Assembly (NCBI GenBank): GCA_019414645.1
Contig: DXLP01000004.1
Coordinates: 1 to 64,000, forward strand
Direction: 5' to 3'
Origin: Collinsella sp.
GTDB lineage: Bacteria > Actinomycetota > Coriobacteriia > Coriobacteriales > Coriobacteriaceae
Length of the DNA: 64,000 bases
The notes beneath the pieces were generated by a model. That model worked only from the letters and a program-made list of their open reading frames with translations, was not told where the DNA came from and made no database searches. Positions 1-64,000 of this stretch are shown in pieces. The position numbers and the translations under genes were made by a program. Each line of letters starts with the position of its first letter. Positions within the stretch are counted from its first letter, which is position 1.

Positions 1-1
1 G

Positions 2-310
2 TACCGCCTCGCGGTGACATCGTTTTTATGTCAACCTTGGTCTAACAGAGCCTTTATTTTTGCGCATTCAAAGAAGGCGCTAACAGCAGAAGCTGTCAAA
101 GACGGCGCAAATGTTTCGCAGGCAACATACACCGGTTCAAATCTTCAGCATTGGAAGCTATTAAAACATAATAACGGATTCACCGTACAACTAGCTGGAT
201 CAAATGAATACTTAAACGTAAGACTTGCAACGGCGAGAGATGGAGCAAATGTTCAAACTTGGTCAAACGGCGGATCAATGGAGACGCTATTTATATTTGA
301 AATGAGATAG
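2..310 (+). CDS. Ricin-type beta-trefoil lectin domain, C-terminal end (partial)
   Basis: The reading frame is open from the window edge, so only the last ~100 residues of a larger protein are visible. Two spaced repeats begin with DGANV (DGANVSQATY and DGANVQTW) and the first continues to a QHW triplet. This is the DGANVQ...QxW pattern of ricin-B/beta-trefoil carbohydrate-binding domains; in the last repeat the QxW position is replaced. Such domains usually sit at the end of secreted glycosidases or cell-wall proteins. The catalytic part, if any, lies outside the window. A GTG at 14 could be read as a start but the frame continues upstream, so this is treated as a truncated gene. The gene is AT-rich relative to the backbone. 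Confidence 0.6.
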   Translation, partial: YRLAVTSFLCQPWSNRAFIFAHSKKALTAEAVKDGANVSQATYTGSNLQHWKLLKHNNGFTVQLAGSNEYLNVRLATARDGANVQTWSNGGSMETLFIFEMR

Positions 311-355
311 TTATTTCATTATTACGAAACGCATTTTTAGAGTGATGCACACATG

Positions 356-392
356 ATATGACCCGCCGTGACGCAATCGTGGCGGGTCATAT
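356..392 (+). terminator. Hairpin after the lectin gene
   Basis: A 12-bp stem (356-367 with 381-392) encloses a 13-nt loop and lies 46 nt after the lectin stop codon. There is only a weak T-rich tail, so it is a probable but not classic terminator. Confidence 0.5.
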
Positions 393-612
393 TTCACCGA
401 TTCAGTAAGAACAAATTAAATCAATGTCAATAATTTTTTATCGTGCAAATTACATCATGGGACGCTCGCCCCATACATGCGGAATTAGCATTGAAAAGCT
501 AATTATAGAATATCCATTTTCTAACAATTATCCCTTGTTGGTCCTTTGATTGCCCAAAGGCCCAACAGGGGATTACGATTGAGCAATGAGACAAACTCGA
601 ATAAGAATGCAA
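393..612. other. Convergent intergenic region with one imperfect hairpin
   Basis: AT-rich spacer between the lectin gene (plus) and the polysaccharide operon end (minus). The only structure seen is a 13-bp imperfect hairpin, 536-548 pairing with 555-567, with no T-run on either side. It could end the minus-strand operon transcript. No gene is supported here. Confidence 0.35.
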
Positions 613-1842
613 CTATTTACTAAGAGCTTTCTTGAGTACGTTGATCGCTGACGCAGGCAAAACGGCCCGCAAGGCTTTCTTGGCATAAAATACAACGCCG
701 CGTTCACGTTTCTTGTAGAGTCGCACCACAGTACTCCAGCCGCCATTGGCATATGCGTCAACATACAGCCGCCTATCCTTGGGAAGAACGCTCGGATGAC
801 GTAGCTGATCGTTGCCCTTAGCGATGTCGTCAAATTCAACGGGGTACAAGTCCAGAGCGTTGCTTGATTCGATGAACTCCCTACCGCGGTCGTTATTCAC
901 CAGCAAGCAGGAAACACCCTTCATCTGATTAAACTTCTCGGCGTCCTTCAGAACGTCAGGCCTGTTTACACCGACACCCCAAAAGTCGCCGATGGTAAGG
1001 TCGCCGGCACGAAACCTGCCTGCATAGGGGCACTCATAGCAGCTGTTGCGAAGCGTCTTGAGGTTCAAGAACATGTCATAATAGAGAGATTTCGACGCAG
1101 GAATGGTGACCTCTCTTCCGTCCTCAAGAAGAAGAAGAAGAAGAGAGTGCCCCCAGCCCTCGCGCTTACACCTAAACCGGAAATCGACCACGGGAGACCC
1201 AAGCTGTTCGCCATAGTCCTCAACACAGTCCGCGAACATGCGACCGGAGGGGACACCGTGGCAGACAAGGTCAATAGTCGTCAGGCCCTCATAATCGCGC
1301 ACGAGGAAACCCCTGAGGCCAGCGACCTGGCAAGGCGTTCCGCAAAATAGGACACGCGTCCCCTCGCTCAGGTCCGTCCTGATGTCGGCGAAACAAGATC
1401 CGGCGTCACTCTGGACATATTTAGAGTTAAGAAGTGGGCGAAGCTCATCGACGCTCGACGCACGACGATGCCGCACCCGAAGCGAACCCCCCTCGCGCTC
1501 ATAGGCGGCGCCATATGCAACGCCGCCAGCAGAAATAAACTCACGCGCGACGGCGCCAAAAACACCACCGGAAGCGGACTCCGAAACATCGTCCCTACCG
1601 GCGGCGGCATAGAACGGCCCAACGGAATTAGAGCCTATCCCCCGGTTGAGACCGCAAGCCCTAGTGCACGCGCCGCAACCGATGCAGAGATCGCTGTCAA
1701 TCATAGGAAGAACAAACCCGTCCTTACCCTCGGACATGGCAATGGCGCCTTTCGGGCAAACGGCAGCACACGCCCCGCATCCGCAGCAATGCGTTGGCGA
1801 CTCAAATAGTGTGGGAACCTCGCCCCTTTTCACAGCAGACAT
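613..1842 (-). CDS. Coenzyme F420 hydrogenase/dehydrogenase beta-subunit family Fe-S protein
   Basis: A 409-residue protein with two N-terminal 4Fe-4S clusters (CCGCGACAAVCP and CIGCGACTRACG, about residues 19-63) followed by the FrhB-like N and C domains (CGTPCQVAGLR, about residue 165; CYECPYAGRFRAGDLTIGDFWG, about residue 265). Proteins of this family are often found in capsule/EPS clusters beside pyruvyl transferases; their substrate there is not established. It is the last gene of the minus-strand polysaccharide operon, 12 nt after the flippase stop. The start is supported by AGGGAG 8 nt upstream. A (CTT)n stretch encodes six consecutive leucines near residue 235; being trinucleotide it keeps the frame. 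Confidence 0.8.
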   Translation of the reverse strand: MSAVKRGEVPTLFESPTHCCGCGACAAVCPKGAIAMSEGKDGFVLPMIDSDLCIGCGACTRACGLNRGIGSNSVGPFYAAAGRDDVSESASGGVFGAVAREFISAGGVAYGAAYEREGGSLRVRHRRASSVDELRPLLNSKYVQSDAGSCFADIRTDLSEGTRVLFCGTPCQVAGLRGFLVRDYEGLTTIDLVCHGVPSGRMFADCVEDYGEQLGSPVVDFRFRCKREGWGHSLLLLLLEDGREVTIPASKSLYYDMFLNLKTLRNSCYECPYAGRFRAGDLTIGDFWGVGVNRPDVLKDAEKFNQMKGVSCLLVNNDRGREFIESSNALDLYPVEFDDIAKGNDQLRHPSVLPKDRRLYVDAYANGGWSTVVRLYKKRERGVVFYAKKALRAVLPASAINVLKKALSK

Positions 1843-1854
1843 GCAGATATCTCC

Positions 1855-3258
1855 CTATTTGCAAGCCGAAAGTAGCTTACGCAGAATATCGGCGTTCATA
1901 TAGACGGAAAAAGCCAGCGCAATTGCAAGGCATGCAATGGTGCTCAGAATGCCCGCGCCGTAGGCCGACAGATAATAGAAAACGAACACGCCCAGAACTG
2001 ATGCCAAGATCAAAGCCTGCTCGCCTCGATCTTCGGCAAGCTTTGTAAACTTGGCGACTTTAATCCTACGGTACTCATTGACCACAACCATCGCCAAAAG
2101 CGTAGCAACCGATGCGCCATAAAGGCCAAAGTGCGGAATCATCACGATGCACAGCACCGCGCAGAGGATAGCGGATACGACTGTGGTGGTTCCCATAATC
2201 CCGGTCTCCTTGTGTGCAGTGAAAATACCGCCGTAGAAGCCGGAAATATTGCTAAAGTACGTTGCCAGAAGCAAGATTGGGACATAGAGCAGGCCCTCTC
2301 CGAAAGACCCCTTAATCAGCACGCCGTAGACAACAGGCATGAGTGCCGACATGAGTAGCACGACGCTCATCATGAAACGTCGCAAAGCTCGGTACACAGA
2401 ATTATAGAAAGCCGACTCGTCCTCATCGGAGATAAGGGCTCGAGCCGAGCTCTCCTTCCACGATTGATAGAAAAAGCCATATACCTGGTCCATGACACCG
2501 GGGAACTTGTACGACACGGCATACACACCGGCGGCGGAGGCCCCGAGCGTGTTCATGATAATGAGCCTGTCCAGCAGGTTATTGATAGTCCAGGAAACCT
2601 TGTTGGGGATGAGCGGAAATGAATACCGTAGAAGGTCGCGAGCGTAGGAAATGGAGAAGGTCGACGGATCGATATAGCGCCAGAGCTTCCGCATGACCAT
2701 GAACACGAGGGCAACACCGCCCTGAGCAATGACCGTAGCAGAGAGCATGCCAACCACCCCCCAACGAAGAATGGCGATGAAGAGAACGTTGAGCAAGATG
2801 GTAAGGGCACTCGCGGTGAAGTTCATAACGGAGTAACCCACGGTATCCCCGAAACCACGTAAGACAGCAGAAGCCATCTGCAGAAGCGCACCGGCAACAA
2901 CAAGCCCCACAACCCAGCCAGCATTTTCGGGCTTAAAGAGCAGCCATACCAGAATCGCCAAGACCGTAAAGGATACACATCCGGCAAGAAGAACAACGCA
3001 TGACGCCGTCACAGCTTTAGCCCGACCCTCGTCTGTACGACAGTCGATGAGAAATCGAAACAGCGCTTCGTCCATAAGCAGGGAAACGGCAGGGACGCAA
3101 AATAGGGCAATCGTGTTGATGTAGTCAACGGTGCCGTAATCTGCCGTGGAGAGGACGGAGGTATATAGAGGCAGAAGAAGAAACTGCACAAGCTTCGTCG
3201 CCATGCCGCCGACGGCAATAATTCCCGTATTTTTAATAAGTCGGCGTGTCTCCCCCAT
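1855..3258 (-). CDS. Oligosaccharide flippase (Wzx-like, MATE/MVF superfamily)
   Basis: A ~467-residue polytopic membrane protein with about 12-14 hydrophobic segments and the typical N-terminus of the polysaccharide biosynthesis (PST) exporter family (GETRRLIKNTGIIAVGGMAT). By family it would flip undecaprenyl-linked repeat units across the membrane. I chose the start at 3258 because it forms a TAATG overlap with the stop of the upstream pyruvyl transferase and has AAAGG 10 nt upstream; a longer start at 3288 would overlap that gene by 31 nt. It sits between pyruvyl transferase and the F420-like protein, in one co-transcribed unit. Confidence 0.85.
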   Translation of the reverse strand: MGETRRLIKNTGIIAVGGMATKLVQFLLLPLYTSVLSTADYGTVDYINTIALFCVPAVSLLMDEALFRFLIDCRTDEGRAKAVTASCVVLLAGCVSFTVLAILVWLLFKPENAGWVVGLVVAGALLQMASAVLRGFGDTVGYSVMNFTASALTILLNVLFIAILRWGVVGMLSATVIAQGGVALVFMVMRKLWRYIDPSTFSISYARDLLRYSFPLIPNKVSWTINNLLDRLIIMNTLGASAAGVYAVSYKFPGVMDQVYGFFYQSWKESSARALISDEDESAFYNSVYRALRRFMMSVVLLMSALMPVVYGVLIKGSFGEGLLYVPILLLATYFSNISGFYGGIFTAHKETGIMGTTTVVSAILCAVLCIVMIPHFGLYGASVATLLAMVVVNEYRRIKVAKFTKLAEDRGEQALILASVLGVFVFYYLSAYGAGILSTIACLAIALAFSVYMNADILRKLLSACK

Positions 3259-4334
3259 TACGAAAGTGCCTTTCTCAGATATTGCCAAGAATGCTCCCGA
3301 AGGCCGCCAAGGGCCAAATCTACCTTGCCCCAGTCAACCGGAGCAATGCCATCGGCGCAAACCAAGGAGACGCAGCGCTCGCTGATCCCCAGGTTATACA
3401 GCAAATCCCTCATGCGCGCACCGCTTTTGTCAGTAGCGAAGACTCTGAAGGGCTTATGGAAAAGCACCGAAAACACAGTCGCATGAAAAGAGTTGGTCAG
3501 TACGAGTGAGGCATGAGCAATAAGCGAGATGAATTCGCGCGGCCCGATCCCGAATAGGTTGATCGAGTTAGGAATGGGTAGGTCCCTATCCGAAACATAC
3601 GCGAATCGCACTCCCGAATCGAGCGCCATTCGACAGGCACTTTCGATAAGCTCAGAACAGTCACGCAGTAGATAAAGAAAAGCGTACTCTCCGTCAACGA
3701 CTGCTTTAACGCTCATGTCCGCATAATCCGAAACACCAAGCAACAGCGTGGGGTCTAAAACAACATCTATGGGTTTATCCACTAGCGGCTGAAATAAAGG
3801 AAGCGTTTCCTCCTCACGAACGGAAAGATAATCGAATTTGGACAGAAGAGACGCAACTTTTTCTTGATCGAAATTCTCGGGCTTGAAAGACGTGTGGGCG
3901 AGGCTAGGAGCATAGGCGATACGCCGTTTATCTCCCGCAAAAGAGAGAAAGAAGGGCTCGACCACACCGCGAGTACAATCGAGATTCCAAATCTGATCAC
4001 TACCGCAAATAAAGCAATCGAACTCAGCGGCTAATTCGGCCAAAGCACCTTCTTCATTAGATGAATAAGCCTTATCAGTTAGGGAGAAATAGTCATTTGC
4101 GAAAGAGTTAAACGCAGACCACCTAGAGTGAAAAGATTTCCAGTGAGTTAGCGTTCTCAATAGCTTTCTCGGATGACGAACCTGAATTAAGCTGTATTGT
4201 TCGTAGTCTAATGCTCTGTAATTTATTATTCTGACTTTATGACCTTCATTTACAAGGGCAGTCCTCAAAGCATAAGCCTGAAGCGCTGATCCGAAATTCA
4301 ACGCGCCATGGAAAGTAATAATACCGATATTCAT
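3258..4334 (-). CDS. Polysaccharide pyruvyl transferase family protein
   Basis: The 358-residue protein starts MNIGIITFHGALNFGSALQAYALR, diagnostic of the CsaB/WcaK-like pyruvyl transferase family, and has the ICGSDQIWN motif near residue 110 and LTNSFHATVFS near residue 285. Family members add pyruvate ketals to surface polysaccharide sugars, giving negative charge. It lies between a glycosyltransferase (46-nt gap upstream) and the flippase (TAATG coupling downstream). The acceptor sugar cannot be told from sequence. Confidence 0.82.
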   Translation of the reverse strand: MNIGIITFHGALNFGSALQAYALRTALVNEGHKVRIINYRALDYEQYSLIQVRHPRKLLRTLTHWKSFHSRWSAFNSFANDYFSLTDKAYSSNEEGALAELAAEFDCFICGSDQIWNLDCTRGVVEPFFLSFAGDKRRIAYAPSLAHTSFKPENFDQEKVASLLSKFDYLSVREEETLPLFQPLVDKPIDVVLDPTLLLGVSDYADMSVKAVVDGEYAFLYLLRDCSELIESACRMALDSGVRFAYVSDRDLPIPNSINLFGIGPREFISLIAHASLVLTNSFHATVFSVLFHKPFRVFATDKSGARMRDLLYNLGISERCVSLVCADGIAPVDWGKVDLALGGLREHSWQYLRKALS

Positions 4335-4380
4335 CTTCCAACCGTTCTTTAATTACTTCCTCGCTCTTGGTTAACGAGGT

Positions 4381-5367
4381 TTAATTATTTTTCATTAAAA
4401 CAGAGGAGCCTAGACTGACTTTCTTGAACTTGCCAGTAAGACAGGCAAGCAAATTAAAAATCACAGGGAAATAAACTGCTAGATAATACTTAACCTTAAG
4501 GCCTGCCTTGAGTAACTTGGCATAATGTCTATAACTAACTAGACGTTTTCTCACGATGCGATAGCCATCATCGTCATAAACGCCATGACGAGCAAGCAGC
4601 GAGAGAACACCCAGGGAATGACTGGCAAATAGTTCAAACGCCGGCATAACACGCCCCATAGATTCTTCGTTGTCTAGTATGGCGGCATTAACTGCCGTCG
4701 CTTCTACGTATTTTGACACAGCTGCAGAGTTGACAGCTGAATCCGAGCGAGTAATCAAATACCGATATAAAGGCTTATCAATAACAGCAATATCTCCAGC
4801 CGCGATCCACCAGAGTCTATATAAGAAATCCCTATCTTCAAGCAAAGATAACGACGTATCAAACCTCGTCGAACCAATCACGTCTCTCCTAATTACATGA
4901 GCATAGGGATAAAGAAGGTCGCCACATTGCAATGGACCAAGAGACTTATCTTTGCTTACGACGGGTGCTGGAATTTGACCAAGAACGTTACCGCTCTCGT
5001 CAACTTGATCAACAGGGAAAACAAGCATACTGGCACGCGTTGAAGCAATGCAGTTTACTAACAATCGTACTGAATCGGATAAAACCGTATCATCGCTGTC
5101 GCAGAACCAAATATATTCGCCGTGAGATAATTCAATGCCAGCATTTCGCGCAGCCGAAACACCGGAGTTCTTCTGATGAAGGGCTATAACTCTCTCATCT
5201 GCCGATGCATAGTCATCGCAAACGGCAGCAGAGCCGTCAGTCGATCCATCATCGATTAAAATCAACTCAAAAATGGTGCTATTCTGCTCAAGGATAGAGT
5301 CTATGCATTTCGGCAAATACTCTTTTGTATTGTAAACGGGGACAATAATAGAAATTAGAGGCATCAT
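4381..5367 (-). CDS. Family 2 glycosyltransferase
   Basis: A 328-residue GT2 (GT-A fold) enzyme: N-terminal ISIIVPVYNTKEYLPKCIDSIL, LIDDGSTDGS around residue 40, and the metal-binding DSDD near residue 93 within GEYIWFCDSDD. It is expected to add one sugar of the repeat unit from a nucleotide sugar at the cytoplasmic face. The stop TAA of the preceding GT2 overlaps the ATG (TAATG), with GGAGG 10 nt upstream. The gene is AT-rich. Donor and acceptor are unknown. Confidence 0.85.
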   Translation of the reverse strand: MMPLISIIVPVYNTKEYLPKCIDSILEQNSTIFELILIDDGSTDGSAAVCDDYASADERVIALHQKNSGVSAARNAGIELSHGEYIWFCDSDDTVLSDSVRLLVNCIASTRASMLVFPVDQVDESGNVLGQIPAPVVSKDKSLGPLQCGDLLYPYAHVIRRDVIGSTRFDTSLSLLEDRDFLYRLWWIAAGDIAVIDKPLYRYLITRSDSAVNSAAVSKYVEATAVNAAILDNEESMGRVMPAFELFASHSLGVLSLLARHGVYDDDGYRIVRKRLVSYRHYAKLLKAGLKVKYYLAVYFPVIFNLLACLTGKFKKVSLGSSVLMKNN

Positions 5368-6359
5368 TACTTTAAAACCTCCACCAAATGAACGACGAAG
5401 CTAGCCAAACTTCTCCAGTTATGCTCCAGAGCGATGGCTAACAAACGATTATCAAATCTCAGTCTCTCCCTACGAGCGCGTGAAAAAACATATTCTTGTG
5501 ACATGGCCGCAGATATTGATGAGAAATTGGCCTCTTTTTCACGATCATCCGAGTCAGAAAGCTCACTAAGCTTCAGAACATAGAAATACTGATTCGTTTC
5601 ACCCAAAATAGCCATGGAACGACAAGCATCGCCCCATCTAGCGGCATACTCAGCAAGCCTACGATTGACCTGTACAATATCCTCTAGCTGAGAAGACTTG
5701 TAACATGCTGTACTTGCGGATTCATTAGGACGATAGTAGTAGAGAACGTCGTCGAGCTGAGCAAGAGAGGCGCAGGAATCGACAATCGGGAGCAACTGAA
5801 GTAAATCCTCGCCGTGCATAAGGCCTTTATACGCCCCATATGTTGCATCAAGATCTATGCAGCTAAGTCGAATGGCTTTGCCACACAGATTATTAAAGCG
5901 ACCCTTGCAGACAAATTCCTTTACCAGTTCAAACTGAGCCCCATTGTATAAACCCTCAGGCAATTTATCACGGTTAAACCCATTGCCACTAAAATCCTTC
6001 TCACGGCTAAACAAAAAGGAAACAATGTCAGCATCGGTTTTTTTGATGGCTTTATCTAAAATTTCAAGTGCATCATAACGAAGGCAGTCGTCCGCATCAA
6101 GAAAAACAACGTATTCACCTTTAGCATGTAGAAGCCCTCTTCGTCTTGCAAGAAGAAGACCCTGATTTTCTCCGGTCAGAACAGTGGCGTTATTTGCTCT
6201 CAAAGCGAAGTCTTCAACAAGCGATAGCGTCGAATCAGTCGACCCATCATCTATAAGGATAACCTCATAATTATCAAAAGACTGAAGGGACACAGAAGAA
6301 AGGCATTCGCTAAGGTAACGCTCGGCATTATATGCAGGAATGATAATAGAAAAACGCAT
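5367..6359 (-). CDS. Family 2 glycosyltransferase
   Basis: A 330-residue GT2 enzyme beginning MRFSIIIPAYNAERYLSECL, with LIDDGSTDSTLSL and the DADD metal site (VVFLDADDCLRYD, about residue 92). The C-terminal third is family-typical but poorly conserved. Its ATG overlaps the stop of the polymerase gene as TAATG and its stop overlaps the next gene, so translation appears coupled along the operon. Sugar specificity is not predictable. Confidence 0.85.
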   Translation of the reverse strand: MRFSIIIPAYNAERYLSECLSSVSLQSFDNYEVILIDDGSTDSTLSLVEDFALRANNATVLTGENQGLLLARRRGLLHAKGEYVVFLDADDCLRYDALEILDKAIKKTDADIVSFLFSREKDFSGNGFNRDKLPEGLYNGAQFELVKEFVCKGRFNNLCGKAIRLSCIDLDATYGAYKGLMHGEDLLQLLPIVDSCASLAQLDDVLYYYRPNESASTACYKSSQLEDIVQVNRRLAEYAARWGDACRSMAILGETNQYFYVLKLSELSDSDDREKEANFSSISAAMSQEYVFSRARRERLRFDNRLLAIALEHNWRSLASFVVHLVEVLK

Positions 6360-7471
6360 TAGTTAATTCCCAATAAGATTGAGGTGTATGGATATACTTC
6401 GTTACCGCCGTTGATCACAATCGTTTGAATAAAGTAAGCAATAAGTAAACAAATCAGAAGTAATGCGCTGAAAGGAATATTCCCTTCGTCTTCTTTTGCA
6501 AGCTCTGATCCAAAAAGCGGAAAGAACGAAATTAGATAATAAGAGAAACGCATAAGGCTATCAGCAATAATATTCAGCTGCATCGCCAAGACGCCAACAA
6601 TCGAAATAATTGCAAATATAGATTCAAAACCGACCGACATCGCCTTATTCAAGCGTGATCTCCGATTAAATAAATATATCAAAATAGTTCCACAAAGTAA
6701 CACCAATGAGGAGTAGTTAAGCCTCGTGCCAGAAGCATTGACCTGATAAGAGTAAGAGTCTTTGAGACTCGAGAAAAGCATAATCAAGCGATTTCCAAAG
6801 ACAAACGCGGAACCAAAAATTAATGCCACAGCTAAAAAAACAGCGAACCCCTGAGCTTTTCCAAAGAAGGCAGCCTTACCACCAATCGAACGAACTGATT
6901 GAACAGCTGGCCAATAAAATAGTGCAACAACTGCAGTTTGATGAAACAGAATTGCAGATGCCATCACAACCGAAAGAAATATCAAAGGCTTCCTTTTTTC
7001 AATAAATATAAATGCCGGAACGCAAAGCGCCACGGCAATCATTTGCTTCATAGCGTTAAGTGAAATTGGAAACAGCAGAAGCATATATACGGCAACAGCA
7101 GCCCAAGAGGAATCCGGATACATTTTTTTTGCAAAGCAACATATCGGAAAAACGGTAAACGCTTGGATTAATCCTAAATAAATCTCAAATGTTCCCAACT
7201 TGGCAATAATCCAACTGAGCAAATTAAAGCCAAATGCCGAAAGCGACGAATATTCAGCCAAGAATAATCCCAGACTAGCATTCTTGGCGCTATAAAATGT
7301 CCAATAGGCATAGGTCATTACATCGGTTCCAACGGATGTATCTCGAACTGCCGCAAATAAGCAGGGAACAAGCAATGCGGCGACAAATAAACCAATTGAA
7401 AGGCAACCGCGTGAACGATCTGATAGAAAGGCTAGTATTACCGGTAATCCTAAAATAGCGAAGTAAATCAT
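6359..7471 (-). CDS. EpsG/Wzy-like polysaccharide polymerase
   Basis: A ~370-residue hydrophobic protein with about ten membrane segments and the EpsG-like pattern (DTSVGTDVMTYAYWTFY near residue 48, then FHQTAVVALFYWP near residue 175). By family and by its place among glycosyltransferases next to a Wzx flippase it is the likely polymerase that joins repeat units outside the membrane. I chose the start at 7471, which makes an ATGA overlap with the stop of the upstream GT2; an in-frame ATG at 7534 would overlap that gene by 67 nt. The gene is the most AT-rich of the operon. Confidence 0.75.
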   Translation of the reverse strand: MIYFAILGLPVILAFLSDRSRGCLSIGLFVAALLVPCLFAAVRDTSVGTDVMTYAYWTFYSAKNASLGLFLAEYSSLSAFGFNLLSWIIAKLGTFEIYLGLIQAFTVFPICCFAKKMYPDSSWAAVAVYMLLLFPISLNAMKQMIAVALCVPAFIFIEKRKPLIFLSVVMASAILFHQTAVVALFYWPAVQSVRSIGGKAAFFGKAQGFAVFLAVALIFGSAFVFGNRLIMLFSSLKDSYSYQVNASGTRLNYSSLVLLCGTILIYLFNRRSRLNKAMSVGFESIFAIISIVGVLAMQLNIIADSLMRFSYYLISFFPLFGSELAKEDEGNIPFSALLLICLLIAYFIQTIVINGGNEVYPYTSILLGIN

Positions 7472-8481
7472 TGCATCAGTCCCACGAAACGGCAAATCGA
7501 GCAAAAGAACGTAAAGGGAATTCGTCCCAAGCATGAAATGGCTGCGGCAAAACGCTCGCGCTTACGAGCAAAGGGATCTAAAAGAACTGTGGTTCGATAT
7601 CTTTTGATTACATTCCACAGCTTTTCGGAGTCAACGGAATTTGTGTCAGCTTCACTTGTGGAAAAACAGTTATTAGCCTGCGCGAACACCATCCTGCAAA
7701 CAGAGAAACAACGAGAGGCCGCGGCTGCTTTTAAATCGGGATACCAATTGCTTATGTCTCGATACAACTGATCAACGATACTAAGTGCAGAATGTCCCTT
7801 AATATGCTTATATTCCTGTCGAATAATGCTATCGCCCCTCATGCGATATGCATATAACTCACGGCAATCAACAACTGCTACAGAATCGACCTTATGAATA
7901 ATTTTATAAATGCTGGCAAGATCCTCGTAATAAAGCCCTTTAGGGAAAGGATCTATGCCCAGTGGCGCCTTTGCGTAAAGGCGCCACTGGGCACCGGTGT
8001 CCAGCGCCTGATATAACATCAGACGCTGGACATCGGGCGAAGGCAGAGCCTTCGCAGGCGCCACGGGGCCAAGCGACTTAATCAACGAGCAAGCATCACC
8101 GTCATTGAACGATTTACCAAACGGAACAGCAGATATCTGACACCTCGTATCAAGACAGGCGTTTAGAAGGATCTCGATAAAAACGGGAGAAATGTAGTCG
8201 TCGCTGTCAACGAAGGAAATCCAATCCCCCCGAGCAATGCGCAGTCCCGCATTACGAGCGTCAGAAAGGCCACCGTTTTCCTTATGCAAAACGGTAGTTC
8301 GATCATCTTTCGTCGCAAGAACGTCACAAAGCTCGCCAGATCCATCAGTCGAGCCGTCATCGACGAGAATAATCTCGATGTTTTGATAGCTTTGACGGCA
8401 AATGCTATCAAAACACTCCTGCAAATAAGACTTAACGTTATATACCGGCACAATCACCGATACTAAGTTGCTGTTTGGCAT
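7468..8481 (-). CDS. Family 2 glycosyltransferase
   Basis: A 337-residue GT2 enzyme (SVIVPVYNVKSYLQECFDSI; LVDDGSTDGSGELCD; FVDSDDYISP near residue 92). It closely resembles EpsJ/WaaE-type transferases that extend lipid-linked oligosaccharides. The ATG directly follows the TAG stop of the GT4 gene, with AAGGA 5 nt upstream, and its TGA stop overlaps the polymerase start. The sugar added is unknown. Confidence 0.85.
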   Translation of the reverse strand: MPNSNLVSVIVPVYNVKSYLQECFDSICRQSYQNIEIILVDDGSTDGSGELCDVLATKDDRTTVLHKENGGLSDARNAGLRIARGDWISFVDSDDYISPVFIEILLNACLDTRCQISAVPFGKSFNDGDACSLIKSLGPVAPAKALPSPDVQRLMLYQALDTGAQWRLYAKAPLGIDPFPKGLYYEDLASIYKIIHKVDSVAVVDCRELYAYRMRGDSIIRQEYKHIKGHSALSIVDQLYRDISNWYPDLKAAAASRCFSVCRMVFAQANNCFSTSEADTNSVDSEKLWNVIKRYRTTVLLDPFARKRERFAAAISCLGRIPFTFFCSICRFVGLMQ

Positions 8482-9588
8482 CTAATTCCTTGAATAGAGA
8501 TCTAAGTATTTCTGAGTTAATCGTTTACCTTGCAAGTCAATGTTGTAATCAGCGAAAAGCCCGCATGAGATAGAAATTCGACTTTCATACGAGAATGGCG
8601 AGAGTGAATTGATCTCATTGGCCCACACAGTAGGATTGTCAATCGGCAGGAATTTGCACTCCCCCGTCACGTCCACTTCACGCGTAATCGCATCACTAAG
8701 CAGACACGGCAGACCAGACACCTGTGCCTCGACACCGACGAGGCACAGGCCTTCGTAAAGGCTTGGCAGAACGAACGCATCAAAAGCCTGGTACAAACGA
8801 TTGACATCATTTCTCTGCCCCAAAAACTTAACGTGCTCGGTAAGGCCGCGTTCGTCCACCAAAGCCTTTACGGAGGCCCCGGCTTCGCCGGTGCCGACAA
8901 GCAACAGAACAGCATCATCGCGGCGTTTTGCGACCTCAGTAAAAATGTCGATCAAAAACGCATGGTTCTTCTGAGCAGTAAAACGTCCCACATGCCCAAT
9001 GGCAAACTGGTTGCCAACGAGGCCCAGATCGGCTCGCGCTTGCGCGCGAGCCTCAGCATTGAAGCGGAAGCGGTCCAAATCAATTGCGTTGTATACGACC
9101 TCAAAGTGCGCGGCTTTACCAAAAAGCCATTCACCGGCGAATTGACTGCATGCAAATCGGTGTGTTGGATACCGATTCGATTGCGTTTTCAGCACGGCCT
9201 TCAGGGCATTCTTGGCATACTCCCCCTTACCACTCGTAGAATGGCTATGGGCGATACGCACGGGAACGCCCGCCTTCTTCGCGGCACGAAGTGGAAAGAC
9301 CGAAAGCGCGTTAATGTGACTGTGGACAATCTTCCAGCCCTCTTGTTTAAAGAGGCGCTGAAGCTCTCGCTGATATTCAACAACGTGCTGGTAGGGCGGA
9401 ATCTCAAAGACCCTGCCACCGAGCGATTCGATTTCTTCACGGGGAACAAGCGTCGAATCGGAATCAACAAGAAAGTCAAACTGCACTTTACCGCGATCGA
9501 TGTGGCGATAGTAATTCATAACGACAGCTTCGACGCCGCCGCCAACCATCTTGCCAACAACCTGAGCCACCCTAACCGGTTCAGTCAT
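8482..9588 (-). CDS. Family 4 glycosyltransferase (EpsF-like)
   Basis: A 368-residue GT-B enzyme. The N-terminal acceptor half contains GGVEAVVMNYYRHID near residue 17, typical of EpsF-like enzymes; the C-terminal half has HVGRFTAQKNHAFLI (about 205) and the E-x7-E nucleotide-sugar motif in PSLYEGLCLVGVEAQ (about 285). It probably adds the second sugar after the initiating transferase, whose TAA stop is immediately followed by this ATG (GGAGG 10 nt upstream). GC content is still near that of the backbone here and drops in the genes downstream. Confidence 0.85.
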   Translation of the reverse strand: MTEPVRVAQVVGKMVGGGVEAVVMNYYRHIDRGKVQFDFLVDSDSTLVPREEIESLGGRVFEIPPYQHVVEYQRELQRLFKQEGWKIVHSHINALSVFPLRAAKKAGVPVRIAHSHSTSGKGEYAKNALKAVLKTQSNRYPTHRFACSQFAGEWLFGKAAHFEVVYNAIDLDRFRFNAEARAQARADLGLVGNQFAIGHVGRFTAQKNHAFLIDIFTEVAKRRDDAVLLLVGTGEAGASVKALVDERGLTEHVKFLGQRNDVNRLYQAFDAFVLPSLYEGLCLVGVEAQVSGLPCLLSDAITREVDVTGECKFLPIDNPTVWANEINSLSPFSYESRISISCGLFADYNIDLQGKRLTQKYLDLYSRN

Positions 9589-10383
9589 TTAGCAAGCACC
9601 TCCACCGGTAAAGACCTCAACGACCGTGAGGAGAACAATCTTCAGGTCCGTGATTGGGCCGCGCTTGGCGATGTACTCCAAATCACGGCGAACCATCCCG
9701 TCGAAGTCGGTGTCGTTGCGGTCTGTGACTTGCCACCATCCGGTGATGCCGGGCTTCACGGCCAGGCGCTGCAGGTCATACTCGGTGTACTGCTCCACCT
9801 CGCGCGGCAGCGGCGGGCGCGGGCCCACGACGGACATCTGGCCCAGGAATACGTTGAGGAACTGCGGGAACTCGTCGATGGAGTGCTTGCGGATGAACTT
9901 CCCGATCTTGGTGACGCGGGGGTCCTCCTTCATCTTGAACATCGCGCCGGCGATCTCGTTCTGCCCCTTGAGCTCGGCGAGGCGTTCGTCGGCGTCCCTG
10001 TACATGGAGCGGAACTTCCACATGCGGAAGGTGGTCAGGCTGCCATCGGGGCGGGTCTGACCCACTCGGATCTGGCTGTAGAACGGGTTGCCCTCGCTCT
10101 CCAGGCGGATGGCCACGGCCAGTACCAGGCTGGGTACGGCGATGACGGCCAGCACGCAGCCGCTGAACACGATGTCGAACGCGCGCTTGACGGCGCGATA
10201 GGCCAGGCGCGAGTTGTCCCAGTCCATGATGGATTGCACGGCCTTGTAGCGACCGGCGCCCTCACGCCGGCCCATAGCCTGAGCAATCAGCGCCGCGCCC
10301 GCAGGCGCATTGCTCTCTGTCACTTCTTTAGCAGTCACGATAAAACTTACGTCCCTGTCCCCAGGAACCCCCCCCCCGTCCAT
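9589..10383 (-). CDS. Undecaprenyl-phosphate sugar-1-phosphate transferase (initiating transferase)
   Basis: A 264-residue polyprenyl-phosphate hexose-1-phosphate transferase: one membrane helix (about 70-95) following YRAVKRAFDIVFS, then the catalytic core with FRMWKFRSMYRDAD (about 130), HSIDEFPQFLNVFLGQMS (about 180), VGPRPPLP and KPGITGWWQV. It transfers the first sugar phosphate to undecaprenyl phosphate and so controls the whole pathway. The ATG used here has no good RBS nearby; AAGGGAG lies 35 nt upstream and fits a TTG at 10414 that is out of frame because of a ten-G run after the ATG. GTG codons at 10338 and 10323 and an ATG at 10275 are possible starts beyond the run. The catalytic domain is intact. 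Confidence 0.87.
   Translation of the reverse strand: MDGGGVPGDRDVSFIVTAKEVTESNAPAGAALIAQAMGRREGAGRYKAVQSIMDWDNSRLAYRAVKRAFDIVFSGCVLAVIAVPSLVLAVAIRLESEGNPFYSQIRVGQTRPDGSLTTFRMWKFRSMYRDADERLAELKGQNEIAGAMFKMKEDPRVTKIGKFIRKHSIDEFPQFLNVFLGQMSVVGPRPPLPREVEQYTEYDLQRLAVKPGITGWWQVTDRNDTDFDGMVRRDLEYIAKRGPITDLKIVLLTVVEVFTGGGAC
10368..10377 (-). repeat. Homopolymeric G10 tract at the start of the initiating transferase
   Basis: Ten consecutive C on the plus strand (G on the coding strand) occupy codons 2-5 of the transferase. Tracts of this length are prone to slipped-strand mispairing. The length must be confirmed in reads. Confidence 0.7.
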
Positions 10384-10422
10384 GAATCAAAATGCGAACG
10401 AATTGCCGGTGCAACGTCTCCC

Positions 10423-11013
10423 TTACGTTTTGCTGGGCACGTCGAGCGGAAGTAACTCCCTAAATGCGGAGTCGCCTTCGCCCACGTCCACCAGGCACCA
10501 GCGTTTGCGACGATCGATCTTGTGCACGCGGGCCTCTTGCCCCACCAAGGGCCCTTGTTCTATGTGCAACACGCCGTCTTCTATGCGCGCAACGCTGTTA
10601 CGCACCACGCCGTCGTCATCGAGCACGCTGCGGTACCAGTCCTGCGCATCGTCCGGCATGGGCATGTACGCCCGTTCCCTACTGCCGGCGATGCGGCAGC
10701 CAAAGCTCAACTGGGCCAAAGCCTTATCGAGCATGGCGGCATCGCGCGTGGCGACGAAGAAGTATTCCTTGTACATGGGTTTGGTTTGGAGCGACCAGGC
10801 GCCGTCCCGCTTAAACCAGAACTCCTTTTGCATCACAAAAGCGTCCTGCATCAGCTCGTGCGGGATAATGCGGCGAACCTTTTCGCAGGTTTCGCGCTCT
10901 TTTCCATTAGGGGTGTGAACCAGATACCAGCGGACGCGGCCGTGCTGGCTGTTGGTGATGACGCCGTTAAATGCGCCAGGCAGCTGCTTTTGGCGCCGTG
11001 CCGTCTGTTCCAT
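10423..11013 (-). CDS. NusG-family specialised antiterminator (LoaP/RfaH/UpxY type)
   Basis: A 196-residue protein with an N-terminal NGN domain (RWYLVHTPNGKERETCEKV, about residues 28-46) and a C-terminal KOW segment (GPLVGQEARVHKIDRRKRWC, near residue 165). It is a NusG paralogue, not the housekeeping nusG, and is the first gene of the polysaccharide operon. Such paralogues bind RNA polymerase and let it read through long capsule operons. The start at 11013 has GAGGGG 8 nt upstream; an upstream GTG at 11046 has no RBS. The leader carries a small hairpin (11035-11051), which fits the RNA-hairpin requirement described for LoaP, though this is inference. Confidence 0.8.
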   Translation of the reverse strand: MEQTARRQKQLPGAFNGVITNSQHGRVRWYLVHTPNGKERETCEKVRRIIPHELMQDAFVMQKEFWFKRDGAWSLQTKPMYKEYFFVATRDAAMLDKALAQLSFGCRIAGSRERAYMPMPDDAQDWYRSVLDDDGVVRNSVARIEDGVLHIEQGPLVGQEARVHKIDRRKRWCLVDVGEGDSAFRELLPLDVPSKT

Positions 11014-11034
11014 GTTCTCGCCCCCTCTTTTGGC

Positions 11035-11170
11035 TTTGCGATGCACGCAAATGCAGGGGCGTTTAGAACAGGCTTCTCGCTCGCAGCTAGGCGCAGTCGC
11101 AAAAGTACAGGTTTTTGTATCTTTCGACAGACGACATTATACGAGCAATTAATCAGCGTTTGCCCAGATT
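11035..11170 (-). promoter_or_regulatory. Promoter and leader of the polysaccharide operon
   Basis: A TATAAT box lies at 11136-11141 (minus strand) without a good -35, leaving a leader of about 115 nt before the antiterminator. The leader has a 6-bp hairpin TTTGCG/CGCAAA with a TGCAT loop (11035-11051). Upstream, between 11104 and 11226, four GTAC-containing motifs occur, two of them forming GTACAGGTTT/AAACCTGTAC inverted copies, and one pair forming TGTAC...GTACA (11179-11197). These could be regulator sites. Confidence 0.45.
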
Positions 11171-11240
11171 ACGCAAAATGTACTGCTAGTAGGTACATCT
11201 CCATACCCCTCTACATAAACCTGTACCTTTTTGTGCAACA

Positions 11241-11270
11241 AAAAAGCCGCTCAACCAGCGGCTTTTCTTA
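11241..11270 (-). terminator. Second terminator after thrS
   Basis: A 7-bp stem AGCCGCT/AGCGGCT (11245-11251 with 11257-11263) is followed by six T on the minus strand; a weaker T-run follows on the plus strand. Confidence 0.75.
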
Positions 11271-11280
11271 TTTTGGCACG

Positions 11281-11311
11281 AAAAAAGCGACCGCCCAATG
11301 TGGACGGTCGC
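11281..11311 (-). terminator. Terminator of thrS
   Basis: A stem of GCGACCG with CGGTCGC (11287-11293 with 11305-11311) is followed by six T on the minus strand, 27 nt after the thrS stop codon. Confidence 0.85.
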
Positions 11312-11337
11312 CTTTATTAATTGTTGTGAAGTTTGCC

Positions 11338-13101
11338 TTAGGCGCGGGTCTTGATCTCCTCGAGCACCTTGGCAACAAACTCGTCGACGCTCATCTGAAC
11401 GGTCTCGTTGGAGCGATCGCGGACGGAGATGTTGCCGGCCTCGACCTCCTTCTCGCCCAGGATGAGCATGTAGGGCACGCGGTCGATACTGCGGGCCTCG
11501 CGGATCTTGTAGCCGATCTTCTCGTCGCGGTCGTCGCAGACCACGCGAATGCCGGCGTCCTCCAGCTTGGCGCACACCTCGTGGGCGTAGTCGCGACTCT
11601 TCTCGGAGACGGGAAGCGCCTTGACCTGCACGGGAGCCAGCCAAGTGGGGAACTTGCCCGCAAAGTGCTCAATCAGAATACCGATGAAGCGCTCGATGGA
11701 GCCAAAGCACACGCGATGCAGCATGATGGGGCGCTTCTTGGTGCCGTCGGCGTCAACGTACTCCAGGTCAAAGTTGAGCGGCATCTGGAAGTCGAGCTGC
11801 ACAGTACCGCACTGCCAGGTACGGCCGAGCGAGTCCTCCAGATGGAAGTCGATCTTGGGGCCGTAGAAGGCGCCGTCGCCCTCGTTGACTTCGTAGTCCA
11901 TGCCCAGCTTCTCCAGAGCGGTGCGCAGACCCTCCTCGGCGCGAGCCCAGTCCTCGTCCGAACCCATGGAGTCCTCGGGGCGGGTGGAAAGCTCAACGTG
12001 ATACTTAAAGCCAAACTTCTGGTACACGGAGTCGATAAGGTTGACCACGCCCACGATCTCGTCGGTCAGCTGGTCGGGACGCACAAACAGGTGGGCGTCG
12101 TCCTGGTTAAAGCAGCGCACGCGGAACAGGCCGTGCAGGGCGCCGCGCAGCTCGTGGCGGTGCACCAGGCCAATCTCGCCGGCGCGGATGGGCAGCTCGC
12201 GATAGGAGTGCGGCTTGGAGGCGTACACCAGCACGCCGCCCGGGCAGTTCATGGGCTTAATGCAGTACTCTTCGTCGTCGATGACGGTGGAGTACATGTT
12301 GTCCTTGTAGTGGTCCCAGTGACCCGAGGTCTTCCACAGCTGCTTGTTCATGATGAGCGGCGTGGAGATCTCCACGTAGCCGGCCTTGTGGTGGATCTCG
12401 CGCCAGTAGTCCAGCAGCGTGTTCTTAAGGATCATGCCGTTGGGCAGGAAGAACGGGAAGCCGGGGGCCTCGTCGCGCATCATAAAGAGGTCCATCTCGC
12501 GGCCGATCTTGCGGTGGTCGCGCTTCTTGGCTTCCTCCAGCATGTGCATGTGCTCGTCGAGCTCTTCCTTGGTGGCAAAGGCGACGCCGTTGATGCGGGT
12601 GAGCATCTTGTTGTCCTTGTCGCCCTTCCAGTAGGCGCCCGAGACGCCGGTGAGCTTAAAGGCCTTAAGGGCCTTGGTGTAGCAGATGTGGGGGCCGACG
12701 CACATGTCGATGTAGTCGCCCTGCTGGTAGAAGGTGATGCGGGCGTCGTCGTCCAGGTCGCCGATGTGCTCGACCTTGTACTTCTCGCCGCGCTCCTCCA
12801 TAAGGGCGATGGCCTCGGCGCGGGGCTTCTCAAAGACGGTGAACTTGAGGTTCTCCTTGACGATCTTTTTCATCTCGGCCTCGATCGCAGGGAAGTCGTC
12901 CTCGCTGATCTTGACGCCCTCGGGCAGGTCGACGTCGTAGTAGAAGCCGTTGTCGGTCGCGGGGCCGTAGGCAAAATCGGCCTGGGGGTACAGGCGCTTG
13001 ATGGCCTGCGCCATGATGTGCGCGGCGGAGTGGCGGATGACGTGCGTGACTTCGTCCTGCGGGAGCTCGGCCACCGAACCGTCATTGTAGAGTGCCTTCA
13101 T
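11338..13101 (-). CDS. thrS: Threonyl-tRNA synthetase
   Basis: A 587-residue class II synthetase that charges tRNA-Thr. The editing domain carries HSAAHIMAQAIKRLYP near residue 29, and the catalytic core has HRHELRGALHGLFRVR (motif 2) and MLHRVCFGSIERF (motif 3), followed by the anticodon-binding domain. Typical bacterial ThrS is ~640 residues with an N-terminal TGS domain; here the protein begins almost directly at the editing domain, so TGS is absent. The start is supported by GAGAGGAG about 12 nt upstream. A strong promoter lies 63 nt upstream. It appears monocistronic, with two terminators downstream. Confidence 0.95.
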   Translation of the reverse strand: MKALYNDGSVAELPQDEVTHVIRHSAAHIMAQAIKRLYPQADFAYGPATDNGFYYDVDLPEGVKISEDDFPAIEAEMKKIVKENLKFTVFEKPRAEAIALMEERGEKYKVEHIGDLDDDARITFYQQGDYIDMCVGPHICYTKALKAFKLTGVSGAYWKGDKDNKMLTRINGVAFATKEELDEHMHMLEEAKKRDHRKIGREMDLFMMRDEAPGFPFFLPNGMILKNTLLDYWREIHHKAGYVEISTPLIMNKQLWKTSGHWDHYKDNMYSTVIDDEEYCIKPMNCPGGVLVYASKPHSYRELPIRAGEIGLVHRHELRGALHGLFRVRCFNQDDAHLFVRPDQLTDEIVGVVNLIDSVYQKFGFKYHVELSTRPEDSMGSDEDWARAEEGLRTALEKLGMDYEVNEGDGAFYGPKIDFHLEDSLGRTWQCGTVQLDFQMPLNFDLEYVDADGTKKRPIMLHRVCFGSIERFIGILIEHFAGKFPTWLAPVQVKALPVSEKSRDYAHEVCAKLEDAGIRVVCDDRDEKIGYKIREARSIDRVPYMLILGEKEVEAGNISVRDRSNETVQMSVDEFVAKVLEEIKTRA

Positions 13102-13128
13102 GGGTATGTTTTCTCCTCTCGGATGCCT

Positions 13129-13198
13129 GATGCAAGTGCGCGCAATGCGCTCGGCGATTTAACTTGCATCATTATAGGCAGGTTGCCTTGGTATACAA
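13129..13198 (-). promoter_or_regulatory. thrS promoter with overlapping dyad
   Basis: On the minus strand, TTGTAT (13193-13198) and TATAAT (13171-13176) are 16 nt apart. A perfect 9-bp dyad GATGCAAGT/ACTTGCATC (13129-13137 with 13162-13170) starts immediately after the -10 box and could be an operator or a leader hairpin. No T-box motif was seen. Confidence 0.7.
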
Positions 13199-13199
13199 G

Positions 13200-13230
13200 C
13201 GCCCGCCGCACCTTAATGGCACGGCGGGCG
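13200..13230 (+). terminator. Strong GC hairpin between thrS and the zinc-ribbon gene
   Basis: A perfect 9-bp stem CGCCCGCCG/CGGCGGGCG (13200-13208 with 13222-13230) is followed by ATTTTCT on the plus strand only. It lies after the minus-strand zinc-ribbon gene, so it may work as a hairpin stop for that transcript, but the T-run faces the other way. Confidence 0.4.
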
Positions 13231-13325
13231 ATTTTCTACGCATGCTTCATCGTGTGGGGCGGGGTGAGGGGCGCGCGTGGCTTGCGGCGTGTCCGTGGCT
13301 TGCGGCCGGCCCGGCGATGGATGCG

Positions 13326-13757
13326 TTACTGGATGCGAGTTCGGCAGTAGGGGCAGACCTTCCAGTGCGCGTCGAGCGGGCGATGGCAGCTGGGGCAGAC
13401 GTTGCGAACCTGGGTATCGCACACCGGGCAAACCACAAAGTCCTTCTCGATGGGTGCGCCGCACTGCGGGCAGGTGCCGTACTGGGCAAGCTGACGCTCG
13501 CGCAGGGCCATGTCCAGCTCCTGCTCCTCGCGGTCGGACGCGTAGGAATGCGGGCGCAGGACCAGGTAGGCGATGAGGCCCACAAACGGGATGAGGGCGA
13601 TGATGCCCCATGCCACGTAGGCGCTGGCGCCGCGGCGGCGAGCGTCGATGAACACATAGACGACCGACAGCACATACAGGGCGATGATAAAGCCGACGAA
13701 GGCATAGACGACGCCCATAAGCTGCGGCGACATGAGCTCGGAGATGTACTTGGACAT
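13326..13757 (-). CDS. Two-helix membrane protein with C-terminal zinc ribbons
   Basis: A 143-residue protein with two hydrophobic helices (about residues 12-34 and 47-66) followed by a cytoplasmic tail with four CxxC knuckles (CPQC, CPVC, CPSC, CPYC), enough for two zinc-ribbon sites. This is the PLD-nuclease-N-like helix pair plus double zinc ribbon layout found in many small actinobacterial proteins; no reaction is known. The start at 13757 has AAAGG 9 nt upstream, while the longer frame to 13802 has none. It reads away from the repeat array at 13857-14475, so the array lies in its upstream region. Confidence 0.65.
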   Translation of the reverse strand: MSKYISELMSPQLMGVVYAFVGFIIALYVLSVVYVFIDARRRGASAYVAWGIIALIPFVGLIAYLVLRPHSYASDREEQELDMALRERQLAQYGTCPQCGAPIEKDFVVCPVCDTQVRNVCPSCHRPLDAHWKVCPYCRTRIQ

Positions 13758-13856
13758 TACGGGTACCTTTCGGAATATTAACAGTTCGGTCAAGTTTACC
13801 ACGGGGTTTGTTTATATGGGACCACGGCTAGGGGCGGGGCTGGCGCGGACACAAAC

Positions 13857-14475
13857 ATCTCAATCTGTAACAGGTGGGAGTGGAATCCGGGTCTAGATGT
13901 TACAGATCGAGACGAACGGGTGCGCCGCCGAGCAAACGTCTCGATCTGTAACAACTGGGACCAAATATCCCATCTTGCTGTTACAGATTGAGACACAGGG
14001 ATCCCTCCCCGATTTCAATCTCGATCTGTAACATCTTGGGCCCCAAAACCCCTCTTACTGTTACAGATCGAGACATTCAAAATCCGTCGGAAGGTTTGTC
14101 TCGATCTGTAAAATCTGCAACCCAAATCATCGGCTAACTGTTACAGATTGAGACAAAAGAAAACGTCCAGGCCGAATGTCTCAATCTGTAACAGTTACTC
14201 GGCAAAGACAGTCCCAGATGTTACAGATTTAGACAAACTATTCTTTCCCCGACTTAAATCTCAATCTGTAACAACAACTCGGTAAATACAGGTCTTACCG
14301 TTACAGATTTGGACATTCGAAACCGACTGATAGGTTCATCTAAATCTGTAACACATGGAACCGATTTTCTCCTCTTGCTGTTACAGATCAAGACAAACGG
14401 AGGGCCCGCCTGGCAAACGTCTCGATCTGTAACATCTGGAACCCAGTTCTTCTGCTTACTGTTACAGAACGAGAC
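13857..14475. repeat. Array of 16 alternating inverted 16-bp repeats (eight ~80-bp units)
   Basis: Sixteen copies of GTCTCGATCTGTAACA alternate strictly with their reverse complement TGTTACAGATCGAGAC. Forward copies start at 13857, 13938, 14018, 14098, 14178, 14258, 14338 and 14419; reverse copies at 13898, 13979, 14059, 14139, 14219, 14299, 14379 and 14460. The forward-to-reverse distance is 41 in all eight units and the reverse-to-forward distance is 39-40. The 23-25-nt spacers are far more diverged than the repeats but keep their length; units 2 and 8 are most alike, suggesting old tandem duplication. No protein frame of quality runs through it. It fills the space between the zinc-ribbon gene (minus) and the FAD operon (plus). 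Confidence 0.9.
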
Positions 14476-14612
14476 AAACCTCTGACACCAGGAGCGACAG
14501 ACAAGGTCACCGATGGTCCTGAGTCTCCCATCGCCTGCCGTTGGCGGATACAGCGGGGCTGTTCGCCGCATTGCCGCCGCACCGGGGGTGTGCAGACCGT
14601 AGGATAGTCCTA

Positions 14613-14627
14613 TTGACAGCCTGTCAA
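14613..14627. promoter_or_regulatory. Candidate operator upstream of the FAD oxidoreductase operon
   Basis: A near-perfect palindrome TTGACAGCCTGTCAA ends 17 nt before the GTG start at 14645 and overlaps the presumed leader. A TAGGAT box (14600-14605) just upstream could be the -10. The regulator is unknown. Confidence 0.4.
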
Positions 14628-14644
14628 CTTGTCTGGGAGGCACC

Positions 14645-16126
14645 GTGGCAGAAACGTTTGATATCGCAATTGTGGGCGCGGGCATCACCGGGTGCGCCAT
14701 CGCGCGGCAGCTCGCGCGCTATGACCTGTCCATTTGCGTGGTCGAAGCGGCCAACGACATCGCCCTGGGCGCGTCGAAGGCCAACGGCGGCCTGGTGCAC
14801 GCCGGCTACGATCCGGCTCCGGGCACGGTAAAGGCGCAGGTCAACGCCCGCGGCTGTGAGCTATATGGCACGTGGGCCCAGGAGCTAGGCTTTTTGTTCC
14901 GCCGCACCGGGTCGATGGTGCTGGGCTTTAACGACGAAGACCGCGCACACCTGGAGAAGCTGCGCCAGAATGGCCTGGCCAACGGCGTACCCGAACTGGC
15001 GATCATTGGCCCCGAGCGCATCCACGAGCTGGAGCCGCGCGCGAGTGCCAAGGCAACCTGCGCGCTGTGGTGCCCCTCGACCGGTTACGTCGACCCATTT
15101 GAAGTGGCCATCGCCGCGCTGGAGAACGCGGTCGCCAACGGCGTGACGTTTATGCGCTCCGCACCGGTTGAGGCCATTGAGGTTGCTGGCTCGCACGACG
15201 AGGACGTTTCAGCCGACGGCAAGGTCCGCGCACGCTTTACGCTGGTGACGCCCGCCGGCGATGTGCGCTGCCGCTATCTGATCAACGCCGCGGGCAACGG
15301 TGCCGCGAACATCTCGCATATGGCCGGCGCCGAGGAGTTTCAGATGGTCTGGCGCCAGGGAAACATCGTGGTGCTGGACAAGGAGCCGCGCGCGCTCATG
15401 CCGCTCTACCCCGTGCCCACGCCGGTGTCCAAGGGCGTTATCGTCACGGGCACGGTCCACGGCAACACCGTGATCACCGCGACCGCCGCCGTGCGCGAGC
15501 CGGGCGACACACAGACCTACGCCGCCGATGTCAACGCGCTGTTAGCGGGCGCGCGCAAACTGGTGCCCGATCTGGACACGCGCCGCGTGGTGCGCGCGTT
15601 TGCCGGCGGACGTCCGGTCATTCAGGGGACCAACGACTTCTTTATTGGGCAGTCGGCCGTGGTGCCGGGGCTGTTCCAGGCGGCGGGCATTCAGTCGCCG
15701 GGCGTGGCGAGCGCGCCGGCCATTGCCGAGCGCATGGAGCACGTGATGCGCGAGGCGGGCGTTGCTTTGCGCGAACGGGCCGATTGGGATCCGATTCGCC
15801 GCGCGCCGGACGACTTCGACCGCGCGCCGCTTGCGCGCAAGGAGGAGCTCATTGAGTCCGGCCCTGCATGGGGGCAGATCGTCTGCCGCTGCGAGACTGT
15901 ACCCGAGGCCGAGATTGTGGCCGCGATTCGACGCCGCCCGGGTGCGGTTTCGGTCGAGGGTGTCAAGCGCCGCTGCCGCGCGGGCATGGGCCGCTGCCAG
16001 AGCGGCTTTTGCCAGAGCCGCGTGGTGGCGATTCTGGCGCGCGAGCTGGGCTGCGACCCCAGCGAGGTGCTGTTGGAGGACACTGGCTCGTGGCTCGTTG
16101 AGGGACCTTTGAAGGGGGTGCGCTAG
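14645..16126 (+). CDS. GlpA-like FAD-dependent oxidoreductase with BFD-type [2Fe-2S] domain
   Basis: A 493-residue protein with an N-terminal FAD-binding Rossmann motif ([18 protein letters not shown], residues 5-22), a DAO-type oxidoreductase domain, and a C-terminal BFD-like [2Fe-2S] domain with [14 protein letters not shown] and GFC cysteines (about residues 415-470). This is the layout of anaerobic glycerol-3-phosphate dehydrogenase subunit A and relatives. The downstream gene overlaps closely (1-nt gap) and encodes a second flavoprotein, then DUF1667, the usual companion set. GTG start with GGGAGG 4 nt upstream. Glycerol-3-phosphate is the likely but unproven substrate; L-2-hydroxyglutarate oxidase-like activity is an alternative. 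Confidence 0.8.
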
Positions 16127-16127
16127 G

Positions 16128-17480
16128 ATGGCGGAATTCAAATCGAGCGTGATTGATACCGATGCCGTTGAGGCAGTACCTACGCAGGCCTTCGACGTGG
16201 TCGTTATCGGCGGCGGACCTGCCGGCATGGCGGCCGCACTTGCCGCGCACAAGGCCGGCGCGCGCGTGGCCATCGTGGAGCGCGAGCAACACTTGGGCGG
16301 CATCCTGCGCCAGTGCATTCACCCCGGCTTTGGCCTTTCGCACTTTAAGCAGGAGCTCACCGGCCCCGAGTATGCACAGCGCTTTATTGACCAGGTGCGC
16401 GCGACCGACATTGCGCTGTTCTTGGGCAGTATGGTGCTTGGGATCGATTCGGGCGAGTCCACGGAAGACGACGCACTCCACACCGTCATGCTCATGAGCC
16501 CCACCGGCATGCTGCAGCTCACCGGGCGCGCGGTCGTCCTTGCCATGGGTTGCCGCGAGCGCACCCGCAGCGAGATCAAGATTCCCGGCAGCCGACCTGC
16601 CGGCGTGTTTACGGCCGGCTTGGCGCAGCGATACATCAATGTCGAGAACCTCAAACCCGGCTCGCGCGCCGTCATTTTGGGCTCGGGTGACATCGGGCTG
16701 ATCATGGCGCGCCGCTGCACGCTCGAGGGGATTTCGGTCGAGGGCGTGTACGAGCTCATGCCGTACGCCAACGGCCTGCGCCGCAATGTGAAAAACTGCC
16801 TGGACGACTTTGGCATTCCGCTGCACCTGTCCACCACCGTCACACGCGTGATCGGGCACGACCGCGTTGAGGCCGTCGAGGTGAGTCAGGTCGACGAGCA
16901 CCTGGCACCCATTCCGGGGACCGAGCGCATTGTTCCGTGCGACACGCTGCTGCTTTCGGTGGGTCTGATTCCCGAGAACGAGCTTTCGGTTGCCGCGGGC
17001 GTGGAGCTGGATCCCCGCACGCGCGGTGCCGTGGTGGACCAGAACCTGCAGACAGGCGTTCCGGGCATCTTTGCCTGCGGCAACGTGCTGCACGTGCACG
17101 ACCTGGCCGACAACGTGACGACCGAGTCCGAACGCGCCGGTGCAGCCGCGGCGACTTACGCGCTGGGTGGCACCGCGGCGGGAGTGGCGAGCGCGGGCTG
17201 CCAGCTCACGGTCTCCCCCGCCGGCATCGCAGGCTACGCACTGCCGGGCCGCATTACGACCGTCGGGCTCACTAAGCTCAACTTCCGCGTACGCCGACCG
17301 GTCGATGCCGCCCGCGTACGTATCCTGGCAGGCGACGAGGAGCTGTTTGCAGGCAAGGTCCGCCCGTTTAAACCGAGCGTAATGGAGAGCTTCCCGCTGC
17401 CGACAAAGGTGATTCAACGCGCACTCGACCTGGGTGTCAGCGAGATTGTCCTGTCCGTCGATCCCGTCGAGGAGGCGTAG
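16128..17480 (+). CDS. FAD/NAD(P)-dependent oxidoreductase (partner of GlpA-like protein)
   Basis: A 450-residue two-dinucleotide-binding flavoprotein: FAD motif [17 protein letters not shown] (about residues 23-39) and second Rossmann motif [15 protein letters not shown] (about 182), with the [11 protein letters not shown] motif closing the FAD site near residue 320. It belongs to the pyridine nucleotide-disulfide oxidoreductase-like proteins found next to GlpA-like genes, probably passing electrons between the first subunit and NAD(P) or another carrier. No CxxxxC redox pair is in the usual position, but cysteines occur at [10 protein letters not shown]. It is co-transcribed with its neighbours. 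Confidence 0.8.
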
Positions 17481-17484
17481 GCCC

Positions 17485-17883
17485 ATGAGCACGAACGCGA
17501 TCGAAACGCTGCAGTTCAACTGCACCACCTGCCCCTCCGAGTGCCTCCTGACTGTGGAGGTAAAGCGCGGCGCAGACGGCGCCGTGGCAGAGGTGTACTC
17601 CGTAGCCGGCAACAGCTGCCCACGTGGCGATAAGTTCGCGCATCAGGAGCTCACCTGCCCCATGCGCGTGCTCACCACCACCGTAGCCGTATCCGGCGGC
17701 GACGAGGCGCTGCTGCCCGTGCGCACGGCCGATGCCATCCCGCTGGCACTCCACGCCCAGGCCATGGACCTCATCCGCGGCTTGGTCATCGAAGCCCCCA
17801 TCCGCATGGGCGACGTCGTTCTGGAAGACCTCCTCAACACGGGCATCAACCTCATCGCCAGCATGGACATCGACCCAGCCTAA
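17485..17883 (+). CDS. DUF1667 family protein
   Basis: A 132-residue protein with a CTTCPSECLL motif at residues 12-21, a later NSCPRGDKFA (about 42) and CPMRVLTTTV (about 59), the four-cysteine pattern of DUF1667. This family nearly always follows the two flavoproteins of the anaerobic glycerol-3-phosphate dehydrogenase-like operon; the cysteines may bind a metal cluster and it may be the small electron-transfer subunit (inference). The ATG at 17485 follows GGAGGCGTAGGCCC and overlaps nothing, starting 4 nt after the previous stop. Confidence 0.82.
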   Translation: MSTNAIETLQFNCTTCPSECLLTVEVKRGADGAVAEVYSVAGNSCPRGDKFAHQELTCPMRVLTTTVAVSGGDEALLPVRTADAIPLALHAQAMDLIRGLVIEAPIRMGDVVLEDLLNTGINLIASMDIDPA

Positions 17884-17943
17884 GCAGCTCATTTGGGACG
17901 CGACTCTTTTGGCTACCCCGCCATCCACCCCGCCCCTCCTCAA

Positions 17944-18005
17944 TTGCGGTGAAATAGTTCCTGATTTCCGCCAAACCCCGGCATCCAGGAACTATTCCAC
18001 CGCAA
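17944..18005. repeat. Dispersed hairpin, TTGCGGTGAAATA family, copy 1
   Basis: 20-bp arms (17944-17963 and 17986-18005) with one mismatch and a 22-nt loop, lying 60 nt after the DUF1667 gene. Sequence family shared with 19479, 31871 and 51776. Confidence 0.85.
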
Positions 18006-18049
18006 CTTGCCTTGGGATCGGTATTTATCTTGTGCCTACTTTAGTGTCA

Positions 18050-18209
18050 TTTCAAAACTATGCCGGATTACGGGGCTGATTCGGAGACCCCCATCCATAC
18101 CGGCAATTTTCGATTTTTGATAAGCCTTCTACCTGCGGTTTTAACTTCGCGATTTTTCCTATGGTCATGTAATACAGGTCCAGCCCCGTAATCCGCCATG
18201 CTTTTGAAA
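18050..18209. mobile_element. MITE-like element with 29-bp inverted ends
   Basis: Arms 18050-18078 and 18181-18209 are inverted copies with three mismatches (ends TTTCAAAA...GGATTACGGGGCTG), enclosing about 100 nt of AT-rich DNA without a gene. Partly conserved direct copies of ATTTGGGACG...CTCTTTTG flank the region at 17891-17910 and 18218-18236. Together with the hairpin at 17944 this explains most of the 480-nt gap between DUF1667 and the peptidase. Confidence 0.6.
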
Positions 18210-18365
18210 CCAGCCCATTTGGGACGGGCCTCTTTTGACTCCTTTTTCCTGCACGCTTGCCAGGCTGGCCATGCCAAGGAATGTCCTAAAGTGCCGGCAT
18301 AAAAGGAACGTCCATATCTGCCGGGCATGGGATACCATGGTGGCACCCTAGCGAAAGGATGTTTC

Positions 18366-19454
18366 ATGGCGCATGTCGATAACCAGCGTGTGGCGCGCGT
18401 GCTCGATGCGCTCGAGGCTCAGCACCCCGGCGCGCAGCTGCTCGTAAACGACCCGTGGTCGATTTATTACCTGACCGGCTTTTATGCCGATATGTTCGAG
18501 CGTTTTTGCGGCGTGCTGCTCGCACGCGGTAGCGAGCCCGTGATCCTGGTCAACGCCCTGCATCAGCTGCCCGAGTACGACAATGCCCGCGTGGCCTACC
18601 ACACCGATACCGACGTCGTGACCGACGCCATCGCTCGCGAGGTCGATCCGACCAAACCGCTCGGCATCGACACCGTCATGCGCTCCGGCTTTTTGATGCC
18701 CCTTATGGATTGTCACGCCGCAAGCGAGTTTTTCCTGGGCGACTTTGCCGTCACCGCCGCACGCACCCACAAGGATGCCGCCGAGCAGGAGCTGATGCGC
18801 GCGTCCTCGGCCGCCAACGACGCCGTGATGGCCGACGCCATCAAACTCGTTCACGAGGGCGTGACGGAGCGCGAAATTGCCGACCAGATGCTCGGTCTGT
18901 ATCGCAAGCACGGCTGCGAGGGCTTTAGCTTTCCGCCCATCGTGAGCTTTGGCGCCAACGCCGGCGACCCGCATCACGAGCCCGACGACACCGTGCTCAA
19001 GCGTGGCGACGTGGTACTTTTCGACATTGGCGGACGCCGCTGCAACTACTGCTCGGACATGACACGCACGTTCTTTTGGGGCGAGCCGGACGAGGAGACG
19101 GCACGCATCTACGACATCGTGCGCCGCGCCAACGAGGCCGCCGAGGCGCTCATAGCACCAGGCGTGCGCATGTGCGACCTGGACCGTGCTGCGCGCGACG
19201 TGATTGAGGGCGCGGGCTATGGGCAGTACTTTACGCACCGCCTGGGCCACTCGATCGGTCTGCAGGACCACGAGCCGGGCGACGTCTCGCTTGTCAACAA
19301 ACAGGTCGTAGAGCCGGGCATAACGTTCTCTATCGAGCCGGGCATCTACCTCCCCGGCCGCACCGGCGTCCGCATCGAGGACCTTGCCCTGGTTACCGAG
19401 TCCGGCGTCGAGATTCTCAACGCCTACCCCCACGACCCAGTCCGCCTAGACTAG
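18366..19454 (+). CDS. M24 family metallopeptidase (Xaa-Pro dipeptidase-like)
   Basis: A 362-residue protein with an N-terminal creatinase-like domain (about 1-130) and a C-terminal pita-bread peptidase domain. The metal ligands are visible: two Asp in LFDIGGRRCNYCSDMTRTF (about residue 220), His in HRLGHSIGLQDHEPG (about 295) and two Glu in SIEPGIYLPG...VRIEDL (about 325-345). It cleaves Xaa-Pro peptides in the cytoplasm by family. The ATG at 18366 has AAAGGATG 5-12 nt upstream; a longer frame from 18327 lacks an RBS. It is flanked by repeat elements and appears monocistronic. Confidence 0.88.
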   Translation: MAHVDNQRVARVLDALEAQHPGAQLLVNDPWSIYYLTGFYADMFERFCGVLLARGSEPVILVNALHQLPEYDNARVAYHTDTDVVTDAIAREVDPTKPLGIDTVMRSGFLMPLMDCHAASEFFLGDFAVTAARTHKDAAEQELMRASSAANDAVMADAIKLVHEGVTEREIADQMLGLYRKHGCEGFSFPPIVSFGANAGDPHHEPDDTVLKRGDVVLFDIGGRRCNYCSDMTRTFFWGEPDEETARIYDIVRRANEAAEALIAPGVRMCDLDRAARDVIEGAGYGQYFTHRLGHSIGLQDHEPGDVSLVNKQVVEPGITFSIEPGIYLPGRTGVRIEDLALVTESGVEILNAYPHDPVRLD

Positions 19455-19478
19455 CCCCTTCCCAATAGCCCTTCAATA

Positions 19479-19545
19479 AGTTGCGGTGGAATAGTTCCTG
19501 GATGGGCTGCTAGAACCCAAAAATAGGAACTATTTCACCGCAACT
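19479..19545. repeat. Dispersed hairpin, TTGCGGTGAAATA family, copy 2
   Basis: Arms 19479-19500 and 19524-19545 pair over 22 positions with two differences, between two convergent genes (peptidase and folC), where it may also act as a shared transcript end. Confidence 0.85.
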
Positions 19546-19577
19546 GACGAGGGGATGGGTTAACGAAGCAGGGCAGG

Positions 19578-20921
19578 CTAGCGCAGCAGCCCCGCTACTT
19601 CGCCGGCCAGGGTGATGGTGCCGGCTGCTACGAAGGGCTCACGCGCGGCATCGAGGGCCGCGAGGGCCTCGGAAACGCTGGGGTACACGCCCACTAACTT
19701 GTCAGCGTCCACAAGGGCGGCGAGCTCCTCCGCCGGCAGGGCGCGATCGGAATCGGTCTGAGTCACGACCACGCGCGGGAAGGCTGGAATCAGCACGTCG
19801 ACGATACCCGCCACGTCCTTGTCAGCCAATGCGGCGCAAAGCAGCGTGGGGCGATTCTCTACGCACGGATCAATCTCGTCCAGTGCGCTCACAAAGTTCT
19901 CGCAGCTCTGGGGGTTATGGCAGGCGTCAATCAGCTTGAGTGGATCGGTTCCCAGCACATCAAAGCGACCCGGCGTGGGGCAGCCCATAAGCGAAGCGTC
20001 GAGCGCATCGTGGTCGAGCTCGCGGCCCAGATACCCCTCGCACAGCATAATCGCGCACGCGGCATTCTGCGGCTGATACGCCGGTTTAACCATCCTCGAC
20101 GTATAGATCGCGCGCGGCGTGGTGCAGCTGAACTCAACCGTGTCGCCCACATGCGCCGGCACCTTAGTCGTGACATGGTTCACCACGAGCGGCACCACAC
20201 CGCATTCGCGGCAACGGGCATCCATCACGCGCTGAACGCTCGCCTCGTGCGTGCCCTCGCCCAAAACAACCAAGCGCCCGGGTTTGATAACCGCAGCCTT
20301 CTCACCCGCAATGGCCTCGAGCGTGTCGCCCAAAATACGTGTGTGATCGAGCCCAATGCCCGTAATAGCAACGGCGACGGGATCGGTCGCGCTCGTAGCA
20401 TCCCAGCGTCCGCCCATGCCAACCTCGAGCACGGCAACATCCACCGCGGCCTCGGCAAACACGACAAGTGCGGCAGCCGTCAGCAGGTCAAACGGCGTGA
20501 TGGAATAGGCGCGCTCCCCCGCCGCCACACGGCGCGCATTCACGCGATGTCCCGCCTCAACAGCGGCAGAAACGCCACGGGCAAACGCCTCATCGCTCAC
20601 GACGCGCCCGTCAACCTCCATGCGCTCGGGATAGCGAACCAGCTGCGGCGACGTATACAGCGCGGTCTTGAGCCCCTCACCACGAAGAATGGCAGCCGAA
20701 AAACGCGTAGTCGAAGTCTTGCCATTGGTACCGGCAACCTGAATGCAATCAAAATACTCATCCGGACGCCCCAGCTCATCGAGCATATCGACAACCGTCT
20801 CGAGCAGAGGACCAGCATCCCCAGAAATCCGCCCCGTATCAGCAGCCAACCCAACAGCCTCATCAAACGAAAGCAACTCAAACGAGAAAGGAACGACATA
20901 CGACCCAGAACGCTTAGCCAT
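19578..20921 (-). CDS. folC: Folylpolyglutamate synthase / dihydrofolate synthase
   Basis: A 447-residue Mur-ligase-fold enzyme adding glutamate to folates (and to dihydropteroate in bifunctional forms). The P-loop is VAGTNGKTSTTRFSA (about residues 55-69); the Mur motif EVGMGGRWDATSATDP (about 160) and LIDACHNPQS (about 330) are family markers. I prefer the ATG at 20921, 10 nt after GAGGGG; an ATG at 20942 is in frame upstream. It follows valS on the minus strand with a structured element between them. Confidence 0.9.
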   Translation of the reverse strand: MAKRSGSYVVPFSFELLSFDEAVGLAADTGRISGDAGPLLETVVDMLDELGRPDEYFDCIQVAGTNGKTSTTRFSAAILRGEGLKTALYTSPQLVRYPERMEVDGRVVSDEAFARGVSAAVEAGHRVNARRVAAGERAYSITPFDLLTAAALVVFAEAAVDVAVLEVGMGGRWDATSATDPVAVAITGIGLDHTRILGDTLEAIAGEKAAVIKPGRLVVLGEGTHEASVQRVMDARCRECGVVPLVVNHVTTKVPAHVGDTVEFSCTTPRAIYTSRMVKPAYQPQNAACAIMLCEGYLGRELDHDALDASLMGCPTPGRFDVLGTDPLKLIDACHNPQSCENFVSALDEIDPCVENRPTLLCAALADKDVAGIVDVLIPAFPRVVVTQTDSDRALPAEELAALVDADKLVGVYPSVSEALAALDAAREPFVAAGTITLAGEVAGLLR

Positions 20922-21075
20922 AACCCAAAGTCCCCTCAACATAAAAAGAGGCCCGTACTAAACAACGAGCCCCTCCCATTCAAAATATCAGCCAAACACC
21001 GCTTGCAGCGGAATCAAGGCCACAACCCAGCGGTCCTAACAGGCAGATGCAAACAACCACGTAACCGCTATGGGA

Positions 21076-21183
21076 GCGGTTTGGGGCTTTGCTCGATACA
21101 AGTTCCGCACGAGCCGAAGGCCACTTAATGTGGCCTTCGTGCGAGCAGGACTGTCCGCAGTAGCGAGCAATGCCCCAAACCGC
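21076..21183. repeat. Structured element, CTTAATGTG family, copy 1
   Basis: Outer arms 21076-21095 and 21164-21183 (20 bp, one mismatch) surround a core containing TTCCGCACGAGCCGAAG and a 10-bp apical hairpin CGAAGGCCAC/GTGGCCTTCG with loop TTAAT. The core matches the element at 23916-24028; the outer arms do not. It lies between valS and folC. Confidence 0.85.
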
Positions 21184-21198
21184 GTCCCCCAGTAACGC

Positions 21199-23895
21199 CT
21201 ACGAGAAGTCAGCAACCTGTGCAGTCAGCGCCGCCAGGATCTCCTTGAGCTCAGCTGCACGGTCCCTCTTCTTCTGGACCACCGCGGGCGCGGCCTTGGC
21301 CACAAAACCCTCGTTGGCGAGCGTCTTCTCGCAGCCGGCGAGCTCCTTCTGGGCCGCGGCAATCTCCTTCTCCAGGCGTGTCTTCTCGGCCGAAAGGTCA
21401 ACCTTGCCCTCGAGCACCACAAAGACCTCGACGCCGCTGTCGACCACGGCAATGCTCGCGGCCGGCTTCTCGACGTCGGTACCCATGACCAGCGAGGCGG
21501 TGTTGGCCAGCGGCTCGATGGTCGAGCGCAGGCTCTCGAGCTTCTCGATATCCTCGGCACCGGCGCGCACGACCACGTCGAGTTCGGCCTTGGGGCTCAA
21601 GCGATAACGCGAACGCGTGGCACGGGCGGCGGAAACGACGGCGCGGCACAGCTCAAACGCGCGCTCGGCGTCCTCGTCAACATACTTAGCGTAGTCGGCG
21701 GGCTCGGGCCACTTGGCAATCATGAGCGCCTCGGCGCGGTCAACGTTACCCTCGGCATCCAGGTCGAGCACGCTCGCCGGCATGTTGTCCCAGATCTCCT
21801 CGGTGACAAACGGCATGAGCGGGTGCATCAGGCGAATGGAGGTATCGAGCACAAAGATCAGGTTGCGCTGAGCCTGCAGACGGCCCTCGCCCTTCAGGCG
21901 GGCCTTGGTGACCTCGACGTACCAGTCGCAGACCTCGTTCCAGAAGAACTGCTGCACGCCGCGAGCCATGTCGCCAAAGGTGTAGTTCTCAATACCCTCG
22001 GTGACCATCTTGACGGCCTTGGCCAGGCGGCTGAACATCCAAGCGTCGGCCGGCGTCTCAACGACGGGCTCGCCGGGCGTGTAGCCCTCCATGTTCATGA
22101 GCAGGAAGCGGCTGGCGTTCCAGATCTTGGTGACAAAGCTCTTGGCCTGGTCGGTACGCGGGCTGTCGATAAGCTTCTTGGTCTTCTTGTCGATGTTCGC
22201 GTCGAACTTGACGTCCTGATTGTTGGTGCACAGCGTGAGCAAGTTGAAGCGCATGGCGTCGGCGCCGTACATGCCAATGAGGTCCATGGGGTCAACGCCG
22301 TTGCCCTTGGACTTGGACATGCGGCTGCCGTCCTTGGCCAGAATCGTCGGGTAGATGACGACGTCCTTAAACGGCACCTCGTCCAGGAAGTACAGCGAGC
22401 TCATGACCATGCGGGCGACCCACAGCGCGATGATGTCGCGCGCGGTGACGAGCGCCGTCGTGGGGTGATGGCCCTCGAGCAGCTCCGGCTTTTGCGGCCA
22501 GCCCTGCGTGGCGAAGGTCCACAGCTGCGAGCTGAACCAGGTGTCCAGCACGTTCTCGTCCTGATGCACGTGATGGCCGCCGCACTTGGGGCACACGTCG
22601 GTGTCCACGGTAAGAGCGTCCTCCCAGCCGCAATCCTCGCAGTAGAACACGGGGATGCGGTGGCCCCACCACAGCTGGCGGCTGATGCACCAGTCCTTGA
22701 GGTTCTCCATCCAGGTGGTGTAGGTCTGCGTCCAGCGCGCGGGGTGGAAGGTGACCTTGCCGGAGTTGACGGCGTCGAGCGCCGGCCCCTTGAGCTTGTC
22801 AACGGCCACGAACCACTGCTCGGACAGCCACGGCTCAAGCGCGGCGTCGCAGCGGTAGCAGTGCATGACGGAGTGATCGAGGTCCTCGACGTGATCGAGC
22901 AGGTCGTGCTCCTCGAACCACTTGATGACGGCCTCGCGGCACTCGTCGCGGTTCATGCCGGTGAACTCGCCATAGCCCTCGACGACCACCGCGTGCTCGT
23001 CGAAAATGTTGATCTGCGGCAGGTCGTGGGCCTGACCCATGGCGTAGTCGTTGGGGTCGTGGGCCGGGGTGACCTTGACGAAGCCGGAGCCAAAGTTGGC
23101 GTCGACATGCCAATCCTCAAAGATGGGGATCTCGCGGTTGACGATGGGGAGCTTGACGGTCTTACCCACAAAGGCGGCCTTCTCGGGGTCCTTCGGGGAG
23201 ACGGCGACGCCCGTGTCGCCGAGCATGGTCTCGGGGCGCGTGGTGGCGACGACGATGTAGTCCTGGCCGTTGACCGGCTCGGTCAGCGGGTAGCGCAGGT
23301 GCCACAGGTGGCCTTTCTCATCCTTATACTCGGCCTCGTCGTCCGAGATGGCGGTGGTGCAGTTGGGGCACCAGTTGACGATACGCTTGCCGCGGTAGAT
23401 CAGGCCGTCGTGGTACCAGTCGCAGAAGACCTTGCGCACAGCCTGCGCGTAATCCTCGTCCATGGTAAAGCGCTCGTTATCGAAGTCGACGGAGCAGCCC
23501 ATGCGCTTAATCTGCTCGACGATGATGCCGCCGTACTCGTGGGTCCAATCCCAGCAAGCGTCGACAAACTTATCGCGACCGATCTCCAGGCGGCTGATGC
23601 CCTCGCTCTTGAGCTTCTTATCGACCTTGGTCTGCGTGGCGATACCGGCGTGATCGGTGCCGAGCACCCAACGCGTGGACTTGCCGCGCATGCGGGCCAT
23701 ACGGACGATGGCGTCCTGAATAGAGTCGTCGGTGGCGTGACCCATGTGGAGCTTACCAGTAACGTTGGGAGGCGGAATGGTGACGGTGCAGTCGCCCACG
23801 CCCTCACGGCGCTTATAGTAGCCGCCGTCGAGCCACTTCTGCAGGATCGCCGGCTCGTTGGTCGACGGATCGTAGTTCTTGGGCATTTCTTCCAT
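21199..23895 (-). CDS. valS: Valyl-tRNA synthetase
   Basis: An 898-residue class I synthetase charging tRNA-Val. It has the HIGH-type motif PPNVTGKLHMGHA (about residues 42-54), the editing-domain sequence TTRPETMLGDTGV, the KMSKS motif MSKSKGNGVDP (about 530) and a C-terminal coiled coil (ALEGKVDLSAEKTRLEKEI region, ~820-890). Length is normal. AAGGGAG sits 6 nt before the ATG at 23895. A very stable hairpin element (23916-24028) lies just upstream of this RBS, so it may be in the leader of the valS mRNA. Confidence 0.96.
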   Translation of the reverse strand: MEEMPKNYDPSTNEPAILQKWLDGGYYKRREGVGDCTVTIPPPNVTGKLHMGHATDDSIQDAIVRMARMRGKSTRWVLGTDHAGIATQTKVDKKLKSEGISRLEIGRDKFVDACWDWTHEYGGIIVEQIKRMGCSVDFDNERFTMDEDYAQAVRKVFCDWYHDGLIYRGKRIVNWCPNCTTAISDDEAEYKDEKGHLWHLRYPLTEPVNGQDYIVVATTRPETMLGDTGVAVSPKDPEKAAFVGKTVKLPIVNREIPIFEDWHVDANFGSGFVKVTPAHDPNDYAMGQAHDLPQINIFDEHAVVVEGYGEFTGMNRDECREAVIKWFEEHDLLDHVEDLDHSVMHCYRCDAALEPWLSEQWFVAVDKLKGPALDAVNSGKVTFHPARWTQTYTTWMENLKDWCISRQLWWGHRIPVFYCEDCGWEDALTVDTDVCPKCGGHHVHQDENVLDTWFSSQLWTFATQGWPQKPELLEGHHPTTALVTARDIIALWVARMVMSSLYFLDEVPFKDVVIYPTILAKDGSRMSKSKGNGVDPMDLIGMYGADAMRFNLLTLCTNNQDVKFDANIDKKTKKLIDSPRTDQAKSFVTKIWNASRFLLMNMEGYTPGEPVVETPADAWMFSRLAKAVKMVTEGIENYTFGDMARGVQQFFWNEVCDWYVEVTKARLKGEGRLQAQRNLIFVLDTSIRLMHPLMPFVTEEIWDNMPASVLDLDAEGNVDRAEALMIAKWPEPADYAKYVDEDAERAFELCRAVVSAARATRSRYRLSPKAELDVVVRAGAEDIEKLESLRSTIEPLANTASLVMGTDVEKPAASIAVVDSGVEVFVVLEGKVDLSAEKTRLEKEIAAAQKELAGCEKTLANEGFVAKAAPAVVQKKRDRAAELKEILAALTAQVADFS

Positions 23896-23915
23896 ATATT
23901 TCTCCCTTGCCCGTC

Positions 23916-24028
23916 GGCGTGTCCGCCTGCTTGGTTTTCGCTCGGTCAGGTCCTGACTCGCGCGAAGAGCACATTAAGTGCTCTTCGGCTCGTGCGGAAT
24001 CTACGAAAACCAAGCAGGCGGACACGCC
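23916..24028. repeat. Structured element, CTTAATGTG family, copy 2
   Basis: A perfect 25-bp outer stem (23916-23940 with 24004-24028) surrounds the same core as the copy at 21076, here in the opposite orientation, with apical stem CGAAGAGCAC/GTGCTCTTCG. Two base pairs differ from the other copy on both strands in compensating fashion. It ends 11 nt before the valS RBS. Confidence 0.88.
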
Positions 24029-24103
24029 TTAGGTATCGATTACTTCAGTCTGAAGGTACTAACTTGACAATCTCACAGAATAGCACAGGCATACCTGCCG
24101 AAA

Positions 24104-24184
24104 AGGGACAGGTTTATTTTGGTAGGTTTTATCAGGGGAAACGACATTTGCCCATATAAAACCGACCAAAATAAACCTGTCCCT
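24104..24184 (-). terminator. GGGACAG-family palindrome after clpX
   Basis: Arms of about 28 bp begin AGGGACAGGTTTATTTTGG on both strands, with four T following on the minus strand. It is 48 nt after the clpX stop. A second GC-rich hairpin (24194-24217) lies between it and clpX. Confidence 0.6.
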
Positions 24185-24232
24185 AAATGGCAGGCCCCGC
24201 GGTGGTTGCCGCGGGGCATGGATTCAAGCTAT

Positions 24233-25642
24233 TTAACCGTAGATGCGTTGGGGCTGCTCTTCGCCCTTTACGGAGGCTTCGGTCACGATGACCTTGGAAA
24301 CACCCTCCTCGCTGGGGAGGTCGAACATCGTCTGCTGCAGCACGTCCTCACAGATGGAACGCAGGCCGCGGGCGCCGGTCTTGCGGGCAAGCGCCATGCG
24401 GGCGATCTCGTGCAGAGCGGCGTTCTCAAACTCAAGCTCAACGTCCTCGAGCTGGAACATCTTACGGTACTGACGCACCACGGCGTTCTTGGGCTCGGTC
24501 AGGATCGACACCAGGTCGTCCTCATCAAGCGCCTGCGTCTGGGTGACGACGGGCGTACGGCCCACGAACTCGGGAATCATGCCAAAGGCGTTAAGGTCCT
24601 GCGGGAGCACCTGGCGCAGCAGGTCGTTCTCGTCGACCGAGGTGGGGCCGGCGATCTCGGAGTTAAAGCCCACGCCCTTGTTGCCCACACGGTCGGCAAT
24701 GATCTTGTCCAGACCCACAAAGGCACCGCCGCAGATGAACAGAATGTTGGTCGTGTCAATCTGCAGCAGCTCCTGCTGGGGATGCTTGCGGCCGCCGGTG
24801 GGCGGAACGCTTGCCACCGTGCCCTCAAGAATCTTAAGCAGCGCCTGCTGAACGCCCTCGCCCGAAACGTCGCGGGTAATGGAGAGGTTCTCGGCCTTGC
24901 GGGCGATCTTGTCGATCTCGTCCACGTAGATAATGCCGACCTGCGCGCGCTCGATATCGCCATCGGCGGCGTTGATGAGCTTGAGCAGGATGTTCTCCAC
25001 GTCCTCGCCCACATAGCCGGCCTCGGTAAGCGCGGTGGCGTCGGCGATGGCAAACGGCACCTCGAGGATGCGCGCGAGCGTCTGGGCGAGCAGGGTCTTA
25101 CCGGTACCGGTGGGACCGAGCAGCAAAATGTTGGACTTGGCGAGCTCCACCTCGTCCATGTCATCGTCGAGCTGCGAGTCCAAGCCGTCGTCAAAGGCCG
25201 AAAGCGCAGCGCCACCCTCGATCACGCGGCGGTAATGGTTGTACACGGCAACCGACATGGCGCGCTTGGCGTCCTCCTGGCCCATGACATAGGCCGAAAG
25301 CTCGTCATAGATCTCGTGCGGCGTCGGCACGTGCGTAATAACCTGACGGGCGTCGTCCTCCAGCTCAAAACCCTCGGCCTCAGGATCTACAGCAGGCTGA
25401 CCGGCAGCCTGGCCGTGGTCGTTGAGAAAGCCCGGCAGCTTGCCGTTACGGGCGGCGTCCATAAAGTCCGAAGCCAGCGACTCCTCCAAGATCTCGGAGC
25501 AGGCAGCGACGCACTCGTCGCAGATAAAGATATTGGTCGGGCCCTTCACCAGGCGGCGAACCTGACCCTGCTCTTTTCCGCAGAAGGAGCAGCGGATGGG
25601 GTTGCCGTTCTCGTCGAAGCCGTCCTGCATGTTACCGGCCAT
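24233..25642 (-). CDS. clpX: ATP-dependent Clp protease ATP-binding subunit ClpX
   Basis: A 469-residue AAA+ unfoldase that feeds substrates to ClpP. The N-terminal zinc-binding domain has CSFCGKEQ and [10 protein letters not shown] (residues ~18-50); Walker A is [15 protein letters not shown] (about 172), Walker [12 protein letters not shown] (about 240), and the IGF-type loop region that docks ClpP is near residue 325. It starts 1 nt after the clpP stop, so the two are in one operon, as usual. A long acidic insert (~residues 60-100 and 130-165) distinguishes it from E. coli ClpX. Confidence 0.96.
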
Positions 25643-25643
25643 C

Positions 25644-26276
25644 CTAGGCGTCCTTCGCGGCGAGGTCGCGCGAGGTGACGATGCGGTCGATTAGACCGTA
25701 GTCAAGGGCCTCGGCAGCCGTGAGGTAGTTGTCGCGCTCGGTATCGGCCTGGACCTTCTCGATGGGCTGACCCGAGGCGTCGGACAGAATCTGGTTGAGC
25801 TCGCGACGGGTCTTCTTGATCTCCTCGGCCACGATCTCGATCTCGGTCTGCTGGCCCTGCGCACCGCCGCTGGGCTGGTGAATCATGACCTTAGAGTGCG
25901 GCAGGCAGAAGCGCTTGCCCTTGGCGCCGGCCGAAAGCAGCACGGCGGCCATGGACGCGGCCATACCGACGCAGATGGTGGAGACCTGCGGCTTGATGAA
26001 GTTCATGGTGTCCAGAATCGCCAGGCCGGAGTAGACCTCACCACCGGGCGAATTGATGTAGAGCGAGATATCCTTCTCGGCATCCTGGCTCTCAAGATGC
26101 AGCAGCTGGGCAACGACCAGGTTGGCGCTGACGGAGTTGATCTCCTCGCCCAAGAAGATGATGCGGTCGTTGAGCAGGCGCGAATAGATATCGTAGCTGC
26201 GCTCGCCGCGCGGCGTCTGCTCGATAACGTATGGCACGAGGGCGGAATCGAACTTAGCGATCATACGCATCTCCAT
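25644..26276 (-). CDS. clpP: ATP-dependent Clp protease proteolytic subunit ClpP
   Basis: A ~206-210-residue serine protease. The catalytic triad is visible: Ser in [13 protein letters not shown] (about residue 102), His in [11 protein letters not shown] (about 127) and Asp in [18 protein letters not shown] (about 176). It forms the tetradecameric chamber with ClpX. The ATG at 26276 has a weak RBS; the in-frame ATG at 26264 has GGAG 6 nt upstream and may be the true start. It lies between tig and clpX in the common tig-clpP-clpX order, separated from tig by a hairpin. Confidence 0.95.
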
Positions 26277-26309
26277 TTCTCTTACGGACCAATAGTGGTT
26301 CTAGATAAA

Positions 26310-26350
26310 CGTACGGTGCCCGCATGCTATGCATTGGCTGGCACCGTACG
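26310..26350 (-). terminator. Hairpin between tig and clpP
   Basis: A perfect 11-bp stem CGTACGGTGCC/GGCACCGTACG (26310-26320 with 26340-26350) follows tig on the minus strand with only three T after it. It may reduce read-through into clpP. Confidence 0.45.
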
Positions 26351-26426
26351 AAGCAACCGGATAACCGGTGTATAACTTTACCCCATCACGGGCGCATGCA
26401 TGCGCTCGCGGGCAAGGTGGCGAGAA

Positions 26427-27725
26427 TTACTCGGCGTCCTTGGCGGTCTCGTCGACCTCGGTCACCTTGGCGTTCTCGACCAGGTGGTCGACAGCCTTGG
26501 AGCGACGGATGGACTCGCGGACAGCAGGCATACGGCCATCGGCGATGAACTCGGCCTTGGAAGCCTCGACGTCCTTGACGCCAGCCTTCTCGAACTCGGC
26601 GTTGATGTCGTCCTCGGTGACCTCAATCTTGAGCTCGCGGGCGAGGGCATCGAGCGCCAGGGACTCACGGGCGACGTCGTTGGCCTGCTTGTGCAGGTCG
26701 CCGATGAACTGCTCCATGGTCAGGCCGGAAGCGGGCAGCCAGGTGTCCAGCGTCATGCCGCGGGCAGCGAGGTTGGACAGGAAGTTCTGGCCAAGCTCCT
26801 CAAAGACGGACTGCTCGTAGTCGGCGTCCATCTCGTCGAGCTGCAGACGCTCGGCGAGAGCGGAGACGCAACGGTTCTCCTTCTCGGCCGGGAGACGGGA
26901 AGCCTTGTCCTGCTCGATCTCGATCTTAATGGCGTCGCGCATAGCGTCGATGCTGTCGAAGCCAAAGTCGGACTTGACGAGCTCGTCGGTGAGCTCGGGG
27001 GTGTTGCGGACCTTGATGCCCTTAACGGTGACCTCGACGGTGTGGGTCTCGGCCTCCTCGCCCTCCTCGGCCTCGTCGGTCCAGGTGACGGACTTGACGT
27101 CGCCAACGTTAGCGCCGATCAGGGCTTCGTTGAACTCCTTGGGGTTGCTGTCGCTACCGGCGATGAGCATGCGGCCCTCGGCGGCGAAGTTGTCGGCGTT
27201 CTCGACGGCCTTAAGGTCGACGGTCACATAGTCCTCGGCCTCGACGGCGCGACCCTCGACGTCCTCGAAGGTGGCACGGTAGTTGAGGAGCATCTCGACC
27301 TGGTTGTTGATCTCGGACTCGGTGACCTCCGCAGGGGGCATCTCGATCTCGACGGCGTCGAAGGAGGAGAGCTCAGCGGCGGGACGCAGGGAGAACTCGA
27401 CGGTGTAGGTGTAGTCCTCGTGATCCTTGGCGAGGTCGAGGTCCTTGTAGTCACCATTCTTGGTGGGGACGATGTCCAGCTCGTTGAGGACGGCGGGCTC
27501 GTTGGCAGCGATCAGGTCGTTGGTGGCCTGAGCGAGGGTAGCCTCGGCGCCAAGAGCGGAGTCGATGACCGGACGGGGAGCCTTACCGGCACGGAAGCCC
27601 GGGAAGCGGTACTTCTTGGCGGTCTCCTTGTAGGCCTTCTTGATCGCGGCGTCGACGTCGGCGGCCGGGATGGTGACCGTAGCGGTGAGCTTGGCGTCCT
27701 TGACGTCAGAAGCGGTGATGTTCAA
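26427..27725 (-). CDS. tig: Trigger factor
   Basis: A ~432-residue ribosome-bound chaperone and peptidyl-prolyl isomerase. The ribosome-binding signature is in FPGFRAGKAPRPVIDS (about residues 40-55), followed by the FKBP-type PPIase domain (about 150-235) and the helical C-terminal arms; the tail is acidic. The start is uncertain: an ATG at 27740 has no good RBS because AGGAGG overlaps codons 2-3, whereas the TTG at 27725 is 6 nt after that AGGAGG, so I use the TTG. The frame extends further upstream into the tRNA-Leu gene, which is not coding. It begins the tig-clpP-clpX series. Confidence 0.9.
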   Translation of the reverse strand: MNITASDVKDAKLTATVTIPAADVDAAIKKAYKETAKKYRFPGFRAGKAPRPVIDSALGAEATLAQATNDLIAANEPAVLNELDIVPTKNGDYKDLDLAKDHEDYTYTVEFSLRPAAELSSFDAVEIEMPPAEVTESEINNQVEMLLNYRATFEDVEGRAVEAEDYVTVDLKAVENADNFAAEGRMLIAGSDSNPKEFNEALIGANVGDVKSVTWTDEAEEGEEAETHTVEVTVKGIKVRNTPELTDELVKSDFGFDSIDAMRDAIKIEIEQDKASRLPAEKENRCVSALAERLQLDEMDADYEQSVFEELGQNFLSNLAARGMTLDTWLPASGLTMEQFIGDLHKQANDVARESLALDALARELKIEVTEDDINAEFEKAGVKDVEASKAEFIADGRMPAVRESIRRSKAVDHLVENAKVTEVDETAKDAE

Positions 27726-27815
27726 CACGTTCCTCCTCATACTGCCCAGCTTATCTGAGGTGCTGGTACCTTTATGCAACAAGCGTCGCGAGGGCATAAG
27801 CCGACGCGGGTGCGT

Positions 27816-27899
27816 TGGTGCGGGCGAAAGGACTCGAACCTTCACGGGAATCCCACCAGAACCTAAATCTGGCGCGTCTACCAATTCCGCCACGCCCGC
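27816..27899 (-). tRNA. tRNA-Leu (anticodon TAG)
   Basis: An 84-nt tRNA with encoded CCA. The acceptor stem GCGGGCG pairs with CGCCCGC, the anticodon loop reads TTTAGGT in GATTTAGGTTC, and a class II variable arm and GGTTCGAGTCC T-arm are present. Confidence 0.95.
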
Positions 27900-27984
27900 A
27901 TGAGCGCACAGATTAGGAATGATAGCAGATACGAGCGACAAGCGCACGCACACGTTTTACAGGCTCACGACCTCACCACGAGTG

Positions 27985-28010
27985 CAAAAGGCGGGGCGAG
28001 TTGCCCCGCC
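27985..28010 (-). terminator. Terminator of the molybdenum hydroxylase operon
   Basis: An 8-bp stem GGCGGGGC/GCCCCGCC (27990-27997 with 28003-28010) followed by TTTT on the minus strand, 29 nt after the stop codon. Confidence 0.8.
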
Positions 28011-28039
28011 CCGCCAATTACGACTTGTTCGATGACCCG

Positions 28040-30871
28040 CTACTCCCCCAGCAGGGCCTTCTCGGGCGTGATGGGCAGCGAGCGAACCTGATGTCCAGTG
28101 GCGTGTGCCACGGCTGAGGCCACGGCGGCGAGCGGCGTGTTGATAACGACCTCGCCGATCGACTTGGCGCCAAACGGACCCGTCGGCTCGTAGCTCGGCT
28201 CAAAGGCCACGCGAATGCTGCCGATATCCAGACGCGTGGGCAGCTTGTAGCTCATAAAGTTGCCGGTGCGCAGGCGGCCGCGCTCATCGTGCTCGACGAT
28301 CTCGTAGAGCGCGTGGCCGATGCCCTGGGCAATGCCACCCTCGGCCTGGACGCGCGCGAGTGCCTCGTTGATCACGGTGCCGCAGTCAACGGCCGCCGCA
28401 TAGTCCACCACAGTCACCTTGCCGGTGGCCTTGTCGACCTCGACCTCGGCAATGCCGGCCATAAACGGCGGAGGCGAAACGGGCAGGCAGGCAGAGGCAT
28501 GCGAGGTGAGCGCGTCGCCGCCCGCGATGTTCTTGACGCACAGGTTGGCAAAGTCGCGCAGCGTGAGGTAGCGGTTCTGCTCGCGCGCAACACGCTCGTC
28601 GGACAGGCGCACGTACTGGCCATCAAAGACCACATCGGCGGCGTCCACGTCCCACATCTGGGCTGCCTTGGCGCAAATCTTCTCACGGAGCTCGGTCGCG
28701 GCGTTCTTGGCGGCAAGGCCCGTCACGTACGTACCCGAGCTCGCGTACGAGCCGGCATCGAACGGCGACACATCGGTGTCCACGCCGCGCACCACGATCA
28801 TCGAACTCTCAACGCCCAGCTCCTCGGCGGCAATCTGCGCCAGGATCGTGTCGACGCCCATGCCGTTATCGGTGGCGCCGGTGCCGATGGTAATGAATCC
28901 ATCCTCTTCCAGGCGCATATCGATGCCGGCGATGTCCACGTTGGAGATGCCCGAGCCCTGCATGGTGAGCGCGCAGCCAAGAGCACGCACGCGATCGCCC
29001 AGGTCAACGGCCAGCGGCTTGTCGCGCCAGCCGATCATGTCCATTGCGCGCAGCAGGCAGCGGTCGAGCGCGCAGGCGTTGAGTTTCTCGTTGTAGTACT
29101 GCGGCATGACCTCGCCCTCGCGCACGATGTTCTTAAGGCGCAGGTCGGCAGGGTCCATGTGCAGCATGTCGGCGAGCTCGTTGACGGCGCTCTCCACGGC
29201 AAACTGGCCCTGGGTGGCGCCGTAGCCGCGATACGCGCCGCCGCGGTTGGTATTGGTGTAGACGGCGTCCCAGCTAAAGCGGCTCGCCTTCACGTGGTTG
29301 TAGATGGGCAGGCTCTTGTGGCCCGAAAGGCCGATCGTCGTGGTAGCGTGCTCGCCATAAGCACCGGCGTTGGACAGCGTATGCAGGTCGATGGCCGTGA
29401 TGGTGCCGTCGTTCATGGCGCCCAGCTTAACGGTCATCTGCATCTGGTGGCGCGAGTTGCCCGCAGTGATGGTCTCCTCGCGGGTGTAGCAGCAATAGCT
29501 CGGACGGCCGGTCTGCTGCGTCACGAACGCCACGAAGATCTCGCAGCAGCCCGTCTGCTTGGAGCCAAAGCCGCCACCGATGCGCGGCTTAATGACCTGC
29601 ACCTGTGACTGCGGAATGTCGAGCGACTGCGCGACCATGCGGCGCACGTGGAAGGGCACCTGCGTCGAGGTGGTCACCGAGATGCGGCCGAACGCATCAG
29701 TCGTCGCGAAGGCGCGGAAGGTCTCCATGGGCGCGGTCTGCGTGGCCTGGCTCGTGTAGGTGCGCTCAAAGACGATGTCGCTCTGGGCGAATGCCTCGTC
29801 GAGGTCGCCAAAATCGCTGGTACCGCTGCACACCAGGTTGCGAGCAACGTCGCCGCCCTGCGGGAACATAAAGGTCACGTCGCCCTCGGGGTGGACCACG
29901 ATGTCGTTATCGAGCGCCTGGGTAAAGTCGAGCAGGGGCTCGAGCACCTCGTAGTCGACCTTGATGAGCTTGAGCGCCTTGTCGGCGGCCTCCTCGGTCT
30001 CGGCGGCGACGATCGCCACCTCTTCGTTTTGGTAACGGACGAGGTTCTCGAGGATCAGGCGGTCGTAGGGACTCGGTTGCGGATAGCTCTGGCCGGCGAT
30101 GGTAAAGCGGCGCTTGGGCACGTCCTCGTAGGTGTAGACGCCCACCACGCCGGGCACCTTCAGGGCGCGCGATGTATCGATGGAGCGGATCTTGGCGCGC
30201 GCATACGGGCTGCGCTTGAGCTTGACAATCAGGGCGCCGGCGGGCACCAGGTCGCCCGTGTAGACGGGACGGCCCTCGAGCAGCGCCTTCGAATCCTTCT
30301 TGGGCTGCTTGTGGGTAATCTGCTTGTACGCGACACCGTCGGAGCTCGTGTCGTTGACGGGCAGCTCGGGCATCTCAAAGCCCACCTGCACGCCGGACTC
30401 GTTGAGGAAGCGCACGATGGCGCGCAGCTGGCTCTCGTAGCCGCTGCAGCGGCAGAGGTTACCGGCGAGCTGGCGCGAGAGCTCTTCGCGTGTGGCGACG
30501 AGGCTCGGGTCCTCCTTGGCGGCGCGGGCGAGCGCCAGCACGTTCATGATAAGACCGGGGGCGCAAAAACCGCACTGCTCGGCGCCTTCGGCAGCCATCG
30601 CACGGGCCAGTGCCTCGGACTCGGCCTTGAGGCCCTCGAGCGTGGTAATGGAGCGGCCCTCAACACGGGCGGCAGGAACCGAGCAGCTCAGCACCGGGTC
30701 GCCGTCGAGCCACACCGTGCACAGACCGCAGTTGGTGGTTTCGCAGGCGCAGCGCACCGACGCGCAGCCCTGCTCACGCAAAAGCGAAAAGAGCATGGTG
30801 TCAGGAGCAATTTGAACCTTGACCTTGCGGCCGTTGAGCGTAAAGGAAAGATCGATGAGTTTGGCAGCCAT
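28040..30871 (-). CDS. Xanthine dehydrogenase-type molybdenum hydroxylase, fused Fe-S and Mo subunits
   Basis: A 943-residue protein combining a [2Fe-2S] ferredoxin domain (CASVRCACETTNCGLCTVW, about residues 36-55), a second [2Fe-2S] domain (QCGFCAPG and CRCSGYESQ, about 97-150) and the molybdopterin-binding subunit (GGGFGSKQTGC near residue 432; catalytic Glu in FGAKSIGEVVINTP near residue 910). It oxidises purines or other N-heterocycles by family; the substrate cannot be fixed. A fused small-plus-large subunit with a separate FAD subunit is the layout of the selenium-dependent molybdenum hydroxylases, and selD, yedF and an EF2568-type desulfurase lie 10 kb away, so a labile selenium ligand on Mo is plausible. 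TAATG couples it to the FAD subunit gene. Confidence 0.87.
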   Translation of the reverse strand: MAAKLIDLSFTLNGRKVKVQIAPDTMLFSLLREQGCASVRCACETTNCGLCTVWLDGDPVLSCSVPAARVEGRSITTLEGLKAESEALARAMAAEGAEQCGFCAPGLIMNVLALARAAKEDPSLVATREELSRQLAGNLCRCSGYESQLRAIVRFLNESGVQVGFEMPELPVNDTSSDGVAYKQITHKQPKKDSKALLEGRPVYTGDLVPAGALIVKLKRSPYARAKIRSIDTSRALKVPGVVGVYTYEDVPKRRFTIAGQSYPQPSPYDRLILENLVRYQNEEVAIVAAETEEAADKALKLIKVDYEVLEPLLDFTQALDNDIVVHPEGDVTFMFPQGGDVARNLVCSGTSDFGDLDEAFAQSDIVFERTYTSQATQTAPMETFRAFATTDAFGRISVTTSTQVPFHVRRMVAQSLDIPQSQVQVIKPRIGGGFGSKQTGCCEIFVAFVTQQTGRPSYCCYTREETITAGNSRHQMQMTVKLGAMNDGTITAIDLHTLSNAGAYGEHATTTIGLSGHKSLPIYNHVKASRFSWDAVYTNTNRGGAYRGYGATQGQFAVESAVNELADMLHMDPADLRLKNIVREGEVMPQYYNEKLNACALDRCLLRAMDMIGWRDKPLAVDLGDRVRALGCALTMQGSGISNVDIAGIDMRLEEDGFITIGTGATDNGMGVDTILAQIAAEELGVESSMIVVRGVDTDVSPFDAGSYASSGTYVTGLAAKNAATELREKICAKAAQMWDVDAADVVFDGQYVRLSDERVAREQNRYLTLRDFANLCVKNIAGGDALTSHASACLPVSPPPFMAGIAEVEVDKATGKVTVVDYAAAVDCGTVINEALARVQAEGGIAQGIGHALYEIVEHDERGRLRTGNFMSYKLPTRLDIGSIRVAFEPSYEPTGPFGAKSIGEVVINTPLAAVASAVAHATGHQVRSLPITPEKALLGE

Positions 30872-31785
30872 TAGCGCACCTCGTTAGAATCGACGCCGGG
30901 CACGCGGCGGCAGGAATACTCGTCCGTGGCAAACTTTGGCACTTGCACGGTCTCGAGCTCGCGGGCAAGCGCGGCCGAAAGCTCGATGCCGGCAGCGCGA
31001 CGCACAGCATGAATCGCCAGCGGGGCCGAGATGCGACGGCGGTAGTCGGCCGAGCCCCACAGGTTGGTGCCATAGCTCAGCGCGCGTACGGACGCGGCCA
31101 GGGCGCGAAGCTCGTCCTCGGAAGGCTGCTCGGCGGTAAGGCCGCACGCCTCGCCCTGCAGCAGGGTCGCGCGCAGCGGGCGGGCACCCACAGTGACATG
31201 CCAGCTGTTGTTCCACCAGGCAGCGGTAACGTTCAGCGAGGGAAAGTCGGTCGCGGCCTTGCGCACGGCCTCGTAGCTCGCACGGTAATCGTGCTTGACG
31301 ACCACGATGTGCTCGATCACGTCGCGCACGTAACCCATGTCAACAAACTCGGCGAGCGGCACGCGACCGGCGCCCGTCAGCTCAACATAGGAATCGAGCG
31401 CCAGGAAAGCCGAGAGCACGTCCGAGAAGCCAAAGCGGCCGTAGATGCTGCCGCCCACCGTGGCGGTATTGCGCAGCTGCACGCCCACGATATCGTGGAC
31501 GGCGAACTCAAAGACATTGTTGACAAGCGCGTTGAGCTCGACATGGCGCTCGAGCTGGCGCAGGGTGCACATGGCTCCGATGCGAAACTCGGTCTCGGTC
31601 TCCTCGATCTGATCGAGTCCGCAGGCCGAAAGGTCAATCGCCGTCGCCACGCGACGCGAGCCCAGGCGCATCCAGATGCCGCCGCCCACAATCTTGTTGT
31701 TGCGGTTCTTCTGTAAGAGCTCATAGGCTTCGGCCGCGCTTCCAACACGGACGTAGGTACCGAACTTGAGCACGTTCTCCCCCAT
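30871..31785 (-). CDS. FAD-binding subunit of the molybdenum hydroxylase
   Basis: A 304-residue protein of the CoxM/XdhB-type FAD-binding family: the flavin motif is around NKIVGGGIWMRLGSR (about residues 29-43) and the second around TATVGGSIYGRFGFSD (about 105-120), followed by the CO-dehydrogenase flavoprotein C-terminal domain. It passes electrons from the Fe-S centres to NAD or another acceptor. It is the first gene of the two-gene operon and its stop overlaps the next ATG (TAATG). A dispersed hairpin lies at 31871-31933 in its upstream region. Confidence 0.87.
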   Translation of the reverse strand: MGENVLKFGTYVRVGSAAEAYELLQKNRNNKIVGGGIWMRLGSRRVATAIDLSACGLDQIEETETEFRIGAMCTLRQLERHVELNALVNNVFEFAVHDIVGVQLRNTATVGGSIYGRFGFSDVLSAFLALDSYVELTGAGRVPLAEFVDMGYVRDVIEHIVVVKHDYRASYEAVRKAATDFPSLNVTAAWWNNSWHVTVGARPLRATLLQGEACGLTAEQPSEDELRALAASVRALSYGTNLWGSADYRRRISAPLAIHAVRRAAGIELSAALARELETVQVPKFATDEYSCRRVPGVDSNEVR

Positions 31786-31870
31786 CTCTTCACTTGTCCA
31801 GTACTTTTAAGTGTACCAAACGAAGGGCCGCGACCTTCCACAGCACAAAAACCTCCCTCCCATCCATAAC

Positions 31871-31933
31871 TTGCGGTGAAATACGGACTATTTGTCGGGC
31901 CTAGGGCGCCCAACAGTCCGTATTTCACCGCAA
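31871..31933. repeat. Dispersed hairpin, TTGCGGTGAAATA family, copy 3
   Basis: Perfect 19-bp arms (31871-31889 with 31915-31933). The inner six bases of the arms (CGGACT/AGTCCG) differ from the other copies yet still pair. Confidence 0.87.
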
Positions 31934-31996
31934 CTTAAGGGGCGGTCGGCAGAGGGCCGAGGGAAATGATCCGTTTTCCTCCGTCCCATGCGGATC

Positions 31997-32029
31997 AAAA
32001 AAGGCTCCCAGCCAAGATGGCTGGGAGCC
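31997..32029 (-). terminator. Terminator of gdhA
   Basis: A perfect 12-bp stem GGCTCCCAGCCA/TGGCTGGGAGCC (32003-32014 with 32018-32029) followed by six T on the minus strand. Confidence 0.9.
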
Positions 32030-32056
32030 TTCTGCGATGCTATGTCGAGCGAAGAT

Positions 32057-33412
32057 TTAGCAGACGCCCTGGGCGAGCATAGCGTCGGCGACCTTCAGGA
32101 AGCCGGCGATGTTGGCGCCCATGACGAAGTTGCCCTCCTGGCCGTACTCCTTGGCGGTGTCGTCCACGTTGTGGAACATGCCGCGCATGAGCTGCTCGAG
32201 CTTGCCGTCGACCTCCTCGAAGGTCCAGGACAGGTGCTCGGCGTTCTGGCTCATCTCCAGGCCGGACACGAGCACGCCGCCGGCGTTGGCAGCCTTACCG
32301 GGCATAAAGGCAACGCCGTTCTCCTGGAAGTAAGTCGTGGCCTCGATGGTCGTGGGCATGTTCGCGCCCTCGCCGACCACCTTGCAGCCGTTGGCGACGA
32401 GCGCCTGGGCGTCCTCGAGCAGCAGCGTGTTCTCGCGAGCGCAGGGCAGCGCGATGTCGCAGGGCAGCTGCCAAACGCCGCGGCCGTCGCCCTCGTGCCA
32501 CACGGCGTTGGGCTTCTCGTCAACGTACATGGCGAGCGTAACGCCCTTGTCGTGGCCGGAGCGCTTCTTGTTGTAGACGTGCTCGAGCACGGTGTAGTCG
32601 ATGCCGTCGGGATCCTCGACCCAGCCGTGGGTATCGGAGCAGGCCAGCACCTTGCCGCCGAGCTGGGAGACCTTCTGGACGGCGTAGATGGCGACGTTAC
32701 CGGAGCCGTGAACGACGACGTTCTTGCCCTCGAAGGAGTCGCCGCGGCTCTTGAGGTACTCGTCCACAAAGTAGGCCAGGCCGTAGCCGGTGGCCTCGGT
32801 ACGGGCGAGCGAGCCGCCAAAGGAGAGGCCCTTGCCGGTAAGGACGCCGGTCCACTCGTTGGTCAGGCGCTTGTACTGACCGAACAGGTAGGCAACCTCG
32901 CGGCCGCCAACGCCCAGGTCGCCGGCGGGAACGTCGGTGTTGGGGCCGATGTGGCGATAGAGCTCGGTCATGAAGGACTGGCAGAAGTGCATGATCTCGT
33001 TGTTGGACTTGCCCTTGGGGTCAAAGTCGGAGCCGCCCTTGCCGCCGCCCATGGGAAGGGTGGTCAGGCTGTTCTTGAGGATCTGCTCCAGACCCAGGAA
33101 CTTGAGCATACCCAGGGTGACCGTCGGGTTAAAGCGCAGGCCGCCCTTGTAGGGTCCAATGGCAGAGTTGAACTCGACGCGATAGCCGCGGTTGACCTGA
33201 ACCTTGCCCTGGTCGTCGACCCAGGGAACACGGAACATGACGATGCGCTCGGGCTCGACGAGGCGCTCCAGCAGGGCGGCCTCCTCGTACTCGGGGTGGG
33301 CGTCGAGCGCCGGCTGGATGGTGCCGAGGATCTCGGTCGCGGCCTGGATGAACTCAGGCTGCTCGGGATAGCGGGCCTTGAGCTCTTCGAGAACTTTCTG
33401 CGTGTAGCTCAT
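32057..33412 (-). CDS. gdhA: NADP-specific glutamate dehydrogenase
   Basis: A 451-residue hexameric dehydrogenase interconverting glutamate with 2-oxoglutarate and ammonia. The substrate motif GPYKGGLRFNP (about residue 92), catalytic-lysine region LPMGGGKGGSDFDPKGKS (about 122-139) and Rossmann motif VVHGSGNVAIYA (about 237-248) are present. The start at 33412 has GGAGG 5 nt upstream; the frame extends to 33460 without an RBS. It is monocistronic with a strong terminator. It stands between the purine-type hydroxylase and the selenium genes and is the main ammonia assimilation route expected in this group. Confidence 0.95.
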   Translation of the reverse strand: MSYTQKVLEELKARYPEQPEFIQAATEILGTIQPALDAHPEYEEAALLERLVEPERIVMFRVPWVDDQGKVQVNRGYRVEFNSAIGPYKGGLRFNPTVTLGMLKFLGLEQILKNSLTTLPMGGGKGGSDFDPKGKSNNEIMHFCQSFMTELYRHIGPNTDVPAGDLGVGGREVAYLFGQYKRLTNEWTGVLTGKGLSFGGSLARTEATGYGLAYFVDEYLKSRGDSFEGKNVVVHGSGNVAIYAVQKVSQLGGKVLACSDTHGWVEDPDGIDYTVLEHVYNKKRSGHDKGVTLAMYVDEKPNAVWHEGDGRGVWQLPCDIALPCARENTLLLEDAQALVANGCKVVGEGANMPTTIEATTYFQENGVAFMPGKAANAGGVLVSGLEMSQNAEHLSWTFEEVDGKLEQLMRGMFHNVDDTAKEYGQEGNFVMGANIAGFLKVADAMLAQGVC

Positions 33413-33623
33413 GCTTCCTCCAATGATGGGAAACGAAAAGTGTCGGTCGCGGCACCCCATGCGCCGCGAGCTTTATCGTGTATGGATAATATCGCACTGT
33501 TGCGGCAAAGTTACGGATAAGATCGCGGGCGGATGTTTCATTTTGATTACGATGCAGGTAGATGCGTTTTTGAGCGCCTGACGTGCAAGTTGCGTGTTTC
33601 GAAGCTGTTTCTCGCACGTTTCG

Positions 33624-33662
33624 AAACCACCACAAAGGGGACAGGCACCTTTGTGGTGGTTT
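33624..33662. repeat. GGGACAG-family palindrome after selC
   Basis: Perfect 15-bp arms AAACCACCACAAAGG/CCTTTGTGGTGGTTT around a 9-nt loop GGACAGGCA, 14 nt beyond the 3' end of selC. It could serve as the transcript end of the sel operon. Confidence 0.8.
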
Positions 33663-33675
33663 TGACGAAATGCGT

Positions 33676-33772
33676 TGGCGGGAACGTATGTGAATCGAAC
33701 ACATCCAAGACGTTTTGCACGCCTCGCAACGGTTTTGAGGACCGCGGGGCCCACCGGAGCCCATCCGCTCCC
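33676..33772 (-). tRNA. selC: Selenocysteine tRNA (anticodon TCA)
   Basis: A 97-nt tRNA with encoded CCA. The acceptor stem pairs GGGAGCG with CGTTCCC, followed by a 6-bp D stem (GGGCTC/GGGCCC, diagnostic of tRNA-Sec), an anticodon arm GCGGT-CCTCAAA-ACCGT with TCA in place, a long variable arm (CGAGGCGT/ACGTCTTG) and a T-arm ATGTG-TTCGATT-CACAT. The eighth acceptor pair is a mismatch and position 33 is C, not U. It lies 41 nt after the selB stop, so selA-selB-selC appear to be one transcript. Confidence 0.92.
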
Positions 33773-33813
33773 AAACGTGGCGGTATTTTACCAAACTAGC
33801 AATACGACGACCC

Positions 33814-35784
33814 CTAGCGCAGGGATCTGAGGCCGCCGGCCTCTTTGTCGAGCGTCGTAAAACGCACCGCATCCAGGTGCTCCAAGATGCTAATGGCTCG
33901 TTTGCGCGACACGCCTAGGGCCTCGCGCAGCACACTCGTGGTGGCAGCGCCGCCGGCAGCCTCGATAGCCGCGGCGACGACCTCACGCGCATGGGCCTCG
34001 GCGGCGGCAGACAAGGCAACGTCGCGTTCGATCTTAACGATCGCGCGGTTGAGCGAAAGCTCGCGCAGGGCACGCGTCATGGCGTCGCGATCGAGTTGCA
34101 GCTGCTCACCCACCTCGGGCAGCGTCGCCGCACCGAGACCCGCCTCGTCGAGGGCGGCCACGATACGCTGGCTCGCCTCGCGCACCACGCGTATCGCCGC
34201 GGCGGCAGAGTGCGGGTCGAACACCTCGGACGCCTCCTGGGAGCAGATGCCGCGCGCACAGCCCTCGAGGACGAGCGCGGACGCTACGTCTTCGCCCGCT
34301 GTCGGCCAGGCGGCATGCGCGACCTCGCCCGGTGTGAAACCCGTCTGCTTGGGCGCGGCCCCGTGCATAGCGGCCAGCGCGTCGGAGAGCGCGGCGAGGG
34401 CGGCATCGAGCACAGCGGGGACGGCATAAAGCTCCTCGGTCGAGCGCTCGACATGAAGCGCCACGGCGTCGCCCAAGGAAACCGCCCCGTGCAGGAGCGC
34501 GGCCGCCTCGACGCCCGAAAGATCGAGAGCACGGGCTGCAGCCGCGGCGGGCACGGGCAGGCGCTGCAGCCCCAACCATGCGGCAACGGCAGCAGCGCGG
34601 TCGCCGGCATCCAGGGCCCCGAGCAGCGCGCGCTCGCCCGCGGAGAGGTCACGCGAGCGGCGGCACCGCGAAAGAAGAACGCGACCGCCGCCAAGTAGCG
34701 AAATCGGAGAGTGCGACAGGATGACGGCATGATCGCCGGCGCGCAACGGCAACGGCCGCTCCAAGCGCACCTGCACCACACGCGTCTCGCCGACCGCGAG
34801 GGGCGGCTCATCGTCCAAAAGCATAATGCGACCGAGCACCTCGGCCGTGCCCGCCATCACGTGCACGCGCGTGCCCGAGGCAAGAACGCCGGATCGCGCG
34901 CCGTCGTGCCCCACATATGTCAGCCGCATCAAAAAGCGCAGCGTCTGCCCCACGCAACCCTCGACGCCGAGCATCTCACCGCGCTTGAGGTGCGCCACGC
35001 CATCACCCACCAGGTTCAGGGCGACACGCTGACCCGGAACCGCGCGCTGGGTATCCCCGTGAACTTGCATGCCACGCACGCGACAGTGCGTTCGCGACGG
35101 CAGTGCGACAAGCTCGTCGCCAACCGATACAGGCCCGTCGTGCAGCGTGCCCGTCACGACGGTTCCGGTGCCGCGGATACTAAAGCAGCGGTCGATAGGG
35201 AGACGGGGCGTATCGCCCGAGCCCGCGGTCGCCTCTAGGCGCTCCGACAGGCACGAGCAAACCGCGTCATCGAGCACTGCGAGCAACTCGCCCAAGCCCT
35301 CGCCCGTCTTGGAAGACACTGGCACCACCGAGGCCCCCGCAAACACGGTGCCCTCAAGAAAAGCCTCGACGTCGAGCTCGGCGAGCTCCGCCGTCTCGTC
35401 ATCGACCAGATCGCGCATCGTGAGCGCGACGACCATGTGCGTGACACCCAAAAGCTCCAACACGTGCACGTGCTCTCGCGTCTGCGGCATCACGCCCTCA
35501 ACGGCAGAAACCACCAGCAACGCAACGTCCACGCCCGTGGCGCCCTGCACCATCGCGCGCAGATAGTGCGCATGCCCGGGCACGTCGACCAAGCCGACAA
35601 TCTTGCCGCTCGGCAGCACCAGCTCGCCAAAGCCGAGCTCTGTGGTCATGCCGCGGCGCCGTTCGACCTCCAGACGGTCGGGGTTTTTGCCGGTCAGCGC
35701 CTCGATGAGCGCCGACTTGCCGTGATCGACATGGCCCGCCGTTCCAACGACAACGGGACATTCGACAAGCTCGCACGCGGTCAT
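33814..35784 (-). CDS. selB: Selenocysteine-specific elongation factor
   Basis: A 656-residue GTPase that delivers Sec-tRNA to UGA codons. G1 is GTAGHVDHGKSALIEAL (about residues 14-30), G3 VDVPGHAHYL (about 66-75), with EF-Tu-like domains 2 and 3, and a C-terminal set of winged helices (about 400-656) that bind the SECIS hairpin. The start at 35784 forms ATGA with the selA stop; the frame open to 35829 is inside selA. Partner genes selA (upstream) and selC (downstream) are adjacent. Active use of the pathway is shown by the in-frame UGA in selD at 43342. Confidence 0.95.
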   Translation of the reverse strand: MTACELVECPVVVGTAGHVDHGKSALIEALTGKNPDRLEVERRRGMTTELGFGELVLPSGKIVGLVDVPGHAHYLRAMVQGATGVDVALLVVSAVEGVMPQTREHVHVLELLGVTHMVVALTMRDLVDDETAELAELDVEAFLEGTVFAGASVVPVSSKTGEGLGELLAVLDDAVCSCLSERLEATAGSGDTPRLPIDRCFSIRGTGTVVTGTLHDGPVSVGDELVALPSRTHCRVRGMQVHGDTQRAVPGQRVALNLVGDGVAHLKRGEMLGVEGCVGQTLRFLMRLTYVGHDGARSGVLASGTRVHVMAGTAEVLGRIMLLDDEPPLAVGETRVVQVRLERPLPLRAGDHAVILSHSPISLLGGGRVLLSRCRRSRDLSAGERALLGALDAGDRAAAVAAWLGLQRLPVPAAAAARALDLSGVEAAALLHGAVSLGDAVALHVERSTEELYAVPAVLDAALAALSDALAAMHGAAPKQTGFTPGEVAHAAWPTAGEDVASALVLEGCARGICSQEASEVFDPHSAAAAIRVVREASQRIVAALDEAGLGAATLPEVGEQLQLDRDAMTRALRELSLNRAIVKIERDVALSAAAEAHAREVVAAAIEAAGGAATTSVLREALGVSRKRAISILEHLDAVRFTTLDKEAGGLRSLR

Positions 35785-37238
35785 CGACGCAAACCCGCTC
35801 GCACGGCAGCGGCCAATGCAGATGCGCACAGATCAAGGTCGGTATCGTGCAAAAGCGTGCGGACGTCAAACAGCACCTGTTCGTGCCGCACGCGCGCGAC
35901 GACCGGCATGTCGGGCTCCTGAACCATGGCGCGCTTCAGGCCATCGGCGGATAGGCGCCCATCGACGGGGCAGACGGCAACGCAAAAGGTTGGGAGCTCG
36001 ACAGTCGGCAGCGACCCGCCGCCGGGGGCAGAGGCGCCCTCGACAACCTGCAGCTCCACCGCGTCCTCGCACTGAAACTCGCGAAGTTTGCGCAGCATGC
36101 GGTCGTGTAGGCGCTTGGCCTGACGCTCGAGCGGAACCGGCGCGCCGGAAAGCATGTTGAGCACCGGGATCTCCCGATATGCCGTATCGGAGCCGGCCAC
36201 ATAAAGGCGCAGGGTGGCCTCGAGCGCCGCGAGCGTGAGCTTGCCGGGGCGAAGCGCGCGCATAAGCGGATGAGAGGCGCAGGCGGCAATCGCCTGGGCG
36301 CTGCCGAGAATAATGCCCGCCTGCGAAGCGCCGAGCAGCTTGTCCCCCGAGCACGAGACAACGTCGGCGCCGGCGCAAAGCGAGGCGGACGTGAGCTTTT
36401 CCCCCGCATCGGCGAGTACCCCATCTGCCAGCAAAGCGCCCGAGCCTTGGTCCTCGTAAAGCAAAAGGCCATGTTCATGCGCCAGCGCAGAAAGCTCCGC
36501 CGCCGAGACCTCCTCGTGAAAGCCCTCGATACGGTAGTTGGAAGGATGAACTTTCAGGATCATCGCCGTGTTGGGCGTAATGGCGCTTCGATAATCATCC
36601 AGATGCGTGCGGTTGGTAGAGCCCACCTCGACAAGCTTGGCGCCCGAGGCCGCCATGATGTCGGGGATGCGGAAGCTTCCGCCCACCTCGACAAGCTCGC
36701 CGCGGCTCACGATGACCTCTTTGCCAGCCGCGTGCGCGGCAAGCACCAGCAGCACCGCCGCGGCATTATTGTTGACAACCAAGGCGTCCTGCGCCCCCGT
36801 GAGTGTGCGCAGCAGGCGCGCGGCATGTTCCTTGCGGCCCCCGCGAGCGCAAGTCGCGACGTCATACTCGAGCGTGCTGTAGCTGCGGGCGACGTCTGTC
36901 ACCGCCTGCACCGCTGCGGGAGCGAGCGGAGCACGGCCCAGATTGGTGTGAATCACAACGCCTGTCGCGTTGACGGCGGGACGCAGGGTCGGCAGCGACA
37001 GGCGGTGGCACCGCCGCTCAATGGCCAAGGCGAGCTCGCGCTTGTTCCTTGCGGGGACGCCGGAGCGAATCGCCGCGCGCTCGGCATCGAGCTCGACATC
37101 GATCGCCTCGCGCACGATCGTATCGCCCGCATCGCCGGCAGCCTTCATGACCGGCCACTCCACCAGCAGCTCGTGGACAGCGGGAATGGAGCGCAGGCGG
37201 TCGCGCACCTCGGCGGGCATGGATTCGCAGTCGCTCAT
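35781..37238 (-). CDS. selA: L-seryl-tRNA(Sec) selenium transferase
   Basis: A 485-residue PLP enzyme that converts Ser-tRNA-Sec to Sec-tRNA-Sec using selenophosphate. The family marker NATGVVIHTNLGRAPL (about residue 85-100) and the PLP-lysine site SCSGDKLLGASQAG (about 300) are clear. The start at 37238 has GAAAGG 6 nt upstream; an upstream in-frame extension to 37313 lacks an RBS. The stop overlaps the selB start. A GGGACAG palindrome separates it from the formate-channel gene. Confidence 0.95.
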   Translation of the reverse strand: MSDCESMPAEVRDRLRSIPAVHELLVEWPVMKAAGDAGDTIVREAIDVELDAERAAIRSGVPARNKRELALAIERRCHRLSLPTLRPAVNATGVVIHTNLGRAPLAPAAVQAVTDVARSYSTLEYDVATCARGGRKEHAARLLRTLTGAQDALVVNNNAAAVLLVLAAHAAGKEVIVSRGELVEVGGSFRIPDIMAASGAKLVEVGSTNRTHLDDYRSAITPNTAMILKVHPSNYRIEGFHEEVSAAELSALAHEHGLLLYEDQGSGALLADGVLADAGEKLTSASLCAGADVVSCSGDKLLGASQAGIILGSAQAIAACASHPLMRALRPGKLTLAALEATLRLYVAGSDTAYREIPVLNMLSGAPVPLERQAKRLHDRMLRKLREFQCEDAVELQVVEGASAPGGGSLPTVELPTFCVAVCPVDGRLSADGLKRAMVQEPDMPVVARVRHEQVLFDVRTLLHDTDLDLCASALAAAVRAGLRR

Positions 37239-37318
37239 GGAAAGCCTTTCGACATATTCAATAAAAAGCAGGTCCCCCACGATCATCGTCGGCCACCAAA
37301 TGGCGACGCGCACGCAAA

Positions 37319-37397
37319 AGGGACAGGTCCATTATGGCAGCTCGTGGCAAGACGGCGCAGCGCCTCGTTCAAAACCTGCCAAAATAAACCTGTCCCT
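37319..37397 (-). terminator. GGGACAG-family palindrome after the formate channel gene
   Basis: Arms 37319-37340 and 37376-37397 (22 positions, three differences; AGGGACAGGT...TGGCAG) with four T following on the minus strand, 27 nt after the channel gene. Confidence 0.6.
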
Positions 37398-37423
37398 CTT
37401 TGGTCGGTTATGGCCTGGGGCCT

Positions 37424-38260
37424 TTAGGCCTCCCTGTTGGCGTAGATATACCAGTAACCCAGCGCCACGATCAGGGCGCCGCCCACGATATTGCCGAGCG
37501 TAGCGAAGGAAAGATTGAGCGCCAGGCCCGCCGCGTTGAGGGCGTCGGCGCCGGCGACATCAGCTCCATAGCCGCAGGAGTGCATCAAAATGCCCATGGG
37601 CAAAAAGTACATGTTGGCGACGCAGTGCTCAAAACCGCAGGCCACAAAGGCGGCAATGGGGAGCAGAATACCCACGACCTTGTCGACCACGGTTTTGCCG
37701 GCGGTACCGATCCATACGGCCAGGCACACAAAGATGTTGCACAGGATGCCGCGGAAGAAGATGGTGACGGCATCGATCGTAACCTTACCGGCGGCGACGC
37801 TCACCATGGTGTTGGCAACCGCCTCACCGTTGAGCTTGTAAATGGCTGCCATGTAAATCAAAAAGACAACGAACAGGGCGCCGGCAAAATTGCCGATCCA
37901 CACAATAGCCCAAGCCTTGAGCATCTGGACGAGCGTGATCTTTTTGCTCTTAAGCGCGCAGACCATCAGCGAGTTGCCGGTAAACAGCTCCGCGCCGCAA
38001 ATGAGCACGAGCACCAGTCCCAGGCAAAAAGCAAGACCGCCCACGAAGCGCTGGGCGCCCCAGCCAAGCGTGGGATCGCTCAGAAAGACCGTGAAGAACA
38101 GGCCGCCGAAGGAGATGAACGCGCCGGCGAACATGGCAAGCATAAAGGCCTTCGAGGTCGGTAGGTTGGCCTTGGTAACACCGGCAGCCTCGGTCTTGGC
38201 CTCGATCGCGGCGGGCGCCAGGCAATCGGGGGTGGGATAGTCTGCCTTGCTCTGTGCCAT
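37424..38260 (-). CDS. Formate/nitrite transporter family channel
   Basis: A 278-residue protein with six membrane helices of the FocA/NirC pentameric channel family; family sequence includes GAFISFGGLFFTVFLSD (helix 1 region), GAELFTGNSLMVCAL and NIFVCLAVWIG. It moves formate, nitrite or similar anions. Next to selA/selB it most likely supplies formate to or from a selenocysteine formate dehydrogenase encoded elsewhere; this is inference. The start at 38260 is chosen because conserved sequence begins shortly after; the longer frame (to 38335) runs into non-coding structure. The RBS is weak (AAGAAG). Confidence 0.87.
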   Translation of the reverse strand: MAQSKADYPTPDCLAPAAIEAKTEAAGVTKANLPTSKAFMLAMFAGAFISFGGLFFTVFLSDPTLGWGAQRFVGGLAFCLGLVLVLICGAELFTGNSLMVCALKSKKITLVQMLKAWAIVWIGNFAGALFVVFLIYMAAIYKLNGEAVANTMVSVAAGKVTIDAVTIFFRGILCNIFVCLAVWIGTAGKTVVDKVVGILLPIAAFVACGFEHCVANMYFLPMGILMHSCGYGADVAGADALNAAGLALNLSFATLGNIVGGALIVALGYWYIYANREA

Positions 38261-38335
38261 AGCAGCCACTTCTTTCTTACGACTTGGGACCGGCATTGCC
38301 AATGAATGTGTCCCGCGACGGATGGTCAAAAACAA

Positions 38336-38366
38336 AACAGGTCAGAAGTAAACGTACCTCTGACCT
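38336..38366 (-). terminator. Terminator of the tRNA transcript
   Basis: A 9-bp stem CAGGTCAGA/TCTGACCTG (ends at 38366) followed on the minus strand by TTTTGTTTTT, downstream of tRNA-Pro and tRNA-Gly. Confidence 0.75.
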
Positions 38367-38376
38367 GCAAATTACA

Positions 38377-38520
38377 TGGAGCGGGCGACGGGAAGTCCAA
38401 GGATTTGCTTCACAAATCCTTGTTTCGCTGCGGGCCTTCGGCCCTTGCGTGCTGCGCTGGAAAATGCTCACGCATTTTCTCAGCTTCGCACCCTGGCGGG
38501 TTCGATCCCCGTCACCCGGC
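38377..38520. repeat. Three-hairpin element with tRNA-like ends
   Basis: The left edge (38377-38394) repeats exactly the last 18 nt of the tRNA-Gly gene at 38577-38594. The right edge (GGGTTCGATCCCCGTCACCCGGC, ending 38520) looks like a tRNA T-arm in the opposite orientation and pairs with the left edge. Between them are three strong hairpins: 38398-38422 (10-bp stem), 38432-38444 (5 bp) and 38460-38479 (8 bp). No complete tRNA and no gene can be drawn from it. A further hairpin with a 10-bp stem follows at about 38530-38565. Confidence 0.7.
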
Positions 38521-38576
38521 ACGCCTACGAAAACGGCTTTGGTCCCAAAAGGGGTCAAAGCCGTTAGCCAATCTTA

Positions 38577-38650
38577 TGGAGCGGGCGACGGGAATCGAAC
38601 CCGCGTCATCAGCTTGGAAGGCTGGGGTTCTACCATTGAACTACGCCCGC
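38577..38650 (-). tRNA. tRNA-Gly (anticodon TCC)
   Basis: A 74-nt tRNA with encoded CCA: acceptor GCGGGCG/CGCCCGC, anticodon loop CTTCCAA, T-arm GCGGG-TTCGATT-CCCGT. Confidence 0.95.
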
Positions 38651-38656
38651 AAGATA

Positions 38657-38733
38657 TGGTCGGGACGACAGGATTTGAACCTGCGACATCCTGCTCCCAA
38701 AGCAGGCGCGCTACCAAACTGCGCCACGTCCCG
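38657..38733 (-). tRNA. tRNA-Pro (anticodon TGG)
   Basis: A 77-nt tRNA with encoded CCA: acceptor CGGGACG/CGTCCCG, anticodon loop TTTGGGA, T-arm CAGG-TTCAAAT-CCTG. It lies 6 nt upstream of tRNA-Gly on the same strand. Confidence 0.95.
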
Positions 38734-38824
38734 AAGGTGTTGAGCAGCTAAGGTCTAAACCTTGCGTGTCCCAAAGCGAAGGAAATTATAGGTGAGACTC
38801 CCCGCCTGTGCAAGCGACGATACC

Positions 38825-40183
38825 CTAGCTCCTCGAATGTGCGACAAACCGGCTGTGGAGCAGACCGATCGCAAACGCCACCACGGCAACCGGCGCCCAC
38901 GCGGCTCCAATGTCTGCCAGCGGCAGCGCGTCAAACGGCAGCCATACGCCCGCAAAAAACGCATCGCGGACCGACGTGATCACGCTCTGCACCGCGACAA
39001 CGCCGCCGACCCAAACCCACACCTGCGGATGCGCATCGCAAAAACCGTGCACCAGGCCCATAAGCACCAGCACGATGGCGACGGGATACAAGGCGTTGAG
39101 CATGGGCACCGAGAACATGAGGATCATGTCGAGGCCCACGTTGGAGAGCACGCACGAAAACGCTGCGAACACAAAGGCGAGCACCGCAAAGGGACGGCGC
39201 ATGGCCTCCTCGGAAGCCTCCGCTCCCCCTTTAACCACATACGTCTCGCAGAAGTAACGCGAGCAGCAGCTGATAAGGCCGATGCACACGTTCATGCAGG
39301 CGAGGAAAAAGATCGCAAAGACCACGACCGTGCCGGCAAGCCCAAAATGCATGGAGGCCGAACGGGCGAGGATGGCGGCGCCGTTGGTGGCGTCGGGCAT
39401 CACGGTGCCGAGCTGCATACCGGCAAGGCCCAAGCCGCAGTAGATGATGGCCATGAGCACGCCGGCGATCACACCAGAACGCGAAATCTCGAAGGCCACG
39501 CGCTTGTCATCAGTCACGCCCAGCTCGTGGATGGTCTCGGCGATGATAATGCCAAAGGCGAGCGACGCGAGCAGATCCATGGTCTGGTAGCCGGTCAAAA
39601 AGCCCTGCACGGCGGCACCTGCATCGTAGGGAGCCTGAGGCGCGGCAGCCGGTCCCAGCGGCGAGATCACGGCAGCACCCACGACCAGAACGATGAGCGC
39701 AATGAGCGCGGGGCCCGTAATGCGGCCGAGTACGTGCGTGATGACGCCTGGACGCAGCGTGAGCGCAAACGCGACGATAAAGAAGCCAACGGCGAACACC
39801 AGACGCGCCGTGCCGAGCGAGACGCCCTCGGGCAGCAGCGGCACCAGCATCTCGAAGGCTGTGGAGCTCGTGCGCGGAATAGCCAGGCACGGACCGATGG
39901 CCAGATACACCGCTGCGACAAAGAACTCGCCGAACTTGGGGTGCACGCGGCCGGCAAGCTCGCGCGCCGTTCCGGCAAGCGCCACGGCGATAAAGCCCAT
40001 GACGGGCAGGCCGATGGCAGCGATCAGAAAGCCGAGCATGGCGACCAGCGTGGCAGAACCTGCCTGCAGCGCCAGCAGCGGCGGAATAATGAGGTTACCG
40101 GCGCCAAAGAGCATCGAGAACAGGGCGATGCCGACCGTGACGACATGGTCGGAGCGCAAGCCGCGCGGGGCGGATGAAGCCAT
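38825..40183 (-). CDS. brnQ: Branched-chain amino acid transport carrier (BrnQ family)
   Basis: A ~452-residue protein with about 12 membrane helices. The N-terminal FSMLFGAGNLIIPPLLALQAG (about residues 23-43) is the signature of the LIV-II (BrnQ) sodium-coupled carriers for Leu, Ile and Val. I chose the ATG at 40183 with AAAGG 7 nt upstream. It lies between the tRNA genes and the selenium-linked desulfurase on the same strand; there is no obvious functional link to selenium. Confidence 0.88.
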   Translation of the reverse strand: MASSAPRGLRSDHVVTVGIALFSMLFGAGNLIIPPLLALQAGSATLVAMLGFLIAAIGLPVMGFIAVALAGTARELAGRVHPKFGEFFVAAVYLAIGPCLAIPRTSSTAFEMLVPLLPEGVSLGTARLVFAVGFFIVAFALTLRPGVITHVLGRITGPALIALIVLVVGAAVISPLGPAAAPQAPYDAGAAVQGFLTGYQTMDLLASLAFGIIIAETIHELGVTDDKRVAFEISRSGVIAGVLMAIIYCGLGLAGMQLGTVMPDATNGAAILARSASMHFGLAGTVVVFAIFFLACMNVCIGLISCCSRYFCETYVVKGGAEASEEAMRRPFAVLAFVFAAFSCVLSNVGLDMILMFSVPMLNALYPVAIVLVLMGLVHGFCDAHPQVWVWVGGVVAVQSVITSVRDAFFAGVWLPFDALPLADIGAAWAPVAVVAFAIGLLHSRFVAHSRS

Positions 40184-40250
40184 GGGCACACCTTTCGGGT
40201 CGAAACTAAAACGGAACGGGCAAAAGACCCGTCCCGCAAGTATATACGCT

Positions 40251-41390
40251 TTAGCAGGCTAAATCGCGCAAAGCGTCAATCGCGGTATCGACTTCCTCGT
40301 TCGTGTTGAAATACCCAAACGAGAAACGAACGACACCCTGGCGCTCGGTCCCCAACGCGCGGTGCATGAGCGGAGCGCAATGAGCGCCGGGGCGCGTCGC
40401 AATCCCCCACCCCTGCATGAGCGCGTCCGAGATCTCGGCCGAATCGATATCGCCCACGTTGAGCGAGACGATTGCCGAGCGCGCAGGCTGGTCAAACGCG
40501 CCGTAGAGCGCAATGCCAGGAATTTCGCGAACGCCAGCGAGGAAGCGCTCGGCCAACACACGTTCTTGAGCCGCAATCGCCTCCACCCCGCCCTGGGCCT
40601 CGATAAAGTCGAGGCCGGCGGAAAGACCGGCGATACCGTGGCCGTTGAGCGTGCCCGCCTCGAGGCGCGTGGGCCAATCAAGCGGCTGCAACGCATCGAA
40701 GCTGTGCACGCCCGTGCCACCCATAGCCCACGGAGCCACATCGATGCCCTCAGCCACGGCCAGGCCGCCGGTGCCTTGAGGTCCCATGAGCCCTTTGTGG
40801 CCGGTAAAGCACACCACGTCGAGCCCCATGGCCTGCATATCGATATGCGCCGTGCCGGCAGACTGCGAGGCATCGACGATCACGAGAGCGCCGTCCGCAT
40901 GGGCCATGGCAGCCACGCGTGCAATGTCGACCGCGTTGCCGGTCACATTGGAGGCGTGCGTCACCACCACGACACGCGTGCCCGGCGTGACCAGCTGCTC
41001 GAGCTCGTCGTAGTCGAGCACGCCGTTCGCGTCGCAGCCCGTATGCTCAACGGTCACGCCCTGCTCTGCCGACAGGCGGTTGAGCGGACGCAGCACGGAG
41101 TTGTGCTCGAGCACCGTCGTGACCACACGGTCGCCGGGGCGCACCACGCCATTGATAACGGTGTTGAGGGCCGCCGTGGAGTTGGGCGTAAAGCACACAT
41201 GGTCAGCACGCGGACAGCCCAGCAAGCGCGCAAGCTTGGCGCGGCAGCCGTGGATGGTACGCGCCGCATCGAGGGCACCCGACGTGGCGCCGCGCCCGGC
41301 ATTGCCGAGCGAGCACATCGCCTGCGTCACGGCATCGATGACCGCCTGCGGCTTGTGCATGGTCGTCGCCGCGTTATCCAGATAGATCAT
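40251..41390 (-). CDS. Cysteine desulfurase family protein (EF2568 type, selenium-linked)
   Basis: A 379-residue class V aminotransferase-fold PLP enzyme: N-terminal MIYLDNAATTMHKPQAVID, DHVCFTPNSTAALNTVI (about 65-81) and the PLP-lysine site VVCFTGHKGLMGPQGTGG (about 195-212). It is expected to remove sulfur or selenium from (seleno)cysteine. The subfamily (TIGR01977) is known from clusters with selD and molybdenum hydroxylases such as EF2568, and here it is followed upstream by DUF3343, yedF and selD. The start at 41390 overlaps the DUF3343 stop as ATGA. A role as selenium donor to SelD is inference. Confidence 0.85.
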   Translation of the reverse strand: MIYLDNAATTMHKPQAVIDAVTQAMCSLGNAGRGATSGALDAARTIHGCRAKLARLLGCPRADHVCFTPNSTAALNTVINGVVRPGDRVVTTVLEHNSVLRPLNRLSAEQGVTVEHTGCDANGVLDYDELEQLVTPGTRVVVVTHASNVTGNAVDIARVAAMAHADGALVIVDASQSAGTAHIDMQAMGLDVVCFTGHKGLMGPQGTGGLAVAEGIDVAPWAMGGTGVHSFDALQPLDWPTRLEAGTLNGHGIAGLSAGLDFIEAQGGVEAIAAQERVLAERFLAGVREIPGIALYGAFDQPARSAIVSLNVGDIDSAEISDALMQGWGIATRPGAHCAPLMHRALGTERQGVVRFSFGYFNTNEEVDTAIDALRDLAC

Positions 41391-41638
41391 CGCACGACCT
41401 CCCACATGTCGATCACCGTAAAGCCCTCGGTGGGAATGCCCGCCGCGGCAAGCTCGGCGCGCAGCAGCTCCTCATCGGCAGGCGACGCCTTCCACGCCAG
41501 ACCGCAGCCGGCAGCGACCTCCCCGGGTACGGGAATCGTTCGCCCGGGAAGGCCGCGCTCGATGCACAGGGTCTCGCAGCCCATGGCGGCCGCCGTGGTG
41601 GGAAACGTGATGACAAGCGCCGGGCGCTTCTCCCTCAT
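41387..41638 (-). CDS. DUF3343 protein (putative Se/S carrier)
   Basis: An 83-residue protein with the DUF3343 pattern LVITFPTTAAAMGCETLC, then GRTIPVPGEVAAGCGLAWK with a conserved cysteine (about residue 45). The family is annotated as a putative selenium/sulfur carrier because it sits beside selD, yedF and cysteine desulfurases, exactly as here (ATGA overlap with the desulfurase; 18 nt after yedF). The start is an ATG with a weak RBS. Confidence 0.8.
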   Translation of the reverse strand: MREKRPALVITFPTTAAAMGCETLCIERGLPGRTIPVPGEVAAGCGLAWKASPADEELLRAELAAAGIPTEGFTVIDMWEVVR

Positions 41639-41656
41639 GGCAATCCCACCCAGGCG

Positions 41657-42283
41657 CTACGGACGCACGACGCGGCCGGCCTGCTCCATCTTTTCGACGA
41701 TCACGTACATGTTCGTGACATCGCCCACGGCAAGCTGGTCCTTAATGCCAAAGTGGTCGAGGCAGGTGCCGCAGGTAAGGATCTCGACACCCTGCTCGGC
41801 CAGGCCCTTGAGGTCGTCAAGCACCGGCGACCCCTCGACGGTGAGTTTGGCGCCGCCGTTGTAGAAGAGCATCGTGGCGGGCAGCTCCTCCTGCTGCGTC
41901 ACGGCAAAGATAAAGGCCTTCATGAGCTTGTGGCCCAGCTCATCGTCGCCGCGACCCATGCAATCGGTGTAGACGGCCACGACCAGCTTGCCCTTGCCGG
42001 CGCTGGCGTCGCAGAAAGCGGCGCCGTCCTGCTCAGGATCGGCCACGGCAACGGCGCCGGCGGTCGCCACGATCACGTGCCACTCGGCATCGGCGACCTT
42101 CTCGACCGAGGCCGTGCAGCCCTTTTCCTGTGCCATCTTGGAGATGTTCTTGACGGCCGTCTCGTTGTCGACCGAGGTCACGACAACACCCTCGCCATCA
42201 AGCTGCTTCAGAGCTTTGAGCGTCTTGACGACGGGCAGCGGGCAGGCATCGCCCATGGCATTGACTTCAATTTTGGTAGACAT
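41657..42283 (-). CDS. yedF: Selenium metabolism protein YedF
   Basis: A 208-residue two-domain protein: an N-terminal TusA/SirA domain with the CPLPVVKTLKAL motif (residues ~13-24) and a C-terminal DsrE/DsrF-like domain with GVEILTCGTCLDHFG (about 160-174). Family members co-occur with selD and are thought to handle reactive selenium. The ATG at 42283 has AAAGGAT 6 nt upstream, and the gene starts 59 nt after the selD stop. Confidence 0.9.
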   Translation of the reverse strand: MSTKIEVNAMGDACPLPVVKTLKALKQLDGEGVVVTSVDNETAVKNISKMAQEKGCTASVEKVADAEWHVIVATAGAVAVADPEQDGAAFCDASAGKGKLVVAVYTDCMGRGDDELGHKLMKAFIFAVTQQEELPATMLFYNGGAKLTVEGSPVLDDLKGLAEQGVEILTCGTCLDHFGIKDQLAVGDVTNMYVIVEKMEQAGRVVRP

Positions 42284-42342
42284 AGCAAATCCTTTCAAAA
42301 GGGACCGCCCAGAACAGTAGACGGTCGCATAAACGGTTTTCC

Positions 42343-43392
42343 TTAATGCACAACGTGAACGGCAGGACCACCCGGCACCGCCTCGCACACGCGGCCGATT
42401 GTGGCGGCAACGCGACCTTCGGCATGCAGGCGGCGGGCGAGCTCATCCACATCGGCAGCAGGCGCTGCGATGAGCAGGCCGCCCGAGGTCTGCGGATCGT
42501 ACAGCGCATCCAGCATTCCCGGCTCCAGGTCATCGTCGGCCGCCACGCGCGGGCCAAAGAAATCCTGGTTGCGGTAGGCGCCGGCAGGGATAATGCCCAG
42601 ACGCGCCATATTGAGCACCTGGTCAAAGAGCGGCACCGCCCCCGACGCGAGCTCAATCTGCACGCCCGAGCCCTCGGCCATCTCGCACGCATGCCCGATC
42701 AGGCCAAAGCCCGTGACATCGGTGCAGCCGTGAAGCTCGAGTCCCTCGGCCAGGCGAATCGGCGCCTCGTTGAGGGTGCGCATCGAGTCAAACATGGCTG
42801 CGGCCTCGTCCTGCTCGATGAGCTCGCCCTTGATGGCCGTGGTGATGATGCCCGAGCCAACCGCCTTGGTCAGCAGTAACGCATCGCCCACGCGCGCGCC
42901 GCTGTTGGCGAGCATGCGGTCGAGCGCGACAAAGCCGCTCACGGACAGGCCGTACTTGGGCTCCTCGTCGTTGATGGTGTGGCCGCCCGCGATGGAGCAA
43001 CCCGCCTCGACGCACTTGTCGGCGCCGCCCGCCAGAATCTGCCCGGCAACCTCAACGCCCAGGCAACTGGAAATGCACAGGAGGTTCATGGCATGGCTCG
43101 GCCGACCGCCCATGGCGTAGATGTCCGACAGCGAGTTAGCCGCGGCGATCTGGCCAAACAGGAACGGGTCGTCGACCATCGGCGGGAAGAAGTCGATGGA
43201 CTGCACGAGGCCCAGGTTTTCGCCCACACGGAAGACACTCGCATCGTCGGAGGTATCGAACCCCACGAGCAGGTTGTCGTTATGCACATTGGGTAAGTCG
43301 CCCAGGACCTGGGCGAGGGCTCCAGGAGCCAACTTAGCGGCTCAACCAGAGGCGGCGGTCATCTGCGTGAGCTTCACGAGTTCATCAGCCAT
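42343..43392 (-). CDS. selD: Selenide, water dikinase, itself a selenoprotein (UGA = Sec17)
   Basis: SelD makes selenophosphate from selenide and ATP. The conserved domain (NLLVGFDTSDDASVFRVG; FGQIAAANSLSDIYAMGG; SIAGGHTINDEEPKYGLSV; DVTGFGLIGHACEM; DPQTSGGLL) appears to start only at 43332, but upstream in the same frame lies ATG at 43392 with GAGAGGAGGAATCG before it, then 16 codons and a TGA at 43342-43344. Reading this TGA as Sec gives TAASGUAAKLAPG, aligned with the catalytic Cys/Sec of SelD (GAGCGCK in E. coli). Predicted length 349 residues. An annotation that stops at TGA would lose the start and the catalytic residue. Confidence 0.93.
43299..43330 (-). promoter_or_regulatory. Candidate SECIS element in selD
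   Basis: After the UGA (43342-43344), a hairpin GGCTC-CTG-GAGCC begins 11 nt downstream (43318-43330), the same spacing as in E. coli fdhF. A second hairpin CGCCCAG-GTC-CTGGGCG follows (43299-43315) with an AGGUC-type apex. Either could bind SelB. Confidence 0.55.
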
Positions 43393-43476
43393 CGATTCCT
43401 CCTCTCATAGGTCAATCAGTTCCTCCCAGTATACGCATGGCGGCGCCGAGAGCGGGTGACTTATCGCGCCGGCCCT

Positions 43477-43627
43477 CTACGCGAGCGCCAGTGCGCGAAT
43501 GGCCGCATCGACCGACGGCCAGCCCGACGGCATGACACAGGTCCACGCAATGGCGCCATCCGTTTTTCACCACCGCGGCCTTCGCGGCCGTCGAACCGAT
43601 GTCGATACCAATGCCAACCTCGGCGTC
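43477..43627 (-). pseudogene. Fragment of an acyl-CoA dehydratase activase (BadF/HgdC family)
   Basis: The minus strand encodes VGIGIDIGSTAAKAAVVKN, the N-terminal ATP-binding signature of 2-hydroxyacyl-CoA dehydratase activases, then after a one-base frameshift DGAIAWTCVMPSGWPSVDAA and a stop at 43477. Activases are ~250 residues or more, so this is a ~50-residue remnant without most of the domain. A run of eight G (43627-43634) separates the frame from an upstream ATG. It lies in the 276-nt gap between modC and selD. Confidence 0.6.
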
Positions 43628-43638
43628 CCCCCCCTCGC

Positions 43639-43669
43639 ATGTGACAAAGGGGCTGTCCCTTTGTCACAT
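43639..43669. repeat. GTGACAAAGGG palindrome at the modC stop codon
   Basis: ATGTGACAAAGGG and its inverted copy (arms 13 bp) start exactly at the modC TAA. No T-run follows. Nearly identical to the palindrome at 52260-52290. Confidence 0.8.
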
Positions 43670-44739
43670 TATCGGCAAACCAGATGGATTCTCTTGGCAT
43701 CGAAGTGCATGCGCAGCGTCTCGCCTGCTTGCGGCAGCTCATCGACAGGCATGCCCACTTTGTTGACCTTCCACTGCAGACGCGTGGGCGCATCGGCACG
43801 CGGCGCGTCCAGCAGCACCAGCCGCTCAAAGCGCGAATCGCTCACACGGGCCACGTGCAAATCATAGCTGTTGCGGCCCCGCGCGGTGCGATTGTCAACA
43901 TGGAAGTAGCTCACGCGAATGCCCAGGTACGCCACGTCGTCGGGCACCTCACGACCTACATTAAAGTTCATGCCCCAATCGAGGGCCTCGACCTCCTGGG
44001 GTCCGATCTTGCGCGCCCGGCTTGTGTTCTTGCAGCCCGTCAAGCGCAGCGCGGCCAAGGTTTGCGGCCGGCGGACTACATCTTCGACGGAGCCGATCTC
44101 CTCCACATGCCCGTTATGCATCACGCAGATGCGCTCGCACAGACGGCACGCCTCGTCGATGTCGTGGCTCACGTAGAGCACGGTGCGGTTGCACACATCG
44201 AACAAGTCGAGCATGTTCTGCTCGAGTGCGCTCTTAAGATAGGAATCGAGCGCGCTCATGGGCTCGTCGAACATAAAAATGCCCGGGTGCGCTGCCACCA
44301 TACGCGCAAGCGCCACGCGTTGCTGCTGACCGCCCGAGAGGCGCGCGGGGTAGCGGTCGGCGAAATCGGCCAGTCCAAAGATACCCAGGTAGCGCTCGGC
44401 AAGTTGCCTGCGCGCCGCGGCGTCGCCTGCACCCTCAACGCCGGCGCACACGTTATCGGCCACCGTCATATTAGGGAACAGCTGATAGTTTTGGAACAGC
44501 AGGGCGCACTTGCGCTCCTGGGGCGACAGGTTGATGCCCGCCGCCGAGTCAAAAAAGGTCACGCCGTTGACAACGATCTTGCCCTCGTCGGGGGTCTCCA
44601 CACCGGCAATGCAGCGCAAGGTGCAGCTCTTGCCGCATCCGGAGGCGCCGAGCAAGCCAACGCGCTCCTCGCCGGCTTCGAGTTGGATGTCGAGGGTGAA
44701 CCCCGGGTAGCGCTTTTTGATATCCAGAACGAGCGACAT
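43669..44739 (-). CDS. modC: Molybdate ABC transporter ATP-binding protein
   Basis: A 356-residue ABC ATPase: Walker A GLLGASGCGKSCTLR (about residues 29-43), signature LSGGQQQRVALARM (about 133-146), Walker B IFMFDEPMSALD (about 153-164), then a C-terminal regulatory (TOBE-like) part of ~110 residues. It powers the ModB permease; its neighbours modB (3-nt gap) and modA fix it as molybdate rather than sulfate transport. AAGGGAGG lies 10 nt upstream of the ATG. Confidence 0.88.
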   Translation of the reverse strand: MSLVLDIKKRYPGFTLDIQLEAGEERVGLLGASGCGKSCTLRCIAGVETPDEGKIVVNGVTFFDSAAGINLSPQERKCALLFQNYQLFPNMTVADNVCAGVEGAGDAAARRQLAERYLGIFGLADFADRYPARLSGGQQQRVALARMVAAHPGIFMFDEPMSALDSYLKSALEQNMLDLFDVCNRTVLYVSHDIDEACRLCERICVMHNGHVEEIGSVEDVVRRPQTLAALRLTGCKNTSRARKIGPQEVEALDWGMNFNVGREVPDDVAYLGIRVSYFHVDNRTARGRNSYDLHVARVSDSRFERLVLLDAPRADAPTRLQWKVNKVGMPVDELPQAGETLRMHFDAKRIHLVCR

Positions 44740-44742
44740 GGC

Positions 44743-46185
44743 CTATCGACCTCCCTTCGAGACGGCGTCATCGCGCATGAGCTCGGCCAGCGCCTCGCAA
44801 TCGATACGCAAGGCATCGCCGCCCGCCGGGTCGAGCGAATCGCCCTGTCCGGCGAGATCTTTGGCCTGCTTGCGCTCCGCGCGGGAAAGGCCCCGCTCGC
44901 GATACTTTTGCGAGTGCGCCGTGTACATGTTGATAAACAGGATGACCAAGAAGCTAAAGGCGATCACGACGACAACCCAAAAGAGAGCCACCGACGTGCT
45001 GCCGCCCATCCACTCAAAGTAGATGGCGATGGGGATGGTCTGGGTAATGCCGGCATAGTTGCCCGCAAAGAACAGGGTGCAGCCAAACTCGCCCATGGCG
45101 CGCGCGAAGGCGAGCACCGTGCCGGCGGCAATCGAGGGCCAACCAAGCGGCATCATAAGCTTGGTGAAGATGCGACGTTCGGACCATCCCAAGGTTCGCG
45201 CGGCGTCGAGCATCTGCGTGTCGAGGCTCTCGAAGGCTCCGAGCGCCGTGCGGTAGACCAGCGGAAACGACACAACGACGGCCGAAATGACCGCCGCGGG
45301 CCAGGTAAAGACGATCGAGATGCCGTGCGCGATGAGCCACTGGCCCACCCCGGTCGAGCGGCCAAACAGCATGAGGAGCAGAAAGCCGCAGACCGTGGGC
45401 GGCAGCACCATAGGAATCGTAAAGACCGAGTCGAGCAGGCCCTTGATGCGACTCGAGGTACCCATAGTCTTCCACGCGGCGAACAGGCCCAGCGCAAAGG
45501 AGATCAGCAGGGCAAGGCCGCTCGTTTTTATGGACACCCAAAACGGGCGATAGTCGATGTCGCCCAAAAAGGAGGCCAGAGAGGTCCAGGGCCCCTGCTC
45601 ATCCCGCAACACGACAGACGATGCTTCTACCATTTGAGCGCTATCAAGCCAACGCGCGCCGCCCTTGGCATCACCCGAGGCCGATGCAATCACCACATAG
45701 CGGTCCCCATCCGCACCGCGCTCGTCAAAGCCATAGGTATACCCGCCGGTATCAAACGTTGTTTCCGCCGTGACACACCAAGGAAGATCCACGTCCCCTA
45801 GCTGCGCACCTCCCATGGAGTTTGCGCTGTCGAGCTCACAGACGAGGGCCTTGAGACCCGATACGCACTCGTTGTCCTGCGGATCCAATCCATACTTCTC
45901 GACCGCCTTGGGCGATATCCACACCACAACGCGATCGGCAGCAGGCGCCACTACAAGGTCCACGTCCTCGTCAACGGGAAACCGGTAGCCCTCAGGCTGG
46001 CCCTCCATGGCACGAGCGGTCCCCTTGGCCAACCGCTCAAAACCCTCGATCCCATAGGAAAGCCCATGAGCGGTCGCAGCAACCTGGGCCCCGTCCTCAG
46101 CGTCCCCAGCAAACGCAAATCCCGGCACCCAGCAAAGCGCGAAGGTCAAAGCACAGGCGACAAGCATGCGGAATTTATTAAGCAC
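44743..46185 (-). CDS. modB: Molybdate ABC permease with a large N-terminal extracytoplasmic domain
   Basis: A ~480-residue protein. A signal peptide (VLNKFRMLVACALTFALCW, cleaved near AFAGDA) is followed by ~190 residues of unknown, probably extracytoplasmic sequence rich in acidic residues, then the ABC permease domain (about residues 215-440) with the EAA-type loop ARTLGWSERRIFTKLMMPL and a cytoplasmic tail. Ordinary ModB is only 220-280 residues, so the extra domain is unusual. The GTG at 46185 has GGAG 6 nt upstream. It follows modA by 68 nt and precedes modC by 3 nt. Confidence 0.82.
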   Translation of the reverse strand: MLNKFRMLVACALTFALCWVPGFAFAGDAEDGAQVAATAHGLSYGIEGFERLAKGTARAMEGQPEGYRFPVDEDVDLVVAPAADRVVVWISPKAVEKYGLDPQDNECVSGLKALVCELDSANSMGGAQLGDVDLPWCVTAETTFDTGGYTYGFDERGADGDRYVVIASASGDAKGGARWLDSAQMVEASSVVLRDEQGPWTSLASFLGDIDYRPFWVSIKTSGLALLISFALGLFAAWKTMGTSSRIKGLLDSVFTIPMVLPPTVCGFLLLMLFGRSTGVGQWLIAHGISIVFTWPAAVISAVVVSFPLVYRTALGAFESLDTQMLDAARTLGWSERRIFTKLMMPLGWPSIAAGTVLAFARAMGEFGCTLFFAGNYAGITQTIPIAIYFEWMGGSTSVALFWVVVVIAFSFLVILFINMYTAHSQKYRERGLSRAERKQAKDLAGQGDSLDPAGGDALRIDCEALAELMRDDAVSKGGR

Positions 46186-46253
46186 GAAAAGCTCCAAGCG
46201 AATACAAGGACGGAGTGAAACACAAAACGATGGAATTATCGCGCCAAGCCGCA

Positions 46254-47129
46254 CTACGCGGAAAGCTCAAAGCCGTAGTTAGCCCAAATCTTCTGGGCGG
46301 ACTTGCTGGACAGGCAGAAGTCGATGAACGCCTTGGCCTCGTCGGCGTGCTCGGAGATCTCGGCAACGGCACCCGGATACACGACGGGCTTATGCGAGTC
46401 CTCGGGGCACACGAAAGCCTCCTCGATGCCGTCATAGCGGAAGATATCAGAGCTGTAGACAAAACCTGCCACGCAGTCGCCCGTAGAGACGTAGGCCGCA
46501 GCGGTGCCGACCTTGTCGGCCAGGGCAACCTTGTCGGCGAGCTCGGGTGCATATTCGCCGTCGTCGCCCTCGGTGCCAGTATAGAGGCCCACGGAGGCCA
46601 GCGCCTGGTTGGCATACTTGCCGGCGGGGACGGTCTTGGCGTCGCCGATGGCGATCTTGCCGTCCAGATTCGCAACGTCGGCGATGGCCTCGATCTTGGT
46701 GTTGGAGCCCTCAGCGCGAATGATCACAAGGTCGTTGACGAACATATCCTCACGGGTGTCGGTGTCGACGAGCCCGGCGGTCTCGGCGTCGTCCATGGTG
46801 CCCTTGGAAGCGGTGATGAGCACGTCGACCGTGGCGCCGGCACGCATCTGCTCGACGAGGTCGCCGGAGGCCTTAAACTGCGTGTCGGCAAACGTGGTGC
46901 CGGTCTGCTCGGTGTAGAGCTCTTGAACCTCGGGCAGGGCCCTCTCGAGCGAGTTGGCGGCAAAGACCTGCAGCTCGACAGCCTTCTTCTTAGAGGAAGA
47001 CTTGGCGGAGCCGGCATCTGAACCAGCGAGCTCGGACGTCTTGCTGCCCGAGCAGCCAGCAAGACCAAGGCCGGCAGCGGCGACAGCAGAAAGCGAGACA
47101 AAACCGCGGCGAGAAACCAAATCGAACAT
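46254..47129 (-). CDS. modA: Molybdate ABC transporter substrate-binding lipoprotein
   Basis: A ~291-residue solute-binding lipoprotein. The N-terminus has a twin-arginine-like SRRGFV and a lipobox LAGC (about residue 24), a Ser-rich linker, then the ModA fold (LQVFAANSLERALPEVQ, FKASGDLVEQMRAGATVDVLITASKGTMDDA). It captures molybdate or tungstate outside the membrane. The ATG at 47129 has AAAGGG 6 nt upstream. It is the first gene of modABC. Confidence 0.9.
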   Translation of the reverse strand: MFDLVSRRGFVSLSAVAAAGLGLAGCSGSKTSELAGSDAGSAKSSSKKKAVELQVFAANSLERALPEVQELYTEQTGTTFADTQFKASGDLVEQMRAGATVDVLITASKGTMDDAETAGLVDTDTREDMFVNDLVIIRAEGSNTKIEAIADVANLDGKIAIGDAKTVPAGKYANQALASVGLYTGTEGDDGEYAPELADKVALADKVGTAAAYVSTGDCVAGFVYSSDIFRYDGIEEAFVCPEDSHKPVVYPGAVAEISEHADEAKAFIDFCLSSKSAQKIWANYGFELSA

Positions 47130-47189
47130 ATTCAACCCTTTCGGACCTTATGCCCGGGCACCCCACCGCGGGCTTTAATCTGCAATCAG

Positions 47190-47233
47190 ATTATACTTCT
47201 GCGCGAATAATGATAGTGAGAAATTATTCTCAC
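47190..47233 (-). promoter_or_regulatory. modA promoter with palindromic operator
   Basis: A TATAAT box lies at 47190-47195 (minus strand). The palindrome GTGAGAAATTATTCTCAC (47216-47233) covers the -35 zone, where no good -35 box is found. It is a likely site for a molybdate- or metal-responsive regulator, but it does not match the ModE consensus as I know it. Confidence 0.5.
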
Positions 47234-47282
47234 CAGAGAATATAGTTTCGAGTTAGCGTACACCTCGGCGTCGCTTCGGCGG

Positions 47283-47319
47283 AAAACAAAGGCGGAGCAG
47301 CCCGTAAGGTCGCTCCGCC
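47283..47319 (-). terminator. Terminator of the moeA-mog operon
   Basis: An 8-bp stem GGCGGAGC/GCTCCGCC (47291-47298 with 47312-47319) followed by TTTGTTTT on the minus strand. Confidence 0.75.
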
Positions 47320-47332
47320 GCAGGTAAGCCGC

Positions 47333-47812
47333 TTAGTTGGTATGTCCGCCGCCCGCCGTCATCTGGGCCGCATGCTCCAGCTGGTCGCTCACGGCCTCCC
47401 AGCTTTCGCAGGCGGCCTTCGTAGAACCGGGAAAGTTTACGACAAGTGTATGACCTCGTTGCATGCAAATAGCGCGTGAGAGCATGGCGCGGCGCGTCTT
47501 GGTCATCGAGTACGCACGGATTGTCTCGGCAATACCCGGCACATCGCGGTCGCAAACGGCACGCGTCGCCTCGGGCGTCACATCGCGCATCGAAAGCCCC
47601 GTGCCGCCGCAGGTGAGCACGACATTGGCGTGGCACTCATCGGCGGCTTCCACAATGGCATCACCAATCTCGCTGACGTCGTCGCGCACGACCACATGTG
47701 AGGCGACCGTCCAGCCCTGCGCCTCGATGAGTTCCTCGAGTGCGGCTCCGGCCTCGTCCTGAGCAAGATCGCGCGTATCCGAGCACGTCACGATTGAAAT
47801 CTTCAACTCCAT
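47333..47812 (-). CDS. Molybdenum cofactor biosynthesis protein (MoaB/MogA family)
   Basis: A 159-residue protein with the molybdopterin-adenylyltransferase signature VVLTCGGTGLSMRDVTPEAT (about residues 62-81) and the C-terminal VVNFPGSTKAACE. It adenylates molybdopterin before metal insertion by MoeA, encoded immediately upstream (10-nt gap). The ATG at 47812 has AGGAGG 6 nt upstream; the longer frame lies inside moeA. Whether it should be called mog or moaB cannot be decided from sequence alone. Confidence 0.88.
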   Translation of the reverse strand: MELKISIVTCSDTRDLAQDEAGAALEELIEAQGWTVASHVVVRDDVSEIGDAIVEAADECHANVVLTCGGTGLSMRDVTPEATRAVCDRDVPGIAETIRAYSMTKTRRAMLSRAICMQRGHTLVVNFPGSTKAACESWEAVSDQLEHAAQMTAGGGHTN

Positions 47813-47822
47813 AGCGATCCTC

Positions 47823-49085
47823 CTATAGCACCGTTCCCTCAGGCAGGTCGACGCGAACAACGTCCACGACATCTCCCGCCTTGAGCTCGCACGGTCCTTC
47901 GTCAATACGCAGCAGGCAGTTGGCCCGCTGCATCGTGCCGAGCAGCGCCGAATTCTGCGTCTTGGCCTCGGTCACCAACAGCTCACCGGTCTCGGGGTCG
48001 CGCAAAACCGTGGCGCGATCGAAGAAGCGTCGGTCCTGGCGCTTTTTCACGCCGTGTGTGAGCGTCGCCTGCTGCACGGGACGCGCCCCCTCGGCAAAAC
48101 CACGCATCTTGCGGATCGCCGGGCGCGCGAGCATCTCAAAGCCCACATACGCCGCCGCTGGATTGCCCGAAAGCCCCAGGTAGGGCTTGCCCCCAAGCAG
48201 GCCAAACGTGATGGCCTTGCCGGGACGCATCGAGATGCGATCGAACAGTACCTCGCCCTCGCGCCGGACGAGCGCCGTCACATAGTCGTAGTCGCCCGCC
48301 GAGGCGCCACCGCTCGTAATGACAAAATCGCACTCCTGCACGGCATGATGCACCAGCTCGGCGATCGCCTGCTCATCATCGGGCGCAATGCCGTAGAACA
48401 CGGGCTCGGCGCCGGCATCGAGTGCCTCGGCCATCAGCGCCGAGGAGTTGGAATCGCGAATCTGACCACGCGCCGGCAGCTCACTCGGCGCGACCAGCTC
48501 CGTGCCCAGCGAGATGATGCCCACACGTGGGGCAGCGTGCACCTTCACGCTCGCGTATCCGGCGCTTGCCAGCAAGCCGGCGCCGGCCGGAGCCACGACC
48601 TCGCCGGCGTGCATCACAACATCGCCGGCATGGGCCTCCTCGGCAGCAGAGCGAACGTTCTCCCCTACCTTGGCCGGCGCCGAGAAGCTCACGCGTGAGC
48701 CCTCGTTGCCATTGCCGTCAAGCACCTCGACAATCTCGTATTTCACCACGGCATCCGCACCCTCGGGCACCGGCGCACCCGTCATGATGCGGACCGCCTC
48801 GCCCGGGGCGATTGCGCCCTCAAACACATGGCCCGCGGCCTCGTGTCCGATAACGTCGAGCGTCACCGGCGCCTCGCCAGACGCCTGCACCAAGTCCGCC
48901 GAGCGCACGGCATATCCGTCCATAGCGCTGTTGGCAAACGGCGAGATGTCGATATCGGCCACCGCGTCCTCGGCCAAGGGAAGACCGGCGGCCTGCCACA
49001 CGGGAATCTCGATGAGATCCGTCGGAACAACATGCGACAGAACAATCGACTGCGCGTCCTCCAGCGGAATGAGTTTCTCTGCCAT
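47823..49085 (-). CDS. moeA: Molybdopterin molybdenumtransferase
   Basis: A 420-residue protein with the MoeA layout: N-terminal PLADEDAVADIDISPFANSAMDGYA region (about 35-55), the MoCF_biosynth motif VITSGGASAGDYDY (about 265-278), KPGKAITFG (about 295) and PYLGLSGNPAAAYVGFE (about 305), and a C-terminal beta-barrel. It inserts molybdate into adenylated molybdopterin, giving Mo cofactor for the molybdenum hydroxylase at 28040 and for a formate dehydrogenase, if present. AAGAGG lies 5 nt upstream of the ATG at 49085. Confidence 0.92.
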   Translation of the reverse strand: MAEKLIPLEDAQSIVLSHVVPTDLIEIPVWQAAGLPLAEDAVADIDISPFANSAMDGYAVRSADLVQASGEAPVTLDVIGHEAAGHVFEGAIAPGEAVRIMTGAPVPEGADAVVKYEIVEVLDGNGNEGSRVSFSAPAKVGENVRSAAEEAHAGDVVMHAGEVVAPAGAGLLASAGYASVKVHAAPRVGIISLGTELVAPSELPARGQIRDSNSSALMAEALDAGAEPVFYGIAPDDEQAIAELVHHAVQECDFVITSGGASAGDYDYVTALVRREGEVLFDRISMRPGKAITFGLLGGKPYLGLSGNPAAAYVGFEMLARPAIRKMRGFAEGARPVQQATLTHGVKKRQDRRFFDRATVLRDPETGELLVTEAKTQNSALLGTMQRANCLLRIDEGPCELKAGDVVDVVRVDLPEGTVL

Positions 49086-49295
49086 ATGCACCTCTTAATG
49101 CCACGCCGCACAACAGGAGCGCCGATTCTTTATGCTTGTCTCAGTATAATCCCCCGACGCACGACCGCGACTCGGCCTGTACCCGCAAATACACCTGTCG
49201 GTTGCAGGCCGCGAAACAGAATGGAAACCAACCCACCGGCTCGTCGCGTTTACCGCGTTTTATAATGCTTGCGTTACAACCTAAAAGAGGAACAT

Positions 49296-50717
49296 ATGGC
49301 TCATAACGACAAACCCGAAAGCGCAAACGAGGCGCAGGATCATTCCCAGCCGCTCGACGACGGCGGCCTTTTCTCCCTTAGCGACGTCATCATGGCAGGC
49401 AGGCAACAGCTCACCCGCTCCGAGCATCTCTTGGCTGCCGACACACTCCGCAACGCCCGCAACCTACTCGCGAGCGCTAAGTTGCTCGTACTCGTCGTCA
49501 TCGTCTCGCTCGCCATGGGCGTTGCCGCTTGGGCGTTTTTGGCCTCGCTGAATATCGCGACCGACTATCGCGAGCACCATGCATGGGTCTACGCCTTGCT
49601 TCCTGTTGTGGGCGTTGCCACCGCATGGGTGTACAAAAACCACGGCCTTGCCGCCAAACGAGGCAACAACCTGGTCATCGACTCCGCTCTGGGCACACGT
49701 CTCATCCATATGCGCATGGCCGTCCTCACCTTCGTCTGCTCCACGCTCACGCACCTAACGGGCGGATCGGCCGGTCGCGAGGGAGCCGCGGTACAGATTG
49801 GCGGCACCATCGCCAGCAACATCTCGAGCCTCGCCCACCTCAAAAAGCATGACCACCACGACCTCATGCTCGCCGGCATCTCGTCGGCCTTTGGCGCCGT
49901 ATTCGGTTCGCCCCTTGCCGGCGCGTTCTTTGGCATGGAGATGTGTTTTATCGGCAAGATCGACTACACCGCGGGCATCTACTGTCTGGTCGCCTCGTTT
50001 ACCGGCTACTTTACATCACTCGCCCTGGGTACCGAGTACGAAGCGAATGTCATCGCCAGCGTTCCCAACATGACACCACGGACGGTTGCCATCGTTGTTA
50101 TCAGCGCCATTATCTTCGGTCTGACGGCACGCCTCTTTGCCTGGTCGGTTCGAACCGTCAAAAGCCTGTACGGTCGCTTTATCACCAACTACCTTGCTCG
50201 CGCACTCGTGGGCGCGCTCGTGGTGCTCGCGGCATACGCGATGCTCGACGCCTGGAAGTATGCCGGCCTTGCCACCTGGCTCTCGGGCGCCGGGTTCGCC
50301 GGTAACACGACCCTTGCCGACGCAGCCATCAAGCTCGTGGTGACGGCGCTTACCCTGGGTGCGGGCTTCCAAGGCGGCGAGGTCACGCCCCTGTTTGGCA
50401 TCGGCGCGGCGCTCGGCGGCTGGATCGGTTGCCTCGTCGGTATCGACCCCAGCTTTCTGGCGGCGCTGGGCATGCTCGGTGTTTTCTGCGCCGGCCTTAA
50501 CGTGCCCATCACCACCTGTATGATGGCCATCGACCTGTTCCACGGCACGGCAGCCGGCTTCTTCGTGATCGTGGCGTTTATCAGCTATCTTGTCGGCGGC
50601 CACCGCGGCGTATATCCCGCGCAGCGCATTGTCTCGCCTAAACGCCGTTCGCTTATTGTGGATGAGGGCGGTACGGTAGCGGATGCTATCGAGCGCCACA
50701 ACGACCTGATAGAGTAG
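49296..50717 (+). CDS. ClC-family anion channel/antiporter
   Basis: A 473-residue protein with a hydrophilic N-terminus (about 65 residues) and about ten membrane helices. The ClC signature GGSAGREGAAVQIGG (about residues 158-172) contains the gating Glu, and the later FQGGEVTPLFGIGAALGG (about 357-374) replaces the usual GIFAP motif. It moves chloride, fluoride or another anion; the motif differences leave ion selectivity open. The ATG at 49296 has AAGAGG 5 nt upstream. It is divergent from moeA and followed by a lipid kinase on the same strand. Confidence 0.85.
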   Translation: MAHNDKPESANEAQDHSQPLDDGGLFSLSDVIMAGRQQLTRSEHLLAADTLRNARNLLASAKLLVLVVIVSLAMGVAAWAFLASLNIATDYREHHAWVYALLPVVGVATAWVYKNHGLAAKRGNNLVIDSALGTRLIHMRMAVLTFVCSTLTHLTGGSAGREGAAVQIGGTIASNISSLAHLKKHDHHDLMLAGISSAFGAVFGSPLAGAFFGMEMCFIGKIDYTAGIYCLVASFTGYFTSLALGTEYEANVIASVPNMTPRTVAIVVISAIIFGLTARLFAWSVRTVKSLYGRFITNYLARALVGALVVLAAYAMLDAWKYAGLATWLSGAGFAGNTTLADAAIKLVVTALTLGAGFQGGEVTPLFGIGAALGGWIGCLVGIDPSFLAALGMLGVFCAGLNVPITTCMMAIDLFHGTAAGFFVIVAFISYLVGGHRGVYPAQRIVSPKRRSLIVDEGGTVADAIERHNDLIE

Positions 50718-50804
50718 ACGTTAGTATTCGCCGTGCAGCCACAATCGGGGGCAATTCGACCTGAGCGCGACCGCACCGTCACGTCATACGCCAGGAGTCG
50801 CCCC

Positions 50805-51767
50805 ATGCACGCAACTGATTTTGGTCGCACGCTCATAATCGCCAACCCTGCCGCCCAGTCGGGTGCGGCGCGCGAGGTCGCTGAGCGCCTGCAGCGCTTT
50901 TTGGACATGACCGCGCGCGCATCCCAGTTTGATCTGGTGCTAACCGAGCACATGGGACACGCCAAGGAGCTTGCCGCACAGGCTCAGGGCTATCGTACCG
51001 TTATCGCACTCGGCGGCGACGGCGTGATCCACGAGGTCGTCAACGGGCTTATGACACAGGATGAGGCGGTCCGGCCCGCTCTTGCCGTCCTGCCCGTAGG
51101 CTCCGGCAACGATTTTGCCCAAACGCTCGGTATCGATGATTTCTCCGGTAAGGATTTTGGCGCGCTGCTCACCTGCGAGCTGCAGCGTCAGGACATCGGG
51201 CGCATTCGCTCATGGAACCCCGCAAACGGCAGCGGCGAGGCTTCCGTTGTGTACTACGACCAGACGCTTTCGGTCGGCATCGATGCCGCCATCGGCCTGG
51301 GCACCACCGAGCTGCGCAAAAAGACCGGCTTGACGGGCGCGCCGCTCTACACCCTCTCGGGTCTGGAGCAGTTTGGCCTGCGCTATCGCAACTACCTCAT
51401 GACAGTCAGCTTTGACGGGGCGCCCGCCGAGCGCGTGAGGGCGATTATCATGGCGATTCAGCTGGGCCCCACGTATGGCTCGGGCTATCGCATCTGCCCC
51501 GATGCCGACCCCTGCGACGGCATGCTCGACGTCTGCTACGCATGCGGCCCCGTCCCTCGCGCGATTGCCCTGCCTATGTTCCTCTCGGCCAAAGACGGCC
51601 ACCATACCAAGTTGCCACCGGTTCGCATGCGCCGCTGCCGCCATGCCGAGCTCACCTTTGAGGAGCCCGACTACCCCATCCAAGCCGACGGCGAGCCCAT
51701 CGTCGCCTCGCGCATCGAGGTCGACATCCTCGCCGGCGCCCTCCATGTCTGGCGCCCCACCCGCTAA
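50805..51767 (+). CDS. Diacylglycerol kinase family lipid kinase
   Basis: A 320-residue protein of the DagK/YegS family: IIANPAAQSGAAREVAERL (about residues 11-29), the nucleotide-binding ALGGDGVIHEVVNGLM (about 68-83) and LPVGSGNDFAQTLG (about 95-108), with a C-terminal beta-sandwich. It phosphorylates diacylglycerol or a related membrane lipid by family. The ATG at 50805 has CAGGAG 7 nt upstream. It follows the ClC gene by 87 nt and may be co-transcribed. Confidence 0.87.
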   Translation: MHATDFGRTLIIANPAAQSGAAREVAERLQRFLDMTARASQFDLVLTEHMGHAKELAAQAQGYRTVIALGGDGVIHEVVNGLMTQDEAVRPALAVLPVGSGNDFAQTLGIDDFSGKDFGALLTCELQRQDIGRIRSWNPANGSGEASVVYYDQTLSVGIDAAIGLGTTELRKKTGLTGAPLYTLSGLEQFGLRYRNYLMTVSFDGAPAERVRAIIMAIQLGPTYGSGYRICPDADPCDGMLDVCYACGPVPRAIALPMFLSAKDGHHTKLPPVRMRRCRHAELTFEEPDYPIQADGEPIVASRIEVDILAGALHVWRPTR

Positions 51768-51775
51768 CCCAACCT

Positions 51776-51844
51776 AAGTTGCGGTGAAATAGGGACTGTT
51801 TATGCAGCAAGTGCCGCAAAACAATCCCTATTTCACCGCAACTT
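51776..51844. repeat. Dispersed hairpin, TTGCGGTGAAATA family, copy 4
   Basis: Arms 51776-51801 and 51819-51844 pair over nearly 26 bp (AAGTTGCGGTGAAATAGGGA and its inverted copy at the outer part). It fills the gap between the convergent lipid-kinase and release-factor-like genes. Confidence 0.87.
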
Positions 51845-51853
51845 ATGAGGAGG

Positions 51854-52234
51854 CTATTCGTCGCTGCCCGGTTTGCGACGGTTGGCCTTTTTAATGGCGT
51901 TGAAGTGCTTGTCATTGAGCCTGCGCTGGCGAGAGCGCTGAGGCACCTTGGTCTTTACGCGTCGGCGCGGTGGACGCCCGCGACGCTCAAGCTCAGCGCG
52001 CAGCTTACGCAGGCAGCTGCTACGGTTTTGGAACTGACTGCGGCTCTCGCGCGCCGTCACGGTAATCCCCGTGGGCCCATGCTTCATGCGCACCGCCGAG
52101 TCCGTCGTGTTCACGCCCTGCCCACCCGGGCCCGTCGCGCGAAACACCTGAACCTCGCAATCGCGTGCCAACTCCTCGACCGACATCTCGGCATAGTGCG
52201 CATACTCACGCCATCCCATCTTGTTCTCATCCAT
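51854..52234 (-). CDS. Peptide chain release factor-like protein (GGQ domain)
   Basis: A 126-residue protein consisting mainly of the catalytic domain of release factors, with [17 protein letters not shown] (about residues 33-49) including the GGQ that enters the peptidyl-transferase centre, and a basic C-terminal tail ([19 protein letters not shown]). This is the architecture of ArfB/YaeJ- or RF-H-type ribosome rescue factors, which hydrolyse peptidyl-tRNA on stalled ribosomes. No stop-codon recognition domain is present. The ATG at 52234 has GGGGAGG 7 nt upstream. Which rescue subtype it is remains open. Confidence 0.82.
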
Positions 52235-52253
52235 ATCAACACCTCCCCTCATA

Positions 52254-52290
52254 CAAAAAATGTGACAAAGGGACAGTCCCTTTGTCACAT
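52254..52290 (-). terminator. Terminator of xpt (GTGACAAAGGG palindrome)
   Basis: Perfect 14-bp arms (52260-52290, ATGTGACAAAGGGAC...) followed by six T on the minus strand, 27 nt after the xpt stop. Confidence 0.85.
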
Positions 52291-52317
52291 CGCATACCAA
52301 TCGCTTGTGTTGCGCGC

Positions 52318-52896
52318 TTAGGCGAAGGTGATCTCGCCGGTCTCGCAGTCCATATCGGCGATGCGGGCCAAGCTCTCGACGCGGAAGCCGCGCTCGCGGA
52401 GCTTATCGCCGCCGCCCTGGAAGCCCTTCTCCACTGCAATGCCAATACCGGACACCTCGGCACCCGCAGCCTCGCAGATCTTGATGAGACCCTCGAGCGC
52501 GCAGCCGTTGGCCAGGAAGTCGTCGATAATCAGGACCTTGTCGCCCTCGGACAGGAAGCGCTTGCCGACGATGACCGGGTACTCCTTCTGCTTGGTAAAG
52601 GAGTAGATGGTCGTGGCATACTGCTCGCCGTCAAGGTTGATAGACTGCGCCTTCTTGGCAAAGACCACCGGCACGCCGCCAAAATGCTGAGCCGCGATGC
52701 AAGCCATGCCAATGCCCGAAGCCTCGATCGTCAGGATCTTGTTGATCTCGACACCCTCGAACAGACGGGCCCACTCGGCACCCATGTGGTCGAACAGCTC
52801 AACGTCGCACTGGTGGTTGAGGAAGGCGTCAACCTTAAGGACGTTACCGGCCTTTACGATGCCGTCATGGCGAATACGATCCTCAAGCTCCTGCAT
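52318..52896 (-). CDS. xpt: Xanthine phosphoribosyltransferase
   Basis: A 192-residue type I phosphoribosyltransferase: the PRPP-binding loop is [19 protein letters not shown] (about residues 123-141) and [14 protein letters not shown] (about 77-90) matches Xpt. It salvages xanthine to XMP, which fits with the purine-type hydroxylase in the same window. The start has a GAAGGGG 8 nt upstream. I looked for a guanine riboswitch in the ~150-nt leader and saw none. Confidence 0.93.
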
Positions 52897-53054
52897 GGCG
52901 CAACCCCTTCTCGCGGCAACGATACCGCGCGATTAATAAACGTTGTTCGATAGTCTACCACGGACCGACCCCCGCCCGTCCCACAAGCCGCATCGCACCA
53001 TAAAGCCGCAAGACCAGTAGATGGGCCGATTCGTGGCAAGCCTGCCTCCACAAG

Positions 53055-54359
53055 CTAATGGCGGGCGCGCACCCTCACCAAACGCACCATGGCAAGCGCA
53101 AAGCCCACGGCGGCCACAGCCATGAGCACGTAGAACACCGAACGGAAACCAAACAGGAACACATCCGGACGGCCTGCAACAAAACTGGTCACGGCCTCGC
53201 CCATCGCCACGCTCATCTGCCCATACAGGATATGCGACGCCGCCGTAATGCCCACCGCCATACCCGCATAGCGCGCTAGACTACCCAAGCTGCCTGCAAA
53301 ACCGAGCGCCTCGCGCGGGGCCGAACCCATATACAGCGAGTTGTTGGGGCTCTGGAAAATCGACGTGCCGCACGACATAAACGCGGCACAGCACACGATC
53401 ACAGGGATAGAAGAGTGCTCGTCGAGCGTGCTTACCGCAAAGAGACCGCACACGTACACGCCCAGGCCGACCGCCGTGGGGCCCTCGCAGCCAACACGGT
53501 CCGAAACCGTTCCAGAAAGCGGGCCGATAAAGGCATTCACCATCGGCAGTGCCAAAAAGAGCAGTCCGGAAATATCGGAGCTAAAGCCATGGGCGTCCTG
53601 AAAATAGAACGGCAGAATAAACTCGGATGCGCCAATGCCAACGAACACGATGAGCATGCAGGCAAGGTTGATGGTAAAGGCCGAATTTGCAAAGCAGCGA
53701 CGAGCAGCCTCGATCAGGGACATGGGACGCTCGCCGGCCTCCGGCTTAACATGCGGCAGCGTATAGAGCCCCACGATAAACGAGATGACGCCAATGGGCA
53801 GGTTGATGAGGAAGATACTCTCCCAGGGAAAGCTTGCCACCAGCATGCCACCGAGCACGGGGCCACACATCATGCCGAGGGCCACGAAGGTCGCGAGAAT
53901 ACCCATAGCACGACCGCGTTCGCGCGCCGGAAACGACTCGGTGATGATACCCATGTTGTTGGCCATGGCCGCCGCGCAACCGACGCCCTGAACAATACGT
54001 GCCAGAATAAGAACCTCGAGCGAGGCCGAAAGGCCACAAAGCAGCGAGCCAACCGTAAAGACGATGACGCCCAGCTGGAACACATTCACCTTGCCGCGCA
54101 CGTCGCCCAGGCGGCCAAACGGCAGCATAGCCACGCATGTCGCAAGCAGGTACACCGAACTCACCAGCTGAATGCGATCGAGGCCCACGCCCAGTTCCTT
54201 TTGCATCACGGGCAACGCCACGGTCACGACGGTCGAATCCAGGCACACCATAAACGTCATGATGAGCACGGTAAACAGAATCGCCCACTTGTTCTTGCCA
54301 TGGGTGTCGCCCTCAAGGGCAATGTGCTCGCGGCGCAGCTGCTCTGCGGTTTTCTCCAT
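53055..54359 (-). CDS. MFS transporter, DHA2 (EmrB/QacA) type
   Basis: A 434-residue protein with 12-14 membrane helices. Helix 1 contains MVCLDSTVVTVALPVMQKEL (motif D1), loop 2-3 has LPFGRLGDVRGKVNVF (motif A), helix 5 GPVLGGMLV (motif C). This family exports drugs or metabolites with protons. The substrate is unknown. The ATG at 54359 has AAAGGATG upstream. It is monocistronic, downstream of the metY terminator. Confidence 0.87.
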   Translation of the reverse strand: MEKTAEQLRREHIALEGDTHGKNKWAILFTVLIMTFMVCLDSTVVTVALPVMQKELGVGLDRIQLVSSVYLLATCVAMLPFGRLGDVRGKVNVFQLGVIVFTVGSLLCGLSASLEVLILARIVQGVGCAAAMANNMGIITESFPARERGRAMGILATFVALGMMCGPVLGGMLVASFPWESIFLINLPIGVISFIVGLYTLPHVKPEAGERPMSLIEAARRCFANSAFTINLACMLIVFVGIGASEFILPFYFQDAHGFSSDISGLLFLALPMVNAFIGPLSGTVSDRVGCEGPTAVGLGVYVCGLFAVSTLDEHSSIPVIVCCAAFMSCGTSIFQSPNNSLYMGSAPREALGFAGSLGSLARYAGMAVGITAASHILYGQMSVAMGEAVTSFVAGRPDVFLFGFRSVFYVLMAVAAVGFALAMVRLVRVRARH

Positions 54360-54385
54360 ATCCATCCTTTCGAGTGGCGCAACGC

Positions 54386-54434
54386 AAAAACGGGACCCCG
54401 ATCGCCTGCAAACAGTCGCGATTGGGGTCCCGCC
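54386..54434 (-). terminator. Terminator of metY
   Basis: A GGGACCCC-based stem (54392-54405 with 54417-54432) followed by five T on the minus strand. Confidence 0.8.
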
Positions 54435-54500
54435 TACGGAATCGGAACGAAAGGTCGTCGAAGCTTTCTGCCAGCATCGGCGCCTCGTGCGAACGCTAGC

Positions 54501-55784
54501 CTAGCACTGCTCGAGCGCCTGCTCAAGGTCGGCAATCAGATCGGCCGTGTCCTCGAGACCGCACGACAGGCGTACCATGTCGGCAGAGATGCCGCAGGCG
54601 ATGAGCTCCTCATCGTTCATTTGGCGATGGGTGGCGTTTGCCGGATGCAAGCAGCAGGTGCGGGCGTCGGCCACGTGCGTGGCGATCTGGGCGAGCTTAA
54701 GGCTCTTCATAAAGGTCTCGGCCGCCGCGCGACCACCGTTAAAGCCAAAGCTCACGACGCCGCAAGTACCGTTGGGCATGTACTTCTGAGCGATGTCATA
54801 GTACTTGTCGCCCTCCAGGCCCGGATAGCTCACGAAGCGTACCTTGGGGTGGCTCTGCAGGAACTTGGCGACCGCCAGACCATTCTCACAATGGCGCGGC
54901 ATGCGCACGTGCAGGCTCTCGAGCGAGCTGTTCAGGAAGAACGCCGCCTGCGGGTTCTGCATGGGGCCGAGGTCGCGCATAAGCTGCGCAGTGGCCTTGG
55001 TAATAAAGGCGCCCTCGCGACCGAACTTCTCGGCATAGGTCACGCCGTGGTAGCTCTCGTCAGGCGTGGTGAGACCCGGGAACTTGTCCGCATGGGCCAT
55101 CCAGTCAAACTGGCCATGGTCGACGATCACGCCACCCAGGTAGGCCGCATGGCCATCCATGTACTTAGTGGTGGAGTGCGTGACGATGTCGGCGCCCCAC
55201 TCAAAGGGACGGCACATCACGGGCGTCGGGAAGGTGTTGTCGACCATCAGCGGTACGCCGTGGTCGTGCGCGGCCTTGGCAAAGCGCTCAATATCGAGCA
55301 CGGCAAGGGCGGGGTTAGCAATCGTCTCGCCAAAGACAAGCTTGGTGTTGGGCTGGAAGGCTGCCTCGAGCTCCTCGTCGGTGCAGTCGGGGGCAACGAA
55401 CGTGCAGGTCAAGCCCATACGACCCATGGTGTGAGCCAACAGGTTGTAGGTACCGCCGTAGATGGCGGAGCTCGCGACCACGTGATCGCCGGCGCCGGCA
55501 ACGTTAAAGATCGCGAGGAAGTTCGCGGCCATGCCCGAGCTCGTGAGCATCGCTGCGGTGCCGCCCTCCATCTCGCAGATCTTGGCGGCAACCAAATCGC
55601 ACGTGGGATTCTGCAGACGGCTGTAGAAATAGCCCGACTCCTCCAGGTCAAACAGCTTGCCCATGTGCTCGGACGTGTCGTACTTCCACGTGGTGGACTG
55701 GTAGATGGGCACCTGGCGCGGCTCCGCATCTCCCGGGTGATACCCGCCCTGAACACATGTCGTACCGATGGTCTGCTCGCTCAT
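54501..55784 (-). CDS. metY: O-acetylhomoserine aminocarboxypropyltransferase / cysteine synthase
   Basis: A 427-residue Cys/Met-metabolism PLP enzyme: YHPGDAEPRQVPIYQSTTW near the N-terminus, the PLP phosphate-binding region, VDNTFPTPVMCRPFEWGADI (about 180-199) and the PLP lysine in VTHSTTKYMDGH (about 200-211). It makes homocysteine from O-acetylhomoserine and sulfide. Length and the ~60-residue insertion before the C-terminus fit MetY rather than MetB/MetC. AAGGGAG is 6 nt before the ATG at 55784. Confidence 0.9.
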   Translation of the reverse strand: MSEQTIGTTCVQGGYHPGDAEPRQVPIYQSTTWKYDTSEHMGKLFDLEESGYFYSRLQNPTCDLVAAKICEMEGGTAAMLTSSGMAANFLAIFNVAGAGDHVVASSAIYGGTYNLLAHTMGRMGLTCTFVAPDCTDEELEAAFQPNTKLVFGETIANPALAVLDIERFAKAAHDHGVPLMVDNTFPTPVMCRPFEWGADIVTHSTTKYMDGHAAYLGGVIVDHGQFDWMAHADKFPGLTTPDESYHGVTYAEKFGREGAFITKATAQLMRDLGPMQNPQAAFFLNSSLESLHVRMPRHCENGLAVAKFLQSHPKVRFVSYPGLEGDKYYDIAQKYMPNGTCGVVSFGFNGGRAAAETFMKSLKLAQIATHVADARTCCLHPANATHRQMNDEELIACGISADMVRLSCGLEDTADLIADLEQALEQC

Positions 55785-56015
55785 ATCCAACTCCCTTACT
55801 TGGGTTTTGTTTTTATTCGGTTCACGATACCGCTACCCTGCACCCCTCTCAACCCATCCCCAAGGTAGGTTATGGGACAAATTGATCAGGGGTATTTATC
55901 TCAAGCCTTGGGCATTTGCTCGATAGATAAAAATGAGGCATCCATGAAGCTCTCGATGATTACACGCACCGTCATGGGTACCATAGGCGGGCACACCGTG
56001 ACTAAGGAGACAACG

Positions 56016-56462
56016 ATGAAGCAAATCGATACGGCCCAGCTCGACATCACCGCCTGTCAGGCTCAGGCTGCCGAATACCATGCCCGCGGCTTCAACTGCG
56101 CCCAGGCCGTCGCCTGCACGCTCGCACCTGCCGTCGGACTCGACCCCCAGGTCGCCTTTACCCTCACCGAGGGCTTTGGCGCCGGCATGGGCGGCATGAC
56201 CGAAACCTGCGGCGCCATCTCGGGCGCCGTGGCCATCATGGGTTTTGTAATGAGCGACGGCATGGAAAACCCCAAGACCAAGGGCCAGACCTACAAGCTG
56301 TCGCGCGAAATCGCCAAGCGTTTTAAAACGAAGAACACAACGACCGTCTGCGGCACGCTCAAGGGCGTCGGATCGGATAAGGGTCCGCTCCGCAGCTGCC
56401 CTGGTTGCATCGACGATGCCGTCGAGATCGCCTGCGATGTGCTAAAGCAGCTCGCCGAGTAA
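56016..56462 (+). CDS. C_GCAxxG_C_C family redox protein
   Basis: A 148-residue protein with the family cysteine pattern: FNCAQAVACTL (about residue 26), ETCGAISGAVAIMG (about 65), a lone Cys in TVCGTLKG (about 112) and SCPGCIDDAVEIA (about 128). Members are thought to bind a metal or redox cofactor through these cysteines; no reaction is established. The ATG at 56016 has AAGGAG 6 nt upstream, while the frame extends to 55872 without one. It stands alone between metY (divergent) and yigZ (convergent). Confidence 0.85.
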   Translation: MKQIDTAQLDITACQAQAAEYHARGFNCAQAVACTLAPAVGLDPQVAFTLTEGFGAGMGGMTETCGAISGAVAIMGFVMSDGMENPKTKGQTYKLSREIAKRFKTKNTTTVCGTLKGVGSDKGPLRSCPGCIDDAVEIACDVLKQLAE

Positions 56463-56481
56463 ACGGCAGCAACAGAAAACG

Positions 56482-56527
56482 ACGGCCGGCGCGCTTGGGA
56501 TCCATCCAAAAGCACGCCGGCCGTCGC
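56482..56527. terminator. Shared hairpin between convergent genes
   Basis: A long GC stem beginning CGACGGCCGGCG and its inverted copy; four T follow on the minus strand, so it best fits the yigZ transcript but may stop both. Confidence 0.7.
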
Positions 56528-56529
56528 CA

Positions 56530-57168
56530 TTAGAACTCGGCAAATTCGGGAGCGCCGACCTCGATCTCCTCGCGCCCCGCCATAAGCTCGCGCATCTTGG
56601 CGCAAAATAGCTCCTGCTCCCCCGCCTTAAACACCAAGTGAAGTGTCACGGCATCCGCGTAATCGGTATCCGAAACCTTGGCACCCGAATCCTGCGCCAA
56701 ACGAAGCACCTGCTCATACTGCGGATAGGCCACATGCACGTCAACAGGCACGACACTCGTCATCTCGACAATCTGCCCGGCCTCCCGAGCAGCTGCCACC
56801 GCCGCCTGCGTCGCCGCAGTATAGGCGCGCACCAAGCCACCAGGTCCCAACAGCGTGCCACCAAAATAGCGCGTCACCACGCAGCAAACATTTTTGAGCT
56901 CTGCGCCGCGCAACACCTCGAGCGTCGGCATACCGCTCGTGCGGCTCGGCTCACCATCATCGCTCTGGCGCTCGCGTCCATCGACTAAAATCCACGCGGG
57001 AACATTGTGTCGAGCGTCGTAATGACGCTTGCGAACCATCTCGATAAAGGCATTCGCCTCATCCTCGGACTCAATATGGACCAGCTGGGCAATAAATCGG
57101 CTCTTGCGGTCCACAAACTCGCCCGAAACCTCAATATTTGATTGCAGAGTTAAATAGCTGTCCAACAA
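56530..57168 (-). CDS. YigZ/IMPACT family protein
   Basis: A ~211-residue protein of the UPF0029/IMPACT family: DRKSRFIAQLVHIESEDEA (about 21-39), DDGEPSRTSGMPTLEVL (about 72-88) and VTRYFGGTLLGPGGLVRAY (about 97-115), then a C-terminal DUF1949 domain. In other bacteria it is a conserved protein of unknown biochemical role, with a nucleic-acid-binding fold. Start codons are TTG (57168 or 57165) after GAGGGG. It is separated from rnpB by a structured element. Confidence 0.87.
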   Translation of the reverse strand: MLDSYLTLQSNIEVSGEFVDRKSRFIAQLVHIESEDEANAFIEMVRKRHYDARHNVPAWILVDGRERQSDDGEPSRTSGMPTLEVLRGAELKNVCCVVTRYFGGTLLGPGGLVRAYTAATQAAVAAAREAGQIVEMTSVVPVDVHVAYPQYEQVLRLAQDSGAKVSDTDYADAVTLHLVFKAGEQELFCAKMRELMAGREEIEVGAPEFAEF

Positions 57169-57280
57169 AGCCCCTCAACAACAAGCAAAGCAACAAACAG
57201 CCTCAATAATACGGCAAAGGCCGTACCGATAACCTCGGTAAATAGAACGGAAACGCCAATGATACCGTCACCAACAGCGA

Positions 57281-57379
57281 GAACCCGTCAGCGCGAGCAA
57301 GGTGCCTTGAAAGACAAGGGCATTGACCTTATGGTCATGCCCGAAGGCTTGAAAGGCAGATTGCCGCGCTGACGGGTTC
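57281..57379. repeat. Structured element, TTGAAAGGCAGATTGCC family, copy 1
   Basis: A perfect 15-bp outer stem (57281-57295 with 57365-57379) encloses a core shared with the element at 60371: GCGAGCAA, GTGCCTTGAAAGA, an apical hairpin (57318-57342) and TTGAAAGGCAGATTGCC. It lies 21 nt past the 3' end of rnpB. The outer arms differ completely from the other copy. Confidence 0.87.
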
Positions 57380-57399
57380 GCAGCGTCAACATAGTTGCC

Positions 57400-57755
57400 A
57401 AGTGGGCCTATAAGCCGGGTTCTGTCGTGAACGGTCATTTATCTTGTCTGCACGTTACCGTGCAGCTCCACGCACGCTACCCGAACGCGGACCGGGCCGG
57501 CCCATAGCGTTCCTATTCGCGCTTGCTCCGGATGGGGCTTGCCAAGCCGCCGTGTTGCCACGACGCTGGTGGTCTCTTACACCACCGTTTCAGCTTTTCC
57601 CTTTACGCCTTGCGGCGCAGGTGGGAGTCTTCTTTTCTGCGGCGCTTTCCGTCGGATCACTCCGCCCGGCCGTTAGCCGGCATCCCGCCCTCTGGAGCCC
57701 GGACTTTCCTCACGCGTACTGCAAGCAGCACATCGCGCGACCGTCTGGCCCACTC
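57400..57755 (-). ncRNA. rnpB: RNase P RNA
   Basis: The minus strand carries the conserved 5' region GAGGAAAGTCCGGGCTCC (around 57690-57710) and the 3' ACAGAACCCGGCTTAT (around 57410-57425), and the ends pair as AGTGGGCC/GGCCCACT (P1). Length of ~355 nt fits bacterial type A RNase P RNA, which removes tRNA 5' leaders. Confidence 0.95.
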
Positions 57756-57758
57756 AGC

Positions 57759-57795
57759 AGTGCAAGAGTATAACACACCGTTGCCGCAGGCAATG
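57759..57795 (-). promoter_or_regulatory. rnpB promoter
   Basis: TATACT at 57766-57771 (minus strand) is about 10 nt upstream of the RNA start, with TTGCCT roughly 15 nt further upstream. Confidence 0.6.
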
Positions 57796-58025
57796 GCACA
57801 ACGCAAACGCTCGACACGATAAACCAAGAACCGCCATGCGTTACAATGGTCCTGTCGATGGGCAACGTCGTCAGTCGAGACGCGACCGCGCTCCGCACCC
57901 CTCCGTCTACTCGGTGTGTTCCCGCCTCCTCCCCGAGGCGGGATGTCGGCATTTTTTCATGCACCGACAATCCAATAGCCTGTGGACAGCCCGGCAGCAT
58001 TGCGCATCTCGGCGCCAAATGCAAA
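57796..58025. other. Intergenic region between rnpB and rpsA
   Basis: No gene is supported. On the plus strand a TACAAT box (57842-57847) is followed by about 75 nt and a hairpin CCCGCCTC/GAGGCGGG (57921-57942), then six T 10 nt later; this could be a small RNA but the T-run is too far from the stem. Confidence 0.3.
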
Positions 58026-58056
58026 AAGGGATCCGTCCATTACGGACGGATCCCTT
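58026..58056 (-). terminator. Terminator of rpsA
   Basis: A perfect 13-bp stem AAGGGATCCGTCC/GGACGGATCCCTT (58026-58038 with 58044-58056) followed by T5 on the minus strand. Confidence 0.9.
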
Positions 58057-58079
58057 AAACAAGTGATCGTCAAACCGAT

Positions 58080-59246
58080 TTACTCGGCGTCGGTCTCCTC
58101 GTCCTTCTTCTCGGAAGGCAGCGGGGTAACCTCGATCTCGACGCCCAGAGTCTCAGCAGCAGACTTCATGGACAGGGAGATACGACGACGGTCGAGGTCG
58201 ATCTCCATGACCTTGACCTGAACCTTGTCGCCCACATGGGTGACCTGAGAAGGCTGATCGACGTGCTTGTTGGCCATCTCGGAGATGTGCACCAGGCCCT
58301 CGATGCCCTCGCCCAGGTCGACGAAAGCGCCGAACGGGACAAGCTTGGTCACAGTGCCCTCGACGATGGCGCCGACGGGGTACTTCTTGACCAGTGCGCG
58401 CCACGGATCCTCGGTGGTCTGCTTGAGACCCAGGGAGATGCGCTCGCGGTTGAGATCGACGTCGAGAACCTCGACCTCGACCTCCTGGCCGACCTTGACA
58501 ACCTCGGAAGGATGGTTGACGTGGTTCCAGGAGAGCTCGGAGATGTGGATGAGGCCGTCGATACCGCCGAGGTCGACGAAGGCGCCGAAGTCGACGATGG
58601 AGGAAACGGTACCCTGGAGACGCATGCCAGACTTGAGCTTGGACAGGATCTCGGAGCGCTCGGCCTTACGGGACTCCTCGAGCACGACGCGACGGGAGAG
58701 GACGACGTTGTTGCGGTTGCGGTCCATCTCGATGACGCGGGCCTCGATGCGGGTGCCCATGTAAGAGGTGAGGTCCTTGACGCGACGGAGGTCGACGAGA
58801 GAAGCGGGCAGGAAGCCACGCAGGCCGATGTCGAGGATCAGGCCGCCCTTGACAACCTCGATAACCTCGCCCTCGACGTTCTCGCCGGAGTTGAACTTCT
58901 CCTCGATGCGGTTCCAAGCACGCTCGTACTCGGCACGCTTCTTGGACAGGACCAGACGACCGTCCTTGTCCTCCTTCTGGAGAACCAGAGCCTCGATGGG
59001 ATCACCGAGTGCAACGATGTCTGCAGGGTTAGCGTCCTTACGGATGGACAGCTCGCGGACCGGGATAACGCCCTCGGACTTGAATCCGATGTCAACGAGC
59101 ACCTCGTCATGCTCGATCTTAACGACAGTGCCGTTAACGAGATCGCCCTCATCAAAGTCGGTAATCGTACCGTCGATGAGGTTGTTCATCTCCTCCTCAT
59201 TGACATCGTCAAGAGAGAAAATGGACGAGTTCTGAATCTCACTCAA
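58080..59246 (-). CDS. rpsA: 30S ribosomal protein S1
   Basis: A 388-residue protein with four S1 (OB-fold) domains, at roughly residues 34-103, 121-186, 207-276 and 293-363, each with the GxVxxIxxFGAFVDLG-type pattern, e.g. GTVSSIVDFGAFVDLGG and GTVTKLVPFGAFVDLGEG. E. coli S1 has six domains; the four-domain form is usual in Actinobacteria and Firmicutes. It helps mRNA bind the 30S subunit. The start is TTG with GAAAGGGG 7 nt upstream. The N-terminal acidic stretch may bind the ribosome. Confidence 0.92.
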   Translation of the reverse strand: MSEIQNSSIFSLDDVNEEEMNNLIDGTITDFDEGDLVNGTVVKIEHDEVLVDIGFKSEGVIPVRELSIRKDANPADIVALGDPIEALVLQKEDKDGRLVLSKKRAEYERAWNRIEEKFNSGENVEGEVIEVVKGGLILDIGLRGFLPASLVDLRRVKDLTSYMGTRIEARVIEMDRNRNNVVLSRRVVLEESRKAERSEILSKLKSGMRLQGTVSSIVDFGAFVDLGGIDGLIHISELSWNHVNHPSEVVKVGQEVEVEVLDVDLNRERISLGLKQTTEDPWRALVKKYPVGAIVEGTVTKLVPFGAFVDLGEGIEGLVHISEMANKHVDQPSQVTHVGDKVQVKVMEIDLDRRRISLSMKSAAETLGVEIEVTPLPSEKKDEETDAE

Positions 59247-59560
59247 AGGTGGACCCCTTTCGAACTACGGGGCCCCGATTGCTAGGACCTACAGAAGGGT
59301 GCGACAAGCACACAACGTTTAGGAACACTCGGGAGCCGACAGATACTAATGTGACGCTTATGCAATCACGTTCGTATAGATTACGGGGAATTTACTTCGA
59401 TTTCAAGCGCGAACTGCGATTTTTTACTCGTATGGAGACTTTTTCGCAATCTTGTGGACGACCGTCTCCATAAATTGACGATAGGCAGTTAGGCATACGG
59501 CTTTGGGGTAAAGTATCCGGAGCAACGATTCTGGAACGATTTATCGAGAAAGGTGCCCGC
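59247..59560. other. Divergent intergenic region between rpsA and a HAD gene
   Basis: Holds the promoters of both genes, none of them strong by eye, and a 9-bp dyad TATGGAGAC/GTCTCCATA (59431-59439 with 59464-59472). No further gene is seen. Confidence 0.4.
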
Positions 59561-60319
59561 GTGCTCAAAGCAGTCGTTTTCGATATGGACGAGACGCTTC
59601 TTAGCATCAACCTCAACGCGTTCATCCTTCGCTATTTTAAGGATGTCTCGTCGATGCTCGCGGATATCGGACGACGCAGCCGAGGTGGCACGATGGCGCG
59701 CCTCGGCACCATCCTGGTCGACCTCAACGCCAACCGCCGAAGCGGCACGGACAACCGCACCAATCTTGAGTTTTACCGCACCGAGGTCGAGCGTAGGTGC
59801 GGCATCTGCCTCTCCGATCCCCTCATCTATGAGGCGTTTACCTACTACGACCGCGAAGTGCTTCCGCACAAGAATGACGATGTCATCAACGCCCACGCCA
59901 TGTCGGGCGCACACGCCGCTCTCCAGGCCGTACAGGATGCAGGGCTGCGCTGCGCGCTCTTTACCAACCCCAGCTTTCCGCAGGGGGCCATCGAGTGCCG
60001 CATGGGTTGGGGCGACCTGGCCGACGCCCCCTTTGAGCTCGTCACGCATATGGGAAACGCCACCCGCTGCAAGCCCGATGCCACCTACTATCTCGAGCAG
60101 CTTCAGATGATGGGACTCGAGCCACACGAGGTCCTTATGGTGGGCAACGATCCCAAGCGCGACTTCCCCAGCCCCGCCTGCGGCATTCAAACCGCCTATG
60201 TTGGCCAGGGAAAACCCGGCCGAGCCACCTGGCACGGAACCATGGAAGACTTCGCCCGCAACTTCAACGCCGTAGTAGAAGCCTTCTACGAACACCAAGT
60301 AGCCAACGAACTGTCGTAG
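59561..60319 (+). CDS. HAD family hydrolase
   Basis: A 252-residue haloacid dehalogenase-like phosphatase: motif I VVFDMDETLLS (residues 5-15), motif II region ALFTNPSFP (about 130), motif III lysine in CKPDATYY and motif IV MVGNDPKRDFPSP (about 190-202). The substrate is a small phosphorylated compound, unknown. GTG start with GAAAGG 7 nt upstream. The gene is convergent with cyuA and separated by a structured element at 60371. Confidence 0.85.
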   Translation: MLKAVVFDMDETLLSINLNAFILRYFKDVSSMLADIGRRSRGGTMARLGTILVDLNANRRSGTDNRTNLEFYRTEVERRCGICLSDPLIYEAFTYYDREVLPHKNDDVINAHAMSGAHAALQAVQDAGLRCALFTNPSFPQGAIECRMGWGDLADAPFELVTHMGNATRCKPDATYYLEQLQMMGLEPHEVLMVGNDPKRDFPSPACGIQTAYVGQGKPGRATWHGTMEDFARNFNAVVEAFYEHQVANELS

Positions 60320-60370
60320 GACCCCTCGCTCCAAACAAAATAGTGCCGCAGGTTGAGCATAAGTCAGCGA

Positions 60371-60468
60371 AAACGCCCCTAAGCGAGCAATGTGCCTTGA
60401 AAGAGGAGGGCATAGGCCTTCTGGCCATGCCCGACGATTGAAAGGCAGATTGCCGTTTAGGGGCGTTT
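60371..60468. repeat. Structured element, TTGAAAGGCAGATTGCC family, copy 2
   Basis: A perfect 12-bp outer stem AAACGCCCCTAA/TTAGGGGCGTTT (60371-60382 with 60457-60468) encloses the same core as at 57281, with an apical hairpin at 60408-60432 that differs by paired changes (GACC/GGTC becomes GGCC/GGCC). It lies between convergent genes. Confidence 0.87.
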
Positions 60469-60508
60469 GCAGCGTCGACTGGTTACGCGGTTTGGTAAAA
60501 CCGCGTAA

Positions 60509-61828
60509 CTAACAGACTCGAGTCTTGCCGATCATAATGTTGAGGATCTCGACGTCGGTGTCCTTCATGCCCACGCGGCCTACGTAGCCCATGCTGGCGA
60601 TTGTCTGCTCGACGGTATCCTGGATCAGGCCCTCGCCGGCGCGAAAGCCGCGACCCTGCATGGCCATATCGTGACCCAGAATTGCCGCATCGACGGCAGC
60701 GGAAATCTTGGCGGCGCAGCTCGCCTTGGCGCCATCGCACACGATGCCGCCCACGTTACCGAGCGTGTTCGAAACCGTTGCGCCAATCTGCTCGCGCGTG
60801 CCACCGCACAGCCAGGTAATCGCGGCGCCGGCGCCGCACGCGGCGCAAATAGCACCGCAAAACGCCGAGAGCGCACCGATATAGCTCTTGATATGCACGG
60901 CAATAAGGTCGGACAGCATCACGGCGCGCACCAGGCGCTCGTGGTCGCAACGCAGGTACTCGGCATACTCCATGACGGGCAGTGCGCAGGTAATGCCCTG
61001 ATTGCCCGAGCCGCACACAATGGCGACCGGCAGCGCGCAGCCGTTCATGCGGGCGTCAGACCCGGCGGCCGCACGGGCACGGGCACGGCAGGCGACGTCA
61101 TCGGCACGAGCACCCAGCAGCGTACGACCCACCTCGGCGCCCCAAGCGTGCGCAAGGCCCTCGGCACTGATCGCGCCATTCAGCTCAATCTGACGCTCAA
61201 CGGCAGCGCGGGCGTCCTCAATGTCGCCGTCCTCAATAAAGTCGATGATGGACTCAATCGACATGGGCGTGTCGGCGTTGTCTGCCGCACGCTCGGCCAC
61301 GACGCGTTCGGCGCAGGCGGCGCACTCCCCCGCCGACTTGCCGCACACCGGAATACCGTCGAGCGTATGGCACGTGACGTTGGTGTGGTGGTCGGTAATC
61401 TCGACGACCGCGGTATGGCCCCCGGCCGTCGCAGTCACCTTGATGTAGAGGTTGGGCACACCCTCGACAAGCGACACATCGCAGTAGCCGGCGTCGGCGA
61501 GGAGCTCGGCCACGCGAGCGCGGTCTTCATCGTTAACGCTCTCGAGCACCTCGAGAGCGCTCTTAGCGTCGCCACCCACGGCACCCAGCACGGCTGCCGC
61601 CTCAATACCGTGCATACCACCCGAGTTGGGCACGGTCACGCTCTTAACGTTCTTGATGATGTTGCCCGAGCAGGCAACGTCCATATGATCGGGCTCGCAA
61701 CCGAGCGTCTGGCTCGCCAGTGCCGCTGCATAGGCAACGGCAATGGGCTCGGTGCAGCCGAGCGCACAGACAAGCTCGCGGTTCAAAACATCGCAAAACG
61801 CGGCATCACGAAGGGAATCGGTAGGCAT
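60509..61828 (-). CDS. L-cysteine desulfidase family protein (CyuA/YhaM)
   Basis: A 439-residue UPF0597/serine-dehydratase-alpha family protein. It has the family motifs ELVCALGCTEPIAVAYA (about residues 18-34), CSGNIIKNVKSVTVPNSGG (about 53-71), and cysteines in CGSGNQGITCALPV (about 270-283) and CGAICAACGAG (about 325-335) that bind a 4Fe-4S cluster. It degrades L-cysteine to pyruvate, ammonia and sulfide by family. It appears monocistronic; sulfide from it could feed metY, though this link is inference. Confidence 0.85.
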   Translation of the reverse strand: MPTDSLRDAAFCDVLNRELVCALGCTEPIAVAYAAALASQTLGCEPDHMDVACSGNIIKNVKSVTVPNSGGMHGIEAAAVLGAVGGDAKSALEVLESVNDEDRARVAELLADAGYCDVSLVEGVPNLYIKVTATAGGHTAVVEITDHHTNVTCHTLDGIPVCGKSAGECAACAERVVAERAADNADTPMSIESIIDFIEDGDIEDARAAVERQIELNGAISAEGLAHAWGAEVGRTLLGARADDVACRARARAAAGSDARMNGCALPVAIVCGSGNQGITCALPVMEYAEYLRCDHERLVRAVMLSDLIAVHIKSYIGALSAFCGAICAACGAGAAITWLCGGTREQIGATVSNTLGNVGGIVCDGAKASCAAKISAAVDAAILGHDMAMQGRGFRAGEGLIQDTVEQTIASMGYVGRVGMKDTDVEILNIMIGKTRVC

Positions 61829-62100
61829 AGGTATCTCCTACTTGTATAACGGACTGGGCTCTCGAAAATAATTAGTTCTTTTATTTGATAACAATGCATC
61901 AAAAACCGCAACCATGGTTCCGGCAGACGGCGCTCAAGCGCAAACTGACGACATTCATTCACGAGAAACCGGTCTTGTTGCATGCTAAAGCGTTTGACCA
62001 AAAAACGCCCGAGCGTTTACGCAAAAGTCGCGCTATCATGCAGTCGAACGCGGTAAACACCTTTAGCATTTGCGCCGCACAGACCAGAGAGGAACCATCC

Positions 62101-62568
62101 ATGAAGATCGGTATCGGTAACGACCACGCCGCCGTCGAGCTCAAGAACATCATCTCCGAGCACCTGAAGGAGCGCGGCTGCGAGGTCGTGAACTTTGGCA
62201 CCGACACCTCCGAGAGCTTTGACTACCCCATCGCCGGCTACAAGGTGGGTAAGGCCGTTGCCAACGGCGACGTCGACCTGGGCATCCTCATCTGTGGCAC
62301 CGGCGTCGGGATTAGTCTGGCTGCCAACAAGGTCGAGGGCGTACGCGCCGTTGTGTGCTCCGAGCCCTTCAGCGCCAAGCTCTCCCGCATGCACAACAAT
62401 ACCAACGTGCTCGCCTTTGGCGCCCGCGTCGTGGGCTCCGAGCTCGCCAAGATGATTGTCGACGAGTGGCTCGACGCCGAGTTTGAGGGTGGTCGTCACG
62501 AGCGTCGCGTTAACCTCCTCAACGAGATCGATCGCACGCGCGGCCTTAAGATCGTCGACGAAGCCTAA
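62101..62568 (+). CDS. rpiB: Ribose 5-phosphate isomerase B
   Basis: A 155-residue RpiB/LacAB family isomerase interconverting ribose 5-phosphate and ribulose 5-phosphate. The active-site Cys lies in ILICGTGVGISLAANK (about residues 63-78), with GNDHAAVELK at the N-terminus and RMHNNTNVLAFGARV (about 97-111). The ATG at 62101 has AGAGAGGAA 6 nt upstream; the open frame to 61885 has no RBS. Confidence 0.93.
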   Translation: MKIGIGNDHAAVELKNIISEHLKERGCEVVNFGTDTSESFDYPIAGYKVGKAVANGDVDLGILICGTGVGISLAANKVEGVRAVVCSEPFSAKLSRMHNNTNVLAFGARVVGSELAKMIVDEWLDAEFEGGRHERRVNLLNEIDRTRGLKIVDEA

Positions 62569-62595
62569 ACTATTCAGTGCCACAAGCTAACAGCA

Positions 62596-62630
62596 GGGGC
62601 CCGCTCGGAACACGTGTCCGAGCGGGCCCC
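62596..62630 (+). terminator. Hairpin after rpiB
   Basis: A perfect 14-bp stem GGGGCCCGCTCGGA/TCCGAGCGGGCCCC (62596-62609 with 62617-62630), 28 nt after the stop, with only a weak T-run. Confidence 0.75.
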
Positions 62631-62644
62631 TTCATAGATTTTGA

Positions 62645-62679
62645 AATAAAAGAGCGCCGCGGATGGAGTTCCGCGGCGC
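62645..62679 (-). terminator. Terminator of ndk
   Basis: A 10-bp stem GCGCCGCGGA/TCCGCGGCGC (62654-62663 with 62670-62679) followed by CTTTTATTTC on the minus strand. Confidence 0.8.
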
Positions 62680-62719
62680 CCAAGCCACACGCTAACAGCT
62701 TTAAGGAGTCAAAGCTGGT

Positions 62720-63124
62720 TTAGCCAAAGAAGCGCTTGATCTCGATCTCGGCGTTCTCCAGGCAGTCGGAGCCGTGGATCACGTTGGCGTTGACATCAAC
62801 GGCAAAGTCGCCGCGGATGGTACCAGGAGCAGCGTCAAGCGGATTAGTAGCGCCCATAAGGGTGCGCATCTTAGCAACAGCGGAGAGACCGGAAACGACC
62901 ATCTTGACGACCGGACCGCTCGTCATAAAGTCACAGAGACCGCCAAAGAAGGGCTTGTCGGCCAGATGGGCATAGTGCTCCTCGACGGTAGCGCGCTCGA
63001 GCGTGGTCATCTCCATGCGCTCGATGACAAGGCCGCTGCGCTCGATGCGAGCAACAATCTCGCCGATCTTGCGGTCGCGCACGGCGTCGGGCTTAATCAT
63101 GATGAAGGTCTTCTCGATAGCCAT
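62720..63124 (-). CDS. ndk: Nucleoside diphosphate kinase
   Basis: A 134-residue enzyme balancing nucleoside triphosphates. The start KTFIMIKPDAVRDRKIGE, and the phospho-His motif NVIHGSDCLENAEIEI (about residues 112-127) are diagnostic. The ATG at 63124 has GAAAGG 7 nt upstream. It is monocistronic with its own promoter and terminator. Confidence 0.95.
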   Translation of the reverse strand: MAIEKTFIMIKPDAVRDRKIGEIVARIERSGLVIERMEMTTLERATVEEHYAHLADKPFFGGLCDFMTSGPVVKMVVSGLSAVAKMRTLMGATNPLDAAPGTIRGDFAVDVNANVIHGSDCLENAEIEIKRFFG

Positions 63125-63187
63125 AAGGTAGCCTTTCAAGTAGGTTCGCGCGTGCCCAAGTCCCATTCCGGCACCCGCCTGGACTGC

Positions 63188-63216
63188 ATCGTAACAGAGT
63201 TTTAGCTGCAGTTAAA
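63188..63216 (-). promoter_or_regulatory. ndk promoter
   Basis: On the minus strand, TTTAAC (63211-63216) and TACGAT (63188-63193) are 17 nt apart, with the start codon about 55 nt downstream. The rest of the gap to argH (63217-63429) shows no gene. Confidence 0.5.
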
Positions 63217-63430
63217 CAAAAAGCTGTTTATTGAAACGTTGCAATTTATTGAAGCGTTCCATATGTGTCACTTCTGTTTCGAAGCCCGATTAGAGTACCA
63301 TCCGACTGCCCATCAACCGCATCGAGCAGAGCAGACGGTCGGTTGCCGCCCGCGAACGTACCCCATTCACAACCTGCCCAAAGGTTCTACAGAACTTCTC
63401 GACAAGCCCCTCCCCCATAGCAACAAAATG

Positions 63431-63456
63431 CGGGCGCCCACATCAGCAGGCGCCCG
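63431..63456 (-). terminator. Terminator of argH
   Basis: An 8-bp stem CGGGCGCC/GGCGCCCG (63431-63438 with 63449-63456) followed by CATTTTG on the minus strand, 53 nt after the stop. Confidence 0.75.
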
Positions 63457-63508
63457 TAAAGCGAAAACGATTTATCAATAAATGGCCAAAACGGCTTCAG
63501 CCAAACCT

Positions 63509-64000
63509 CTACTTTGCCCCGTGACCCATCTCGACGACCTTGGTCAGCAATCCAAACACGCCCTCGTCAGCCACGAGCTGTGCCTCGGCGCGCTCAAGCT
63601 GCACGGCAACGGCGGCAGGAGCGGTGCCGCCCTCGGTCGTGCGCGCGGCGACAATCGACGGGATGTCGAGCGCCTCGGTGATGTCGCGCTCAAAGAGCGG
63701 GCTTGCCTCCTGGAACACCTCAAACGGCAGGTCCTCAAGATTGCAGCCGCGCTTCTCACACATCAGAACCAGATGCCCCACCACGGCATGTGCCTCACGG
63801 AACGGCAGACCACGCTTAGCCAGGTAATCGGCAACATCGGTGGCGGCAAGGTGACCCACGCCGCACTCGCGCGCCATGGCATCCTCGTTGACGGTCCAAG
63901 TCGAAATCATTCCGGCCATAACCGACAGGCACTGCATGAGCGTGTGAGCGGTATCGAGCGCGCCCTCCTTGTCCTCCTGCAAGTCCTTGTTATAAGCAAG
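63509..64000 (-). CDS. argH: Argininosuccinate lyase, C-terminal part (partial)
   Basis: The frame is open to the window edge and begins LAYNKDLQEDKEG, the conserved late part of fumarase/aspartase-superfamily argininosuccinate lyases, followed by ADYLAKRGLPFREAHAVVGH and a helical C-terminal domain. It splits argininosuccinate to arginine and fumarate. About 160 residues of ~460 are present; the rest is outside the window. Confidence 0.9.
   Translation of the reverse strand, partial: LAYNKDLQEDKEGALDTAHTLMQCLSVMAGMISTWTVNEDAMARECGVGHLAATDVADYLAKRGLPFREAHAVVGHLVLMCEKRGCNLEDLPFEVFQEASPLFERDITEALDIPSIVAARTTEGGTAPAAVAVQLERAEAQLVADEGVFGLLTKVVEMGHGAK

Follow-up and report, generated by a model that had tools for sequence, protein, structure and literature searches.

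The window analysed here, i.e. the whole 64-kb stretch of Collinsella DNA, contains an array of short inverted repeats (13858..14474, not assigned to a strand), which sits between the 5' ends of both neighbouring genes. The left neighbour (13326..13802, minus strand) encodes, as read from the sequence, a predicted membrane protein of small size that contains zinc-ribbon motifs, and its 5' end faces the array. The same is true for the right neighbour (14645..16126, plus strand), which encodes a predicted and presumably glpA-like FAD-dependent oxidoreductase. The array consists of 16 half-sites TCTCRATCTGTAACA, which were searched for in the 64-kb window with up to three mismatches and which alternate strictly between the forward and the reverse orientation. 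Ten of them are perfect, five have one mismatch and one has three mismatches. Elsewhere in the window we found three more matches, each with three mismatches, which compares with a chance expectation per 64 kb of 1.44 matches on average and 4 at most in 100 shuffles.

The half-sites are organized in eight units, each of them a 55-bp inverted pair made of a forward half-site, a 25-bp loop and a reverse half-site, which follow each other with a period of 80/81 bp. The loop measures 25 bp in all eight units, and the seven links between them measure 26, 25, 25, 25, 25, 25 and 26 bp. Unit 1 (13858..13912) carries the loop GGTGGGAGTGGAATCCGGGTCTAGA, and a similar first unit exists in 12 of the 20 loci compared. 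It is followed by unit 2 (13939..13993) and by unit 3 (14019..14073), whose loop TCTTGGGCCCCAAAACCCCTCTTAC is found at the same place in several species. One mismatch is located in the forward half-site of unit 4 (14099..14153). After unit 5 (14179..14233) comes the most decayed one, unit 6 (14259..14313), with three mismatches in its reverse half-site, and units 7 (14339..14393) and 8 (14420..14474) complete the array. In a 15-bp register, the half-sites start every 40 bp, and only in two places, where a reverse half-site is linked to a forward one (13898 to 13939, 14379 to 14420), is the distance 41 bp. The 16 copies and the alternation without exception that had been reported in the preliminary description are thus borne out, and the distances of 41 and 39-40 bp given there for 16-mers describe the same geometry. 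Its comparison of 41 bp with about four helical turns needs correction, because the centre-to-centre distance of 40 bp amounts to 3.8 turns at 10.5 bp per turn.

A wider view of the sequence pattern was obtained from 125 distinct units, which define an extended half-site WWYR-TCTCRATCTGTAACA-NNTAG. The centre of the loop is A in 59 and T in 65 units and G or C in a single one, and A or T also occupies position -4 in 245 of the 250 half-units. This indifference between A and T suggests a readout of DNA shape or of the minor groove. The spacers had been described as diverged in sequence, which is correct as far as different units are compared; across units, however, they follow a shared composition pattern, and several of them are inherited across species. 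Along the unit, A/T-rich and G/C-rich patches alternate. Moreover, the loops are polar, since exactly one of the two halves starts with G in 93 of the 125 units (60.6 expected, p = 3e-9), which is most simply attributed to the avoidance of long perfect palindromes; no clear pattern linked this polarity to replication or to the position in the array. Similar loops recur at different loci within one genome, for example at 210838 and 1816669 of G015. One cluster of half-loops combines with 15 partner clusters, and 16 of 5050 loop pairs have just one half in common, compared to 2-4 in five shuffles.

The placement of the arrays was studied in G059, a complete genome of 2,306,349 bp with 60% GC. 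With up to two mismatches, it contains 96 half-site matches, 91 of which fall into 18 arrays (one of these being an overlapping second match) and five of which are solitary. Hence, the genome-wide count of single half-sites that the preliminary description had proposed showed them to be rare. Sixteen of the 18 arrays start with a forward and end with a reverse half-site, the other two having an odd number of detectable half-sites. Likewise, arrays of only two half-sites are in all cases forward then reverse, which applies to eight distinct ones in the genome survey and to both in G059. All 18 arrays are intergenic according to the gene calls of a home-made gene finder. They occupy 7 convergent, 4 divergent and 7 tandem gaps, whereas the 1164 gaps of the whole genome comprise 162, 200 and 802, respectively, which corresponds to an excess in convergent gaps (7/18 vs 162/1164, p = 0.008). 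Two stretches of approximately 0.6 Mb are free of arrays (p = 0.007, a significance inflated by the clustering of the arrays). The neighbouring genes, named by reading, include housekeeping and metabolic genes, and the Nramp and glutamate synthase neighbours agree with the RefSeq annotation of the same locus; no common function was seen among the array neighbours of G059. A placement linked to gene expression was also considered and rejected, as the codon bias of the neighbours did not differ significantly from the background (p = 0.38 for 3' ends and 0.08 for 5' ends, with a weak reference set that holds only 5 of the 20 genes sought).

The array family has a narrow distribution. Among 58 related genomes, the exact half-site occurs in 21, namely with 32-84 copies in 17 and with one or two copies in four, and it is absent from all 23 genomes of other genera in this set. 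The search for the unit across Collinsella genomes, which had likewise been proposed, revealed 23-61 units in 22 of the 43 genomes of the genus, one unit in two and none in 19. In the 21 carriers with at least 95% completeness the load is 35-61 units. When the unit pattern was searched in 396 genomes of Coriobacteriia, 23 matched, all of them from one of 153 genera, and the 356 genomes of other genera contained no unit. The carriers appear to form one group. At the glpA-like locus, arrays exist in all 19 sequences L213-L229, L235 and L240, which are recorded as Collinsella aerofaciens or Collinsella sp., whereas none was found there in C. provencensis, C. stercoris, C. intestinalis, C. tanakaei, C. 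bouchesdurhonensis, C. phocaeensis and three Collinsella sp. records; L241 is too short to judge.

The few units outside the carrier group provide mixed evidence, because mutated, degraded and intact cases occur. In the non-carriers G031 and G029 one unit with a mutated half-site is situated upstream of clpB (L009 and L021, around 1501-1555). The clpB gene of L021 differs from that of G059 at 56 of 222 fourfold sites, which is similar to the 0.26 among the glpA-like genes of carriers and hints at a transfer of the clpB region. The unit pair of G022 is degraded, and the single unit of G014 is intact. The flank of the latter aligns to G059 at 92%, which suggests that this unit was transferred together with flanking DNA. 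Phages and plasmids were also considered as vehicles and rejected. There was no match in 50,697 phage records, and only one of 72,556 plasmid records matched, the 900-kb Collinsella record NZ_OY725717.1. It is labelled plasmid 6 of C. aerofaciens and looks like a piece of chromosome; it carries recA, lexA, an ftsK-like gene and scpB. The only viral contig with an array, L046 (908-2289), represents a prophage end. It starts with host DNA and a two-unit array, followed about 120 bp further on by a gene that reads as a tyrosine-integrase-like gene, i.e. the prophage directly adjoins the array.

The inheritance of the arrays could be followed best at the glpA-like locus, for which 13 carriers, G059, the window and 19 named records (partly the same genomes) were compared. 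A comparison of copy number and spacer change among strains had been proposed in the preliminary description. At this locus, the number of units varies between one and eight per genome by gain and loss in register, and loops and links remain recognizable across species. Of the six closest pairs, five have unequal numbers of units, and both members of the sixth carry a single unit, with 19/55 differences between them. For the first unit, the mean divergence is 0.027 in the half-sites, 0.106 in the loop, 0.146 in the flank and 0.257 at fourfold sites (66 pairs among 12 carriers of the 20 loci, chosen at up to 8/25 loop differences). Four other unit families, selected in the same way and mixing paralogues, gave 0.043-0.099 for half-sites and 0.200-0.239 for loops, and four link families, which also mix paralogues, gave 0.110-0.236. 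At other loci, seven comparisons passed the filters (both flanks mapped, equal unit number) and yielded 0.062 for half-sites (37/600), 0.340 for loops (170/500), 0.167 for links (34/203) and 0.175 for flanks (269/1541). Here, half-sites are below (p = 1e-12) and loops above the flanks (p = 5e-14), whereas the loop of the first unit at the glpA-like locus diverges less than the flank; some units at the other loci seem to have been replaced.

Hence, half-sites are constrained or homogenized in every comparison, although the detection of units, which allows only 5-6 mismatches, favours conserved half-sites. The preliminary description had assumed selection on the half-sites and their geometry and had named half-sites no better conserved than spacers as the finding that would speak against it. 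In orthologous arrays the opposite is true, since half-sites diverge less than loops, flanks and fourfold sites; the low divergence could partly be due to gene conversion among some 90 copies. Many array places are common to several species, and places are partly shared among the carriers. At the rubredoxin locus, 14 of 22 carriers keep units and eight have none (two of these on truncated contigs). A solitary half-site is kept near 1418 in L261, L266, L270 and L274, and G059 has an intact-looking loop without the second half-site at this locus. In the comparison of L213 with L224, divergence drops sharply near the left end of the array at the glpA-like locus for about 0.9 kb, and it seems that a tract of this size was moved together with the array by recombination between the two species.

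No description of the array family was found among the papers listed in searches of the open-licence literature; it might be among the 250 palindromic candidate RNAs of human microbiomes reported in PMC8040213. By architecture, the closest known systems are BIMEs and REPINs. According to PMC2817692, BIMEs share the intergenic and dispersed location, a short repeat that alternates in orientation, the regular spacing and a variable number of modules with the Collinsella arrays. However, their REPs are imperfect palindromes, most of them tagged GTAG or CGTC, those of the GTAG type being associated with RAYT genes, whereas the Collinsella repeat has a fixed 40-bp spacing and lacks a hairpin of its own, and no RAYT gene was found near the arrays examined. 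Half-monomers indeed fold no better than shuffled ones (-0.80 vs -0.95 kcal/mol, n = 250), compared to -9.0 and -7.9 kcal/mol for two known REPs, and membership in the REPs was rejected on this basis. REPINs resemble the Collinsella units even more, given that the minimal unit described in PMC3116915 is an inverted doublet whose 16-mer ends are conserved, with a less conserved spacer at fixed distance, many copies per genome and some ordered tandem clusters. They differ in the REP palindrome and in selected hairpin pairing, as the arms of the Collinsella unit can pair without any compensatory change that keeps the pairing, and no cognate RAYT was found where it was examined. Furthermore, the Collinsella arrays are longer, with up to eight units and a regular link in the window, whereas the largest ordered cluster given there for SBW25 contains four. 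PMC3733652 reports that GTAG/CGTC REP dimers prefer unlike partners, an unexplained feature that parallels the unlike loop halves, and that CGTC repeats are without known transposase as well; those repeats are nevertheless palindromic (CGTC with loops of 4-5 nt) and tagged by a tetranucleotide, neither of which applies to the Collinsella half-site. CRISPR arrays likewise combine short repeats with spacers that vary in sequence but not in length. We agree with the preliminary description that the array is not a CRISPR, as the orientation alternates; moreover, the spacers recur and have a common pattern of composition, and a genome contains about 18 arrays. Altogether, membership in BIMEs and REPINs fails on the REP palindrome and on selected pairing.

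A non-autonomous mobile element similar to REPINs, in which a RAYT-like or other transposase copies the inverted doublet and conservation reflects recent copying and not a host benefit, is conceivable but rather doubtful. In its favour, the minimal unit is a doublet of inverted 15-16-mers that are conserved and keep a fixed end-to-end distance around a less conserved loop, as reported for REPINs in PMC3116915. The similar loops at different loci of one genome and the mutated or degraded units upstream of clpB in two species and in G022 also fit, and at least one Y1_Tnp match was found in each of the 22 carriers. However, Y1_Tnp also matched in 15 of 21 non-carriers, both Y1_Tnp genes of G059 are at least 169 kb away from any array, and one of them has copies of another inverted repeat, 49 bp in length, on either side. 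No half-site was found near these two genes or at the 10 best-scoring other Y1_Tnp loci (seven from carriers), which are mostly strong matches and probably of the IS200 type. The absence of a REP palindrome, the intact unit of the non-carrier G014 and the many array places common to several species also speak against such an element, and an insertion with target duplication was rejected for the places examined, since neither a clean insertion nor a duplication was visible at the two empty sites whose flanks aligned on both sides. As separate observations, the 49-bp repeat, which contains GGGGACAGACT, flanks a RAYT-like gene in inverted orientation (G059, 759716-760492), has partial copies elsewhere in G059 and is a separate REP-like family of Collinsella; in C. 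aerofaciens TSDC17.2-1.1, an IS200/IS605 tnpA (L291, 3954-4595) adjoins a one-half-site remnant of an array. Recombination sites are improbable. Here, a site-specific recombinase would bind both half-sites, and strand exchange close to the centre of the loop would give rise to hybrid loops, in-register deletions and inversions. The polar loops, the loop halves with changing partners, the one to eight units that vary in register and one loop that is exactly inverted in one of the 12 genomes with that unit fit this idea. Nevertheless, the inverted loop sits in perfect arms of 22 bp, and hairpin-mediated inversion between perfect arms is an ordinary mutation; frequent loop inversion was discarded on account of this being a single case, and no inversion was seen by eye at the glpA-like locus. 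A core of 25 bp is also long for tyrosine recombinases, which usually have a shorter one, the half-sharing analysis did not resolve break positions in hybrid loops, and the avoidance of long perfect palindromes explains the polarity equally well.

A chain of RNA hairpins acting as terminators, mRNA-stabilizing stems or processed RNAs, which had been among the first suggestions, is similarly unlikely. It is true that the array folds far better than shuffled sequences (z -14.8, 20 shuffles), but any inverted-repeat array would do the same, and the enrichment in convergent gaps is also in favour of this reading. However, the stems show no covariation. In 51 units, 95.3% of the cells in paired half-site columns pair, compared to 95.2% after shuffling, with a covariation of 0.053 vs 0.051, and pairing is missing at column 5 in 11 units and at column 4 in 14 units. 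Moreover, the loop halves are less complementary than expected, with 3.50 of 11 positions vs 4.55 (sd 0.15) or 43.0% vs 50.6% in shuffles, all 500 of which were at least as high. Terminator-like sites are near chance (2 vs 0.9, sd 1.1), 4 of the 18 arrays lie between divergent genes, and Rfam 15 gave six weak matches over 12800-15600, all below the gathering score. Hairpins as the selected feature were rejected as main reading because of the absent covariation and the anti-complementary loop halves. The absence of compensatory changes, the anti-complementary loop halves and the A/T at the loop centre argue instead for sites that a protein reads in double-stranded DNA. It is very improbable that such a protein would be DNA gyrase or another general protein of the HU/IHF type. 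A precedent exists in E. coli, where BIME-2 binds gyrase and BIME-1 binds IHF according to PMC2817692, and the enrichment in convergent gaps and the alternating A/T-rich and G/C-rich patches are in line with such a role. Against it, the 10-bp component of the periodicity (4.04) is exceeded by the 16-bp (4.59) and the 40-bp component (4.83), values from 16 units without significance test, and the array neighbours show no significant enrichment of genes with high codon bias, as measured with the weak five-gene reference. In addition, the near-invariant 15-bp half-site would be more specific than needed, and relatives in the genus without arrays should possess the same general proteins.

We regard the array as a member of an interspersed element family that is specific to the clade and of the BIME/REPIN type, with half-sites as putative protein sites, a reading for and against which we give even weight; a binding array had also been among the suggestions of the preliminary description. 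Half-site positions vary independently across the unit, and thus each half-site seems to be read singly. Together with the A/T indifference, the fixed spacing and the variable letters in between, this led us to propose a clade-specific binding protein; we infer the protein, its binding and its effect from sequence, and the sites are accordingly termed putative. The 55-bp units are tandemly amplified at the 80-bp period within intergenic DNA. In the proposed mechanism, a sequence-specific protein would read each half-site as double-stranded DNA, probably by contacts to TCTCRATCTGTAACA and to the A/T positions that lie in the middle of the loop and immediately next to the half-site on its outer side. 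Proteins bound to adjacent half-sites 40 bp apart may cooperate and thereby bend or wrap the DNA, and the resulting repeated nucleoprotein structure between genes could contribute to chromosome organization or insulation. Gain and loss of units in register would alter the copy number, and ectopic conversion would reshuffle the loops.

More tentatively, and with considerable doubt, one may think of a dedicated, sequence-specific protein with an architectural role, which might have arisen by domestication of a transposase or recombinase. Assembled every 40 bp on half-sites of alternating orientation in the almost twenty intergenic arrays, it would form regularly bent nucleoprotein segments that punctuate the chromosome in the C. 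aerofaciens clade. As part of the same tentative reading, such a system would be defined by the geometry of its half-sites and not by a palindromic repeat. Collinsella aerofaciens is among the abundant bacteria of the human gut, and the array family is present at similar load in 22 genomes of its group. If the arrays belong to a mobile element, they would represent a REPIN-like population without REP palindrome or known transposase and would widen the range of such elements. If a dedicated protein binds the array, it would represent a new system for chromosome organization or element maintenance, the geometry of which is unusually strict.
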